A stretch of 49,879 bases of DNA from an uncultured Acidobacteriia bacterium. GTDB lineage: Bacteria; Acidobacteriota; Terriglobia; Bryobacterales; Bryobacteraceae. The notes under the pieces are model-generated. The model searched no databases, was not told the DNA's origin, and was given only the letters and a program-made list of their open reading frames with translations. The translations under genes and the position numbers were made by a program. Location of the stretch: the NCBI GenBank assembly GCA_903929755.1, contig CAIYVZ010000144.1:1-49879 (forward strand), in the 5' to 3' direction. The first letter of the stretch is position 1; each line of letters begins with the position of its first letter. Shown in pieces: positions 1-49,879 of this stretch.

Positions 1-139
1 TGGCCGTTCGAAGCACCCAACTATCCAGCTTGCCAGGTCTTGTTCCAAAGCGCCAGGTCTAAAGTGAAGATTCTTAAAGATTTCTTCGAGTACCCTTTCG
101 ACGTGCCGGAAACCTTCAAGTAGGGGGCTGAACTGTTAC
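1..139 (+). mobile_element. IS 3' end with C-terminal tail of a probable transposase (left copy)
   Basis: The first 139 bases are identical to the reverse complement of the last 139 bases of the window. Reading on the plus strand from base 1, forty codons end in VPETFK and a TAG at 121-123, followed by GGGGGCTGAACTGTTAC, which is where identity between the two copies stops. An open frame ending just before a sharp repeat boundary is what the 3' end of an insertion sequence looks like. The outer tip read inward is GTAACAGTTCAGCCCCC. A GTAA tip is known for IS66-family elements, but the family is not established from 40 residues. The transposase reads into the window here and the rest of the element lies outside. 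Confidence 0.75.
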
Positions 140-172
140 AGGGATTAACCGTGGTAATCTTCGAATACCAAT

Positions 173-454
173 ATGCCCGAAACTGCGAAACACGCGGATG
201 CCGATTTCATTCGCGACACCGATCCGGAGGCATTGCGGGTGTTCTATGACATCCAGCGGCTGCGGTCCGGGGAGCAGAAACTGGCCGATGCTTTTGACCT
301 GAGCCAGGGTCTGTTCGAGATGGCGAAGCAGGGCGTGCGGATGCGGTATCCGGAGGCCGATGAACGTGAAGTGTTCCTGCGCGCCGTGGCCACCCGCTTG
401 CCTCGCGAATTGATGATCCGGGCCTACGGGTGGGATGCTCTGTTGCATGGCTAG
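173..454 (+). CDS. Small protein preceding a nucleotidyltransferase
   Basis: This encodes 93 residues, acidic and charged, with no signal peptide or membrane segment. Its core (residues about 55-90, with QGVRMRYPEADEREVF and a C-terminal AYGWD) has the amphipathic look of a small partner protein found upstream of nucleotidyltransferase genes. It overlaps the next gene by 8 bases, so translation is probably coupled. The pair resembles a two-component toxin-antitoxin or abortive-infection module, but I do not recognise a named family for this member. It starts 33 bases inside the IS boundary, so its native promoter may have been lost or replaced by the IS end. Confidence 0.6.
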   Translation: MPETAKHADADFIRDTDPEALRVFYDIQRLRSGEQKLADAFDLSQGLFEMAKQGVRMRYPEADEREVFLRAVATRLPRELMIRAYGWDALLHG

Positions 455-1037
455 CCTTCACGACGCGGCTTTGCAAGTGTTCAGTGCCCTGGACCGGCTT
501 CGAATCCGGTATGCCGTCGGTGGAAGTTTTGCCAGTTCCTTTCATGGCATAGCCCGGGCTACGCAGGATCTTGATGTGGTTGTGGAACTCACGGAAGAGG
601 GGGCCCGGGAGTTGTTCCAGGCGGTGGCACCTGATTTTTATGCTGACGAGAAAACAATGCTGGATGCGATTCGCCGCGGTATGTCCTTCAATCTCATCCA
701 CCTCGAGTCCGGTCATAAGTTCGATCTGTTTGTGGCCGGACGCCATCCTCTGGGCGGCGAACAACTGGCGCACCGGAAACTGGTGAAGACGGCGATGCTG
801 GGCGGTGACCCTTTGGAAATTCACCTTGTCTCGGCAGAGGACATCGTCCTTGTTAAGCTGCTTGGGTATCGGGCGGGCGGCGACGTCTCCGAGCGCCAGT
901 GGAATGATCTGGTGAATCTGGCTGCGGTGCAGCGGGACAGAGCGGATTACCCGTATCTGGAAACGCAGGCGTTGCGGCTTGGTGTTGCCGACTTGCTCGA
1001 CCGGTTGTGGTCCTCCTCGCGCGATTCAGCCGGATAG
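447..1037 (+). CDS. Nucleotidyltransferase-fold protein (AbiEii/DUF6036-like)
   Basis: A 196-residue protein of the polymerase-beta-like nucleotidyltransferase fold. The N-terminal part shows YAVGGSFASSFHG followed by ATQDLDVVVEL, the GG/GS plus DxD pattern that binds NTP and metal in this fold. A third acidic position is probable near KFDLFVA. Related proteins often act as one half of type IV-like toxin-antitoxin or phage-defence pairs. I chose the ATG at 447, with an 8-base overlap to the upstream stop, over the ATG at 435, because MASLHDAALQVFSALD is a more typical N-terminus. The two genes form a tight operon. The biological target is unknown. Confidence 0.75.
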   Translation: MASLHDAALQVFSALDRLRIRYAVGGSFASSFHGIARATQDLDVVVELTEEGARELFQAVAPDFYADEKTMLDAIRRGMSFNLIHLESGHKFDLFVAGRHPLGGEQLAHRKLVKTAMLGGDPLEIHLVSAEDIVLVKLLGYRAGGDVSERQWNDLVNLAAVQRDRADYPYLETQALRLGVADLLDRLWSSSRDSAG

Positions 1038-1103
1038 TAGACAGCGTCGCTGCCTCACGCTCCCGGGAAGCGAGGGGCCGTATACAGCCTGTTGCGGGGC
1101 GGT

Positions 1104-1262
1104 ATGAAGGTTGAGGACTGGTTGGCGGACTGCGGGCAGGTGTTCGATGGCACCCACCTCAATCCCACATATCTGCTTGCTCTCTATATAGAGGCGAAGG
1201 TGATCGAGCCTGTAGAGGCAGGTGCGTTAAGCAGCGAAGATCTTGTCCATACCGGCGGCTAA
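1104..1262 (+). CDS. Possible small hypothetical protein or gene remnant
   Basis: A 52-residue reading frame starts MKVEDWLADCG at 1104 behind a GGGGCGGT stretch that could serve as a ribosome-binding site. It contains FDGTHLNPTYLLALYIEAK and ends at 1262, overlapping the tail of the convergent isomerase gene by 36 bases. The composition is protein-like, hydrophobic and acidic and not arginine-rich as antisense shadows here are. It may be a real small gene or a 3' fragment of a longer one. I do not recognise a family. Bases 1038-1103 upstream show nothing else. Confidence 0.3.
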   Translation: MKVEDWLADCGQVFDGTHLNPTYLLALYIEAKVIEPVEAGALSSEDLVHTGG

Positions 1263-2108
1263 GGTCTTAAGGCCCTCTAATGAATTGCCTCCGCCCTGTT
1301 CGGCGATACCCCAGCCGGTGTAGCCTACTTCGTCGATGGCGGCCATTACCGCGGGCCAGTCGTTATCGCCTTCGTTGAAGGGGACCTGGAAGCCGGCGTA
1401 GGGGCCTTCCTTGTCGCGCTTTTTGCGGCTGTATTCCTTGATGTGGAGCTTGGTGATGCGCTTGCCCAGGATGCGGACCCACTGCTCGGGGAAGCCGAAG
1501 TTGACGATGTTGCCGAGGTCGAGGTGCCAGCCGACTTGCGGGCTTTCGAACTCATCGACGTAGCGCGCGGCTTCAATCGGACTGAGCAGGAACTGATTCC
1601 AGACGTTCTCAATCGCAATTTTGACGCCGAGTTCTTTGGCGAGGGGGAGGGCCTTGCGGATTTCGGCTTGCGAGCGGGTCCAGGCATCGGTGTAGGAAAC
1701 CTGTTTCGTGACCGTAGCGGGGACGAAGAGGACGGAGGTGGCTCCATAGGCCTTGGCGTCACGGAGAGACTGCAGCAGGCCTTCGACACCGGCCTTGCGG
1801 ACGGCGGCGTCGGGGTCAGAGAGGGGCTGCTTCCAGTGGGTGTTGCAGCAGACGCTGGCGGCTTTCAGGCCAGTGGCGGCGAAGGCATCGAGGACTTCGC
1901 TCTGCGTCATGTGGCTCATGGGTTCGAGGCCCGCGAAGCCTGCTTCCTTCACTGCTTTGAATTTCTCCAGAACCGAGACCTTCATGTCGATGGTGGCGTA
2001 CATGATGCCTTTGCGGATGTCGCGGGTTTTGGCCGGAGCGAACGCGGCGCTGGTGGCGGCGAGCGCGGTGGTGGACAAGAAAGTTCTGCGGTTCACGGAT
2101 CTAATCAT
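1227..2108 (-). CDS. Tat-exported sugar phosphate isomerase/epimerase-like protein (TIM barrel)
   Basis: A 293-residue protein of the xylose-isomerase-like TIM-barrel superfamily (AP-endonuclease 2 fold). The N-terminus VNRRTFLSTTALAATSAAFA is a twin-arginine signal with an Ala-rich hydrophobic core, so the enzyme is probably periplasmic. Likely metal and substrate ligands sit at the barrel strand ends: the Glu in IAIENVW, the Asp in HLDLGN, the His in LHIKEY and the Glu in GIAEQGG. I chose the ATG at 2108 because upstream codons only lengthen the protein ahead of the Tat motif. It is transcribed divergently from a Gfo/Idh/MocA oxidoreductase across about 40 bases. Such pairs commonly act on the same sugar or inositol, but the substrate cannot be read from sequence. 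Confidence 0.85.
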   Translation of the reverse strand: MIRSVNRRTFLSTTALAATSAAFAPAKTRDIRKGIMYATIDMKVSVLEKFKAVKEAGFAGLEPMSHMTQSEVLDAFAATGLKAASVCCNTHWKQPLSDPDAAVRKAGVEGLLQSLRDAKAYGATSVLFVPATVTKQVSYTDAWTRSQAEIRKALPLAKELGVKIAIENVWNQFLLSPIEAARYVDEFESPQVGWHLDLGNIVNFGFPEQWVRILGKRITKLHIKEYSRKKRDKEGPYAGFQVPFNEGDNDWPAVMAAIDEVGYTGWGIAEQGGGNSLEGLKTLAAGMDKIFAA

Positions 2109-2148
2109 AATCCATGCCGTCATAAACCACGAGAGGCGATCCGATAAA

Positions 2149-3477
2149 ATGGCGGGCATGAATACGCTGAACCAGTTATCGCTACCTCAGGCCTCGCGCC
2201 GCGATTTCTTCCGGGGCACTGCGGTTACCACCGCGCTGCTCGCCGGGGCTCCCGCCCTGCTGCGAGGGACTCCCGCCGGGGAGGCGATCAAGGTAGGTCT
2301 GGTGGGGTGCGGGGGACGCGGCACGGGCGCGGCGAATCAGGCGATGAATGCCGATGATTACTCGATGCTGTGGGCGGTAGCGGATGTGGCGACGGAGAAG
2401 ATTGACGCCTGTCTGGATACTTTGCGGAAGCAGCAGGGTGATAAGGCCGGGGCGAAGGTGGTGGTGGATAAGTCGCGGCAGTTTACGGGACTGGATGCGT
2501 TTGAAAAGCTGCTGCAGAGTGGTGTGGACGTGGTGCTGCTGGCGACACCTCCGGGGTTCCGGCCGGGGCATTTGCGGGCTTGTATCGAAGCCGGAAAGCA
2601 TGTGTTCTGCGAGAAGCCGGTGGCAACGGATGCGCCCGGGATCCGGCACGTGCTGGAGTCGGTAAAGATGGCGAAGCAGAAGAACCTGAATCTGGTGGCG
2701 GGGTTCTGCTGGCGGTATGCGAACCACATAGTGGATACGTTCGACCAGATCCACAACAAGAACGCGATCGGCGACATTATGGCGTACTACGCGACTTATT
2801 ACACGAGTCCGGTGAAGCCGATGCCGCCGGCTTCGACGCGACCGGCGGGGATCAGCGATATTGAGTGGCAGGTGCGGAACTGGTACAACTTCTCGTGGCT
2901 GTGCGGGGATAGTTTGGTGGAGCAGGCGGTCCACAGTGTGGACAAGGTGGCGTGGGCGATGAAGGATCAGGCGCCGGTTAGCTGCGTGGGTGTGGGGGGA
3001 CGTCAGATTCCGGCCGAGGGTGGGAATATCTATGACCACTTCGAAGTGAATTATCTGTATCCGAATGGCGTGCGGGCGTTTGTGGCGAACAGGCAGAGCG
3101 AGGGTTGCTACAACGAGAACTCGGATTACATTCTGGGCACGCAGGGTGTCTGCACAATTGGGCGGGGGCCGAATCCGCGCATCACGGGCAAGACAACGTG
3201 GAGCTTTGAAGGCCAGAAGTATGACATGTACCAGAAGGAGCATGACGACCTTTTTGCGGCGCTGCGGAAGGGCAAGGTCATCAATGACGGGGAGCGCCTG
3301 GCGACGAGTACGATGCTGGCGATTATGGGCCGGATGGCGGCGTATACAGGGCAGCAGATCACGTGGGATCAGGCTTTGAATTCGCAGGAGAGTTTGGCAC
3401 CGCCTTCGCCGATTGACTGGAATGGCAGCTTTAAACCGGCTTCGACGCCGTTGCCTGGGATTACTAAGTTCCTGTGA
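2149..3477 (+). CDS. Gfo/Idh/MocA-family oxidoreductase, Tat-exported
   Basis: A 442-residue NAD(P)-dependent oxidoreductase. A twin-arginine motif ASRRDFFRG and a hydrophobic stretch occupy residues about 15-40. The Rossmann motif VGLVGCGGRGTGAANQ follows, then the family signature EAGKHVFCEKPVATD, where the Lys of EKP is the usual catalytic residue. The C-terminal alpha/beta domain has HSVDKVAWAM with a likely catalytic His. The start at 2149 lies 12 bases after GAGAGG. A second ATG at 2158 is possible. It is divergent from the isomerase-like gene, and its last codons overlap the next gene (GTGA), so those two are translationally coupled. It is probably periplasmic sugar metabolism, substrate unknown. 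Confidence 0.88.
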   Translation: MAGMNTLNQLSLPQASRRDFFRGTAVTTALLAGAPALLRGTPAGEAIKVGLVGCGGRGTGAANQAMNADDYSMLWAVADVATEKIDACLDTLRKQQGDKAGAKVVVDKSRQFTGLDAFEKLLQSGVDVVLLATPPGFRPGHLRACIEAGKHVFCEKPVATDAPGIRHVLESVKMAKQKNLNLVAGFCWRYANHIVDTFDQIHNKNAIGDIMAYYATYYTSPVKPMPPASTRPAGISDIEWQVRNWYNFSWLCGDSLVEQAVHSVDKVAWAMKDQAPVSCVGVGGRQIPAEGGNIYDHFEVNYLYPNGVRAFVANRQSEGCYNENSDYILGTQGVCTIGRGPNPRITGKTTWSFEGQKYDMYQKEHDDLFAALRKGKVINDGERLATSTMLAIMGRMAAYTGQQITWDQALNSQESLAPPSPIDWNGSFKPASTPLPGITKFL

Positions 3478-4748
3478 GGTTTTGCTCGGTAGTTTTTCTG
3501 GTGGCCTTGCCGGTTTTCGGGGCGGTGGATTTCAGCAAAGACGTGAAGCCGGTGCTGGAGCAGAACTGTACCGGGTGCCATGGGGGCATCCGGCAGTTGG
3601 GCGGGGTGCGGCTGGATACGTCTTCGGGGCTGAATAAAACGAAGGCAAATGTTGTGCTGGCTTCGGTGGAGTCGGGGCGGATGCCTCCGGGTGAACGCCT
3701 GACTTCCACTGAGCAGACGGCGTTGCGCGCGTGGGTTCTGGCGGGCGCGATTTGGCCGGAGAATCTGGTGCTGGAGACGGGCGGCGCGGGGGCTGGCGGG
3801 GCGGATAACATGGCGCTGGTGCGGCGGATTCGCGAGAAGGTTGTTGCGGCTGCTGCCAGTGAAGTGAAGCCGTATACGGCGACGATTCCGAACTCCGAAG
3901 TATCGTTTCAGATGGTGCCAATTCCCGGGGGCGAGTTCCGCATGGGGACTCCGGATTCGGAGAAAGGGCATCGCAAGGATGAGGCTCCGGTGCACCCGGT
4001 AAAGGTTGCGCCGTTCTGGATGTCGGCGCATGAAGTGACGTGGGACGAGTACCGGCTGTTTATGTTTGCGAAGCAGGCGGGCGAGACCACGAAGGATGAG
4101 CGGATCGACGCGGTGAGCCGGCCGACTCGGCCCTATGTGGAGATGAGCTTTGGCATGGGGATTAACGGGTTTCCGGCGATCAGCATGACGCAGCATGCGG
4201 CGAATAAGTATGCCGAGTGGCTGAGTGCGAAGACGGGGCAGTTTTACCGTCTGCCGACCGAGGCGGAGTGGGAGTATGCGTGCCGGGCGGGGTCGATGAC
4301 GGCGTATCCGTGGGGTGATGATCCGAAGTTGCTGTCTGAGTACGCCTGGTTTGATGACAATGCGGACGGGAAGTATCAGAAAGTGGCGGCGAAGAAGCCG
4401 AATGCGTGGGGTTTGTACGACATGCTGGGCAATGTGATGGAGTGGACGCTGGATCAGTATGCGCCGTATTCGGCGGGCGCTCCGGCCAGTGCCTGGGTGA
4501 AAGCAACGAAGTCGTATCCGCAGGCGGTGCGCGGCGGGAGTTGGGCGGATGGTGCCGAGAAGTGCCGGTGCGGGACGCGTGTGCCTTCGGATGCGAGTTG
4601 GAAGCAGCAGGACCCGCAGTTGCCGAAGAGCATCTGGTATCACACGGACGCGCAGTGGCTGGGATTTCGGCTGGTAAGGCCGGTGAAGGTGCCTGGCGTG
4701 GAAGAGATGTTCGCGGCGTGGAATAACGGGGTGGAGCGGGACCGGTAG
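3474..4748 (+). CDS. Planctomycete-type cytochrome c domain fused to an FGE-like (sulfatase-modifying factor) domain
   Basis: A 424-residue two-domain exported protein. After a signal peptide (residues 1-17) comes DFSKDVKPVLEQNCTGCHGG, a CxxCH haem c site of the short Planctomycete-type cytochrome (PSCyt1-like) with a late SGRMPPG methionine region. From about residue 145 a formylglycine-generating-enzyme-like domain runs to the C-terminus: FQMVPIPGGEFRMGTPDSE, a DEAPVHPV stretch, RLPTEAEWEYACRAG, LYDMLGNVMEWT, AVRGGSWADG and a final LGFRLVRP. The FGE fold is also used by proteins that bind ligands or act in other maturation reactions, so sulfatase activation is not implied. No sulfatase gene is nearby. 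Translation starts at GTG 3474, which overlaps the upstream TGA. Confidence 0.82.
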   Translation: MRFCSVVFLVALPVFGAVDFSKDVKPVLEQNCTGCHGGIRQLGGVRLDTSSGLNKTKANVVLASVESGRMPPGERLTSTEQTALRAWVLAGAIWPENLVLETGGAGAGGADNMALVRRIREKVVAAAASEVKPYTATIPNSEVSFQMVPIPGGEFRMGTPDSEKGHRKDEAPVHPVKVAPFWMSAHEVTWDEYRLFMFAKQAGETTKDERIDAVSRPTRPYVEMSFGMGINGFPAISMTQHAANKYAEWLSAKTGQFYRLPTEAEWEYACRAGSMTAYPWGDDPKLLSEYAWFDDNADGKYQKVAAKKPNAWGLYDMLGNVMEWTLDQYAPYSAGAPASAWVKATKSYPQAVRGGSWADGAEKCRCGTRVPSDASWKQQDPQLPKSIWYHTDAQWLGFRLVRPVKVPGVEEMFAAWNNGVERDR

Positions 4749-4857
4749 AGTACGGTCCTTTAGACTCCATTCGGCTAATTTAGTAGCCCGTGACAAAAGT
4801 GCCGGGAGCCGCGCGACGACACGCAGGACGAATTGGAAGCGAACTCGACCCGTCGCT

Positions 4858-5616
4858 CTACTGAGTAAATCTCTCCCGTTTAAGGGTCGCTAGCTTTTTC
4901 CAAAGCGCCCGAGCAGTGTCAGCGTGGCCAGCTAGTCCGGTCAACTGCGTTTTCAGGAAACGTGCCTTGTCAGTCGGTATTTGCAGTTCGTCCCGGACGG
5001 CAAATAGAGCGTCCGTGATCAAGGCCGGTAGTTCAGTTCCCCGAACTTGGCATTTTTTCACCAATTCCAACTGAAGGTCAACAAAAGCTTCCTCCGAAAC
5101 CTCCGAACCACGGCCTATCTCGTCCCGTTTGGCCTTGATGATAAGCCGCTCGATGTATAGATCCCCGTAGGCGCGTGTAAAGGTGACGGAGAATGCGGTA
5201 ATCGCCTTGGAAGTTTCTTCGTTACAGATTACCTGCGTTCGGGCCAGGCTTCGCCCCACCTTTGAAGCGGCGTCAACGATATCTGAATCCGGAGTGTTCA
5301 GGTCCGCGATCTTTGCGATGGTGCTTACGGCGAGGGTAACTCCATCCGCACCGTCAAGAAAAACTTCTCTCCTGAGCGCCATGATTCGTTCAATTTGCTT
5401 CTGTTCGGCATCATGTGTGCGCTGTCTGGCGGCGATCAGTGCCGTGCTAATCACGGTAACGACGGCGGCCAAGAGTGCAAGAAAAGCGGCCCAGACCGTC
5501 GGGTGTATCCCATAGATCCAGTCCCACGTGATTCGCCACAACCCCGGCGATTGAGATCCTGTTACCATTCCAAGCCAACCTTGCCGCACTGATAGATTGA
5601 CATCTGCGCTCCTCAT
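4858..5616 (-). CDS. Hypothetical membrane-anchored protein
   Basis: A 252-residue protein with one clear transmembrane helix (VWAAFLALLAAVVTVISTAL, residues about 40-60) followed by a mostly helical, charged cytoplasmic part. The segment RQRTHDAEQKQIERIMALRR just after the helix looks coiled-coil-like. I recognise no catalytic motif or named family. It sits 7 bases downstream of the PIN-domain toxin gene on the same strand, so it may be read through from that operon. Bases 4749-4857 between it and the convergent FGE-fusion gene show no gene. Confidence 0.65.
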   Translation of the reverse strand: MRSADVNLSVRQGWLGMVTGSQSPGLWRITWDWIYGIHPTVWAAFLALLAAVVTVISTALIAARQRTHDAEQKQIERIMALRREVFLDGADGVTLAVSTIAKIADLNTPDSDIVDAASKVGRSLARTQVICNEETSKAITAFSVTFTRAYGDLYIERLIIKAKRDEIGRGSEVSEEAFVDLQLELVKKCQVRGTELPALITDALFAVRDELQIPTDKARFLKTQLTGLAGHADTARALWKKLATLKRERFTQ

Positions 5617-5623
5617 AATTGGT

Positions 5624-6040
5624 CTATGTCGGTGCGAAGGGATTTCGTATCCGGACCCCTGCGATTGTGCTGCCGTGGCCCAGGTCTTCGCTGTAAAGAA
5701 CGCTGGCTTTGGCGATTCGGGCCGCGTGGATAATCATGGCGTCCCAGAACGATATTTGGTGCAGGCGGTGTAGTTCTATCGATGCGACGATATCGGATTC
5801 GGTGAACCGGATGACTCTCGATTGCGTGAGAATCTCGACCTTCCGTTGCGCCTTCATCGGGTCGCCACCCAGCTTACGGGTAACCGTGTTGTAGTATTCC
5901 TGCAAAACCTGTAACGAGATGACCAGGGAACGGCTACGGCTATGTTCCGTCACCAGCTTTATCGCAATCTCCTGCTTTTCGGGATTGCGGTCGTCGTCCG
6001 CATAAACCAAAACATTTGTGTCAAAGAAAGCGAGGTCCAT
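5624..6040 (-). CDS. PIN-domain ribonuclease toxin (VapC-like)
   Basis: A 138-residue PIN-domain protein. The first acidic residue is in AFFDTNVLVYADD, a conserved Glu follows in LQEYYN, and the later acidic pair is in ISFWDAMIIHAA and YSEDLGHG, giving the usual four-acid metal site. VapC-type toxins are Mg-dependent endoribonucleases that cut tRNA or rRNA when freed from their antitoxin. The upstream gene on the same strand, 12 bases away, encodes a small ribbon-helix-helix-like protein, the expected antitoxin. Size and order match type II VapBC modules. Confidence 0.88.
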   Translation of the reverse strand: MDLAFFDTNVLVYADDDRNPEKQEIAIKLVTEHSRSRSLVISLQVLQEYYNTVTRKLGGDPMKAQRKVEILTQSRVIRFTESDIVASIELHRLHQISFWDAMIIHAARIAKASVLYSEDLGHGSTIAGVRIRNPFAPT

Positions 6041-6052
6041 TGATCCTCAGCC

Positions 6053-6280
6053 TCAACGGCGTTCGTGAATTTCTTCACGGTTAAACTTCCAGCCCTTAGA
6101 ATCTCCGTGCATTTCCCGGGACAGGCGCTCAAACTCGTCCATGTCATCTGCTGACCTCGATTTTCCTGCCAATGAAGCGAGGTAGTCCCGGACAAGTTGA
6201 TTGACACTTGTGCCCAGAACTTCCGCCTGTTTTCTGGCAAGCTGAATGGTTTCATCGTCCACAGACAGGGTGATGTTCAT
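6053..6280 (-). CDS. Antitoxin of the VapBC-like pair (RHH/DUF6364-like)
   Basis: A 75-residue protein beginning MNITLSVDDETIQLARKQAE, a beta-strand plus helix pattern typical of ribbon-helix-helix DNA-binding antitoxins, followed by GTSVNQLVRDYLASLAG and an acidic, toxin-binding C-terminal tail ending in REEIHERR. I chose the ATG at 6280. The earlier GTG at 6301 would put coding sequence through the perfect palindrome that most likely is the operator. It would neutralise the PIN toxin downstream and repress the operon together with it. Confidence 0.82.
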   Translation of the reverse strand: MNITLSVDDETIQLARKQAEVLGTSVNQLVRDYLASLAGKSRSADDMDEFERLSREMHGDSKGWKFNREEIHERR

Positions 6281-6459
6281 GTTTTCATAATACGTGCGCA
6301 CGTATTATGTGTCAAATGGCGGCTTGGCTTACCGGTTGCCTTCTCATACTGGAGGACAAGTTTGTCGAAGGCTTCGGTGAAGGCTCCGGAGGCGAGGACG
6401 TGGGCGACGGCGGGGGCGAGGTAAAGTACGGAGGCCAGGAAGGTCCGCAGAATTCTCAT
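6277..6459 (-). pseudogene. Truncated periplasmic binding protein (ModA-like), N-terminal stump
   Basis: A frame starts 12 bases after the SDR stop codon with MRILRTFLASVLYLAPAVAH, a signal peptide, then VLASGAFTEAFDKLVLQYE and KATGK. That second segment matches the opening of molybdate-type extracellular solute-binding proteins (pattern VxASGxFxxAFxxLxPxFEKATG). Protein-like sequence ends after about 45 residues. The rest of the frame runs into the VapBC palindrome and ends at 6277. The family is normally about 240-260 residues, so this is a 5' remnant, probably cut by arrival of the toxin-antitoxin module. No C-terminal half is visible in the window. Confidence 0.55.
6286..6309. promoter_or_regulatory. 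24-bp perfect palindrome, probable VapBC autoregulatory operator
   Basis: Bases 6286-6309 form an uninterrupted palindrome with half-site CATAATACGTGC. It begins 6 bases upstream of the antitoxin start codon on the minus strand. Type II antitoxins commonly bind such symmetric sites over their own promoter, so this is the likely operator. It also sits at the boundary with the truncated ModA-like gene. Confidence 0.7.
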
Positions 6460-6471
6460 GGTGGATTGATT

Positions 6472-7932
6472 TTATACGTTTTTGGGCCGCTCCGCTTCGT
6501 TGCGGAGACCTCGCAGCATGCCTCCGAACACGAAGTGGTGGAAGGGGGCTACGGCGTACCAGTAAAGGATTCCGAAGAGGCCTCGGGGGCGGAACAGGGC
6601 GGTTTGGCGGAGGCGGGTTCGGCCTTCGGGCAGTTGCTCGACAGCGAATTCCAGCATGGCTTCGCCGGGGAGTTTCATTTCGGCCTGGAGCGCGAGTCGG
6701 GCGTTCTGGCGGAGGTCGGTGACGCGCCAGAAGTCGAGGGCTTCGCCGTAACCGAGGTTGGTGGGGTGGCGGCGTCCGCGGCGCAGGCCGGGGCCCCCCA
6801 GCAGCAGGTCGAGCCAGCCGCGCAGGACCCATAGCCAGTTGGAGGAATACCAGCCGTTTTCGCCGCCGATACGGCAGACGGCGCGGAAAACTTCGGTGGC
6901 CGGGGCGTTGACGGTGATTTCGCGCGCGTCCCGGAAGACGGTGCCGCCGGCCCAGTCGGGGTCACCCGGAATGGCGCCTGCCATGGACCAGTTGGTCTCG
7001 ACGTTGTGCGCCATGGTTTTTACGACGGCGGCGTGGATGGCTTCGCGGACGGTGAGGCACTTGCCCGGCAGGATGCGGGTGATGCGGTCATCGCGGCAGA
7101 CGACGGGGTTTTTCAGACCTTCGGCGAGGGGCTTGCCGATGTCGTTGCTGAGGGGCGTGACGAAGTGAATCCAGTAGGAACTGAGGCGCGGCGTGAGGAC
7201 GGGGAGGGGGATAATCCAGCGACGCTTCAGGCCGAGTTCTTCGGCCATGATGCGCATGATGTCGCGGTAGCAGAGGACTTCGGGGCCGCCGATATCGTAG
7301 ATCTGGCCCGTGGTTTCGGGGTGATCGAGGAGGCCGGTGAGGTAGCGGATGACGTCGCGGACGGCGATGGGCTGCGACGGGGTGGAGACCCACATGGGCG
7401 TGATCATGATGGGCAGGCGCTCGACGAGGTAGCGGAGGATTTCGAAGGAAGCGGAGCCTGAGCCAATGATCATGGCGGCGCGGAGAACGGTGACGGGGAC
7501 GCCGGTGGAGGCGAGGGCGGTTTCGACGTCACGGCGGGAGGCGAGATGCTCGCTGAGGTCTGGGCCGGTTTCGCCGAGGCCGCCGAGGTAGATGATGCGC
7601 CGGAGGCCGGCTTGTTGGGCGGCGAGGGCGAACTGGAGGGCGAGGTGATGGTCCTGCCGGGCGTAGGCGGCGCCGGCGGAGGTCATGGAGTGGACGAGGT
7701 AAAAGGCGGTGGTGCAGCCCTGGAGGTCGAGGGCGAGGGTGGCGGAATCGGTCAGGTCGCTTTGTCGGACTTCGAGGCGTGGGTTGGCGGCCCAGTCACG
7801 GGTGAGAAGTTTGCGGGGGGAGCGGGCGAGGCAACGGACGTTGTGGCCGGCTTCAAGAAGGGTGTGGGCGAGGCGGCCGCCAATATAGCCGGTGGCTCCC
7901 AGGATGGCGAGGGTAGGGGTTGGGTTGGCGAT
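6472..7932 (-). CDS. SDR-family NAD(P)-binding oxidoreductase with DUF2867 domain; no canonical start codon
   Basis: About 486 residues. The Rossmann motif AILGATGYIGGRLAHTLLEA is encoded at about 7851-7911, followed by LQGCTTAFYLVHSM, typical of atypical/extended SDR proteins. From about residue 310 comes a DUF2867 (SRPBCC-like) domain with WYSSNWLWVLRGWLD and LFGILYWYAVAPFHHFVF. Downstream ATGs (for example 7686) would remove the whole nucleotide-binding loop, so translation must start earlier. Between the tRNA gene and the Rossmann motif the frame holds only ATC at 7932 and CTG at 7941 as possible starts, with no ATG, GTG or TTG. I placed the start at the ATC. Its function is unknown; such proteins are proposed NAD(P)-dependent enzymes or binding proteins. 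Confidence 0.75.
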   Translation of the reverse strand: MANPTPTLAILGATGYIGGRLAHTLLEAGHNVRCLARSPRKLLTRDWAANPRLEVRQSDLTDSATLALDLQGCTTAFYLVHSMTSAGAAYARQDHHLALQFALAAQQAGLRRIIYLGGLGETGPDLSEHLASRRDVETALASTGVPVTVLRAAMIIGSGSASFEILRYLVERLPIMITPMWVSTPSQPIAVRDVIRYLTGLLDHPETTGQIYDIGGPEVLCYRDIMRIMAEELGLKRRWIIPLPVLTPRLSSYWIHFVTPLSNDIGKPLAEGLKNPVVCRDDRITRILPGKCLTVREAIHAAVVKTMAHNVETNWSMAGAIPGDPDWAGGTVFRDAREITVNAPATEVFRAVCRIGGENGWYSSNWLWVLRGWLDLLLGGPGLRRGRRHPTNLGYGEALDFWRVTDLRQNARLALQAEMKLPGEAMLEFAVEQLPEGRTRLRQTALFRPRGLFGILYWYAVAPFHHFVFGGMLRGLRNEAERPKNV

Positions 7933-7948
7933 GGCAGTCAGGTAAAAA

Positions 7949-8023
7949 TGGAGCGGGAGACGGGGCTCGAACCCGCAACCAACAGCTTGGAAAGCTGTGA
8001 CTCTACCATTGAGTTACTCCCGC
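7949..8023 (-). tRNA. tRNA-Gly(TCC)
   Basis: The minus strand folds as a complete tRNA. The acceptor stem GCGGGAG pairs with CTCCCGC, the D arm contains AACTCAATGGTAGAGT, the anticodon stem ACAGC/GCTGT closes the loop TTTCCAA (anticodon TCC), and the T arm is GCGGGTTCGAGCCCCGT. A discriminator T and an encoded CCA follow. The 3' end lies only 16 bases before the probable start of the SDR gene, so the two may share a transcript. Confidence 0.96.
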
Positions 8024-8092
8024 TCAAAGGAGAACGACGGCAAACCTATTGTAGCAACGGACCCGCGCCAAATCCAGACCAGAGTTTATGTC

Positions 8093-9352
8093 TCAGTCGT
8101 AGTTGCCCTCAATGAACCATCTGCCGGAATCGACATCTCTGCACATCCGGTAGAGTTCGCCGGATTCGAGTGCGATATCCCATTCATCGTGGTTCCAGGC
8201 GTCTTCCTTCCACCATTCGCCGGAGGTCCGCCAGGGGCCTTTGGCCATGACGATACGGCCGTTTACCGCAGGGGAGATGAGGCGGACGGGTTGCTGGTTG
8301 ATGAGCAGGACCTGCACGGCGCGCGGGGGGCGGTAGCGGCGGAGGCAGAGCCGGGGGATGGCGGGGACGTCTTCCACGGCGAGCTTTGAGGTGGCCTGCG
8401 GGGGGGCGAAGATGCGCATGACGAAGCTGTCCGGGCGGTGCGTGTTGCGAAGTTCGGGGCTGCCGACGCGGTCCGTACCGACCAGATGGCGGAGCCGGGA
8501 GACGGTCAATTCCAGCTTTTCGGGTTCGGGCGAAGAGGGGACGAAGAGGCCTTGCTGGGTGCGGCGGGGTTTGACGGGTTCGGCGCGCAGGTAGACCTGG
8601 AGGATGGGGGCGACGGGAGGGCGGCCGTTGAGGTCCAGTTGGAGCATGCGCAGGAAGGCCCGCTGGTCGAGCATGGGGACCGGGAGTTTGAGGTTGGTTA
8701 CGTGTTCCGGGGCCTTTTCCAGGGCGAGGCGCAGGGTGATTTCGTTGGTGGCGAGGGTGCGGAAGCGGAGTTTGTCGCAGACTTCGCCTAACAGGCGACC
8801 AAGCACGAAGGCGAGGGGCTCCAGATTATCGACGGGATAATCGAGTTCCAGGGAGGCTTCGAATTCCAAAGGATCTTCGAGGGGGCGGAGCTGGCGGGAG
8901 CCTTCGCCGCGGGCCAGGTACTGGAGTTCGATGCCTTCTTCGCCTAGCCGGGCGGCGACGCCGAGGGGCGGGAGTTTGGCGAAGTCGCCGAAAGTTCGGA
9001 TGCCCCAGAGGTGGAGGAGTTCGGCGGTGGCGGGGGAGCCTCCCAGCAGGTTCAGGGGCAGGGAAGCGAGGGCTTCGGCTTCGCGGCGGGGGGCGATGAT
9101 GGTGATGCCGCGAAAGCCGCGAGCGGCGTGGGCGGCGGCGTCGGGGTTGGGGGCGAGAGCGAGGTTGGCGGGGACCCCGACGGCGCGGTCGATCTCGCGA
9201 GCCAGATTTTCCGGGGGGCCGTAGAGGGTTTCGAGGCCACGGACGTCGAAGATCACGGTATCGGGCGGGTGTTCTTCGACGTGTGGCGAAAATTTCCGGG
9301 CGCACTCCAGCAGGAGATCCAGATTGCCGGGGCCATGCAGGCAGGCGTACAT
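8093..9352 (-). CDS. imuB: ImuB, Y-family polymerase-like mutasome protein
   Basis: A 419-residue protein with the Y-family (DinB/UmuC) architecture but starting at MYACLHGPGNLDLLLECA, so it lacks the N-terminal catalytic acidic motif. The part equivalent to the second motif reads VIFDVRGLETLYGPP. A helix-hairpin-helix region (ELLHLWGIRTFGDFAKLPP) and a little-finger-like domain follow, then a C-terminal extension with PRLCLRRYRPPRAVQVLL, which in ImuB binds the beta clamp and partners. In known systems ImuB recruits ImuA and the error-prone polymerase DnaE2 for damage-induced mutagenesis. imuA lies 12 bases upstream on the same strand. No dnaE2 gene is in this window. Confidence 0.9.
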   Translation of the reverse strand: MYACLHGPGNLDLLLECARKFSPHVEEHPPDTVIFDVRGLETLYGPPENLAREIDRAVGVPANLALAPNPDAAAHAARGFRGITIIAPRREAEALASLPLNLLGGSPATAELLHLWGIRTFGDFAKLPPLGVAARLGEEGIELQYLARGEGSRQLRPLEDPLEFEASLELDYPVDNLEPLAFVLGRLLGEVCDKLRFRTLATNEITLRLALEKAPEHVTNLKLPVPMLDQRAFLRMLQLDLNGRPPVAPILQVYLRAEPVKPRRTQQGLFVPSSPEPEKLELTVSRLRHLVGTDRVGSPELRNTHRPDSFVMRIFAPPQATSKLAVEDVPAIPRLCLRRYRPPRAVQVLLINQQPVRLISPAVNGRIVMAKGPWRTSGEWWKEDAWNHDEWDIALESGELYRMCRDVDSGRWFIEGNYD

Positions 9353-9364
9353 TACCGGGCCACC

Positions 9365-10030
9365 TTAGCGGACCACCCGGAATTCGGCCTTGCGCGAGCG
9401 GTGCTGCCGTCGCGATTCGGCTTCGGTATTCAGACCCGCCAGTAATTTGCCGCGCCACACCGGGCCGAGGGGCTGCAATTCCAGTTGCAGTTCCGAGCAG
9501 GAGGCCGCATTGATATTGCGTGCCACGGCGACCAGGGCCGCGCCTGTTCTTTCCGCCGCATGGCGCAGCCGGAACCACGAGGCCAGCGGAATGCGGCGGG
9601 CCTCGCGTTCCGGCGTATCGGCCAGATCCATAACGACTAACCCAAAGCCCCCGCTTTGGATCAGCAGATCGACCGATTTCAGGGCATGTTCGGCATTGCC
9701 GCCGCAGTTGATCCAGAGCAGCCGGTCCAGATCCACGCCCATTTCCGAAGCCGATTGGGGGTCAAACGCACCGGCTGTATCGACCCAGACACAACATTCT
9801 CCGGCGCGCGTTGCCTGGCCGAGGAGCGCGACGACGAGGGCCGTCCTGCCGCTGGAGGCCGCGCCGCTGATTTCAGTGAGCCCCCCGCGGGGGACGCCAC
9901 CCGCGGTGAGGGTGTCGATTGCCTCGATGCCGGACGGTATCCTCTCTCTTTCCAGAGACTTACGGATACCGAGCGGGATTTCGAACCGGGCTTCTACGAT
10001 GGATCGGAGCTGGAGTACGGCGGCTTTCAT
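9365..10030 (-). CDS. imuA: ImuA, RecA-like mutasome protein
   Basis: A 221-residue RecA-fold protein. It opens with RIPSGIEAIDTLTAGGVPRG, then a Walker-A-like GAASSGRTAL in place of canonical GxxxxGKT (Arg instead of Lys) and a Walker-B-like VVMDLAD. The tail is basic. ImuA is known to interact with RecA and ImuB and to support DnaE2-dependent mutagenesis. The ATG at 10030 is preceded by AAAAGGCGAAT, a good ribosome-binding site. It heads an imuA-imuB operon divergent from a TonB receptor. I see no clear LexA box upstream. Confidence 0.88.
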   Translation of the reverse strand: MKAAVLQLRSIVEARFEIPLGIRKSLERERIPSGIEAIDTLTAGGVPRGGLTEISGAASSGRTALVVALLGQATRAGECCVWVDTAGAFDPQSASEMGVDLDRLLWINCGGNAEHALKSVDLLIQSGGFGLVVMDLADTPEREARRIPLASWFRLRHAAERTGAALVAVARNINAASCSELQLELQPLGPVWRGKLLAGLNTEAESRRQHRSRKAEFRVVR

Positions 10031-10144
10031 ATTCGCCTTTTATTCGCATTTGGAATTCTACTTTCGCAGATTTCGGCGGGCGAATCAAGAGGCTTGTGCG
10101 GGCTTATTTTTCGGGAGGAGAAGACGCGGGGTGCAAAATTTGAG

Positions 10145-10174
10145 TTGCAGGAATATTCCGTTGTGTTCTATAGT
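10145..10174 (+). promoter_or_regulatory. Candidate sigma-70 promoter for the TonB receptor
   Basis: TTGCAG (10145-10150) and TATAGT (10169-10174) are separated by 18 bases, giving an expected start near 10181 and an untranslated leader of about 140 bases before the receptor ATG. The spacer holds the palindrome GGAATATTCC. A weaker inverted pair GTTCTA/TAGAAC flanks the -10 region. The 10031-10322 gap holds nothing else I can support. Confidence 0.4.
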
Positions 10175-10322
10175 GTAGGCAACTCCCGGTAGAACCCCGG
10201 CGAACCATTAACGAATTTCCAGGCCCAGCCCCGCCCGGAAAAATGGCTTGCCAATCCTGCTCTGTCCGCAGAATAGATCGCGACGCCAGAAGGCGCGCGA
10301 ATTCATTTTTCGCGGAGAAACA

Positions 10323-13300
10323 ATGTCAAATTTCAGGGGTGTCAGGCTGTGCCTGGCCATTACGGCATTTGTCTTAGTTGCGGCGTCCAGTGCGGATGCG
10401 CAATCCATCTACGGGGGTGTTCGCGGTATTATTTCGGACGCTCAGGGCTCTGTGGTTTCCGGTGCGAAAGTTACTCTCACCGATGAGGCGACTAACTCGG
10501 TTCGGGCTGCGGTCACGAACGCAACCGGCGAATATAACTTCGCATCTGTGACACCTTCCACTTACGCGGTCAGTGCCGAATCACCCGGCTTCAAACGTAC
10601 GGAACGCAAAGCGATTCCGGTTGCCACGCAGCAGGTTGCCACTGTCGATATGACGCTGGAACTTGGTAATGTAACGGAAAGCGTGATGGTTACCGCGGAA
10701 GCACCGCTGCTGGAAGCGTCAACGGCTTCGCAGGGCCAGATTGTTGACCGCCAGAAGCTGGTGGATCTGCCGAATCTGGGCCGGAACCCGTTCATGATGT
10801 CCCGGCTTGCGACGACCGTGCAGCAGGTTGGCAACCCTGGTTACAACCGCATGCAGGATCAGTCGGGCTCGTCGCAGATCTCCATTAATGGTGGTCCGGT
10901 CCGCGGCAATAACTACTTGCTTGACGGTATACCGATCACTGATTTCTCGAATCGCGCGATCATTATCCCGTCGATTGAAGCTGTTGCGGAAATGAAAGTT
11001 CAGTATTCCACTTACGACGCGGAAATGGGCCGTACCGGTGGAGGTATGTTCAACACCTTCATTAAGTCCGGCAGCAACCAGTACAGTGGTTCTCTCCTCG
11101 GTTACATGCGCCAGACCGACTGGCTGGCCAACACCTTCTTCAATAATCGCAACGGCATCGGCATCACCGATCAGCCTTTCCGGAACTACGGCGGCTCCTT
11201 CGGGGGGCCGGTGATCATCCCGAAAATCTACAACGGCAAAAACAAGACCTTCTTCTGGGTTGGATTTGAAGGCTATCGCGACACGCAGGCCGCCAGCCGG
11301 GAGCAGTACACACCCACTTCGCTGGAACGTGTTGGCGACTTCTCCCAGACAAAGAACAGCTCGGGCAGTTCGCTGCTGATTTATGATCCGGCGACGACCG
11401 CCGCCGATGGTTCGCGTACCGCCTTCGCGGGCAACGTGATTCCCCTCAGCCGCCAGGATACGGCAGGCCGCAACATTGCGACCACTTACGAACTTCCCAA
11501 CAAGACTGCCGCCGGGCGCTTCTACGGTGACAATAATCTGGCCGGTGGGGGCCCTCTGGCCTCGAAGGCTGATCAGTTATTCGGCAAGGTTGACCATCAG
11601 GTTACTTCCTGGTGGCGCGCCAGCCTGAGCTACCTGCACTACAACTCACGGGAGCCGGGTGAGAATCCATATAAGAGCATTTCTTCGCCGGATCAGTGGT
11701 ATCTGTTCCGCAAGGTAGACACCACGCAGTTCAACTCCACGCTGACGCCTTCGGCCACGTGGGTAGTGGCGCTGCGCTATGGCTTCAATCGTTTCCCGAA
11801 TATCGGCACGCAGAAGTCGCAGGACTTCAATCTGACCACGCTTGGTTTCGCCAACGCGTTTGTGAAGGACGTTCCATCTGCCACGTTCCCGAACGTGACG
11901 ATGCAGAACGCCTACTCGCTCGGCACGAACAATAACTTCAACTATGTGCACTCGTCGAGGAATTTCAGCGGCAACGCTTCGAAGTACATTGGACGTCACG
12001 GCATTAAGTTCGGTTATGATTACCGGAAGCTAAATGACGGCGGTCTGGACTGGCAGAACAGCGCGGGGGCTTTCACCTTCGACAACCGCTTCAGCCGCGC
12101 CAACTCCAACTCTTCCACCAGCGCTTCCGGCGCCGATATGGCGGACATGCTGCTGGGGGCTCCTGCCGGCGCCACGGGGTACATTCCCACGGTCCTGCAT
12201 GAATATGTCACTTACAACGCTCTTTACATCCACGACGACTTCCGCGTGAACTCCAAACTGACGCTGAACCTGGGTCTTCGCTGGGAACGTGAAAGCGGTC
12301 TTCACGAAGCGAACAAGCTGCTGATCACGGGCTTCGATGCCAATGCGGCGAATCCGGTGGGTACATCTGCCGGGGTTCCGGTGAAGGGTGTTTTCCGGTT
12401 CGCCGGTGTCGGTGGGGCCAGCGAAACCACCATGAACCTGAAACAGAATAAGTTCGCGCCTCGCATCGGTGTCGCTTATCAGTTGAATGACAAGACCGTT
12501 ATCCGCGGAGGCTGGGGTATGTTCTGGGCTCCTGCTTTCGCTCTTGGCTCACCCTACAACAGTGAAGGTGTAACCGCGACGACGCAGCCTTCGGTTTCGA
12601 ACGACGGCAACAAGACTCCAGCGGTGAAACTCTCGAACCCCTTCCCGAACGGTCTGGATCGTCCGGTGGGCAGTTCGCTTGGCGCTCTCACCGGGGTGGG
12701 TAAGTCGATGACGATCTTTGATCCCAACGCGACTTCCACTCGCGTTCAGCAGTTTTCGCTCGATATTCAGCGCCAGCTGGTATCCGGCTGGGTGGTAACG
12801 GCCGGTTACTCCGGCTCGCGCACCGCTGACCTGACGTGGAGCACCGCTGCTTACAACATCAACCAGCTGGAGCCGTCGTTCTTTTCCCGCGGTTCAGTGC
12901 TGACCTCGTCTGTGGCCAATCCGTTCTTCGGTAAGGGTGGCACGGGTGTCATCGGTGGTTCCACGGTGGCAGCCAACCAGTTGCTGCGGCCCTACCCGGA
13001 ATTCTCCACCATCAGCCTGACGAACAGCAGCCGCAACAAGGCGCAGTATGACTCGTTCACGCTGAAGGCCCAGAAGAGCCTTTCGAAGAGCCTCTCGGTT
13101 CTCTCGGCCTACACGCTTTCGAAGAATTTCGATATGTCGGGTGGTGGTCCGGGTAATAACCTGAACTCCGGTAACAGCGGACCTCAGGACGTCTACTCGC
13201 TGGGGGGGGAATGGGGTCTTTCGTACCTGCACTCGCCGCACCGCCTGACCAGCGCTGTGACTTACGAACTACCTTTCGGTAAGGGCCAGAAGTTCCTGGG

Positions 13301-13787
13301 AAACCTGCCCAAGGCGGCCGATATGGCGCTGGGTGGCTGGTCTGTGAACACGGTCAGTACCTTCCTGACGGGCTTCCCGCTGCAGGTCTACATGAATAAC
13401 AACGGCAACAGCGCGCTGGGCACTGCCCGTCAGCGTCCGAATGCGACCGGTGTATCTCCGGAAGTTTCGGGAGCAGTGGGCGATAAGATTGATAACTGGA
13501 TCAATAAAGCAGCTTTCACCGATGCTGCTCCTTTCACTCTTGGTAACGTGACGCGCACCATTTCGACGCGTGGCCCGGGGCAAGTGAACTGGGATGTCTC
13601 GGTTTTCAAGACCGTTGCTATCTACGAGCGATTCAAGGCTCAGTTCCGGGCTGAAGCTCTCAACGCTATGAATACGCCTTACTTCCGGGCCCCGAATACT
13701 GCTTTCGGTAACGGCGCTTTCGGTAAGATTACGTCGCAGGCGAATTTTCCCCGGATGCTTCAGCTGGGGCTTCGCTTATATTTTTAG
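10323..13787 (+). CDS. Oar-like TonB-dependent receptor with carboxypeptidase-regulatory domain
   Basis: An outer-membrane receptor of about 1154 residues. The signal peptide ends at ASSADAQ. Residues about 28-115 are a CarboxypepD_reg-like beta-sandwich (GVRGIISDAQGSVVSGAKVT, then GEYNFASVTPSTYAVSAESP). A plug-like segment follows with LVDLPNLGRNPF, ISINGGPVRGNNYLLDGI and YDAEMGRTGGGMFNTF. The rest is a long beta-barrel ending in LQLGLRLYF with a terminal Phe, as expected for BAM insertion. The ATG at 10323 follows GCGGAGAAACA. Receptors of this type are expanded in Acidobacteria and presumably import oligosaccharides or peptides. The substrate is unknown, and a Tat-exported aminotransferase-like protein follows. 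Confidence 0.9.
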   Translation: MSNFRGVRLCLAITAFVLVAASSADAQSIYGGVRGIISDAQGSVVSGAKVTLTDEATNSVRAAVTNATGEYNFASVTPSTYAVSAESPGFKRTERKAIPVATQQVATVDMTLELGNVTESVMVTAEAPLLEASTASQGQIVDRQKLVDLPNLGRNPFMMSRLATTVQQVGNPGYNRMQDQSGSSQISINGGPVRGNNYLLDGIPITDFSNRAIIIPSIEAVAEMKVQYSTYDAEMGRTGGGMFNTFIKSGSNQYSGSLLGYMRQTDWLANTFFNNRNGIGITDQPFRNYGGSFGGPVIIPKIYNGKNKTFFWVGFEGYRDTQAASREQYTPTSLERVGDFSQTKNSSGSSLLIYDPATTAADGSRTAFAGNVIPLSRQDTAGRNIATTYELPNKTAAGRFYGDNNLAGGGPLASKADQLFGKVDHQVTSWWRASLSYLHYNSREPGENPYKSISSPDQWYLFRKVDTTQFNSTLTPSATWVVALRYGFNRFPNIGTQKSQDFNLTTLGFANAFVKDVPSATFPNVTMQNAYSLGTNNNFNYVHSSRNFSGNASKYIGRHGIKFGYDYRKLNDGGLDWQNSAGAFTFDNRFSRANSNSSTSASGADMADMLLGAPAGATGYIPTVLHEYVTYNALYIHDDFRVNSKLTLNLGLRWERESGLHEANKLLITGFDANAANPVGTSAGVPVKGVFRFAGVGGASETTMNLKQNKFAPRIGVAYQLNDKTVIRGGWGMFWAPAFALGSPYNSEGVTATTQPSVSNDGNKTPAVKLSNPFPNGLDRPVGSSLGALTGVGKSMTIFDPNATSTRVQQFSLDIQRQLVSGWVVTAGYSGSRTADLTWSTAAYNINQLEPSFFSRGSVLTSSVANPFFGKGGTGVIGGSTVAANQLLRPYPEFSTISLTNSSRNKAQYDSFTLKAQKSLSKSLSVLSAYTLSKNFDMSGGGPGNNLNSGNSGPQDVYSLGGEWGLSYLHSPHRLTSAVTYELPFGKGQKFLGNLPKAADMALGGWSVNTVSTFLTGFPLQVYMNNNGNSALGTARQRPNATGVSPEVSGAVGDKIDNWINKAAFTDAAPFTLGNVTRTISTRGPGQVNWDVSVFKTVAIYERFKAQFRAEALNAMNTPYFRAPNTAFGNGAFGKITSQANFPRMLQLGLRLYF

Positions 13788-13802
13788 CAATAACTGTTAA
13801 CG

Positions 13803-13832
13803 GCTCCGGCGGCGCATTCAGGTCGCCGGAGC
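13803..13832 (+). terminator. Perfect 9-bp stem hairpin after the TonB receptor gene
   Basis: GCTCCGGCG (13803-13811) and CGCCGGAGC (13824-13832) pair exactly around a 12-base loop. No U-tract follows, so this is a weak or Rho-assisted terminator, or an RNA-stabilising hairpin that lowers expression of the downstream aminotransferase relative to the receptor. Confidence 0.45.
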
Positions 13833-13926
13833 TTACCTTCATACCGCGCTGCGCATGCGCGACAATCTCCCCCGTCAGGAGAGCCAACCCCGATTCGCAA
13901 GAACCAATTTGAAAGGGAGAACTCAA

Positions 13927-15081
13927 ATGACGAACCTGACGCAGAAACTCAACCCCCAGGAAGTAAAATCTTTTCTCAGCCGTGGCTTCAACCGCCGGGA
14001 CCTGGCGAAGATCGCCACCATGGTTACCGCCGGCACCACGCTGCCGTTCTTTAATGAATCGGCGATGGCCCAGCTCTCGAAGGTGGACGCTCCGCCAGAC
14101 GCTGTTCTTATCAATGCGAACGAGAACCCGCTCGGCCCCTGCGAAGCCGCGCGCCAGGCCGTTCACAACATTGTGAACAATGGCGGACGCTATATGTACG
14201 GCGAGACCGACAAGGTGGTGAAGTTGCTGTCCGAGCAGGAACAGGTAAAGCCGGAATACATCCGTATCTACCCTGGTTCGAGCGCTCCGCTGCACCAGTC
14301 GGTGCTGGCGTTCTCCTCTCCCACCAAGCCGTTCGTGATGGCAGACCCTGGTTATGAAGCCGGTGGCCGCGCGGCCCAGTTCATTGGTGCCAAGACGATC
14401 CGTGTCCCGCTCAAGAAAGATTACTCGCACGACGTGCAGGCCATGCTGAAGGCCGGGGGGCCGAACGCGGGTCTGTTCTATATCTGTAATCCCAATAACC
14501 CGACCGGTACGCTGACCCCGAAGGCGGACATTGCGTGGCTGGTGGCGAACAAGCCGAAGGGCTCCGTGGTGGTGGTTGACGAAGCGTATACCCACATTTC
14601 GGAAGCGGAATTCTGCAGCGACATGGTGGCGAAGGATCAGGACGTTGTTCTGCTCCGCACGTTCTCGAAGATCTACGGTATGGCCGGGCTCCGTGCCGGT
14701 GCCGTTATCGCGCGGCCTGACCTGATTGAGAAGCTTGCGGGCTGGAGCGCGGGTATGCTGCCGATTACCGGGATGGCTGCCGCGAGTGCATCACTGGCCG
14801 AAAAGAATCTGGTGCCGGAACGCCGCAAGCTGATCGGACAGGTTCGCATGGACACGCTCGGCTTCCTCGATCAGCATAAGTTCTCCTACGTTCCCTCTGT
14901 CTCCAACTGTTTCATGGTGGATGTGAAGCAACCGGGCAACAACATTGTGAACGCGATGCGCAAGGAGAAGATTTACATTGGCCGTGTGTGGCCGGCATGG
15001 CCGAACCACGTTCGCGTCACGGTGGGTACTTCGGAAGAAATGAAGAAGTTCCAGACGGCTTTCCTCAAAGTAATGGCGTAA
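13927..15081 (+). CDS. Tat-exported PLP-dependent aminotransferase (HisC-like)
   Basis: A 384-residue fold-type I aminotransferase resembling histidinol-phosphate aminotransferase. Lys248 in RTFSKIYGMAGLRAG is the expected PLP Schiff-base lysine, Asp218 in VVVVDEAY pairs with the pyridine nitrogen, and CNPNNPTG (about 187-194) and the final RVTVGT segment fit substrate and phosphate binding. Unusually it carries a twin-arginine leader (FNRRDLAKIATMVTAGTTLP, residues 21-40), so it is predicted to be exported folded with its cofactor. The start ATG at 13927 follows AAAGGGAGAACTCAA. It lies 139 bases after the TonB receptor and may process an imported amino compound. That role is inference. Confidence 0.85.
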   Translation: MTNLTQKLNPQEVKSFLSRGFNRRDLAKIATMVTAGTTLPFFNESAMAQLSKVDAPPDAVLINANENPLGPCEAARQAVHNIVNNGGRYMYGETDKVVKLLSEQEQVKPEYIRIYPGSSAPLHQSVLAFSSPTKPFVMADPGYEAGGRAAQFIGAKTIRVPLKKDYSHDVQAMLKAGGPNAGLFYICNPNNPTGTLTPKADIAWLVANKPKGSVVVVDEAYTHISEAEFCSDMVAKDQDVVLLRTFSKIYGMAGLRAGAVIARPDLIEKLAGWSAGMLPITGMAAASASLAEKNLVPERRKLIGQVRMDTLGFLDQHKFSYVPSVSNCFMVDVKQPGNNIVNAMRKEKIYIGRVWPAWPNHVRVTVGTSEEMKKFQTAFLKVMA

Positions 15082-15153
15082 GCAGTTTCTTTTTTGCCTT
15101 ACTCGCTTACGCCTGGCGCGTGGGCAGCGCATTCACTTTAGGGAGACCACCGG

Positions 15154-16419
15154 ATGATCCGCAGGATCGGCAGGTATAACGGGGAGCGGTTTTTAGGCGA
15201 CTGTGCAGGCGGCTTGATTGCCGCTCTCATTGCCCTGCCTTATGGCCTTTCGATGGCGGCACTCATGGGGTTGCCGCCCATCCTGGGGGTTGTTACCTCG
15301 ATACTGACCGCGCCCATCACGGCGCTGCTGGGACGCAATCCCGTGCTGATTGGAGGCACCGCTTCGGCGACCGTGCCTTTCATTGCCAGCGCGGTACACG
15401 CCCAGGGCATTGGTGGCGCGGCCAAGGTCTCGATTGTGGCCTCGGTCTTCATGATGGTCTTCTGTGTGATGCGTTTGGGGCGGTATGTCTCTAAGGTTCC
15501 TCCCACTGTTGTAGCCGGTTTTTCGGCAGGCATTGGGGCGATCATGTTTATCTCCCAGGTGAATGTGCTGATGGGGGTGCCTTCCGCAGGCGGTTCCAAC
15601 GCGCTCAGTCAGCTGGTAACAGTGCTGGGCGAGGTGCAGGCCATGCGCCTCGCTCCGTTTCTGTTAGGCGGTACGGTGATTGCGGTATCGGCGCTGGTAA
15701 CGCGTTTCTCCCCGCGTTATCCGGCACCACTGTTCGGCGTGGCGGCGGCAGGTGCGGTTGCTTTGATCTGTAAGTTCGGGGAACCGGAAGTCGGCTCTCT
15801 GCAACTGACCCTGCCACCGTTCGCCGGATTTGCCTGGACTCCTCAGGATGTAGTAAATGTTCTGCCGGCGGGCCTGACGCTGGCTTTTGTGGCTTCGGTA
15901 AATATTCTGTTGACGTCACGGGCGGTGGAGCACTTTCGGGGTCTGCACCAGCATTCGAGAAGTGCCGATGCGGATGCGGAACTGGGCGCTTACGGCATTG
16001 CCAATCTTGCTGCCGGCATCTTCGGCGCTCCGATGAGCGTGGGAATTCCGGCGCGCAGCGTGGCAAATGTGCGCTGCGGCGGGACTACTCGCCTATCGAA
16101 TATTCTGCACGCGGTTTTTCTGGTTCTGCTGGTGGCCTTTGGTTCGGGCGCACTGGCGCGGATTCCGCTTGCAGCTTTGGGCGGCGTGACTGCGTGGATG
16201 GGGCTGAATCTGCTGGACGTGAGCACCTGGCGCCGCTTGCCGAAGATGCGGTATGTGGATGCGGGGGCGTTCCTGGTTACAGCCTTTGGCGTGCTGGTTA
16301 CGAACGCTGTTGCAGCTGTTGCGGCGGGGTGCCTGATTCATGGCGCATACATTCTTTGGCACCGCTATAAGGCGGCTGATGCGCAGATTACGGGCGTTGC
16401 TGGTATCGCGGCGCGGTAA
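15154..16419 (+). CDS. SulP-family anion/bicarbonate transporter lacking a STAS domain
   Basis: A 421-residue, strongly hydrophobic protein with about 11-12 predicted membrane helices. The SulP hallmarks are AGGLIAALIALPYGLSMAA at the start, then NPVLIGGTASATVPF, PPTVVAGFSAGIG and LTLAFVASVNILLTSRAVE. The chain ends shortly after the last helix, with no cytoplasmic STAS regulatory domain, so it is a short SulP member. Substrates in the family include sulfate, bicarbonate and other anions; this one cannot be assigned. The ATG at 15154 follows TTTAGGGAGACCACCGG. It follows the aminotransferase gene by 72 bases in the same direction. Confidence 0.87.
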   Translation: MIRRIGRYNGERFLGDCAGGLIAALIALPYGLSMAALMGLPPILGVVTSILTAPITALLGRNPVLIGGTASATVPFIASAVHAQGIGGAAKVSIVASVFMMVFCVMRLGRYVSKVPPTVVAGFSAGIGAIMFISQVNVLMGVPSAGGSNALSQLVTVLGEVQAMRLAPFLLGGTVIAVSALVTRFSPRYPAPLFGVAAAGAVALICKFGEPEVGSLQLTLPPFAGFAWTPQDVVNVLPAGLTLAFVASVNILLTSRAVEHFRGLHQHSRSADADAELGAYGIANLAAGIFGAPMSVGIPARSVANVRCGGTTRLSNILHAVFLVLLVAFGSGALARIPLAALGGVTAWMGLNLLDVSTWRRLPKMRYVDAGAFLVTAFGVLVTNAVAAVAAGCLIHGAYILWHRYKAADAQITGVAGIAAR

Positions 16420-16439
16420 GAATCAGGTAAACTCGTGCC

Positions 16440-16781
16440 GTGCGCTACTGGTTTATTCACTGGCTTCTGAAAGCCGTTTCCATTCTCATCGTCGCCCGTA
16501 TTCTGCCGGGTATTCAGGTCTCTGGCTTCGGGTCGGCCTTCTTCGCCGCGGCGGTGATGGCCATTGCCAGCGCCACGCTGGGCGTCGTGTTGAAGTTCTT
16601 CCTGTGGCCCTTCAACATCCTTTCGCTGGGGATTGTGTACCTGATGATCAACGGCCTGATGCTGAAAGTCGCGTCGGAATTCGTGCCCGGGTTCCGCGTG
16701 AATGGCTGCTCTGTAGCGGTGATTGGCGCGCTGTTGCTTTCCTTCGCGGACTACTTCCTGCGGGCGATTTCAGGATTCTGA
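16440..16781 (+). CDS. Small four-helix membrane protein (phage holin family 4-like, PF04020)
   Basis: A 113-residue hydrophobic protein with about four transmembrane segments. Its LPGIQVSGFGSAFFAAAVMA and FNILSLGIVYLMINGLML match the widespread holin-like family PF04020. Most members are chromosomal membrane proteins with no link to lysis, and no phage genes surround this one. Translation starts at GTG 16440, 20 bases after the SulP stop, with AGGTAAACTC upstream. It is probably the last gene of the transcript. Confidence 0.8.
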   Translation: MRYWFIHWLLKAVSILIVARILPGIQVSGFGSAFFAAAVMAIASATLGVVLKFFLWPFNILSLGIVYLMINGLMLKVASEFVPGFRVNGCSVAVIGALLLSFADYFLRAISGF

Positions 16782-16790
16782 AAATAGCTA

Positions 16791-17118
16791 TTGACATCCG
16801 TTCGTAACGGGCGCAAGATGAACCCAGGAGCAGCAGAAAAGCACCTGAGAGCAGTTGAAAAAGTTAAAGTACCTGATAGCTGTAGCGCAAGAGTATGTCA
16901 ATCAAAGGCCCCGCGAAGTATGCGTGGTAGGAGGTGACTATAGAACCGCCTGGTCAGAAAAAGGGCGGCGCGGAACGAGCTGAAGGACAGTAGTAAACGG
17001 CATTACCTGCACCGGGATTATTTGGCTTGAATGGCCTCCGCTTACATTGCGGGAAATGATCGGCGCACCGTACGCCAGTTCCTTAAGCTCTTATCCGGGC
17101 CGCCCTTGTTTTTTTTTT
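16791..17118 (+). ncRNA. Candidate structured non-coding RNA locus
   Basis: No supported gene covers 16782-17203. The stretch begins with TTGACA (16791-16796), a 17-base spacer and CAAGAT (16814-16819), a good sigma-70 promoter, and ends in a run of ten or more T at about 17109-17118. Between them are several potential helices: TGAC/GTCA around 16936-16956, CCGCC with GGCGG at 16947-16968, and CCGC/GCGG at about 17037-17052. Purine-rich linkers such as GGAACGAGCTGAAGGACAG look like RNA rather than protein. I compared it by eye with RNase P, tmRNA, 4.5S and 6S RNA and found no match. An RNA of about 290 nt is inferred. Confidence 0.35.
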
Positions 17119-17203
17119 AAGCAGCACGTCGTAACATGGTAGTGCCTTGGGCCTCTTTTCCCGTTTCGCCGACACCCCCCTCAAAACCTCGCAGTTGCCC
17201 TCT

Positions 17204-18073
17204 ATGCGTGCGGAGCACTTTCCGTACTCCGGTCCTTATCCCTGGCTTGATCTTCCTGATGCGTCCGATGCGATTGCCGATAAGCTGCAGCGCGGCGAAG
17301 TAACGCCTGCAGAAGCGGCGCAGTGCGGCAACTGGGTGCGAGATGGTTACGTTGTCATTCCAAAGTTGATCGCGGACAACATTCTGGACGATATCTGGGA
17401 GCGCTACGAGCGTGCCGTGCGGGCGGGGAAGATCAAGCTGGAGCCGGAACCGGCGGGCGAGAATGATCCTTATCCGGGTCGGTACCTGAATCCCCACAAA
17501 AAATTGGGCGCGCTCTGCCAGATTCTGAAACACCCAGGGCTGTTGCGCTGGCTGGGCCTGTTGACGGGGCGCGAGCCGAAGGCGCTGCAGACGATCTTTT
17601 CGCACAAGGGTTCACAGCAGGGCGTGCATTCCGATTCCATCCACATGACCACGTACCCTCTGGGGTATCTGACAGCCGCATGGATTGCGTTTGAGGACAT
17701 TCATCCCGACTGTGGGCCGCTGGTTTATTACCCAGGCAGCCATCGTTTGCCGTATATTTTCAGCAGCGACGTGGGAATCTCGGAAGCGGACTTCCGGAAC
17801 GACGGGTATCGTCCGTATCACCAGAAATACGAGCCGCGCATCCAGCAGGAGATCGCGACCCGCGAGATGGAGCCGCACTACTTCCATGCGAAGAAGGGCG
17901 ACGTGCTGATTTGGCATGCCAACCTGCTGCACGGCGGGTCGGCGAGGCGGAATTTAGAGCTTTCGCGGAAGGCGCTGGTGTGCCACTACTTCGTGAAGGG
18001 CTCGTTTGTGTACCACGATCTGGCGGCTACGCGTTCGAAGCAGCAGTATGTGGGCACGTGTCTGCTGCGGTAG
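17204..18073 (+). CDS. Phytanoyl-CoA dioxygenase (PhyH) family protein
   Basis: A 289-residue Fe(II)/2-oxoglutarate-dependent dioxygenase of the PhyH family. The iron-binding triad is visible as His and Asp in GVHSDSIHMT and a distal His in ANLLHGGSARR, with Arg residues downstream for 2-oxoglutarate. CGPLVYYPGSHRLPY is a typical family segment. I took the ATG at 17204 (MRAEHFPYSG); a TTG at 17147 is an alternative, and neither has a strong ribosome-binding site. Family members hydroxylate diverse small molecules or lipids, so the substrate is open. It is convergent with the hydrolase gene. Confidence 0.85.
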   Translation: MRAEHFPYSGPYPWLDLPDASDAIADKLQRGEVTPAEAAQCGNWVRDGYVVIPKLIADNILDDIWERYERAVRAGKIKLEPEPAGENDPYPGRYLNPHKKLGALCQILKHPGLLRWLGLLTGREPKALQTIFSHKGSQQGVHSDSIHMTTYPLGYLTAAWIAFEDIHPDCGPLVYYPGSHRLPYIFSSDVGISEADFRNDGYRPYHQKYEPRIQQEIATREMEPHYFHAKKGDVLIWHANLLHGGSARRNLELSRKALVCHYFVKGSFVYHDLAATRSKQQYVGTCLLR

Positions 18074-18082
18074 CCTGTTGCC

Positions 18083-19153
18083 TTACAGATGGCGTTTCAG
18101 GAACGAGATGACGTGGTACCCGGTGGCGAACTTAAACGGTGATTCGCCGAGCGTGTAGTGGCCGCAGGGCATTACGACCAGCTTGTGATCCACGTTGCGC
18201 CGGCGGATCTGGCTCACAATGTCCTTCGAGAGGTGCAGGGGGAAAGTGGTGTCGTAGAGCGCGTAGAGGAAGAACGACTTCTTCATACCCTGTGCCGCTT
18301 CGTGGGCGAAATGATCCATGTAGTGGATGGGGCTGACGCAGTCCCAGACTTTGCGGAGTCGGTCAAGCGTAATCTCGTGTTCAATGCCCTGTCGGATATG
18401 GCGTGTGGACAGGCCGTTCCATACGACGTCTCCGAACTGCGTGGAGCAGTGGTTGAAGACGTTCACCTTGATGCGCTCGTCATGCGCGCTGGCGAGGAAG
18501 CCGTAGCAGGAGCCGAGGCTGGTGCCGACCAGGCCGAGATCGTCAAAACCCTGATCCTGCAGCCAGTCGAAGCAGGCGCGGACGTCGATGACGGCCTGCC
18601 GGGTGGCGTCAATGGTGCGCGCCACGTTGGCGGAGACCGCGTAATCGGCGCGATTCAGTTCCGCGGGCATGCGTTTATCGTGATAGGGCAGGCTGAGCCG
18701 GATGCAGGTGATACCGAGTTCCGCGATGCCCTGGCAGAGCGCCACATGCTGGGCGGAGTGCGAATTCCAGTGCGGCAGCAGGACTACGGCCTTCTTACCG
18801 CGCTTAAAGCGGGGTTTGGCCTCGAAGTAGCGCGCGCGAACCAGATTGTTTTCCGGATACGGGGTGTTAACCGGGGAAGTGAAGAGCACTTCGCTCGTTC
18901 CACCAGGCTCAGTTTCAAACCGGAAATCGTTGGGACTCTTGTATGCAAAGAACTCGCGGCTGTTGGCGATGGCCAACTTGTTGAGTTCAATCAGCTTTTC
19001 TTCGGGGTCAGTGGCGGAGGAGGTGATGGGCCAGTCGCGGGTCCATTCCATACCCCAGTCAAAGGGGCGCACCACACGGTCGGTGGATTTGAATGCGAGC
19101 TTGTTTTCCCACGCCGTCATGCGGCGTCCGTACCAGTCTTTTACCAATTCCAT
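18083..19153 (-). CDS. Alpha/beta-hydrolase
   Basis: A 356-residue alpha/beta-hydrolase. The nucleophile elbow is GLVGTSLGSCYG (Ser in GTSLGS). The probable acid is the Asp in LYALYDTTFP and the catalytic His is in PCGHYTLGESPF. An N-terminal part of about 110 residues precedes the core and could be a lid or substrate domain. There is no signal peptide, so it is cytoplasmic. The gene lies 21 bases downstream of the DUF2461 gene on the same strand, so the two probably form an operon. The substrate is unknown. Confidence 0.82.
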   Translation of the reverse strand: MELVKDWYGRRMTAWENKLAFKSTDRVVRPFDWGMEWTRDWPITSSATDPEEKLIELNKLAIANSREFFAYKSPNDFRFETEPGGTSEVLFTSPVNTPYPENNLVRARYFEAKPRFKRGKKAVVLLPHWNSHSAQHVALCQGIAELGITCIRLSLPYHDKRMPAELNRADYAVSANVARTIDATRQAVIDVRACFDWLQDQGFDDLGLVGTSLGSCYGFLASAHDERIKVNVFNHCSTQFGDVVWNGLSTRHIRQGIEHEITLDRLRKVWDCVSPIHYMDHFAHEAAQGMKKSFFLYALYDTTFPLHLSKDIVSQIRRRNVDHKLVVMPCGHYTLGESPFKFATGYHVISFLKRHL

Positions 19154-19174
19154 TGCGGGGCTTGAACTACCAGG

Positions 19175-19894
19175 TTAGCGCATGGGCGGTCGCGAGCCGG
19201 TTTTGGGCGGCAGCAACACGGTATTCAAATACTCCACGAAGGGTGCCATCATCTGGAAACGCTTCACGATCTCGGGCAGCAGTTTCGCGGTGGTGGCGAT
19301 GGCGGCATCGATCTCTTCGTAGGCGACGAGGTGCTTCAGGCGCAGCAGCTCGATGGCGGGGTGGGCGGGGTCGAAACCCTTCGGCGCACGGGTAAGGCTG
19401 GAGGTCATCAGGCCCCCGGCCACCTTCTTAAAATTCGGGAAATCGAAGGTCTTGCGGAAGGCAACGTGATCTTCGGCGATGCGCTGGCGGAGTTTCAGCA
19501 GGGTGGGGGCGTCGGGCGCGTAGATACCGGCGGCGATTTCTACGATCTCCGGCGAAACTGAGAAGTAGAAGCCGGCGGAACCGAGGCCCTTCTCGGCCCC
19601 GGCCTGCTTCATCCAGGCGGCGATGTGGGTCTTGTAGGGCGTTTTGTCATTCGAAAAGCGCGTGTCGCGGTAGATGCGGAAGATGCATTTCGCGGGGTCA
19701 CCTACGTAGGCGGGGGCGAAATCCATCATGGCGGTATGGACGGCGCGGATCAGCTCGAGCATGGGGGCCTTCACCTGCTCGTCGAAGATGGCTTTGCGCG
19801 GGGCGAACCACTCGCGGTCGTTATTTTCTTTCAGATCGCGAAGAAAGTGGATTCCGGCGGAGGGAAAGCCTGGAAATAGATTTTTTGAAGCCAT
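19175..19894 (-). CDS. DUF2461 family protein
   Basis: A 239-residue protein matching the DUF2461/TIGR02453 family, recognisable from LKENNDREWFAPRKAIFDE near the N-terminus, IYRDTRFSNDKTPYKTHIAA in the middle and GFYFSVSPE. Its biochemical function is not known. No signal peptide is seen. The ATG at 19894 is 24 bases from the divergent murB start, so the two genes share a compact promoter region. No ribosome-binding site is evident upstream. Confidence 0.85.
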   Translation of the reverse strand: MASKNLFPGFPSAGIHFLRDLKENNDREWFAPRKAIFDEQVKAPMLELIRAVHTAMMDFAPAYVGDPAKCIFRIYRDTRFSNDKTPYKTHIAAWMKQAGAEKGLGSAGFYFSVSPEIVEIAAGIYAPDAPTLLKLRQRIAEDHVAFRKTFDFPNFKKVAGGLMTSSLTRAPKGFDPAHPAIELLRLKHLVAYEEIDAAIATTAKLLPEIVKRFQMMAPFVEYLNTVLLPPKTGSRPPMR

Positions 19895-19913
19895 AGGGAG
19901 CTGTTTCTATAAT
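19885..19913 (+). promoter_or_regulatory. Sigma-70 promoter placing the murB transcript start at its first codon
   Basis: TTGAAG (19885-19890), a 17-base spacer, then a perfect TATAAT (19908-19913). The expected transcription start is 6-7 bases on, at about 19919-19920, which is the ATC proposed as the first codon of murB. The mRNA would therefore be essentially leaderless. A weaker divergent promoter for the DUF2461 gene (TTGGAA-17-TAATTA on the minus strand) overlaps it. Confidence 0.5.
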
Positions 19914-19918
19914 TAGAC

Positions 19919-20881
19919 ATCGCCGATCAAGTTTCCAACCGTCTGGCCGCCATTCCCGGCCTTCTTATCTGTACGAACGAGCCGCTGGCTTCGCATACCC
20001 GCTTTGGGGTTGGAGGGCCGGCCCGGCTTTATCTGGAAGCCGCTACTCCTGAGGCATTTCTGGCGGCGCGGGGTTTACTGGAGAGCGCTGGCCTCGCCGT
20101 AACCGTCATCGGCGAAGGCAGCAATCTGATTGTGGCCGATGCCGGTTTCAGCGGCGCGGTGCTGCGGCTGGTGAACCGGGAGATTCGGATGGAGGGCACC
20201 ACCGTCCATGTGGATGGCGGCGTCACGCTGCAAACCCTGGTGGATTTCACGTGTGCGCGGGGTCTGCAGGGTCTGGAGACAATGACCGGTATTCCGGGGT
20301 CTGTGGGCGCGGCGGTTTATGGGAATGCGGGGGCTTACGGCCATTCGATTCAGGAGCTTGTGGGTGCCGTTCGGTTTCACGATGGCCGGACAGTGCGCGA
20401 GATCGACAATGCCGGGTGTGAGTTCCAATACCGCGAGAGCATCTTCAAACGGAATAAGGCCTGGATCATCATCGGGGCTTCTCTAAACATGCAGGCGGGC
20501 GACGCGGCTGCGCTTACGGAGAAAGCTGCCGGGATTTTGGATATCCGTAACAAAAAGTATCCGCCGACCATGAAATGCGCGGGCAGCATCTTTAAGAATT
20601 TCCTGCTGGCGAATTTGCCGCCGGAAGTGGCGGCGCAGGTGCCCGTGAAAGTGGTGATTGAGGGCAAGATTCCGTCGGCGTGGTTCCTGGAGCAGGTGGG
20701 GGCGAAGGGGCTTCGCGTGGGGGATATTCAGGTGGCCGATTATCACGCCAATCTGATCTACAACGATGGGGCGGGGACGGCGCGCGATCTTCGCATCGTG
20801 ATTGCGGACCTGAAAGAGCGCATCCGGCGGCGCTTTGGCATCCCGCTCGAAGAAGAAGTCCAGTACATTGGATTCGAATGA
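19919..20881 (+). CDS. murB: UDP-N-acetylenolpyruvoylglucosamine reductase; no canonical start codon
   Basis: About 320 residues. MurB reduces UDP-GlcNAc-enolpyruvate to UDP-MurNAc with FAD and NADPH in peptidoglycan synthesis. The FAD-binding segments TRFGVGGPARLYLEA and VIGEGSNLIVAD are followed by GLETMTGIPGSVGAAVYGNA, the proton-donor serine in CAGSIFKN, and a C-terminal EEEVQYIGF with the catalytic Glu. The frame is closed upstream by TAA at 19910-19912. Between that stop and the GTG at 20132 there is no ATG, GTG or TTG, although the FAD motifs lie before 20132. Candidate starts are ATC 19919 or a later CTG or ATT. A sequence error is an alternative explanation. It overlaps the ankyrin gene by 4 bases (ATGA). 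Confidence 0.88.
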   Translation: MADQVSNRLAAIPGLLICTNEPLASHTRFGVGGPARLYLEAATPEAFLAARGLLESAGLAVTVIGEGSNLIVADAGFSGAVLRLVNREIRMEGTTVHVDGGVTLQTLVDFTCARGLQGLETMTGIPGSVGAAVYGNAGAYGHSIQELVGAVRFHDGRTVREIDNAGCEFQYRESIFKRNKAWIIIGASLNMQAGDAAALTEKAAGILDIRNKKYPPTMKCAGSIFKNFLLANLPPEVAAQVPVKVVIEGKIPSAWFLEQVGAKGLRVGDIQVADYHANLIYNDGAGTARDLRIVIADLKERIRRRFGIPLEEEVQYIGFE

Positions 20882-21951
20882 CGTTTTTTGGTTCGGTTGC
20901 GGGGCTCTCGCTTGTGGGCTTTGTGCTGGGCGCGCTGCCCGCAGCCGCCGCTACGCTCCGCGACGCCATCCGCGCTGACGATGTGGGGCAGGTGAAAGAA
21001 CTGCTCGACTCCGGGGCTGCTGTGAATGCCACAGATGATTTGGGGGCCACGCCGCTGCATGACGCCGTTTGGCTGGGCAACCAGGCGATTGTGCGGCTGT
21101 TGCTGGACCGGGGCGCAAAGGTGGATACCCGGCACACCGAAGGTGGATCAACGCCGCTGCTGTTTGCCGCTTTGCGGGGGCAGGTCGGGATTGCGGAGCT
21201 CCTGGTGACGCGGGGCGCGGCGATAAATGCGGCGAATACGGCAGGCGCGACGAGTCTCCACTTTGCGGCGCGCCGGGGCGATGCGGTGACGGCGAAGTTC
21301 CTGCTTGAGCATGGCGCGGATGCGGCGCTGCGGGACCGGACCGGCATGACGGCGCTGGACGAAGCGGCGGGGCAGGGCAATGTGGAAGTGGCGAAAACCC
21401 TGCTCGACCACGTGGCCGATGACGGCAGTGGGCTGGCACAGGCTGAGGGTTTACCCCTGCTGGCGCTGCTGCTGGAACGTGGCAAGTATGCCCCCGCGCG
21501 GCTTTCTGCCAGGCTGCTGCGCGCCGTGGGGGCTCAGGATGCCGGGGCGACACGGCTTTTGCTGCAGTATCACGCGAATCCGGACACGCCTGGAGCGCTG
21601 CACCGCGCTGCCAGTCGGGGTTCTGCGGCCATTGTGGCCGCGTTGCTGGAGGGCGGTGCGAATCCGAACCTTAAGGACGCCGACGGCATCCCGGTGCTCC
21701 ATGAAGCCGCGTTGCAGGGCTATGCCGAAGTGATTCGCTTGCTGGCCGCCCAGGGAGCGAAACTCGACCAGCCGGACCCGGCGGCGGGCAGCACGCCTCT
21801 GTATGCGGCGGCGTCAATGGGGAAACTGGAGGCTGTCCGAGTGCTTCTGGAACTCGGCGCGGACCGTTCCCGCAAGGCGAATTCCGGCAAGACGCCCCTG
21901 CAGGCGGCCGAGGCGAGCGGGTTCGCGGAAGCCGCGAAAATTTTGCGCTGA
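20878..21951 (+). CDS. Ankyrin-repeat protein, probably exported
   Basis: A 357-residue protein. A short N-terminal hydrophobic segment ending in ALPAAAATL suggests a signal peptide. About nine ankyrin repeats follow, with the typical DxxGxTPLHxAxxxGxxxIVxLLLxxGA spacing, for example at LGATPLHDAVWLGNQAIVRL, TGMTALDEAAGQGNVEVAKT and DGIPVLHEAALQGYAEVIRL. The central repeats (about residues 185-240) are less regular. Ankyrin domains bind partner proteins; no enzymatic motif is present. ATGA overlap with murB indicates coupling. I used the ATG at 20878. Bases 21952-22078 downstream hold a small hairpin GGGAA/TTCCC and a T8 run but no gene. Confidence 0.82.
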   Translation: MTFFGSVAGLSLVGFVLGALPAAAATLRDAIRADDVGQVKELLDSGAAVNATDDLGATPLHDAVWLGNQAIVRLLLDRGAKVDTRHTEGGSTPLLFAALRGQVGIAELLVTRGAAINAANTAGATSLHFAARRGDAVTAKFLLEHGADAALRDRTGMTALDEAAGQGNVEVAKTLLDHVADDGSGLAQAEGLPLLALLLERGKYAPARLSARLLRAVGAQDAGATRLLLQYHANPDTPGALHRAASRGSAAIVAALLEGGANPNLKDADGIPVLHEAALQGYAEVIRLLAAQGAKLDQPDPAAGSTPLYAAASMGKLEAVRVLLELGADRSRKANSGKTPLQAAEASGFAEAAKILR

Positions 21952-22078
21952 TTTCCTGGGAACTATTTTCCCGGGGTCTGCAAGTTCTCACATAGCAGTC
22001 CGCGGGTCGCTACACCTACTGAGTCCCTCACACCCTCAGTGAAGCGATCCGCATTTTTTTTGTGGGGGAGCTCTCCGG

Positions 22079-22486
22079 CTACGGTGCGATCAGGGTGGTG
22101 CCGGTGTGAACCGCGGCCAGGGCATTGTCCATTGTGGCGAGCAGGCCCCCGTGCTTTCTGGCCAGCAACACCAGATAGGCATCGGTGACTTGCCTGTGGC
22201 CCACAATTCCGGTGGCCGGCAAATCGAGGTACGGCACATCATCCGGCCAGAACTCGTGCCGCGGCAGCGCGGAGATCGATTCCAAAAGGAGCCTGGCTGA
22301 ATCGATGTTTGCCTCCACTCCGGCGCGCAAATGGAAACGGATCAGGGCACCCTGGGTGATGGGGCAGGTTGCAAACTTGAAGCCTTTTCGAAACCATGCT
22401 GCCGCCCGGGTGTTCAGGCTGTGCTCGGGTGTTGCCAGCGCGATCAGGACATTTGCGTCCAGCAGATAAACCTTGCTCCTGGTCAT
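22079..22486 (-). CDS. PIN-domain toxin (VapC family)
   Basis: A 135-residue PIN-domain protein. The first metal-binding Asp is in VYLLDANVLIALATPEH, a further acidic pair is in QVTDAYLVLLARKHGG and TMDNALAA. This arrangement (LLDANVLIAL near the start, TDAYLLALA late) fits VapC toxins that cleave RNA. Its ATG overlaps the stop of the upstream antitoxin gene, so the two are coupled. It is a second module of the VapBC type in the window, with no close sequence resemblance to the one at 5.6-6.3 kb. Confidence 0.88.
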   Translation of the reverse strand: MTRSKVYLLDANVLIALATPEHSLNTRAAAWFRKGFKFATCPITQGALIRFHLRAGVEANIDSARLLLESISALPRHEFWPDDVPYLDLPATGIVGHRQVTDAYLVLLARKHGGLLATMDNALAAVHTGTTLIAP

Positions 22487-22710
22487 CAGTCTTCGTCTTC
22501 AAGCGTTCTGACGTCTTCTGAGGTGACGGGCCGACTGCAGCGGAAAGTGGGGAAACCGTAGTCACTCATGGCGATGGCCGAGCCGGGCGCGCCCTTGGCG
22601 GCCTGCAGAATCATGTCCCCCACTACCCTGCCAAGGCTGCGGTTCTGGTCGTGCGCGATGGCCTTGGCAATGTACCAGGCTTCGTCGGAAATGTCCAGGG
22701 TGGTCCGCAC
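22486..22710 (-). CDS. Antitoxin of the second VapBC pair
   Basis: About 74 residues from the GTG at 22710: VRTTLDISDEAWYIAKAIAH, a ribbon-helix-helix-type opening, then SLGRVVGDMILQAAKG and an acidic tail VTSEDVRTLEDED that would wrap the toxin. A longer frame reaches 22803 but runs across the opposite pyrR start, and the conserved N-terminus begins at the GTG. The start lies 73 bases from divergent pyrR, so antitoxin autoregulation could touch the pyrimidine promoter. Confidence 0.78.
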   Translation of the reverse strand: MRTTLDISDEAWYIAKAIAHDQNRSLGRVVGDMILQAAKGAPGSAIAMSDYGFPTFRCSRPVTSEDVRTLEDED

Positions 22711-22783
22711 GACAACACAATAACACAATCGCACAAACTCCGGCTGGTCGCTGCCTTCTGCGTGTGCGCTAAAATCGCAAGCG

Positions 22784-23344
22784 ATGGCCCTGACCACAGT
22801 CAAATCCCAACTGATGAGCGCCTCAGAGATTGATCGGACCCTGGTTCGTCTCGCTCACGAAGTTCTTGAAAAAACGAAAGATCTGGATCAACTGGCCTTC
22901 ATTGGCATCCGGCGCCGGGGCGTGCCTTTGGCGCAGCGCCTGGCCGCCAAGATTGAGGCGCTGGAAGGCAGGAAGATTCCTACCGGCGTCCTTGACATCA
23001 ACCTCTACCGGGACGACCTTTCCACGGTCGGCTCCAAGCCCCAGCACAACGGGACGCAGATTGATTTCAACGTAGCGGGCAAGGAAATCATCCTGATTGA
23101 CGATGTCCTCTACACGGGCCGCACGATTCGCGCTGCGCTGGACGCACTGTTCGAAAAAGGCCGTCCGGCACGGGTGCAACTGCTGGTTCTGATCGACCGT
23201 GGCCATCGCGAACTCCCCATTGAAGCTCGCTATGTAGGCCGCACGGTGCAGACTTCCGACAACGAAATCATTGAAGTGAAATTTCGTGAGATCGACGACA
23301 CCGAAAAAGTTCTTCTGTGCGAACGCACGCCGGACGTCGCGTAA
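22784..23344 (+). CDS. pyrR: PyrR, pyrimidine operon regulator/uracil phosphoribosyltransferase
   Basis: A 186-residue PRTase-fold protein. The PRPP-binding loop is IILIDDVLYTGRTIRAALDA. IRRRGVPLAQRLA and LYRDDLSTVG are PyrR signatures, as is LIDRGHRELPIEARYVGR near the end. In Gram-positive bacteria PyrR binds pyr mRNA leaders and attenuates transcription in response to UMP, and it has weak uracil PRTase activity. No anti-antiterminator-like leader is obvious in the short region upstream of pyrR. It is the first gene of pyrR-pyrB-pyrC. Starts at 22784 or 22814 are both possible. Confidence 0.92.
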   Translation: MALTTVKSQLMSASEIDRTLVRLAHEVLEKTKDLDQLAFIGIRRRGVPLAQRLAAKIEALEGRKIPTGVLDINLYRDDLSTVGSKPQHNGTQIDFNVAGKEIILIDDVLYTGRTIRAALDALFEKGRPARVQLLVLIDRGHRELPIEARYVGRTVQTSDNEIIEVKFREIDDTEKVLLCERTPDVA

Positions 23345-23346
23345 GT

Positions 23347-24270
23347 ATGGTTGACCAACTGAAGACCCGTGGCCTTCTCGATATTGAGAGTCTGGACCGC
23401 AGCACGATTCAGGAACTGCTGGATCGCGCGAAGTTCTTTCAGCCGGGCCCGGGCGAGACCTACAAACGGCTGGAATCACTGAAGGGCAAGACGACAGTCA
23501 ATCTTTTCTTTGAGGCCTCCACCCGAACGCGTGTCAGCTTTGAGATTGCGGAGCGCCGTCTGGGGGGGGATTCGATTTCGATTGCTGCCCAGGGGTCGAG
23601 CACCTCTAAGGGCGAATCGCTGGTGGACACGCTGAATACGCTGGCTGCGATGCGGCCTCACGCCGTGGTGATGCGCCATGCCGCGTCCGGCGCCCCCCAT
23701 TTCGTGGCACGGCACCTGAAGTTGCCCATCGTAAATGCGGGTGACGGTACGCATGAGCACCCCACGCAGGCGCTGCTGGATGCGCGTACTATTTTGGATC
23801 ATCGCCCGTCGCTGACCGGGTTGCGCGTCGCTATTATCGGCGATATTGCGCACAGCCGGGTGGCGCGGTCGAATATTCACCTGTTGTCGAAGTTTGGCGC
23901 GGATATTGTGCTCTGCGGCCCGCCTTCGCTGCTGCCTCCGGAGCTGGCACAACTGGCACCGGGCATTCGCCTGTCGTGGGACATGCGCGATGCCCTTTCG
24001 GGCGCCGATGTCATTATGATGCTGCGGGTCCAGTTGGAACGGCAGTACGAAAGCCCCATGTCGGCCAGCGAATACTTCCGCTTTTATGGTCTGCGGCCGG
24101 AACATGTGGAGCTGGCGAGTCCGCATGTGATTGTGATGCACCCGGGCCCGATCAATCGTGGTCGCGAGTTGAGCTCGGAAGTGGCTGACAGCCAGCGTTC
24201 GGTGATCCTCAATCAGGTAGAAAACGGAGTCGCGGTACGCATGGCGGTTCTGGAACGGATATTAGGCTGA
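23347..24270 (+). CDS. pyrB: Aspartate carbamoyltransferase catalytic subunit
   Basis: A 307-residue enzyme making N-carbamoyl-aspartate from carbamoyl phosphate and aspartate, the committed step of de novo pyrimidine synthesis. The carbamoyl-phosphate loop is FFEASTRTRVSFEIAERRLG. GSSTSKGES gives the second loop, HEHPTQALLDARTI the HPxQ motif, and VIVMHPGPINRGRE the aspartate-binding end. ATG at 23347 is 2 bases after the pyrR stop and the stop overlaps the pyrC start (TGATG), so the operon is tight. No pyrI regulatory subunit is present. Confidence 0.95.
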   Translation: MVDQLKTRGLLDIESLDRSTIQELLDRAKFFQPGPGETYKRLESLKGKTTVNLFFEASTRTRVSFEIAERRLGGDSISIAAQGSSTSKGESLVDTLNTLAAMRPHAVVMRHAASGAPHFVARHLKLPIVNAGDGTHEHPTQALLDARTILDHRPSLTGLRVAIIGDIAHSRVARSNIHLLSKFGADIVLCGPPSLLPPELAQLAPGIRLSWDMRDALSGADVIMMLRVQLERQYESPMSASEYFRFYGLRPEHVELASPHVIVMHPGPINRGRELSSEVADSQRSVILNQVENGVAVRMAVLERILG

Positions 24271-25550
24271 TGAATTCTCTTCTGATTACGGGGGGGCGCG
24301 TAATTGATCCCGCTTCCGGCTTTGACGGCCTTGCCGATGTGCTGATCCGCGATGGCGTGATTGTTGCGGTGGGGCCCGATCTGCGCTCCGATGGTTGCGC
24401 AGTGTTTCATGCCGAGGGCTCTATTGTGGCCCCGGGTTTTATCGACATGCACGTCCACCTGCGGGACCCTGGTCTTGAGCACGCCGAGACTATCGAAAGC
24501 GGCGCGAAATCCGCAGCTGCCGGGGGCTTCACCACCATCTGCTGCATGCCGAATACGATTCCGGTGAACGACAGCGCGATGGTGACCAGTTACATCCTGC
24601 AGCGCGCCCGTGAAGTGGCTCCGGTAAACGTTTACCCCATTGGCGCCATCACCAAAGGCAGCCTGGGTGAAGAACTGGCGGCCATCGGATCCATGAAGGA
24701 TGCGGGGATTGTTGCCATTTCCGACGACGGCCGCCCGGTGATGAACGCCCGCATTATGCGGCGCGCCATGGAGCTGGCGAAGTCTCTGGATTTGACGGTG
24801 ATTGACCACTGCGAGGATCTGAATCTCTCGGCGGGTGGCGACATGCACGAAGGTCCGCAATCAGTGAAGCTGGGCCTGCGCGGGATTCCGTCCGCTTCCG
24901 AAGACGTAATGGTGGCGCGCGACCTGCTGCTGGCGGAACTGACCGGCGCAAGGTATCACGTGGCGCACCTCTCGACGAAACGTTCGGTCGCGATGGTGGC
25001 GTTTGCTAAAGCGAAGGGTTTGAACGTCAGCTGCGAAGTAACGCCGCACCACTTCGCCATCACCGACGACGAACTTTGCAACTACGACAGCAACTACCGT
25101 ATGAAGCCGCCGCTGCGTCGCGATGAGGACGTGGAAGCGGTGATCTCCGGCATTGTGGACGGCACAATTGATGCCATCGCAACCGACCACGCGCCCCACG
25201 CGGGCAGCGAAAAAATGCAGGAGTTCGAACGGTGCCCCTTTGGCATCACCGGTCTGGATACGGCCATCGGACTTTCGCTTGCAGAATTAGTACACAAGGG
25301 CCACATTCCGGTGGCCCGCATGGTGGCGCTGTTTACCACAGGTCCGGCGAGGATTCTGAAACTCGACCGGGGTACCCTGCGGCCCGGAGCGCCCGGTGAT
25401 ATAACGGTCTTCGACCTCGACACGGAATGGACATATGATGTCCAGCAGTCATTCTCAAAAAGCCGCAATTCGCCGTTTCACGGACGGCGTTTCCGCGGAG
25501 GGCCCGTGGCGACCGTGGTAGGAGGCAGTATCAAATGGACGAGAAACTAG
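24270..25550 (+). CDS. pyrC: Dihydroorotase
   Basis: A 426-residue class I dihydroorotase of the amidohydrolase superfamily, closing carbamoyl-aspartate to dihydroorotate. Metal ligands appear in FIDMHVHLRDPGLEHAET (HxH), VIDHCEDLNLS, HVAHLSTKRS and the catalytic Asp in AIATDHAPHAGSEKMQ. Length and motifs are complete, so it should be active rather than a structural PyrC'-like partner. It overlaps pyrB by one base and the next gene by 16 bases. Confidence 0.95.
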   Translation: MNSLLITGGRVIDPASGFDGLADVLIRDGVIVAVGPDLRSDGCAVFHAEGSIVAPGFIDMHVHLRDPGLEHAETIESGAKSAAAGGFTTICCMPNTIPVNDSAMVTSYILQRAREVAPVNVYPIGAITKGSLGEELAAIGSMKDAGIVAISDDGRPVMNARIMRRAMELAKSLDLTVIDHCEDLNLSAGGDMHEGPQSVKLGLRGIPSASEDVMVARDLLLAELTGARYHVAHLSTKRSVAMVAFAKAKGLNVSCEVTPHHFAITDDELCNYDSNYRMKPPLRRDEDVEAVISGIVDGTIDAIATDHAPHAGSEKMQEFERCPFGITGLDTAIGLSLAELVHKGHIPVARMVALFTTGPARILKLDRGTLRPGAPGDITVFDLDTEWTYDVQQSFSKSRNSPFHGRRFRGGPVATVVGGSIKWTRN

Positions 25551-28285
25551 AGCCGGAATTTCCCTCAGGTAGTCGCGTCTATCGCATGCGGCCCCCGGTG
25601 AGTCGGGCCAGGAGTTTTGGTCTGGCAGGGATAGCTTTCTTTTTCTTCCTGGTGGTTGTGGGGGCCAACTGGGCGGCCTCGCTGCTGATTCAGTATTCGT
25701 GGTGGAAGGAAGTGGGCCAGGTGAAGACCTGGCTCGATCTTTATGCGTACTCCACCCTGCCGGTGACTGCCGGCGCTCTGGTTGGCTGGATTGCGCTGCT
25801 GATTGCCCACTCGCGCGGGTTGCGTTTTGCGGGCGGCAGGGTGAGCGATTATCCGATTTACTCCAGGCTCTCCTCGCTCGCGCTGCTGGCTATTGCCTTT
25901 GTCGTGTCCGACGCCAATATTGATGGCTGGAATCTGCTTCGCTTTGCAGGCAGCCGGACGCTGAATAACACCGCAGGGTATCACGATCCGATCTTCGGCC
26001 AGCCCACATCGTTCTACCTGTTCGACCTCCCCTTTTACGCCGATTTGCGGGGCTACATCTTCAGCCTGGTGCTGGTGACGATCCTGGTTTACTGGATCAC
26101 CGCACGTGGCTGGCAGTTGCGCTTTGTGGTGCCTGAAATGCCCCAGGGCGGTTTTGATCTCTCCATCCTGCACCTGCCGGGTGGCCTCGAATCCACCTTC
26201 CTGCGTTTCGCTACCGCGATCCTCCTGTTTGCCTTTGCCTGCCGCTTTTACCTGGGGCGTTTCCAGATGGTCTGGAATCAGCACCGTTTCATGACCGGGA
26301 TTGACTATACCGACGACCATTTCTCGCTGCCGCTCTACTGGGTGGTTATTGGGGCGATGATTCTGGGCGCTGTTCTGGTTTTGGTGAATCGCTGGCTGGC
26401 GGCGGGGATTCTGGCGGGCGGAAGCCTGCTGCTGCTGGGCGTGGTGCCCTCCATCGCCGGTTCGTTGCTGGTGAAGCCCAACGAAATCTCGCTGGAACGT
26501 CCGTACATCACGAATCACATTGCCGCCACGCGCGCCGCCTGGGGATTGTCAGACAATGTGCAGGAACTTCCGGTTCACACCAACCCCAATGCGTCCATTG
26601 ATGTGGCGAAAAATGCCACGCTGCTGGACAATGTTCGTCTCTGGGACTGGCGTCCGTTCCACGACACAGTAACGCAGATGCAGGCGCTGCGGCCATACTA
26701 CGCGTTCCATGACACAGATGTGGATCGGTATGTGATCGACGGCCAGTATCGCCAGGTTCTGCTCTCGCCCCGCGAACTGGATATCACGCAGTTACCTGGC
26801 ACGCAGTCCAGCTGGATTAATCCGCATTTCATCTACACGCACGGCTATGGCGTGGTGTTCGCCGAAGTGAGCAAGCTGACGCCGGAAGGCCAGCCTGTTT
26901 ACCTGATTCAGGATATGCCGCCGATCGTAAAGCCGAAGTCTTTGAAGGTGGAGCGCCCGGAGCTTTACTATGGCGAATTGCAGCATGAACCGGTCTTCGT
27001 GGAGACGTCTCAACAGGAATTCAACTATCCCCAGGGTTCGGAGAACGCGCTGAGCCGCTATGCGGGCAAGGGTGGGTTTCCCGCGTCGTCAATCCTGACC
27101 CGCCTGGCCGCGTCTCTGCACTTTGGCGACTGGAATATTCTGCTCACGGGCTACCTGACGGATAACAGCCGCATGATGATCCACCGCCGTGTCCGGGAGC
27201 GCCTGGAGACCATGGCGCCATACCTGACCTGGGACAACGATCCGTATCTCGTCATCACGCCCGAAGGCCGGATGGTCTGGATGGTGGATGGTTACACGAC
27301 TTCGGAATCGCATCCGTTTTCGCGGATGTCGAATGCGTTCGGCGGCATCAACTACATTCGCAACTCAGTGAAGGCAACGATAGACGCCTACGACGGCACC
27401 ACGCATCTGTATGTGTTCGATGCGAAGGACCCCATCATCGGGGCGTACCGGGCTCTCTTCCCGGAACTCTACGAAGACGCCGCGAAGATGCCCGAGGCCC
27501 TGCGTGCGCACGCCCGGTACCCGGAAGACCTGTTCCGTGCGCAATCGGAAATCTACCGTGTGTATCACATGAAGAACTCGCAGGCCTTCTACAACAACGA
27601 AGACATCTGGGAACTTTCCCGCTATTCGTCGGGCAGCGGGGAACCCCGTCCGGTGAGCCCCACCTACGTATTCGCCACGTTGCCGGGGGAAACGAAACCG
27701 GAATTCCTCATCATGACCACCTTCACGCCGCTCTCGAAGGAGAACATGATCGGCGTGATGCTGGCACGCTGTGACGGTCCGCACCTGGGCCAGATCGTAG
27801 TGCTGGAAATGTCGAAGCAGGAGTTGATTCTGGGGCCCATGCAGATCAACGCCCGGATCAACCAGGACCAGACCATTTCGAAAGACCTGACGCTCTGGAA
27901 CCAGCAGGGTTCTGCGGTGTTGCAGGGCCAAACGCTGGTGCTGCCGGTGGATGACAACTTCGTCTACATTTCGCCGCTGTATCTGCAGGCCACCCAGGCG
28001 CGCATGCCGCAGTTGAAGAAGGTGGTGCTGGCGGTTGGCAACCGGCTCATCTACACGGATTCGTACGAAGAAGCCCTGGGTATTTTGGGGGGCAGCGCGA
28101 AACCTGCGGCAAAACCGGAGCCGGGGGCTCCACCAGTAGCGAATGCCGCCGTTACGGCTGCCACCGATGCGCGGGTTGAAGCCGCGCGCAAACACTTCCA
28201 GAAATATCGTGAGTTCGCCAGCCAGGGCAAGTGGGCTGAAGCGGGCAAGGAACTGGACGCCATTCAGACAGAAATCAACAAATGA
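25535..28285 (+). CDS. UPF0182 family large membrane protein
   Basis: A 916-residue protein of the UPF0182 (PF03699) family. About seven transmembrane helices fill residues 25-310 (for example GLAGIAFFFFLVVVGANWAA), then a large extracytoplasmic part begins with the family-typical ERPYITNHIAATRAAWGL and includes WDWRPFHDTVTQMQ, YTHGYGVV and MVWMVDGYTTSE. The C-terminal 70 residues are Ala/Pro-rich then helical (EAARKHFQKYREFASQGKW). The function is unknown. It starts 16 bases inside pyrC, so it is translationally coupled to the pyrimidine operon. This is a notable but probably incidental linkage. Confidence 0.9.
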   Translation: MDEKLEPEFPSGSRVYRMRPPVSRARSFGLAGIAFFFFLVVVGANWAASLLIQYSWWKEVGQVKTWLDLYAYSTLPVTAGALVGWIALLIAHSRGLRFAGGRVSDYPIYSRLSSLALLAIAFVVSDANIDGWNLLRFAGSRTLNNTAGYHDPIFGQPTSFYLFDLPFYADLRGYIFSLVLVTILVYWITARGWQLRFVVPEMPQGGFDLSILHLPGGLESTFLRFATAILLFAFACRFYLGRFQMVWNQHRFMTGIDYTDDHFSLPLYWVVIGAMILGAVLVLVNRWLAAGILAGGSLLLLGVVPSIAGSLLVKPNEISLERPYITNHIAATRAAWGLSDNVQELPVHTNPNASIDVAKNATLLDNVRLWDWRPFHDTVTQMQALRPYYAFHDTDVDRYVIDGQYRQVLLSPRELDITQLPGTQSSWINPHFIYTHGYGVVFAEVSKLTPEGQPVYLIQDMPPIVKPKSLKVERPELYYGELQHEPVFVETSQQEFNYPQGSENALSRYAGKGGFPASSILTRLAASLHFGDWNILLTGYLTDNSRMMIHRRVRERLETMAPYLTWDNDPYLVITPEGRMVWMVDGYTTSESHPFSRMSNAFGGINYIRNSVKATIDAYDGTTHLYVFDAKDPIIGAYRALFPELYEDAAKMPEALRAHARYPEDLFRAQSEIYRVYHMKNSQAFYNNEDIWELSRYSSGSGEPRPVSPTYVFATLPGETKPEFLIMTTFTPLSKENMIGVMLARCDGPHLGQIVVLEMSKQELILGPMQINARINQDQTISKDLTLWNQQGSAVLQGQTLVLPVDDNFVYISPLYLQATQARMPQLKKVVLAVGNRLIYTDSYEEALGILGGSAKPAAKPEPGAPPVANAAVTAATDARVEAARKHFQKYREFASQGKWAEAGKELDAIQTEINK

Positions 28286-28668
28286 AGATACTACGAAGCA
28301 TCCTGGGTGTGGCGGCGGGTTTTGCCCTGATGGTGGGGTTGATTACAACTCTGACGCCGGTGGCGGCCCGCTACTTCCACGCCGAGGACTTTCGGGTTCT
28401 GAATCAGACTTTCATGATGGTGAACCTGACCTACACGGTGACGGCTGCCATTGTGGCCGGTTTCATTACCACCTGGATTGCCGGGCGCCGCGAACTGAAT
28501 CATGCGGCGGCGCTGGGCCTGCTGATGCTTGCGATCAGCTACTACTCCATGCGCCAGCAGGGCCTGGAGCGGCCAGGCTGGTACGAAGTCGTGATTGGGG
28601 GCTGCGGGCCCATGGCGGCTATGGTGGGCGCGGCGCTTAAGATGCTGATTGTGGGCCGGGAGGGGTAG
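28282..28668 (+). CDS. Small membrane protein
   Basis: A 128-residue protein with about four hydrophobic helices: ILGVAAGFALMVGLITTL, YTVTAAIVAGFITTWIAG, AAALGLLMLAISYYSM and GGCGPMAAMVGAALKML. It starts with ATGA overlapping the UPF0182 stop and is probably the last gene of the pyr transcript. I recognise no specific family. Its final 32 bases overlap the convergent HepT gene, and its last codons fall inside a 19-bp sequence repeated 1.4 kb downstream. Confidence 0.7.
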   Translation: MKILRSILGVAAGFALMVGLITTLTPVAARYFHAEDFRVLNQTFMMVNLTYTVTAAIVAGFITTWIAGRRELNHAAALGLLMLAISYYSMRQQGLERPGWYEVVIGGCGPMAAMVGAALKMLIVGREG

Positions 28669-29002
28669 TCGGTTCCTGCCACACTCGCAAGGCGTCCAGA
28701 ATCAAAGGCAGATGATCGCGTGTCACGTCCCAGATAATTTCAAGATCTATGTGGCCATAGTCGTGTACCACACGGTTTCGCATCCCCACGATTTTGCGAA
28801 AGGGAACATCCGGGAACAGGTCCAGCGTGTCCGGCGTCAGGCGTGCCGCAGCCTCGCCCAGTACCAGCAGACGGCGGAGAACGGCGTCCTGCGTCCGGCT
28901 ATCCTCCATAAACATATCTTGCGTGTAGCCATACAGATATTGCTCGATCATCTCCATTGATTGCAGCATGTCGAGCAGATACCCGTGCTGTCTATTCGGC
29001 AT
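28637..29002 (-). CDS. HepT-like RNase toxin (DUF86)
   Basis: A 121-residue HEPN-domain protein. The catalytic Rx4HxY motif is intact in VGMRNRVVHDYGHID. DTLDLFPDVPFRKIVGM just before it is the usual HepT segment. HepT toxins are RNases neutralised by AMPylation by the MntA nucleotidyltransferase. The mntA-like gene lies directly upstream with an 11-base overlap. I chose the ATG at 29002 (MPNRQHGYLLDML). The last residues, PTTPPGPQSAS, are read from the opposite strand of the small membrane-protein gene, so the C-terminus may be an acquired tail. Confidence 0.85.
   Translation of the reverse strand: MPNRQHGYLLDMLQSMEMIEQYLYGYTQDMFMEDSRTQDAVLRRLLVLGEAAARLTPDTLDLFPDVPFRKIVGMRNRVVHDYGHIDLEIIWDVTRDHLPLILDALRVWQEPTTPPGPQSAS
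28657..28675. repeat. 19-bp direct repeat, copy 1
   Basis: CGGGAGGGGTAGTCGGTTC occurs here and, identically and in the same orientation, at 30072-30090. Copy 1 covers the stop of the small membrane-protein gene. The repeats bracket HepT/MntA and a stretch of gene debris, as an insertion or recombination scar would. Confidence 0.75.
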
Positions 29003-29315
29003 AGATTTCCATGGTGGTGTCGAGAATCGAGCGGCGGCGGATCGAGTTCTCCGCACGTTCCACGGAACGCCTGGTCAGAAGATCCACTTCGCAATTGAGC
29101 AACTGCTCCAATTCATCCTGAATTGAAAAGAAGTTGAGACCTGGGTGAACATCAGGCCGAAATGTAACGAGCAGGTCAACATCGCTGCCCGACACAGCGT
29201 CGCCCCGGGCCACGGATCCAAAAACTTCCAGCCGGCAAATTCCGTGGCGTCGGCATAGTTCCGGGACGCGAGTCCGCAGTTCCGCGACCGTTGGAGGCGT
29301 AGCTGATGAAGTCAT
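28992..29315 (-). CDS. MntA-like nucleotidyltransferase antitoxin
   Basis: A 107-residue minimal nucleotidyltransferase. GSVARGDAVSGSDVDLLVTF (residues 33-52) contains GSx10DxD, with Asp45 and Asp47 as metal ligands, and a third acidic residue is in CEVDLLTRR. MntA proteins inactivate HepT by transferring AMP groups to a tyrosine near the RNase motif. The HepT partner next to it keeps that Tyr in HDYGH. The pair forms a type VII toxin-antitoxin module. Confidence 0.87.
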   Translation of the reverse strand: MTSSATPPTVAELRTRVPELCRRHGICRLEVFGSVARGDAVSGSDVDLLVTFRPDVHPGLNFFSIQDELEQLLNCEVDLLTRRSVERAENSIRRRSILDTTMEIYAE

Positions 29316-29465
29316 AGTTTCACGCCAGTCTTAAAGATAACGCGAACGTGGAACTGTGACTAGCCCTCGGATGTTGCCGCAAGCCGGAAGACTATAGTGG
29401 TCTCAAGAAATCAGACCAAGCAATAAGTTAAGAGTCGGCGAGTCGTTAATCTAACGAAGGAGAAG

Positions 29466-29525
29466 TTGACGACGAGGAAGCAGCACAGTTCCGGGTTCAA
29501 TCTGAAACCCTTCATGATCCTATGA
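29466..29525 (+). pseudogene. Stump of an IS3-family-like OrfA
   Basis: A TTG preceded by CGAAGGAGAAG opens a frame reading TTRKQHSSGFNLK before a stop at 29523. The pattern RKQHSxEFKxK is the usual beginning of IS3-family OrfA proteins. Only about 14 residues are recognisable, after which homology stops. The inverted pair TGGTCT/AGACCA at about 29399-29420 may be part of the old leader. This is a small transposon remnant in the degraded stretch. Confidence 0.4.
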
Positions 29526-29732
29526 CCCCACGATCAGAAAATGGGCTCTCCTTCTGCGCCGCGACCGTCAGGTCGGCCTCGCAGCGGCAGCGGGATGCCG
29601 ATACGGCTGGACTGTGGCCGATGATTCCTGGCCTGCAGCGCTATGTTGGGTCGGCGAAGAGTCCGCCCATTTCATTTGCAGTATGGCTCTTCCCAGCAAT
29701 TCTACTGTCGGTGCCATGGCCGGTCGCCTGGC

Positions 29733-29850
29733 CTTCCGGTTCCGCAAGGCGGCGGGCCACGCGATGGTTCTCCAGTGCCGATGGATGCACGTACAGGGTG
29801 GAAGGGAAGTATGAGCGGGCCGAAGTTGGGCGTGCCCGAGGACGCGCTCT
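29733..29850 (-). pseudogene. Decayed partial copy of the neighbouring YbaK-like gene
   Basis: On the minus strand this stretch repeats the 3' half of the YbaK-like gene at 30675-31151. Plus-strand bases 29733-29755 match 30710-30732, and 29756 onward (GCCACGCG, GGTTCTCCAG, then CGTACAGGG, GAAGGGAAGTAT and CGGGCCGAA) match 30784 onward, so 51 bases of the parent are missing. Many substitutions and small indels remove the reading frame. It is a duplicate in decay. Confidence 0.7.
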
Positions 29851-29874
29851 CGAAATCAGATGTTTCAGCAAGCT

Positions 29875-30010
29875 CCGCGGCCCCGGAGCAGAATGTTGGT
29901 GGCGGCCCCAATTACCGTGCCGCCGATAATCAGCGGTGAGTAGCGCCACCCCGGCACCGGGTTTCGCAACAGGCCCGCAGCCAGGCCGAGCAACGGCAGT
30001 AGCTCCGCGT
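29875..30010 (-). pseudogene. Membrane-protein gene fragment
   Basis: A minus-strand frame here reads LLPLLGLAAGLLRNPVPGW followed by RYSPLIIGGTVIGAATNILL, two helix-like hydrophobic segments with no start codon and no continuation. It looks like the remnant of a membrane protein. No family is recognised. With the IS3 stump and the ybaK copy it accounts for most of the apparently empty 29.3-30.1 kb region. Confidence 0.4.
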
Positions 30011-30071
30011 GTAGTGACTCGCAGCATAACCTCAACCATGAACAGACTCGACTTCAGGATCGGATACGCTG

Positions 30072-30090
30072 CGGGAGGGGTAGTCGGTTC
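30072..30090. repeat. 19-bp direct repeat, copy 2
   Basis: This is identical to 28657-28675, in the same orientation. Its last base is the first base of the minus-strand stop codon (CTA) of the nucleotidyltransferase gene at 30090. Confidence 0.75.
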
Positions 30091-30656
30091 TACAGGGAGG
30101 CCCGGACCTGCTCCAGCCGCTCACGATGAGCCGGACCAAGTTCGGCGACGAGCTCCGGGGTGATGACGCCGGCGTCGTCGAGGTCTTTCAAATGCATCTG
30201 ATCCTTCAGGCGGAAGCTGGAGAGCTTCATTCGGACCAGCGCTGCCACGGGCACGAGCCGGATGCCGTGCAGCATTTGCGGGGGAAGCATGGCAGGAGTC
30301 TCTTCGGGATACTGCTCCATTACCTTCTCCCCGCTAAAGATCATGTGCACGGCACGGCGAGCGGACTGCCCGTGCTGTATCAGCATGTCCACACCCGCCA
30401 CATGGCGATATTCCAGACCAAAAGGTTCGACGGCGCGGGCAATGGCCGGCAAGTCCTTTCGGCGAACTACGATGTCGATGTCTCTGGTGAGTCGACCGGC
30501 GTCGGGTTCTCTCTCTTCAACGTACAGGTATGTGGCCAGGCCACCTGCTACGGCGTAGTCCAGTCCCGCAGTGGAAAACGCTTTTTCCAGCAGTTCTGCC
30601 AACGCAAAGAGATTTTGCACGCGTTCCTCGAAAAACGTATTGACGTAGGTTGCCAC
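30090..30656 (-). CDS. Nucleotidyltransferase-fold protein (AbiEii-like, solitary)
   Basis: A 188-residue protein with the polymerase-beta nucleotidyltransferase signature: YAVAGGLATYLYVEE (GG site), RLTRDIDIVVRRKD (DxD) and a later VPVAALVRMKLSSFRLKDQM, the Lys-rich segment typical of AbiEii/DUF6036-like proteins. This type is usually a toxin or effector paired with a transcriptional regulator such as AbiEi, but no partner gene adjoins it. The neighbours are the YbaK-like gene upstream and debris downstream. It may be an orphan from a defence module, or a housekeeping orphan. Confidence 0.75.
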   Translation of the reverse strand: MATYVNTFFEERVQNLFALAELLEKAFSTAGLDYAVAGGLATYLYVEEREPDAGRLTRDIDIVVRRKDLPAIARAVEPFGLEYRHVAGVDMLIQHGQSARRAVHMIFSGEKVMEQYPEETPAMLPPQMLHGIRLVPVAALVRMKLSSFRLKDQMHLKDLDDAGVITPELVAELGPAHRERLEQVRASL

Positions 30657-30674
30657 TTGTTTCCAGGCTTAACT

Positions 30675-31151
30675 TTATGGTGTTTCGGCCGCCACCGCAA
30701 ACCGGAAAACTTCCGGCTCCGCCAGGCGGCGGTAATCCTCAATCCCGAGGATAATCGAATCGGTCAAGGAACCCGCGTTGAAGGCCACGCGCGGGTTCTC
30801 CAGCACTGAGGGGTCCACATACAGGGGGAAGGGAAGTATAGGCGGGCCGAACGGTGGCACGCAGCCGGGCACCAGGCCCGTCATCTCCAGCAACTCTTCC
30901 GGCGTGGCGAATCGCGTCTTTTTCGCGGAAAAGTGCTGCTTGATGGCGCCGGAATCGAGCTTCCGGTCTGCGCTCAGCACGAAGAGGCGGAAGGTAGTAT
31001 CCACCTTGATCACCAGCGCCTTGCCGCCGATCCGCAGTTCCTCGCCGCGGGCGCGGGCCGATTCTTCCGAAGTTCGGGTGGGCTCGTGGTGCGCTTCCCG
31101 GAATGTGACCCCGGAAGAGCTGAACCAGGCGCGAATGTTGTTTAGGATCAT
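30675..31151 (-). CDS. YbaK/EbsC-type aminoacyl-tRNA deacylase
   Basis: A 158-residue protein of the YbaK/ProX editing domain family, which hydrolyses mischarged aminoacyl-tRNAs in trans. The expected Lys is in IGGKALVIKVD and the characteristic loop is GLVPGCVPPFGPPILPFPLY. The protein has full domain length and no obvious defect, in contrast to the decayed copy at 29.7 kb. It starts at ATG 31151, divergent from the UvrD-tail-like gene. The amino-acid specificity (Ala, Cys or Pro) cannot be told from sequence. Confidence 0.82.
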   Translation of the reverse strand: MILNNIRAWFSSSGVTFREAHHEPTRTSEESARARGEELRIGGKALVIKVDTTFRLFVLSADRKLDSGAIKQHFSAKKTRFATPEELLEMTGLVPGCVPPFGPPILPFPLYVDPSVLENPRVAFNAGSLTDSIILGIEDYRRLAEPEVFRFAVAAETP

Positions 31152-31182
31152 AAGTAAAGTTAATGCCGAAATCAGGATATGG

Positions 31183-31231
31183 TACCCTATTAGGGTAGCT
31201 TCCGTCTATCTCTAACCTTATAGATAGACGG
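31183..31231. promoter_or_regulatory. Two adjacent palindromes in the YbaK / UvrD-tail-like divergent region
   Basis: TACCCTA-T-TAGGGTA (31183-31197) is a perfect 15-bp operator-like palindrome. Five bases on, CCGTCTATCT (31202-31211) pairs exactly with AGATAGACGG (31222-31231) around a 10-base loop, which would sit in the 5' leader of the plus-strand gene starting at 31265, just before CAGGAG. The pair could be a repressor site plus an RNA hairpin controlling the cold-shock-domain operon. Confidence 0.5.
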
Positions 31232-31264
31232 CTTGGCTAACAACAGGAGTGATCCCACAGAAAA

Positions 31265-31585
31265 ATGGCCAATTATAGTCAGGGCGCTCAGGTGGAACAC
31301 AATAAATTCGGGCTTGGCACCGTGATGTCCGCCAGTGACGAACGCATTGTGATTCGCTTTGACGACCACGGTGAGAAGAAGTTTGTAACGACGATGGTCG
31401 CCGCGTCGCTCAAAAAGAGCGACCGCCAGCCGCCGGCGGAAAAGCGTGGTGGCAAACGGAAGGCTAAGGCCGTTGCCCCGGTAGCCGCCGTGATCGAAGC
31501 AGACATTGCTGTCGACCTGGACGCCGCTCTCGAATCAGACGATATTGTCGAAGCAGACGATGTTGTCGAGCCAGATGTTGAGTAG
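31265..31585 (+). CDS. Small protein with UvrD/PcrA C-terminal (Tudor-like) domain
   Basis: A 106-residue protein. Residues about 8-40 (GAQVEHNKFGLGTVMSASDE, then IVIRFDDHGEKKFV) resemble the Tudor-like tail of UvrD/PcrA helicases, which binds RNA polymerase, and the stand-alone DUF3553-like proteins. A Lys/Arg-rich linker (residues 52-68) and a very acidic C-terminus follow. It has a good ribosome-binding site (ACAGGAGTG) and lies 22 bases before the cold-shock-domain gene, so the two are co-transcribed. A role in nucleic-acid binding is inferred. Confidence 0.7.
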   Translation: MANYSQGAQVEHNKFGLGTVMSASDERIVIRFDDHGEKKFVTTMVAASLKKSDRQPPAEKRGGKRKAKAVAPVAAVIEADIAVDLDAALESDDIVEADDVVEPDVE

Positions 31586-31607
31586 TAGAAATTAAGGATC
31601 CCACCGC

Positions 31608-32039
31608 TTGAACGCCAGACAGAAGCGCCTCTTTGAAGATGCGCTGAAAAAGAATCCTAACCTCAAGATGCCTGTAGAGGCACCTCCCCCGGAATTGACC
31701 GAGGACGATCTTGCTTTTCTAAAGCAAGGAGTTGGGGACAAGTCCGGACGCCCGCAGGGCTCAGCCCAGGCAACCGGCGAAGGTGGCGAAGAGGGTGCAG
31801 CTCCGCAGCCCAACCGCGGAGCCATCATGACCTATTTTGAAGAGAAGGGCTTCGGCTTTCTGCGCCCGGAAAACGGTGGGAAGGACATCTTCTTCCACGT
31901 TTCTCGTCTGCAGCAGGCTCAGCCTACTGATCTCGTTCCGGGAACCAAGGTTCTCTTCGAGCTCGGCATGGATCGCAACGGTAAAATTGCCGCCAGCGCT
32001 CTGTGGCTCGCCCCGCCCGAAGAAACTCCGGCGGCTTAA
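31608..32039 (+). CDS. Cold-shock-domain protein with N-terminal extension
   Basis: A 143-residue protein. Residues 1-73 are a charged, Gly/Glu-rich extension unlike classical 70-residue CspA. The C-terminal half is a cold-shock OB fold: GAIMTYFEEKGFGFLRPENG with RNP1 (KGFGFL), then KDIFFHVSRL with RNP2 (FFHV), and a final GKIAASALWL. It should bind single-stranded RNA or DNA. Translation starts at TTG 31608 after AAGGATCCCACCGC. A strong intrinsic terminator follows the stop codon. Confidence 0.85.
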   Translation: MNARQKRLFEDALKKNPNLKMPVEAPPPELTEDDLAFLKQGVGDKSGRPQGSAQATGEGGEEGAAPQPNRGAIMTYFEEKGFGFLRPENGGKDIFFHVSRLQQAQPTDLVPGTKVLFELGMDRNGKIAASALWLAPPEETPAA

Positions 32040-32060
32040 AACATCAGCAGCATCAACCAA

Positions 32061-32091
32061 AAGAGCCACTCTCGCGAGTGGCTCTTTTTTT
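32061..32091 (+). terminator. Rho-independent terminator
   Basis: AAGAGCCACTC and GAGTGGCTCTT form an 11-bp perfect stem with a TCGC tetraloop, followed by a T-run, 21 bases after the cold-shock gene stop. This is the clearest terminator in the window. The gap from here to 32333 shows no gene I can support. Confidence 0.93.
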
Positions 32092-32333
32092 ATTCAGATG
32101 AGTTTGGAGCGCACCGCTTAGCCGTTTCCACCCGGCTTTTGACCCCCTTATGTAAAGGGTGGGAATCAACCGGACACCTTAAGGGGTCATCCATCTTTCG
32201 ACAGGGACCAGCGCACAGGCATCCTTGGACGACTCCCTCATTCTTGAGCGTTGGATCAAAAATGAAGGGCTTCCACCTGCTTCGCAGGAACGCTCCAAGC
32301 CGTTAGTGTAGCGCGAAAATCGCCGCAAGTCTC

Positions 32334-34553
32334 CTAAGAATTCTTACCTCCTTCCGCCCGGCTGTTCCGGCCAAAGAACACGAACATCACCAACACCACC
32401 GCACCCAGTGCGAACAAAGTGTCGCCCGGTGCCCGCATCCACCGCAGGGTCTGCATAAGCGGCGTTTGCAGGAACTCGCTGCTGCGCGCATACCAGTAGC
32501 CCTTGTCCACTGAAGCCCAGGTCTGCGCCAGGCCCACCGGCAGCAGGCTGCCCACGCACATCAGGAACAAGCCGGAGTTCATGCTCCAGAAGGCCAGCTT
32601 CAGCCAGCCTTCCTTCCATTGCCCGTGCGCCATGGCTCGCAGGCAGACCAGCATCAGGCCGATGCCCAGCATCCCGTAGACGCCGAACAGCGCCGCGTGC
32701 CCGTGCAGAGGGGTGGTATTCAGGCCCTGCATGAAGTAAAGCGCGATGGGCGGGTTGATCATGAAGCCGAACAGCCCGGCGCCCACCATATTCCAGAACG
32801 CCACCGCCACGAAGAAGTAGACCGGCCACTTGTATTGTGCCGCCCACGGGACCATCTGGCCGCGACGCAGATCGTCGAGGGCCGGATACGCTACCAGTGT
32901 CAGGGGCACTACTTCGAGGGCGCTGAAGACTGCGCCAAAGGCCATGGCGACGGTCGGGGTGCCTGAGAAGTACAGGTGATGGCAGGTTCCGATGATGCCT
33001 CCGGCCAGGAAGATGGTGGCCGAGAGCAACGAGGCCCTGGCCGCCAGATCGGCGCGCATCAGGCCCAGGCGCGTAAAGAAGAACGCGATAACGGTAGTGG
33101 CGAACACCTCAAAGAAACCTTCCACCCAGAGGTGAACCACCCACCAGCGCCAGTATTCCACCATGGAAAGGTGGGTATGCTGGCCCCACTGCAGGCCCGC
33201 GCCGTAGAAGAGCCCAATGGCGGCGGCGGACATCAGGAACAGCCAAAGCAGCGGCTTGTGTTCGCCAGCCTGTTTCAGCGCGGGGCGAATCGCCCGCACC
33301 ACCAGGAAAAGCCAGATCAGCAACCCCGCGAACAGCAGGATTTGCCAGACACGACCGAGGTCCACGTACTCATAGCCCTGATGGCCCCAGAGGAAGGCGT
33401 TGGCGTCGGACAGTTTGTTCATCACCGACATCCATTCGCCGGTGAGCGAGCCCACCACGATCACCAGCAGCGCCCCGAACAGCACATGCACGCCCAGGCT
33501 TTGGAACTTCGGCTCTACGCCGCTGACCAGCGGGCCGATGAACAGCCCTGCCGCCAGCCATGCCGTTGCGATCCAGAAGATGCCGAGCTGCACGTGCCAC
33601 GTTCGTGTGACCGCGTAGGGCAGGATTTCAGAGAGCTTGATACCGTAAAAACCGTCGCCCTCCACGCCGTAGTGCGCGGTGACCACGCCCAGAAGAATCT
33701 GCGTCAGAATTAACGCCGAGACCACCCAGAAGTACTGCAGCGTGGCTTTCTGGGAAGCGGTGGGAGCCCACTTCCCCAGAGGGTCCAGCGCGGGCGGGGT
33801 GGGGTACGCCTCAGCCTTCTGCGCCGCGTACCACCAGACCATGGCGCAGATGCCGGCCAGCAGCATGATGATGCTGACCCCGGTCCACAGCACGCTGTCA
33901 CCCGTTGGCCGGTTGCCAATCAGCGGCTCGTGTGGCCAGTTGTGGGTATAGGTGATGGTGTCGCCGGGCCGGGTGGTAGCGGCCGACCAGGCGCTCCAGA
34001 AGATGAACGCCGAAAACTGGCGAGCCCGCTCCGGGGTGCTGATTGCCCCAGCCGGGATCGCGTAGGCCTTTTCCCCCTGCATAAAGACCTGCGCGTAGTG
34101 CTCCAGGCACTTTTCGAAGGCCCGGCCACGCACCGGATCGATGAACAGTGTTCCGGTTGCCGCGTCGTACCCACTCTGCCGGTACATCTTCTCCAGCCGG
34201 GCGCGCAGTTTGCCCTGCTCTTCGGTGCCCAACTCGGCGTAGTTATTGCTGTATTCCGCGCCGGACCATTCATCCAGCACGAAGCTGAGTTCGCGGTGCA
34301 GCCAGTCAGCCGTCCAGTCGGGCGCAACGTAGCTGCCATGGCCCCAAACGGAGCCCACTTCCATACCGCCCAGGGTCTGCCAAACATTCTGGCCTCGTCC
34401 CACATCGCCCTCGGGTACCACCGTTCGGCCCGCGGTATCCACAACCCGTCCGGGAATCGGGGGCATTTCCTGGTAGATTCGGGTTCCAATCCAGCCGAGG
34501 ACGGCGAATGACCCGGTGAATACTACCGCAAAACTGATCCACAGTTTCTTCAT
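32334..34553 (-). CDS. norZ: Quinol-dependent nitric oxide reductase (qNor)
   Basis: A 739-residue inner-membrane haem-copper oxidase relative that reduces NO to N2O with electrons from quinol. The N-terminal extension after the first helix (GDVGRGQNVWQTLGGMEVGS) is the periplasmic cytochrome-like domain without a CxxCH haem site, diagnostic of qNor over cNor. In the 14-helix-type core are the haem and FeB ligands: His in TRTWHVQLGIFWIATAWLA, WVEGFFEVFATTVIAF with the conserved Glu, GTCHHLYFSGTP with the His pair, and PLHGHAALFGVYGML. Its start is 33 bases from an FNR/DNR-type palindrome and it lies downstream of a Crp/Fnr regulator on the same strand. NO detoxification is the likely role, as no other denitrification gene is present. 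Confidence 0.94.
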   Translation of the reverse strand: MKKLWISFAVVFTGSFAVLGWIGTRIYQEMPPIPGRVVDTAGRTVVPEGDVGRGQNVWQTLGGMEVGSVWGHGSYVAPDWTADWLHRELSFVLDEWSGAEYSNNYAELGTEEQGKLRARLEKMYRQSGYDAATGTLFIDPVRGRAFEKCLEHYAQVFMQGEKAYAIPAGAISTPERARQFSAFIFWSAWSAATTRPGDTITYTHNWPHEPLIGNRPTGDSVLWTGVSIIMLLAGICAMVWWYAAQKAEAYPTPPALDPLGKWAPTASQKATLQYFWVVSALILTQILLGVVTAHYGVEGDGFYGIKLSEILPYAVTRTWHVQLGIFWIATAWLAAGLFIGPLVSGVEPKFQSLGVHVLFGALLVIVVGSLTGEWMSVMNKLSDANAFLWGHQGYEYVDLGRVWQILLFAGLLIWLFLVVRAIRPALKQAGEHKPLLWLFLMSAAAIGLFYGAGLQWGQHTHLSMVEYWRWWVVHLWVEGFFEVFATTVIAFFFTRLGLMRADLAARASLLSATIFLAGGIIGTCHHLYFSGTPTVAMAFGAVFSALEVVPLTLVAYPALDDLRRGQMVPWAAQYKWPVYFFVAVAFWNMVGAGLFGFMINPPIALYFMQGLNTTPLHGHAALFGVYGMLGIGLMLVCLRAMAHGQWKEGWLKLAFWSMNSGLFLMCVGSLLPVGLAQTWASVDKGYWYARSSEFLQTPLMQTLRWMRAPGDTLFALGAVVLVMFVFFGRNSRAEGGKNS

Positions 34554-34585
34554 GAGGCCAGTTTGCGGTTTTTGGAATCAGGCGT

Positions 34586-34603
34586 CAGTGACCAAGGTCA
34601 CTG
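34586..34603. promoter_or_regulatory. FNR/DNR-type operator upstream of the NO reductase gene
   Basis: CAGTGACC-AA-GGTCACTG is a perfect palindrome with an inner TGA-N6-TCA core (34589-34600), the spacing of Crp/Fnr-family NO regulators such as DNR/NnrR. It ends 33 bases before the NO reductase start codon and overlaps the stop of the regulator gene just upstream. That regulator is the obvious candidate to bind it. Confidence 0.65.
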
Positions 34604-35296
34604 GTTCGGCATTTCCGCTTCCAGGCGGGCCAGATTCAGGATCAGGATTTCGCGACCCTGCAATCGGAGGATCCCCTCACCCTGGAGCCGGGAGAGATTT
34701 CGGGACACCAGTTCGCGCACGGTGCCGATTCGGGACGCGATCTCCTGGTGGCCATCCGGCAGCAAAATCGTGACGCCCTCATCGACTTCCTGACCTTCCA
34801 CGCGGGCCAGTTTCACCAGCATGGTAGCCAGGCGGTGCCGCACTGTAGTGAACGACAGTTCCTCAATAATTCCCACCAGGCGCCGGAGCCGGGCACCCAC
34901 TACGCGCAGGACCTTCAGGGAAACCTGCGGGTGCGACATGCAGAGTTCGCGAAAGTCCGCCTGGCTGATGAAGATGAGGCGGCTGTCTTCCAGTGTGACG
35001 GCTGAGGCAGGGTACGGGCCTCCATCGAACACCGGAAGTTCCGCTACAGAGCTGCCAGGGCCGTCGATGCTCAAAACCTGCTCCCGGCCATCCGGCGAAC
35101 TCTTGAAAATGCGCAGCCGCCCACGCTCCACCACGTAGAGGCCTTCGCACCGTTCGCCTTCTCCGAAGACCGTCTGGCCGACCGAAAACGGGCGTATTCT
35201 TGCTCGTTCCGTGAGAAAATTCAGCTCCTCGGGCGAGAGACCGGAGAAGATTGGTACCTGGGCCAGGGTCTGGGCCAGAGAGTTGGTCATTGCCAT
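34598..35296 (-). CDS. Crp/Fnr-family transcriptional regulator, probably NO-responsive
   Basis: About 232 residues: a cyclic-nucleotide-binding-like beta-roll (VFGEGERCEGLYVVERGRLR), a long dimer helix, and a C-terminal winged helix with HQEIASRIGTVRELVSRNLS as recognition region. It lacks the N-terminal four-cysteine cluster of FNR; only two Cys are present. It therefore resembles DNR/NnrR-type regulators that sense NO through haem. The gene precedes the NO reductase gene, with a matching palindrome between them. Starts at ATG 35296 or 35290 are equivalent. No ribosome-binding site is clear. Confidence 0.85.
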   Translation of the reverse strand: MAMTNSLAQTLAQVPIFSGLSPEELNFLTERARIRPFSVGQTVFGEGERCEGLYVVERGRLRIFKSSPDGREQVLSIDGPGSSVAELPVFDGGPYPASAVTLEDSRLIFISQADFRELCMSHPQVSLKVLRVVGARLRRLVGIIEELSFTTVRHRLATMLVKLARVEGQEVDEGVTILLPDGHQEIASRIGTVRELVSRNLSRLQGEGILRLQGREILILNLARLEAEMPNQ

Positions 35297-35380
35297 TGGA
35301 AACACACGTGCATTCTAGCCGAACGGTAACCGTCACGCTCGAATACACGCCAGACATCAATAAGGGATAAAATTCAAATC

Positions 35381-38300
35381 ATGATGAAGCTTCGACTCGT
35401 ACCGCTCACGCTGGTCTTTTGTGCGGCGAGTTTCGCCCAGGTTACCGCCTCGCTTTCAGGCCGGATCCACGACGCCACAGGCAGCCCCGTCGGCGCCGCC
35501 ACCATTACAGTGAAGAGCCTGGAAACCGGAGCCGTTCGTACGGTTCATTCCGACGAACAGGGCGAGTACCATGCTGTTTCCGTGCCTCTTGGCGCCCAGG
35601 AAGTGAAGGTGGAGAAGTCCGGGTTTAAGGTAGCGGTGCGAAGCGGCGTTAGCCTGACGGTGGCACAGGAAGCCGTCCTGAACTTCACGCTCGAAGTCGG
35701 CGACCTTGCACAGCAGGTGACCGTGACCGAAGAAATTCCCATGATCAACACCTCCACCGCCTCAGTTTCCGGCGTGGTGGGCGCGCGCGAAGTGAAGGAT
35801 CTGCCGCTGAACGGTCGCAGTTTCGACAAGCTGATTACCCTGAACCCCGGCACCATCAACTACGGGCTGAAGAGTGCGGGCACCAGCACCAGCAACGGCA
35901 GCACGTTTTCAGTGGCTGGTCGGCGCCCTTCCGACAACATCGTGATGATGAACGGCATTGAGTATACCGGCTCCAGCCAGTTGGCGATTACGCCCGGCGG
36001 GGTGAGTGGTGAACTGCTCGGCATCGACGCGGTTCGCGAATTCAACGTGCTGACCGACGCCTACTCGGCCGAGTACGGCAAGCGCGCGGGCGCCCAGGTT
36101 TCCGTGGTGACACAGTCCGGTACAAACTCGGTGCACGGTTCGCTGTTCGAATTCGTTCGGAACAGTGCTTTTGATGCGCGTAACTTCTTCGATCAGGGGG
36201 TGGTGCCGCCTTTTCGTCGCAATCAGTTCGGCGGCTCGCTCGGCGGCCCGGTGAAGAAAGACAAGCTCTTCCTTTTCGGCAACTACGAAGGTTTCCGCCA
36301 GGTTCTGGCCCTGAGTAACGTCTCCGTGGTGCCGGACGCGCAGGCCCGCCAGGGGCTGCTTCCCACCAACGGTGTTTATGCGAAAGTGGCCAACCTCAAT
36401 ACCAACATGTTGAAGTACATGGCGATGTGGCCCGAAGCTAACGGTCCCCAGCTCCTCTCCGCCGGCCAGCCCACCGGCACCGCGCTCTCCTACAACAACC
36501 CGCGCCAGAGCATTCATGAAGACTTCGGCACCGTCCGCATGGATTATCGCCCCCGCGAGAAGGACTCCATCTCGGCCAACTGGACGGTGGATGATGGAAA
36601 CGCCGTTATCCCCCAGGCGGACCCCCTCTTCCCCGCCGGCCTCGCCCTGCGCAACCAGGTGGCCAGCGTTGAATCGATCCACGTCTTTTCCCCAAACCTG
36701 ATCAATACCTTCCGCGTCGGCTTCTCCCGCGCTGCCTTCAACCTGGAATCGCTGACGACGAAGAAATTCGGCCCGGAACTCGCCTTTGTCACCGGCGGCG
36801 ATCCGGGTGGCATCGTCATCGGCGGTGGAGCTACCACCACCGGTATCGCCGCAATTACCGCGGCTGGCCCGAACAACGCGGCCAACGTCTGGAACCGGCG
36901 TAATCTCTACACCATTACTGACGCGGTCCACTACAACCGCGGTCGCCACCAGATCACCGTGGGCGGCTGGTTCCAGCGCGTGCAGGATAACGAAAACACC
37001 GCCTCCCGCCGTCTCGGCCAGTCCAGTTTTGCCAGCCTGACCACGTTCCTCCAGGGCAACGTCACCACCTTCCAGCTCATCCCGAACCCCAATGAACTCG
37101 GCTGGCGCTCCGCTTTCGGCGCGTGGTACGCCATGGACTCCATCCGCATTCTCCCCAACCTGACCGTGGAACTTGGTATTCGCCATGAATTCACCAACGG
37201 CTGGAATGAAGTGAGCGGCCGTGCCGCGAACTTTGTCCCCGACGCCCAGGGGGTCCTGCAGACCGCCACCCGCGTGGGCCCCTCGCTGTTCACGAAGAAC
37301 AATGCCACAAAGCTCTTCGGGCCCCGTGCCGGCATCGCGTGGGATGTTCGTGGCGACGGCAAAACCTCCATCCGCGTCGGCATTGGCATCTACTACTCGC
37401 TCATCGACGATCTGGCCTTCCTGATCAACGCACTGCCGCCTTATAACGGCGCGGCGTCGTTTACCGGCTCGCTGCCGTCGCTGGTGCCCATTGCGCCCGG
37501 CGTGAATCCGCCGCAGGCTTGCGGCCCCGGCGTTCCCGCACCCTGCACCACTTTCGCTCCCCAGGGTGTCCAGCCGGATCTGAAGACGCCTGCCGTGAAC
37601 GAATGGAACCTCCGCCTGGAACAGCAGATCACTTCGAATCTGGCTCTGCGTGTGGCTTATGTCGGTTCGTTCGGCTATCACGGTTTTGTCAGTGTGGATA
37701 CCAACAGCATCCCCGCGCAGATCTGCAATGTGGCGGCCGGTTGCACGGCTGGCGGCACGCCCGGCACAACGCGCGCCACGGTTCCGCAGGGCGCGGAGTA
37801 CATCCCGATTGGGACCCGGCCCAACCCGTATCTCGCGGGTGCCTTCATGTGGCACTCAGAAGGCAACAGCAGCTATAACTCACTGCAGACGGAGGTCGTT
37901 CGCCGCCTCACCAAGGGGGTGCAGATGCGTGGCAACTTTACGTGGTCAAAGAATCTGGACGTGAACTCCGCGCTCACCGGGGCTCAGTCGAACAACCAGG
38001 CGCAGATGGTGATGAACCGCAATGACCTGCACCGCGACTGGGGTCCATCCGCGCTGAACCCGAAGTTCCAGAGCAGCGTTTCCGGACGCTGGGAAATTCC
38101 CGTCGGGCGTGGCCGGCAGTTCCTGAGCGGTCTGACCCCGATGCAGGACAAGGTTCTGGGTGGCTGGCAGCTGAACGGTATCCTGACCATGCTGAGCGGC
38201 TTCCCGTTCACGCCACAGATTGGAGCCAACCGCTCCGGCGACGGCGACACCCGCAATCCCGACCGCCCCTCGCTCAACCCCGCCTTCACCGGCAACGTGA

Positions 38301-38623
38301 TCAAGGGGAGGCAGACGCAGTGGTACGACCCGAACGCCTTCATCCTGCCGACAGTAGGAACCTGGGGCAACCTGGGCCGAGGCGTTTACATGGGCCCGAC
38401 TCTGAAAACGCTCGATATGTCGATGTTCAAGAACGTTGCCATCACCGAGAGAGTCAGCGCGCAGTTCCGCGCCGAGGTCTTCAATACGCTGAACCACACG
38501 AACCTGGCCTCGCCCAACGCGGTGGTCTTCTCCGGAACGGCCGCCAGTTCATCGGCGGGGCTGATTACTTCGACGGTCACGCAGGCGCGCCAGATCCAGC
38601 TGGGCCTGAAGCTGATTTTTTAA
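35381..38623 (+). CDS. Second Oar-like TonB-dependent receptor
   Basis: A 1080-residue outer-membrane receptor. Signal peptide to about residue 19 (AASFAQ), then a carboxypeptidase-regulatory domain (LSGRIHDATGSPVGAATITV, then GEYHAVSVPLGAQEVKVEKS). The plug-like part has EVKDLPLNGRSFDKLITLNP, MMNGIEYTGSSQ and YSAEYGKRAGAQVSVVTQSG, a typical Oar pattern. The barrel ends RQIQLGLKLIF with terminal Phe. It shares architecture with the receptor at 10.3 kb. It is convergent with the glycoside-hydrolase-like gene (gap of 4 bases), so their 3' ends nearly touch. Confidence 0.9.
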   Translation: MMKLRLVPLTLVFCAASFAQVTASLSGRIHDATGSPVGAATITVKSLETGAVRTVHSDEQGEYHAVSVPLGAQEVKVEKSGFKVAVRSGVSLTVAQEAVLNFTLEVGDLAQQVTVTEEIPMINTSTASVSGVVGAREVKDLPLNGRSFDKLITLNPGTINYGLKSAGTSTSNGSTFSVAGRRPSDNIVMMNGIEYTGSSQLAITPGGVSGELLGIDAVREFNVLTDAYSAEYGKRAGAQVSVVTQSGTNSVHGSLFEFVRNSAFDARNFFDQGVVPPFRRNQFGGSLGGPVKKDKLFLFGNYEGFRQVLALSNVSVVPDAQARQGLLPTNGVYAKVANLNTNMLKYMAMWPEANGPQLLSAGQPTGTALSYNNPRQSIHEDFGTVRMDYRPREKDSISANWTVDDGNAVIPQADPLFPAGLALRNQVASVESIHVFSPNLINTFRVGFSRAAFNLESLTTKKFGPELAFVTGGDPGGIVIGGGATTTGIAAITAAGPNNAANVWNRRNLYTITDAVHYNRGRHQITVGGWFQRVQDNENTASRRLGQSSFASLTTFLQGNVTTFQLIPNPNELGWRSAFGAWYAMDSIRILPNLTVELGIRHEFTNGWNEVSGRAANFVPDAQGVLQTATRVGPSLFTKNNATKLFGPRAGIAWDVRGDGKTSIRVGIGIYYSLIDDLAFLINALPPYNGAASFTGSLPSLVPIAPGVNPPQACGPGVPAPCTTFAPQGVQPDLKTPAVNEWNLRLEQQITSNLALRVAYVGSFGYHGFVSVDTNSIPAQICNVAAGCTAGGTPGTTRATVPQGAEYIPIGTRPNPYLAGAFMWHSEGNSSYNSLQTEVVRRLTKGVQMRGNFTWSKNLDVNSALTGAQSNNQAQMVMNRNDLHRDWGPSALNPKFQSSVSGRWEIPVGRGRQFLSGLTPMQDKVLGGWQLNGILTMLSGFPFTPQIGANRSGDGDTRNPDRPSLNPAFTGNVIKGRQTQWYDPNAFILPTVGTWGNLGRGVYMGPTLKTLDMSMFKNVAITERVSAQFRAEVFNTLNHTNLASPNAVVFSGTAASSSAGLITSTVTQARQIQLGLKLIF

Positions 38624-38627
38624 GTAT

Positions 38628-40109
38628 TCAGACCTTGCGGAATCGGACCGCCAGATACGGTTTCCCCGGCAACGCCAGCTTCGCTTTCCCGGAAAACGTG
38701 CCCGCCACCGGCGTGCGCGTCATGTTCCAGGGGTCAATCAACTCCGCCTGGAATTTGACGTTTTCCGCCAGCGGAAATTCGTATTCCATGGGCTGATGAT
38801 AGTCGAAGTACCAGAGATAATATTCGCCGGTTCGTGCGGCCACCGGGTAGTAGGGGTTCGGCAGGGAATTCAGCCCGCCCGCCGGACCTTCCTCCACCAA
38901 CCGCCGCAGGAAGGCGATTCGCGGCGCGCTTTCGCCGTGCAGCGCGCCTCCCTTTGACCACCAGAGGACTTCCTCCTTATTCAGGTAAGTCTCGCCGTGC
39001 CCGCCGTACGCGCCCGCTGTCGTCGCCAGCCAGAAGCGCCGGACCATCTCCTGCGCCGAAATATTGCCCCAGCGCCTCGGGATATCGCCCTCGTACTTCA
39101 TTTCGTCGTAAATCACCGGCTTCAGGAAGGCGTCCAGATACCCCTGCGTCTTGCTGAAATCGTCGTCCTGCAGGCTGACGTGTGTCACCCACGGCTTCGT
39201 ATGGTCATACATCACCTTGCTGTGATGAATGGAGCGCAGCCTCTGGTAGGGGTCGTTCTCGCGCACCACACGGAAGTAGCGGTCGAAGTCGGCCAGCGTC
39301 TTGGTCTTCACCAGATCCCATTCGTTGGCGATGGACCACCAGACGTTGCGATAGGCCCCAAGCCGCGCCGTCACGTAACGCAAATAGCGGTCGTCAACCT
39401 CGGGCGGCAGCTTCGCGTAGCCCCAGTGGTCGTAGGGGTGGAACAGGATCAAATCTGCTTCCATACCCAGGTCCTGCAGATCCTGCACCCGCTTCTCCAG
39501 ATGCTGAAAGAACGCCGGGTTGAAGTGCGTGTACTCTTTCTCAAACGGATGCCACCGGGGCTCGGTTTGCGTCCACGCGTACCACTTGGGGAACACGCAC
39601 ATCCGCATCTTGTTGAAGCCAGCGGTGCGCAGCGTGGCCAGCGTCTGCTCTTCCAGCGCTTCCGATTGATGGTTCCACGAGTAGCAGGTAGTCCCGAACG
39701 GGTAATACGGGGTGCCGTCGGCATAGCCGAAATGCCACGTATTGCGGACCACTACGGGACCATGATTTCGGCCACTCGGCGCGACGCAGACGAAACGCCC
39801 GGTCTTGCCGTTCAGGTCGGCGCGATTGCTGCGCGTCGTCCACGTCCATTCGCCCTCGGCGTCCGGCGAAAAGCGGGCGCGCCAGGTGTCGTCTCCATCA
39901 TAGAAGCCGGCCGCCTCCACGGTACGGTTCAGATGCCGGTATTCCACCGAGAAACTGACATCCACGAACGGGTGCACTCCCGCCGGGCTCCGGAACGAGA
40001 CAGAAAAAAGCCCCCATTTTTCAATGGAGGCTGTATTACCGGTTTGCGCTGCTGACCGGACCAGCGGAGCCAGGCCGGTCAGCAGCGCTGTACGTCGCGA
40101 AATCCGCAT
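38628..40109 (-). CDS. Exported glycoside-hydrolase-like protein (DUF5060 plus apiosidase-like catalytic domain)
   Basis: A 493-residue protein with a Tat-like start (RISRRTALLTGLAPLVRSAA). Residues about 30-110 are a DUF5060-like beta-sandwich (GFYDGDDTWRARFSPDAEGE). From about residue 120 a TIM-barrel resembling DUF4038/GH140 begins with GTTCYSWNHQSEALEEQTL, then FHPYDHWGYAKL and WSIANEWDLVK, whose Glu is the likely acid/base. KPVIYDEMKYEGDIP supplies a probable nucleophile Glu. A small C-terminal beta domain closes the chain. It is the last gene of the minus-strand operon that starts at 44999. A plant cell-wall sugar is plausible as substrate. Confidence 0.78.
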   Translation of the reverse strand: MRISRRTALLTGLAPLVRSAAQTGNTASIEKWGLFSVSFRSPAGVHPFVDVSFSVEYRHLNRTVEAAGFYDGDDTWRARFSPDAEGEWTWTTRSNRADLNGKTGRFVCVAPSGRNHGPVVVRNTWHFGYADGTPYYPFGTTCYSWNHQSEALEEQTLATLRTAGFNKMRMCVFPKWYAWTQTEPRWHPFEKEYTHFNPAFFQHLEKRVQDLQDLGMEADLILFHPYDHWGYAKLPPEVDDRYLRYVTARLGAYRNVWWSIANEWDLVKTKTLADFDRYFRVVRENDPYQRLRSIHHSKVMYDHTKPWVTHVSLQDDDFSKTQGYLDAFLKPVIYDEMKYEGDIPRRWGNISAQEMVRRFWLATTAGAYGGHGETYLNKEEVLWWSKGGALHGESAPRIAFLRRLVEEGPAGGLNSLPNPYYPVAARTGEYYLWYFDYHQPMEYEFPLAENVKFQAELIDPWNMTRTPVAGTFSGKAKLALPGKPYLAVRFRKV

Positions 40110-40628
40110 TTAGCGGCCGGGGCCACGACCAGCGCTGGACGGCGGCACAATACCCTTCAGGCGCAGATACACGGCCATATAACCGTACTCTTCACTCGAA
40201 TGAATCGTGTTGTATTCCAGCGTCGCCAGGCGCGAGCGGGCCATGCCACCGGTGCCCACCTTTTCGCCCATGTTCGCATCCGTCAGGGATTCCCATGCGG
40301 CATCACACCCGGCAAGCGATTCCTTCATGGCTGCCGTCAGGTCTGCCTTCGCCGTCTTCTTCGCGTTCGATTCCGGACGCGGCTTGCCCGTCACCATGCT
40401 GCAGAACAGGTTCTGCGCATCGGCCACGTGGGCAACCAGTTCGCCGAAGGTACGGATGTCCGCGGTCGGCTTAAAGCCGTACTGGTCTTCCGGCATGGCA
40501 TCCACCATGCGCTGCAGGTTGCCCTTCACCTGGTTCCAGGTGACCCGGATTTCGCCGGAGTGCGAAGTGGGGATCTGGGCGTTCATCATGCCCGCAACAG
40601 CGAGCGTCAGGAGTGCGTATTTTTTCAT
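40110..40628 (-). CDS. DinB-family protein (four-helix, metal-binding)
   Basis: A 172-residue protein with a cleavable signal (TLAVAGMMNAQ), then a DinB/YfiT-like four-helix bundle. The conserved metal His is in FGELVAHVADAQNLF, and the later HSSEEYGYMAVYLRLKG supplies another. DinB-like proteins include thiol-dependent S-transferases, but exported members in this phylum are uncharacterised. The start codon is preceded by AAACGACAC, the same leader as in the DUF2911 gene of this operon, with no Shine-Dalgarno sequence. Confidence 0.78.
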   Translation of the reverse strand: MKKYALLTLAVAGMMNAQIPTSHSGEIRVTWNQVKGNLQRMVDAMPEDQYGFKPTADIRTFGELVAHVADAQNLFCSMVTGKPRPESNAKKTAKADLTAAMKESLAGCDAAWESLTDANMGEKVGTGGMARSRLATLEYNTIHSSEEYGYMAVYLRLKGIVPPSSAGRGPGR

Positions 40629-40642
40629 GTGTCGTTTGTGTC

Positions 40643-41842
40643 CTATTGAAAAAGAAGTGGGGTGAATTGATTCAGGTACTCACGCCAGTTGATCCAGGTG
40701 TGAGCGCCGGGGCTTTCCTTGAAACTCGCGTCGAAGCCGTGTTTCTTTAGCAGTTCCACGGTTGCCTTGCTGTTCGTGATGAGGCCATCGTTCACGCCTG
40801 TGCTGAACCAGACCGTCTTCACGCCCTTTTTCAGGGAAGCGTTGTCGAGGTTGGCAAGATGCGCCTTTTCCCACGTGTCGGTCCCGGCGCTGCCCAAGAT
40901 GCCGGAGCTGAAAACCCCGATTTGCGAGAACTTGTCCAGATGCAGAAACGCGATATTCATGGTCTGGCTGCCGCCCATGGAAAGGCCCGCAATCGCGCGG
41001 TGTGCGCGGTCATTGGCGGTGCGATAGTTTTTCTCCACGTAGGGCATAATGTCGTTTACAAAATCCTGCGTGAACTCGTCAACCGGTGGCGGAGCCCCCG
41101 CTGTCGCCGCACCACGTCCCCCACCCATCTGCTGGCTGGTATGTCCGGCGGGCATCACCACGATCATCGGCTTCGCTTTCTTCGCCGCAATCAGGTTGTC
41201 CAAAATGTAGTTCGCGCGGCCTGCCGAGGTCCATGAGTCATCGCTGTCACTCGCGCCGTGCAGCAGATAGAACACAGGATACTTCTGGTTCCCGCCCAGT
41301 TCATAGCCGGGGGGCGTATAGATATGCATACGGCGGAACTTGCTGAGCGACGAGGAGTAGTAGTTGATCGCAGCCACCGCGCCGTGCGGGATATCCTTCT
41401 TCGCATCCATGAAGTCGGCGCCGGGCACGGTAAACACGCTCCAGGTATTGTTGTTCGATTCGCTCGTTGCCGGGTTGCGGGGATCGATGACGGCAACGCC
41501 ATTCACCGTTAAGGTGTAGCGGTATGTGCCCGGGTCAATGGGATTCGTGGTGCCTTCCCAGACACCGTTTTCGCCCTTTTTGAATTCGAGGGCGGGCGGC
41601 GGTGGTGTGCCGCGCCCGCCACCGGCAAACTGCGGAATATCGCCGCCGCGCAAGCCAACGGTGGTGGCGTCGGGAGCCAGAATCCGGAACGTGACGCGAT
41701 GATCCGGCAAGACTTCCGGCGAAACAACCACCGGGCCCTGCGGGCCGCGGCCACGTCCGCCGGGAGCGGGTGCAGGCGCCGGTGCCTGGGCTGCCGCGAA
41801 TAATGCCACGCTTACGGTGGTGAGTAATACTTTCTTCAACAT
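40643..41842 (-). CDS. Exported esterase (enterochelin-esterase/feruloyl-esterase-like)
   Basis: A 399-residue protein with a signal peptide (MLKKVLLTTVSVALFAAAQ), a Pro/Gly-rich linker, and an N-terminal CBM48-like beta-sandwich (DHRVTFRILAPDATTVGLRG). The catalytic domain has the nucleophile elbow AIAGLSMGGSQTMNIA, a Asp in STGVNDGLITN and a His in GAHTWINWREYL. VFYLLHGASDSDDSWTSAG forms the oxyanion region. The start at 41842 follows CAGGAGAACTTCC. The family releases acyl groups from carbohydrates or siderophores. Together with the glycoside-hydrolase-like gene this suggests polysaccharide use. Confidence 0.84.
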   Translation of the reverse strand: MLKKVLLTTVSVALFAAAQAPAPAPAPGGRGRGPQGPVVVSPEVLPDHRVTFRILAPDATTVGLRGGDIPQFAGGGRGTPPPPALEFKKGENGVWEGTTNPIDPGTYRYTLTVNGVAVIDPRNPATSESNNNTWSVFTVPGADFMDAKKDIPHGAVAAINYYSSSLSKFRRMHIYTPPGYELGGNQKYPVFYLLHGASDSDDSWTSAGRANYILDNLIAAKKAKPMIVVMPAGHTSQQMGGGRGAATAGAPPPVDEFTQDFVNDIMPYVEKNYRTANDRAHRAIAGLSMGGSQTMNIAFLHLDKFSQIGVFSSGILGSAGTDTWEKAHLANLDNASLKKGVKTVWFSTGVNDGLITNSKATVELLKKHGFDASFKESPGAHTWINWREYLNQFTPLLFQ

Positions 41843-41858
41843 GGAAGTTCTCCTGAAA

Positions 41859-43967
41859 TTAAGCAATGTCTTCGGGCTTCATCGGCATTTTACGCAGGCG
41901 CTTGCCCGTGGCCGCGAAAATAGCATTCGCTACCGCCGGAGCAATCGCGGGGCCTGACGCTTCCCCAATGCCCCCGGGGTTATTGTCGGTCTCCACAATG
42001 TGGACGTCAATCTTTGGCACTTCATTGATACGCGTCACATCGTAACGGTCGAAGTTGCCCTGTTCCACCCGACCCTTATTGATGGTGATCGCGCCCTTCA
42101 GCGCTGCCGACAAGCCGTACACAATGCCGGATTCGATCTGCTGCTGAATAATCGCCGGATTCACGATATGGCCGCAATCGACCGCGCAAACCACGCGGTG
42201 CAGTTTCATGGCGCCCTTCGTGACGGAGACTTCCGCCACTATGGCCGTGTAGCTGCCAATGTTGTTGACCACCGCGATACCCTGGTGGTGTCCCGCCGGA
42301 GCCTTCCCCCAGCCCGCCGACTCAGCCGCTTTGTTCATTACTGCCATCAGCCGCGGTGAATTGCCCAGCAAACGACGCCGAACTTCCAGCGGATCTTTGC
42401 CACCCAGCGCGGCAAGTTCGTCCAGGAAGCACTCCGCAAAGAACGTATTTTGCGTGTAGCCGACCGCGCGCCAGAAGGTGGTCGGAATACCCGGATCTGC
42501 CTTGCGCCAGTCGACGAAGACGTTCGGAATCGTGTACTCCAGCGTGTGGATACCTTCCACTGCCGTCGAGTCCACCGCGCCGCCGCGTCCGCCGCCAAAG
42601 AACGACGGGCACGCCACCTTCGCCGTCAGGGCCACCGGCCAGCCCTGCGCATCCACCGCGCCGGCAAACTTCACATACGAAGCCGGACGATACAGATCAT
42701 GCTGCATATCGTCTTCACGCGTCCAAGTCAGCTTCACGGGTGTACCCGCCATGGCCTTCGCAACTTCCACGGCTTCCGAAATATAGTCCGTGCCACCACG
42801 ACGTCCGAAGCCGCCGCCCATAAAGGTGGAGTGCAGCTTCACGGAATCCGCAGGCAGACCCGTGATCTGCGCCGCCGTACTCCGCCCACCGGACTGCATC
42901 TGCGTGGGAGCCCAAATCTCGCAGCTGTCCGAATTCACCACAGCAGTGCAGTTCATCGGTTCCATCGGCGCATGCGACAGGTACGGCGCTTCGTAAACCG
43001 CTTCAATCTTCTTCGCGGCGGAGGCCAGAGCCTTGTCGGCGTCACCGGCCTTCTTCGCCACCGCACCAGGCTTCTCCGCATACTCGGCGAACATCTTCCG
43101 AATGTCCGCGCTCGAATACTGCGCCACGGGACCTTCGTCGTATTTCACCAGCAACGCATTCCTGCCCTGCATCGCTGCCCAGGTATTCTCGGCGACCACG
43201 GCCACGCCGCTGGGAACCTGAATAATCTTCTTCACCCCCGGCACAGCCTTCGCCTTCGAATCGTCGAAGCTGGCAACTTTGCCGCCAAACACCGGGCACC
43301 GTGCAATCACGGCATACACCATGCCCGGCAGACGCGTATCCAGCCCGAACTTCGCCGTGCCATTCACCTTGGATTTCGTATCCAGGCGCTTCATCGACTT
43401 GCCGATGTACCGAAAATCTTTAGGGTTTTTCAAAGGTGCCGCAGCCGGAACCGCCACCTTCGAAGCCGCCTCTGCCAGGCTGCCATAGCTGAGCTTCGCG
43501 CCGGTGGCCGGATTCACTACGAACCCCGCATCGGTCCGCAGCGCCGTCTTATCGGCCTTCCACTGTTGTGCCGCCGTTTCCAGCAGCATGGCGCGGGCAT
43601 TCGCCCCGGCCTGACGCAGCGGGAACCACGTGGTCCGAATCGACTGCGACCCGTACACGCCCTGGTTGCCATACAGCGCCGGATTTACCGGAGCAAACTC
43701 CGTCTTCACGTTCTTCCAGTCACAATCCAGCTCATCGGCCAGCAGTTGTGAGAGCGACGTCATGGTGCCCTGGCCCATCTCGGCCTTGGTGATGATCAGC
43801 GTCACGCTGTCATCGGACGCGATGCGGATATAGGCGTTCGGATGAATCGGACCCTGACCACGGGCTTGCTGGGCGAGAAGGTCTCGGCTGTCGGGCAGGA
43901 AAAAGCCCAGCATCAGCCCTGCGCCGGAACGCAGCAAATCGCGGCGATTCAGTTGAAGTCCACTCAT
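41859..43967 (-). CDS. Molybdenum hydroxylase large subunit (isoquinoline 1-oxidoreductase beta-like)
   Basis: A 702-residue molybdopterin-cytosine-dinucleotide-binding subunit of the xanthine dehydrogenase superfamily. A Tat signal [18 protein letters not shown] indicates export. Core motifs include [14 protein letters not shown] near the N-terminus, [20 protein letters not shown] in the middle, and [20 protein letters not shown] with the catalytic Glu (GIGE) near the C-terminus. It is a one-polypeptide IorB-type enzyme without an FAD subunit. The small [2Fe-2S] subunit gene directly precedes it with a 4-base overlap. Substrates in the family are aldehydes or N-heterocycles; this one is not assignable. 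It presumably passes electrons to a cytochrome outside the cytoplasm. Confidence 0.88.
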
Positions 43968-44455
43968 GCCCGACCGCCTTTCCCGGCTTTGATTTCTGCC
44001 GCTTTAATCTCAGCCGCCCGATGGATCGCCTTCCGAATCTGTGTATATGTCCCGCAACGGCAAATATTGCCGCGCAGCGCCTCGTCGATATCGGCGTCGG
44101 TGGGCTGAGGTTTCTTCGCCAGCAACGAAGCCGCGGCCATCAACTGGCCCGATTGGCAGTACCCGCACTGCGGTACATCTTCTTCGATCCACGCCTGCTG
44201 GACCGGATGCGTGGTGTCGGCCGAAAGGCCTTCCACCGTGGTAATTGTTTTGCCCGCCACAGAGGAAACCGGCGTGGAGCACGACCGGATCGGGTTTCCA
44301 TTCAAATGTACGGTGCAGGCGCCGCAAAGCGCCATGCCGCAGCCGAATTTCGTGCCGGTCAGCCCGATTGTGTCGCGCAGGACCCAAAGCAGCGGGGTCT
44401 GCGGGTTGACGTCAACGGTTTGCGCGCCGCCGTTGAGCGTGAAGGTGATTGCCAT
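43964..44455 (-). CDS. [2Fe-2S] subunit of the molybdenum hydroxylase
   Basis: A 163-residue protein with two [2Fe-2S] domains. The plant-ferredoxin-like N-terminal one has [20 protein letters not shown] and a distal Cys in RSCSTP. The C-terminal helical one has [18 protein letters not shown] and [12 protein letters not shown]. It has no signal peptide and probably travels with the Tat-exported large subunit. It carries electrons from the Mo centre to the next acceptor. Start at ATG 44455, 25 bases after the DUF2911 gene. Confidence 0.92.
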
Positions 44456-44480
44456 GCCGGTTTCCTCTGTGACGTTCGCG

Positions 44481-44999
44481 TTACTTTGCTGCGATGCTGA
44501 CCGAAGCGGAAACGTTCTCCCACTCCAGCGTCAGTTTGCCGTTTGCGATGCTGTACTTCAGCAGTTCAACGGGGGAAGCGGGCTTCGCCATCGTCATCTT
44601 CACACGACCCAGATCCTGCGCCTTGTTGTAGGTGAGACCCCACTGCCCGGTCTGCTTGTTCACGATGAGTTCCCAGTGGTCCACATCCGCCAGGCTCACG
44701 TAGATGGAGTAATCGCCCTTGGGGACCGTGAGACCGCCCAGATCAAGATCGGTTTCCGTGTGCAGCGTGGTGGAGGAGTCCGCGCCGGCACGCCAAACGG
44801 GATAGTTGGGGTCCTTCGCGATGGGGCCGACGGGAGAGAAAACTTTGCGGCCCTTCACGCTGGGCGCCGAGTAGGCCAGCGACACCGCTTTCCCTCCCAG
44901 GGTGGCCTTCTCTGTGGCGCGCGGATTCTGTGCGGTTGCCTGGCCGGGGGCCAGCATAAGCAGCGCGGTGGCGATGGTGGTTACGAAAAGAGTCTTCAT
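44481..44999 (-). CDS. Exported DUF2911 protein
   Basis: A 172-residue protein with a signal peptide ending at QATAQ. The DUF2911 family pattern is clear: [20 protein letters not shown], then [20 protein letters not shown] and [12 protein letters not shown]. The fold is beta-rich and the function is unknown. It appears to head a six-gene operon running to 38628. Its start codon is preceded by AAACGACAT with no Shine-Dalgarno motif. Confidence 0.85.
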
Positions 45000-45323
45000 A
45001 TGTCGTTTAGGTGGACGTATATGTAAGGTATCATTTTGCGCGCCTCAAAGCGTGGGCGATAGTGAGTCTGCCTGCGTGACAACCGGCCTGAATCAACTCG
45101 CCAAAGGTGCCGGGCGCTCTGGGAATCTTTTCGAAGATCAGGGCCTCCAAATGAACTTTGCCAAGGCCTTTCGCTCCGGAGAATATACGAGGGCTGCCAA
45201 CAGGCTGTCAGGGTGTGCCCCCCCGGTAGACTATGTTTAGCGCATTCCATCTGCGCCACTCCAGGCTAATTGTGCCAGGCGGGGACAAGTTCTCGTTCAG
45301 CACGAATTCACTTCATTCAATAA
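45000..45323. other. Intergenic region between the minus-strand operon and the exosortase locus
   Basis: A 324-base gap between divergent operons. It must hold both promoters, but none stands out. A plus-strand frame ends at 45240 with MNFAKAFRSGEYTRAANRLS; it may be a gene fragment but I recognise nothing in it. No palindrome or terminator is evident. Confidence 0.4.
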
Positions 45324-45800
45324 ATGCGCTCTACATGGATCTTTATTTTTCGATTCCTCACAGCCAGCCTGGTTCAGTTTGCGCTGCTCTTGTTCCCTTT
45401 GAGGCCTTCTGCAGAGAAGTTCACTGTCGGCCTTGCGGCGGTCTCCACCTGGCTCATTCAGCTGTGTGGAGGGGCGGTTATTCGGCAAGGCGCAATTTTG
45501 AGTGCCCCGACTCACGGCTTTGCCATGGAGATCCTAAACGGCTGTAATGGCGTCAACGTCGTCGTCTTGCTGTGCGCGGCCATCATCGCCTACCCCGCAA
45601 AATGGAAATGGCGCCTGATTGGCCTGGCCGGTGGAATCGCAGCCGTTCAAGGTGTCAATTTCGTTCGCCTCATTTCGCTCTTCTACCTTGGCCAACATAA
45701 TAAGCCGCTATTCGACTTTGCACATTTATACCTGTGGGAAACGCTGATCCTCCTGGACGCGGTCGTGGTCTTGGGATGGTGGAGTCGGCGCGCAACATGA
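45324..45800 (+). CDS. xrtH: Exosortase H (integral-membrane cysteine transpeptidase-like)
   Basis: A 158-residue, mostly hydrophobic protein with about four to five membrane helices. The exosortase catalytic residues are visible in order: Cys74 in MEILNGCNGVNVV, Arg115 in GVNFVRLISLFYLG and His134 in FDFAHLYLWETL. Exosortases recognise C-terminal sorting tripartite signals in exported proteins. The short XrtH type pairs with IPTL-like signals. Here the candidate substrate is in the same operon. The ATG at 45324 follows a weak leader. Its stop overlaps the next start (ATGA). Confidence 0.85.
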   Translation: MRSTWIFIFRFLTASLVQFALLLFPLRPSAEKFTVGLAAVSTWLIQLCGGAVIRQGAILSAPTHGFAMEILNGCNGVNVVVLLCAAIIAYPAKWKWRLIGLAGGIAAVQGVNFVRLISLFYLGQHNKPLFDFAHLYLWETLILLDAVVVLGWWSRRAT

Positions 45801-46450
45801 AGCACTCAGGGCTTGCAAAGGAACTCCAGCCAGGGCCGAATCTGATACTCACGGCCGTCGCGTCCGTCATCGTCTCTCTTGGCATCTGGTGGTTCCTGCT
45901 CAAGGGCATATCGATCTGGTTCCTGCAGCGGATTGCCTACGTGCCCTTAGTGCTGTTAATTGGAGCAAGTGGCGCACCTCCCCTGGAACTAAATCCTCAA
46001 ACGGGAGGATGGGACTTTCACGTGAGGATGAATTACGATACGACGAATCCGCAGACAGGAAAGCCAATCCACATCGATTCCGTCGATTTTACGGCCGACC
46101 CCAAACTGGCCGATGCGTTTACCGGAGGACTATTTACTTATGCCGGACTTGCTCTCGCCGCTGGTGCGTACTCAAAAGCACAATGGCGGCGGATTTTGCG
46201 AGGCTTTGGCCTGCAGCTCGCGCTCAGCGTTCTTGCCATTGCACTCTTCGCCTACACAAAGGCGTTGGCGATCGTTGTGAATGGACACACGGGGTCAACC
46301 GCGGTATTGTCTGCCGTCAGCCTTTGCGAATACCTCATCACCCTCGTCGTCCCCTACGCAAGCCCGTTCGCAGTGGTATTTATGGTCCTCCCCCAGTGGA
46401 AAAACTACTTCGCCTTCCATGTGGCCCGGACGAACAAATTGCACCGCTGA
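45797..46450 (+). CDS. Exosortase H-associated membrane protein
   Basis: A 217-residue protein with an N-terminal helix (LILTAVASVIVSLGIWWFLL), an extracytoplasmic segment of about 60 residues (GWDFHVRMNYDTTNPQTGK), and about three more helices towards the C-terminus. I recognise it by context as the membrane partner that accompanies XrtH. It overlaps the exosortase gene by 4 bases. No catalytic motif is visible. It may help to present or anchor the substrate. Confidence 0.7.
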   Translation: MKHSGLAKELQPGPNLILTAVASVIVSLGIWWFLLKGISIWFLQRIAYVPLVLLIGASGAPPLELNPQTGGWDFHVRMNYDTTNPQTGKPIHIDSVDFTADPKLADAFTGGLFTYAGLALAAGAYSKAQWRRILRGFGLQLALSVLAIALFAYTKALAIVVNGHTGSTAVLSAVSLCEYLITLVVPYASPFAVVFMVLPQWKNYFAFHVARTNKLHR

Positions 46451-46580
46451 GGAAGAGTTTCGTGGGGAAGGTTATTGCGCAAAATTACGTGCTATTCTCA
46501 CTCAAGGGTTTCCCCCCCGCATCCAATGCTGGATGTTGCTCGCGGCAAACGTACCGGGCCCGGAAAGATCAACTGAAAAA

Positions 46581-47096
46581 ATGAAACGCATCACCTTGTT
46601 GTTCGCTGCCCTATTGGCATTTTCGAGTTCAGCCTGGGCGTTCGTCACCACGAACATTACCGTTAGCTACGGATTAGTGAGCGGCACGCCCACGCTCAGT
46701 GACACCATGCTGATAGCCCTCGCTGTTTTGCTGCCGATTGTGGCGATCCGGGTGATGCGGAAAAAACAGGGCTCATTGCTGATGATGATGGTCCTGATGC
46801 TGGGAGTTTCGGCATTTGAAGTCTTTACGGGTATTCCCCTGATTGTCAAATCTTTTGCTGGTGGCGGGATTGCTTTGGTAGCGGGCACCACTTCTTACAC
46901 CTATAACTCAGTATCAAACGGCAGCACGATAAGTGTCTACAATAACACCGGTAGTCCTCAGACCATTAATGGCCTGTCCAACACGCAGGGCTGGAATTTT
47001 GTCGCACCTACTGGGAAAGGTCAGATACAGTGTCAGATCGGAACGCCAGTCGCAAACGCTACTTCTTGCTATATCAAGGTAGTAGCGCCTGCCTAG
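46581..47096 (+). CDS. Exosortase substrate with internal sorting signal (midcut-by-XrtH type)
   Basis: A 171-residue protein. Residues 1-20 form a signal peptide (LLAFSSSAWA). At residues 36-62 is TPTLSDTMLIALAVLLPIVA followed by IRVMRKK, an IPTL-like signal (motif, hydrophobic helix, basic cluster). In ordinary substrates it ends the protein, but here more than 100 residues follow: a second hydrophobic stretch (65-103) and a Thr/Asn/Ser-rich region with cysteines at 151 and 163. Cleavage by XrtH at the motif would free a very short N-terminal piece, or leave the C-terminal part in the membrane. This layout matches the midcut-by-XrtH family as I remember it. Start at ATG 46581. Confidence 0.75.
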   Translation: MKRITLLFAALLAFSSSAWAFVTTNITVSYGLVSGTPTLSDTMLIALAVLLPIVAIRVMRKKQGSLLMMMVLMLGVSAFEVFTGIPLIVKSFAGGGIALVAGTTSYTYNSVSNGSTISVYNNTGSPQTINGLSNTQGWNFVAPTGKGQIQCQIGTPVANATSCYIKVVAPA

Positions 47097-47933
47097 ATGC
47101 AGCTGGAACTACAGCGCGAACTGCCACCGTATGCACCGCAACTCGCGCTGATCTGCCTGTTTGGCAGCGTAGCCCTCATTTTGCTGTGGGAGTCTTTCCT
47201 TGCCCGCCGGGAGATTCCCGGGGTACCCCTGATTCGCTGGGTGAGCAATCTTTCACTGGCCATTCTCAATCAATGGGTATCTTTGAATGTTTTACCCATT
47301 CTCGCCGGACACCTGACAAGAGCGGACTGGGGAAGCCATCAGGGCGTGCTGCAACAGATTCACGCGGGCTTCTGGAGTTCCTGGGCCATCACAATCGTCT
47401 GCCTGGAATTCCTGGGCTACTGTTGGCACCGGTTATCGCACGCACTGCCCTGGCTGTGGCGTATCCACGCGGTCCATCACAGCGACGTAAATGTGGACGC
47501 CACCACGGCACTCCGGCATCATCCCCTGGAAACAGTGCTAACCGCGCTGGTCAATGCGCCCGTAATCTTTTTCCTGGGACCGAGTGTAACCGTTCTATTT
47601 GCATCCAGTCTCTTGTTTTTTTCCCTGGACGCCTTCAGTCATGGCAACCTTCGACCCGGCAAACTCGACCGATGGTTGAAATACGTCATCGTCACGCCCG
47701 GCTTCCATTGCGTTCACCACAGCGCAGAGGTGCAGTACACGAACAGCAATTTTTCTAACTTTTTCCCGTGGTTCGATCATATTCTGGGAACGGCCCGAAT
47801 GTGGACACCCGAGGAACAGGCCACGAAATCCCTGGGGCTGGAATATTTCCGAAACAAACGCGCAGCCTGGCTCGATCATGTACTGCTTGAGCCGTTTATT
47901 CCCAATCGATGGCGCAAGCCTGCAGCTGGCTGA
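47097..47933 (+). CDS. Sterol desaturase/fatty acid hydroxylase superfamily protein
   Basis: A 278-residue membrane di-iron enzyme. Four or so helices carry the His clusters: HRLSH (HxxxH) in YCWHRLSHALPWLWR, HAVHH in RIHAVHHSDVNVD, the HH in LRHHPLE, and HCVHH in FHCVHHSAEVQYTNSNF. The family hydroxylates or desaturates lipids and sterols. The gene starts at the base after the stop of the exosortase substrate, so it belongs to the same operon. It may modify the lipid to which the sorted protein is attached, which is inference. Confidence 0.85.
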   Translation: MQLELQRELPPYAPQLALICLFGSVALILLWESFLARREIPGVPLIRWVSNLSLAILNQWVSLNVLPILAGHLTRADWGSHQGVLQQIHAGFWSSWAITIVCLEFLGYCWHRLSHALPWLWRIHAVHHSDVNVDATTALRHHPLETVLTALVNAPVIFFLGPSVTVLFASSLLFFSLDAFSHGNLRPGKLDRWLKYVIVTPGFHCVHHSAEVQYTNSNFSNFFPWFDHILGTARMWTPEEQATKSLGLEYFRNKRAAWLDHVLLEPFIPNRWRKPAAG

Positions 47934-48003
47934 GTAGCTTGCTGATCTGTTTTCAAACCGCTTCCTGCGGCCGAACAGACCGCAAGAAGCGTGATTACCG
48001 GAA

Positions 48004-48246
48004 TTGCGTCACCCTCTCGGTGACGCTTACGCCGCTCAATCGCTCGACCTTGCCCGGGTCCGTCTCGGAACCGGCCTCGCCACTACGGTGGATGTGCAGG
48101 TCGCCCAGGCGAGCGTCGCAGCAGCCGACGATACCTCTATCCGAAGCCGCTTCGCCGTCTCACTCGCTAACACTCGCCTCGCCTGGGCCACCGGAGACGT
48201 GCGCAAACCTGGCAACAGCAGTAAACTAATTCGTGATGCTCACTGA
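48004..48246 (+). pseudogene. Fragment of a TolC-family outer-membrane efflux protein
   Basis: The frame reads DLARVRLGTGLATTVDVQVA, then QASVAAADDTSIRSRFAVSL and ANTRLAWATGDV, the coiled-coil repeat pattern (RxxxGxATxxDVxxAQ) near the C-terminus of TolC-like proteins. No start codon fits and no N-terminal half is nearby. Only about 65 residues of a normally 450-residue protein remain. Its end overlaps the next gene. A 21-base hairpin (GCGTCACC/GGTGACGC, 48006-48026) sits at its left edge. Confidence 0.6.
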
Positions 48247-49558
48247 CCGCCGAAGTTTCCTCCGTACTGCCGGAGGCGCCGCTCTTACCGCGCCTTTCTT
48301 TGTCCGCGATCTGATCTCGAAGCCGCCTTCCGGCACCCTTCGGCTGGCCGCGTTTGGCGGTGGTGGCATGGGCTGGGCAACCCTCGACGGCATCTCGTCG
48401 CATCCCAAAGTGAAGCTCGTCTGCGTGGCCGACGTGGACGCCAACCGCCTCGACGAAGTGAAACAGAAATACCCAGGCGCAAAACTCTACGAAGACTGGC
48501 GTCAGATGCTTCGCGAGCAGAAGGGCCAAATCGATGCCGCCTGCGTCGGCACGCCCGACCACCATCACGCCCCCCAGGCCATCACCTCCATGAACATGGG
48601 CCTGCCCGTCTACGTGCAGAAGCCGCTCGCGCACGAGATCCACGAAATCCGCACCATGATGAAGCTCGCGAAACAGAAGAAGCTCGCGACGCAAATGGGC
48701 ATCCAGATCCACTCCTGGCAGGAGTACAAGACCGCCGTCCGCGTGATTCACGAAGGCGCCATCGGCAAGATTAAAGAGGTCCACACCTGGAGCAACAAGA
48801 CCTGGGGCGATAAAGAGAAACTTCCCACCGCCACTGACCCTGTACCCACCAGCCTGAACTGGAATATCTGGCTGGGCGTCGCCGCTACGCGACCGTTCAT
48901 TAAAGAGGTCTACCACCCCGGCAACTGGCGCAAACGGCTCGACTTCGGCACCGCCACCTTCGGCGACATGGGCTGCCATATTCTGGACCCGGTTTTCAGC
49001 GCGCTCCAGCTTGGTTCGCCGCTATCCGTACGCAGCGAAGGCGACGCGCCAAACGGAGAAAGCTGGGCCCTCGACACCCTGATCCGCTACGTCTTCCCCG
49101 GCACGCCCTACACTGCCGAGAAGAGCATCAACGTGACCTGGTACGACGGCGAGCGCCGCCCGCCAGCCGAGATCCAGGCCTTGTTAGGCAGCATCCGTTT
49201 CCCCGGCCAGGGTTCGATCTTCATTGGGACCAAAGGGCAGATGCTCCTCCCCCACATCGGCATGCCGATTCTGCTACCCCTGCGCGATTTCTCCGGTTTC
49301 GTAATGCCGCAGGAGACAAGGACTGACCACTACCACGAATTTGCCGAAGCGGTCTTAGGCAACGGAAAGACCTCCACCCCGTTCGAATTCTCCGGCGCCT
49401 TAACGGAAAGCGTCCTCTTAGGCCCGCTCGCCACCAGATTCCCGAACACCACCCTGAAATGGAACGGAGCTAAGGCAAAGTTCACCAACGTGAAAGAAGC
49501 CAACGCCTTCCTGCAAAGGAAATACCGGACAGGGTTCTCAGTCAAGGGTCTGGGCTAA
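48236..49558 (+). CDS. Gfo/Idh/MocA-family oxidoreductase, Tat-exported
   Basis: A 440-residue NAD(P)-dependent enzyme. LTDRRSFLRTAGGAALTAPF is a twin-arginine leader. The Rossmann loop is LRLAAFGGGGMGWATLDG, and MGLPVYVQKPLAHEIHE replaces the usual EKP by QKP, keeping the Lys. FGDMGCHILDPVFSAL supplies a probable catalytic His. It is a divergent cousin of the enzyme at 2.1 kb. The start is ATG 48236 (a GTG at 48233 immediately precedes it). No operon partner is present, as downstream sequence is a gene fragment and the IS end. Confidence 0.86.
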   Translation: MLTDRRSFLRTAGGAALTAPFFVRDLISKPPSGTLRLAAFGGGGMGWATLDGISSHPKVKLVCVADVDANRLDEVKQKYPGAKLYEDWRQMLREQKGQIDAACVGTPDHHHAPQAITSMNMGLPVYVQKPLAHEIHEIRTMMKLAKQKKLATQMGIQIHSWQEYKTAVRVIHEGAIGKIKEVHTWSNKTWGDKEKLPTATDPVPTSLNWNIWLGVAATRPFIKEVYHPGNWRKRLDFGTATFGDMGCHILDPVFSALQLGSPLSVRSEGDAPNGESWALDTLIRYVFPGTPYTAEKSINVTWYDGERRPPAEIQALLGSIRFPGQGSIFIGTKGQMLLPHIGMPILLPLRDFSGFVMPQETRTDHYHEFAEAVLGNGKTSTPFEFSGALTESVLLGPLATRFPNTTLKWNGAKAKFTNVKEANAFLQRKYRTGFSVKGLG

Positions 49559-49570
49559 GACTGTGCTGCG

Positions 49571-49744
49571 ATTAAGACGATAACATTTGAAAAACTCCTG
49601 CTCAGTATTCGCGAGGCCGGTGCAATCCTTCGGAACGAGGCCCTTGCTTCCCGGACCTACATCGTCCCGTCTCAATCGGGTTTGGACGATCTAATGGTGC
49701 TGTCTTCGTCCGAAGGTACGAAGACTCACCGTCAAGAGTCGTAA
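49571..49744 (+). pseudogene. Antitoxin/HTH-regulator N-terminal fragment cut by the IS
   Basis: A frame reads ITFEKLLLSIREAGAILRNE, then ALASRTYIVPSQSGLDDLMV and runs to a TAA at 49742-49744 supplied by the IS end. LLxSIREAGAILRxE resembles the opening of HigA/XRE-type antitoxins. No ATG is in frame; an ATT at 49571 is closest. It is probably a 5' gene part truncated by the insertion sequence. Confidence 0.4.
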
Positions 49745-49879
49745 CAGTTCAGCCCCCTACTTGAAGGTTTCCGGCACGTCGAAAGGGTACTCGAAGAAAT
49801 CTTTAAGAATCTTCACTTTAGACCTGGCGCTTTGGAACAAGACCTGGCAAGCTGGATAGTTGGGTGCTTCGAACGGCCA
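49741..49879 (-). mobile_element. IS 3' end with C-terminal tail of a probable transposase (right copy)
   Basis: This is the exact reverse complement of bases 1-139, so the transposase tail here reads leftward, ending VPETFK with its stop at the complement of 49757-49759. The two IS copies face each other across the window. Both copies are cut by the window edge at precisely the same base of the element. Confidence 0.75.

Follow-up and report, generated by a model that had tools for sequence, protein, structure and literature searches.

An exosortase H cassette that may link minimal midcut substrates to a dedicated OlsE-like lipid hydroxylase

A four-gene cassette in an uncultured Acidobacteriia bacterium may represent an exosortase H (XrtH) pathway that serves minimal substrates and has its own dedicated OlsE-like lipid hydroxylase, a reading to which we assign a probability of about 0.5. 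The cassette occupies positions 45324-47933 of the 49,879-nucleotide stretch analysed here (the window) and encodes XrtH, a membrane partner, a midcut-by-XrtH precursor and a PF04116 hydroxylase in this order (Table 1). Scores against curated models make chance a very unlikely source of these gene identities. The component families are already named, and no description of the hydroxylase–midcut pairing was found in the literature searched. Comparison across loci demonstrates that predicted hydroxylases of the window's subfamily recur beside minimal substrates with XrtH (midcut, IP), VPEID and PEP-type signals. It is likely that the hydroxylase is part of the exosortase pathway.

Table 1. Features of the cassette, with positions in the window.
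Feature	Coordinates	Strand	Basis
Exosortase H (XrtH), 158 aa	45324..45800	+	TIGR04177, 127.9 bits vs cut-off 86
XrtH-associated membrane partner, 217 aa	45797..46450	+	ATGA overlap with XrtH
Midcut-by-XrtH precursor, 171 aa	46581..47096	+	NF033207, 57.7 bits vs cut-off 45
Predicted short segment, midcut residues 21-39	46641..46697	+	assigned by eye, putative
OlsE-like FA_hydroxylase-superfamily enzyme, 278 aa	47097..47933	+	PF04116, 97.9 bits vs cut-off 31
G+C dip coinciding with the four genes	45200..47999		0.52-0.55 vs about 0.59-0.62 either side (composition profile)

The gene-level claims of the initial annotation hold. The exosortase has the residues attributed to it, Cys74, Arg115 and His134, which are invariant across a 10-sequence alignment and correspond to the catalytic residues of exosortases. 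Its nearest named relatives mostly come under record titles that name Bryobacterales or Acidobacteria(l) MAGs, in line with the Acidobacteriota of the initial annotation, and a search of solved structures returned one chance-level match (E 0.1). The partner is ATGA-coupled as described, its ATG overlapping the XrtH stop; it has no NCBIfam match, and tblastn finds relatives in 7 of the 9 XrtH loci from within the window's family. The hydroxylase starts directly after the midcut stop (TAGATG, a zero-base gap) and contains the proposed His clusters (HRLSH 111, HAVHH 124 and HCVHH 204); no solved structure was found for it. XrtH and the midcut precursor both score above the cut-offs of their models, and the internal sorting signal is where it had been placed, with TPTLSDT at midcut residues 36-42, a helix, and RVMRKK at residues 57-62.

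The midcut precursor, the only substrate detected for the window cassette, consists of a signal peptide (about residues 1-20, by eye), a short segment (about 21-39), the sorting signal and helix (36-62), a second helix (about 65-83) and a C-terminal part with predicted strands. By eye, the signal peptide ends in AWA and is followed by T36-P37-T38-L39. A low-confidence AlphaFold model of the midcut protein alone (pLDDT 49), used for helix positions only, places helices at 39-61 and 65-83 and strands at 104-168. The IPTL-CTERM model TIGR04174 expects a C-terminal signal, and that of the midcut lies at residues 37-61 of 171; the score is 16.5 bits against 20.5 by hmmscan and 21.6 with neighbours in the genome search, where the midcut is the sole match above the IPTL cut-off in its genome. 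In the midcut alignment, two cysteines lie in the C-terminal part of the five full-length rows, one of them invariant in all six rows. A longer mechanical ORF (46281-47096) is only an upstream extension of the midcut ORF.

The initial annotation linked the hydroxylase to XrtH, and that part of the claim had to be revised. The hydroxylase is found near XrtH at none of the nine loci taken from the window's family and at one of 80 named loci (L215), some of the 80 being identical to the nine. It is also absent within 40 kb of XrtH on one contig in 48 other XrtH-bearing Acidobacteriota genomes, which are draft contigs and come from a set of 49 out of 61 genomes with an XrtH match, 12 weak ones being left out; 33 of 40 hydroxylase places outside the window genome were examined in this set. 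The four-gene order, which the annotation suggested seeking in XrtH neighbourhoods, occurs among the loci surveyed in the window only. Because the hydroxylase is almost missing around XrtH, a literal XrtH-centred survey nearly refutes the link. However, midcut-centred searches (which took 50 of the 80 named XrtH loci) and hydroxylase-centred searches reversed this near-null outcome, and the part of the claim that pairs the hydroxylase with the midcut stood, in genomes G812, G962, G1011 and G1012. The link is real but tracks the small substrate rather than XrtH. The examined flanks of most XrtH loci and of six VPEID-type loci contain no hydroxylase, and hence the enzyme is an accessory.

A hydroxylase lies directly downstream of the midcut in 5 of the 10 midcut genomes found, the five coming from two phyla. 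The gap is 0 bp in the window and 27-76 bp in the other four, with G812 having two tandem midcuts before the hydroxylase. The pairs in G1011 and G1012 were reached by a hydroxylase-only search of 39 genomes, in which they gave 255 bits against 119 for the next best match. No adjacent hydroxylase is present at the midcut loci of G504 and G822, the sole one nearby in G923 belongs to a remote branch and lies about 2.1 kb from the midcut, and contig ends hide the downstream side in G938 and G890. Among midcut carriers, the cultured environmental bacterium Pseudomarimonas arenosa encodes XrtH and a long-form midcut that has no hydroxylase next to it. Because the midcut searches covered at most 8 candidates per genome in one survey and at most 21 in another, these midcut counts are to be read as "at least". 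XrtH is present in all ten midcut genomes, including that of the window. Three of the ten are biased picks: the window genome was where the analysis began, and G812 and G822 were reached via XrtH. In the class sample, G504 is the sole midcut genome independent of the window; the 398 genomes contain 8 with XrtH besides that of the window, G504 being one of them (p 0.02). In the order sample of 80 genomes, XrtH occurs in 7/7 (six midcut genomes and G1009) against 49/71 taken as midcut-negative through absence from the midcut matches (p 0.09). The co-occurrence is therefore statistically weak after removal of the biased cases.

The phylogeny of the hydroxylases points in the same direction as the midcut loci. 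In a 119-row tree, linked rows make up 14/17 of the window's clade and 3/102 of the remainder (p 7e-13), the clade having been picked after the labels were seen (node SH-aLRT 89). An identical scan for midcuts, minimal precursors, XrtH and exosortase E (XrtE) within 300 bases was applied to all 119 rows, five of which have fewer than 300 bases on one side. A looser motif scan gives 15/17 against 9/102 (p 4e-11). Linked rows elsewhere (L306, L314 and L356) mean that the link is not confined to the window's clade, and unlinked rows inside it include L389 and L390. This tree repeats an earlier 35-row tree with hydroxylase-only finds added; the earlier tree was biased because its linked hydroxylases came through midcut or XrtH loci. 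The clade pattern, together with recurrence in two phyla that extends to the hydroxylase-only search, argues against the view that the adjacency is a genomic coincidence or hitch-hiking in a horizontally acquired cassette. Such an origin would fit the G+C dip, the absence of XrtH above cut-off from all 11 same-genus genomes of the class sample and the rarity of the hydroxylase at XrtH loci, but we consider it very improbable. A search of plasmid records gave no match to XrtH.

Other hydroxylases of the window's group adjoin XrtE or minimal precursors (minis) that comprise a signal peptide, between a few and about 20 further residues and an exosortase signal of the IP, VPEID or PEP type. The next two matches of the hydroxylase-only search, a second copy in G962 and the hydroxylase of G1009, are preceded by 66-77 aa precursors in which some 18 residues separate the signal peptide from an IPAISQAG-helix-basic end; these precursors match NF033207 and the IPTL model weakly. 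XrtE, a VPEID-type mini and a hydroxylase occur together at L434, L435 and L438, and at L239 the hydroxylase overlaps the XrtE gene (TIGR04162, 204 bits). The VPEID-type minis score 18-29 bits against a VPEID-CTERM (TIGR04161) cut-off of 33, this model still being the best match for 6 of 10 minis scanned, whereas the minis at L228, L234 and L245 exceed the PEP-CTERM (TIGR02595) cut-off of 16 with 22.1, 27.1 and 27.4 bits. Among hydroxylase-centred control loci, minis number 9/213, of which 7 are the same minis viewed from their other neighbour; the mini test gives 11/124 against 2/213 (p 4.5e-4) with those 7 rows dropped and 11/124 against 9/213 with them kept. The control over all loci (25/1537 genes) is raised by exosortase-centred loci, ORFs within exosortase genes and repeated hydroxylase loci. 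An early mini scan with other thresholds failed to pick up the midcuts in the window, G812 and G962.

The hydroxylase itself belongs to the OlsE superfamily. OlsE (NF052566) is its best curated NCBIfam match at 59.7 bits, and is also the best model in all six hydroxylases scanned, at about 60-90 bits. These scores are far under the equivalog cut-off of 475, so by this model the enzymes are not OlsE. PMC11631085 describes OlsE as hydroxylating ornithine lipid, and both this activity and the best-model assignments are compatible with an OlsE-like remodeller of bulk membrane lipids that shares an operon with the exosortase through a common stress and does not act on its product. We regard such bulk remodelling as unlikely. 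The pairing involves three kinds of sorting signal and mostly one clade, and several genomes with a paired enzyme (e.g. G702, G543 and G770) encode further FA_hydroxylases that are unlinked, a specificity beyond what shared stress predicts.

A pathway can be proposed in which the exosortase and the hydroxylase act on one product. Signal peptidase would take off midcut residues 1-20, and XrtH would then attack near T36-P37-T38-L39 to form an acyl-enzyme with the N-terminal segment of about 18 residues. By analogy with archaeosortase A, which reportedly attaches larger proteins to lipid, this segment may be handed over to an acceptor in the membrane, of which an amine-bearing lipid is the simplest candidate. 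The C-terminal part would be left as a membrane protein with two helices and an outward-facing domain that is perhaps Ig-like. The hydroxylase probably acts on the acceptor lipid or, once formed, on the lipidated product. The odds that the functional product is the short segment are just short of even, and the lipid-acceptor chemistry is somewhat more tentative. Alternatively, the C-terminal remnant may be the product, maturing through the XrtH cut into a subunit or a regulator of the neighbouring hydroxylase. Compact midcuts retain the C-terminal part with its conserved cysteines, midcut–hydroxylase gaps are 0 to 76 bases, and weak NF033207 matches at profile positions of about 110-174 occur in large proteins, one of which has HYDIN/ASH Ig domains. 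However, the C-terminal part is missing altogether from minis that pair with related hydroxylases, and the long-form midcuts of G822 and G923 carry other extensions without an adjacent hydroxylase, and we judge the remnant to be an improbable product. Returning to the short segment, a doubtful generalisation is that exosortases yield a previously unseen class of short ribosomal lipopeptides, in which cleavage on both sides frees a mini core of roughly 5-20 residues that is then joined to a membrane lipid, the lipid part being tailored by a dedicated di-iron hydroxylase. The midcut would then be a version that keeps the leftover half for a second use.

The cassette resembles several known systems. 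It shares with XrtH/IPTL-CTERM (TIGR04177, TIGR04174) the exosortase, its C, R and H residues and the membrane partner. At 7 of 9 loci from the family, XrtH has as its neighbour (by eye) an ordinary protein whose C terminus is of the IPTL type, whereas the window substrate has an internal signal and precedes a lipid hydroxylase gene. The precursor is a member of midcut-by-XrtH (NF033207), but neither the model name nor the literature searched mentions a partner hydroxylase or minimal relatives. Among archaeal systems, PMC7157517 reports that lipid genes next to archaeosortase A in Methanosarcina pointed the way to enzymes required for ArtA-dependent lipid anchoring in Haloferax. There, PssA and PssD are lipid enzymes encoded near a sortase-like enzyme and needed for substrate lipidation or processing, but these are different lipid enzymes, and the system involves large surface proteins and archaeal lipids. 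Exosortase E/VPEID-CTERM (TIGR04162, TIGR04161) has very small single-signal precursors next to its exosortase, some with a hydroxylase of a neighbouring clade. However, that exosortase is a different one, fused to a CPBP-type protease, and no midcut is present; at L434, L435 and L438 the hydroxylase is on the opposite strand, unlike in the window.

We know of no established acceptor for bacterial exosortases. That a lipid-modifying enzyme repeatedly accompanies the smallest substrates, whether their signals are of the XrtH, VPEID or PEP type, points at a lipid acceptor and suggests an undescribed protein- or peptide-lipid pathway. Because the substrates are very small, their products would be readable by mass spectrometry, and the acceptor question would become directly testable. 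The pairing would also open a first route to the function of midcut proteins, and of precursors in which a signal peptide and a sorting signal make up nearly the whole length.

The cassette genes (see the table) carry the sequence features described in the initial annotation. The exosortase has Cys74, Arg115 and His134, the partner gene is ATGA-coupled to the XrtH gene, and the substrate has TPTLSDT at residues 36–42 and RVMRKK at residues 57–62. The fourth gene starts at the base after the substrate stop (TAGATG) and encodes the His clusters noted there. The identification of XrtH and of a substrate of the internal-signal (midcut) family also holds, both models scoring over their cut-offs. 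Of nine XrtH loci in this family, seven have a relative of the partner gene. The G+C content is 0.52–0.55 over the four genes versus about 0.59–0.62 around them in the composition profile, and none of the 11 class-sample genomes from the same genus has an XrtH match above the cut-off. Therefore, the cassette was probably acquired as one unit. The nearest named XrtH relatives are mostly Bryobacterales or other Acidobacteriota MAGs, judged by title. By eye, a frame just downstream of the hydroxylase gene resembles the C-terminal part of a TolC-like outer-membrane efflux protein. A Pfam search with this frame gave no match; it may be a remnant that marks the edge of the cassette.

Coordinates of the cassette genes and of features at compared loci
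Locus	Feature	Coordinates	Model match or description
Window	XrtH, exosortase H	45324-45800	TIGR04177, 127.9 bits (cut-off 86)
Window	XrtH partner	45797-46450	no NCBIfam match
Window	Substrate, midcut_by_XrtH	46581-47096	NF033207, 57.7 bits (cut-off 45)
Window	Fourth gene, FA_hydroxylase superfamily	47097-47933	PF04116, 97.9 bits (cut-off 31)
Window	TolC-like frame	48004-48246	
L034 (window genome)	Protein with PEP-CTERM-like end	697-1575	PIPEPTAMALMG...
L215	Hydroxylase pieces	1719-2398	two frames
L215	XrtH	2822-3274	
L283	Long-form midcut	5902-8466	854 aa
L299	Long-form midcut	4306-5364	352 aa
L301	Long-form midcut	2-1189	396 aa or more, with FG-GAP repeats

The window genome has one XrtH copy, and the midcut alone exceeds the IPTL-CTERM cut-off there. 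At 7 of 9 family loci, XrtH has beside it an ordinary protein whose C-terminal end is of IPTL type (by eye); in the window, the midcut and the hydroxylase take its place, the view of downstream genes being limited to the 1.9 kb before the contig stops. Because a protein at another locus of the same genome (L034) has a PEP-CTERM-like end, a second exosortase system is likely.

Ten genomes proved to have a midcut scoring above the NF033207 cut-off. The class sample of 399 contributed two (the window genome and G504), a search of 50 another two (G812 and G822), and one of 151 five (G923, G962, G938 and G890, with G822 again); the remaining two are G1011 and G1012. All ten carry XrtH, the window genome being the starting case and G812 and G822 having been reached through XrtH. 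XrtH is present in 9 of 399 class-sample genomes, and G504 is among the eight others out of 398 (p = 0.02 given the window, 4.5e-4 with the window counted). In the order sample, XrtH occurs in 7/7 genomes (G1009 plus six midcut genomes, G822 left out) and in 49 of 71 midcut-negative ones (p = 0.09). Because XrtH is common in this sample, the latter co-occurrence is only suggestive. Genome co-occurrence, a weak test, agrees with the midcut being an XrtH substrate, a link that the NCBIfam family name already states.

A hydroxylase gene lies directly downstream of the midcut in five of the ten genomes (window, G812, G962, G1011 and G1012), after two tandem midcuts in G812. Those of G812 and G962 are, respectively, 51% and 37% identical to the window hydroxylase. 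When the hydroxylase alignment alone was used as query against 39 genomes, two matches of about 255 bits (G1011 and G1012) each followed a midcut; the remaining matches scored at most 119 bits, that of G962 itself excepted. Since G1011 and G1012 are near copies of each other, there are about four independent cases. No hydroxylase was found at the midcuts of G822 and, over 16 kb, of G504. The nearest FA_hydroxylase in G923 belongs to a remote branch and is about 2.1 kb away, separated from the midcut by genes on the opposite strand; contig ends cut off the midcut neighbourhood in G938 and G890. Judged by gene order, the hydroxylase is linked to the substrate. Three long-form midcuts with other C-terminal extensions (L283, L299 and L301) have no directly adjoining hydroxylase within the available flanks.

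The initial annotation had tied the sterol-desaturase-like gene to XrtH. In the phylum sample, 46 of 396 genomes have XrtH above the cut-off. A PF04116 gene is present in 20 of 49 XrtH-bearing genomes examined, and outside the window genome none lies within 40 kb on the XrtH contig (draft contigs, some short). Among the best 80 of 232 XrtH loci, only L215, a gammaproteobacterial MAG contig, has hydroxylase pieces beside XrtH; because the middle part is missing, this is an interrupted gene or a misassembly. Thus, the hydroxylase is barely tied to XrtH as such, but it does adjoin midcuts and very small precursors that end right after the signal (minis). The partner of the hydroxylase is therefore the minimal substrate rather than XrtH itself; the initial finding holds, and is stronger than it was put.

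The next two matches of the hydroxylase-only search, a second copy in G962 and one in G1009, each follow a precursor of about 66–77 aa. These minis consist of a signal peptide, about 18 residues, IPAISQAG, a helix and a basic end, with nothing beyond the signal, and match NF033207 and IPTL-CTERM weakly, below the cut-offs. Among 124 distinct hydroxylases scanned, 11 have a mini no more than 300 bases away. By NCBIfam, 3 of 10 minis are PEP-CTERM over cut-off; for 6 of 10 the best match is VPEID-CTERM, at a score below its cut-off. At L434, L435 and L438, XrtE is accompanied by a VPEID-type mini and a hydroxylase, XrtE itself being over cut-off at L434 and L438 and a partial match (98 bits) at L435. 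At L239, the hydroxylase gene overlaps the XrtE gene by four bases. The locus L223/L441 has two tandem VPEIG minis, detected by a looser scan only. At six further loci (L105, L106, L108, L116, L118 and L122), VPEID-type precursors of 52–58 aa, two in tandem at L105, adjoin exosortase-like genes, with XrtE model-confirmed for L105 and L106 only; the available flanks contain no hydroxylase.

In a tree of 119 hydroxylases, those linked to midcuts, five in all, group as a single clade (SH-aLRT 99) inside a node of 17 rows with support 89. When all rows were put through the same scan for a midcut, mini, XrtH or XrtE no more than 300 bases away, 14 of 17 rows in this larger clade, which was picked after the labels were seen, were linked, versus 3 of 102 others (p = 7e-13). 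With a looser sorting-motif scan added, the counts are 15/17 versus 9/102 (p = 4e-11). Among the six extra rows outside the clade, L227 looks spurious; the other five (L251, L326, L328, L329 and L360) lie next to PEP-type ends of what appear to be larger proteins. Because these five and L248, all FA_hydroxylases beside proteins with PEP-CTERM-like ends, fall in one nine-row group, PEP-CTERM proteins of full size may be associated with a further group of hydroxylases.

The open-access literature searched gave nothing for exosortase with midcut (a statement about that literature, not about print at large), with sterol desaturase or with fatty acid hydroxylase, and no mention of VPEID-CTERM; none of the matches listed combined PEP-CTERM with sterol desaturase or fatty acid hydroxylase. 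In the one review that mentions both exosortase and ornithine lipid, the passages concerned have exosortase only in a cited title, on N-acyl amino acid synthases linked to PEP-CTERM/exosortase. IPTL-CTERM occurs in a single paper of that literature. The families are already known, and the association of hydroxylase with minimal substrate, and its breadth, are apparently undescribed.

Archaeosortase A provides a precedent for lipid genes beside a sorting enzyme. According to one report, Methanosarcina lipid genes next to artA led to the Haloferax finding on PssA and PssD, in which lipid attachment to the S-layer glycoprotein requires PssA and cleavage of another substrate requires both (PMC7157517). 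Among curated families, the hydroxylase comes closest to the ornithine lipid hydroxylase OlsE, with a score far below the OlsE cut-off. Weak midcut-profile matches lie in large proteins, one with HYDIN/ASH domains, so the domain at the C-terminal end of the midcut may be Ig-like. What midcuts and minis have in common is limited to the signal peptide, a short segment and the signal, yet related hydroxylases adjoin both, an argument for the short segment being the product. Beyond the observed gene content, co-occurrence and clade pattern, we infer a pathway in which signal peptidase would cut the midcut after residue 20 and XrtH at the TPTL motif. The short N-terminal segment would be held as an acyl-enzyme and taken by an amine acceptor, probably a lipid, and the hydroxylase would act on the acceptor lipid or on the product.
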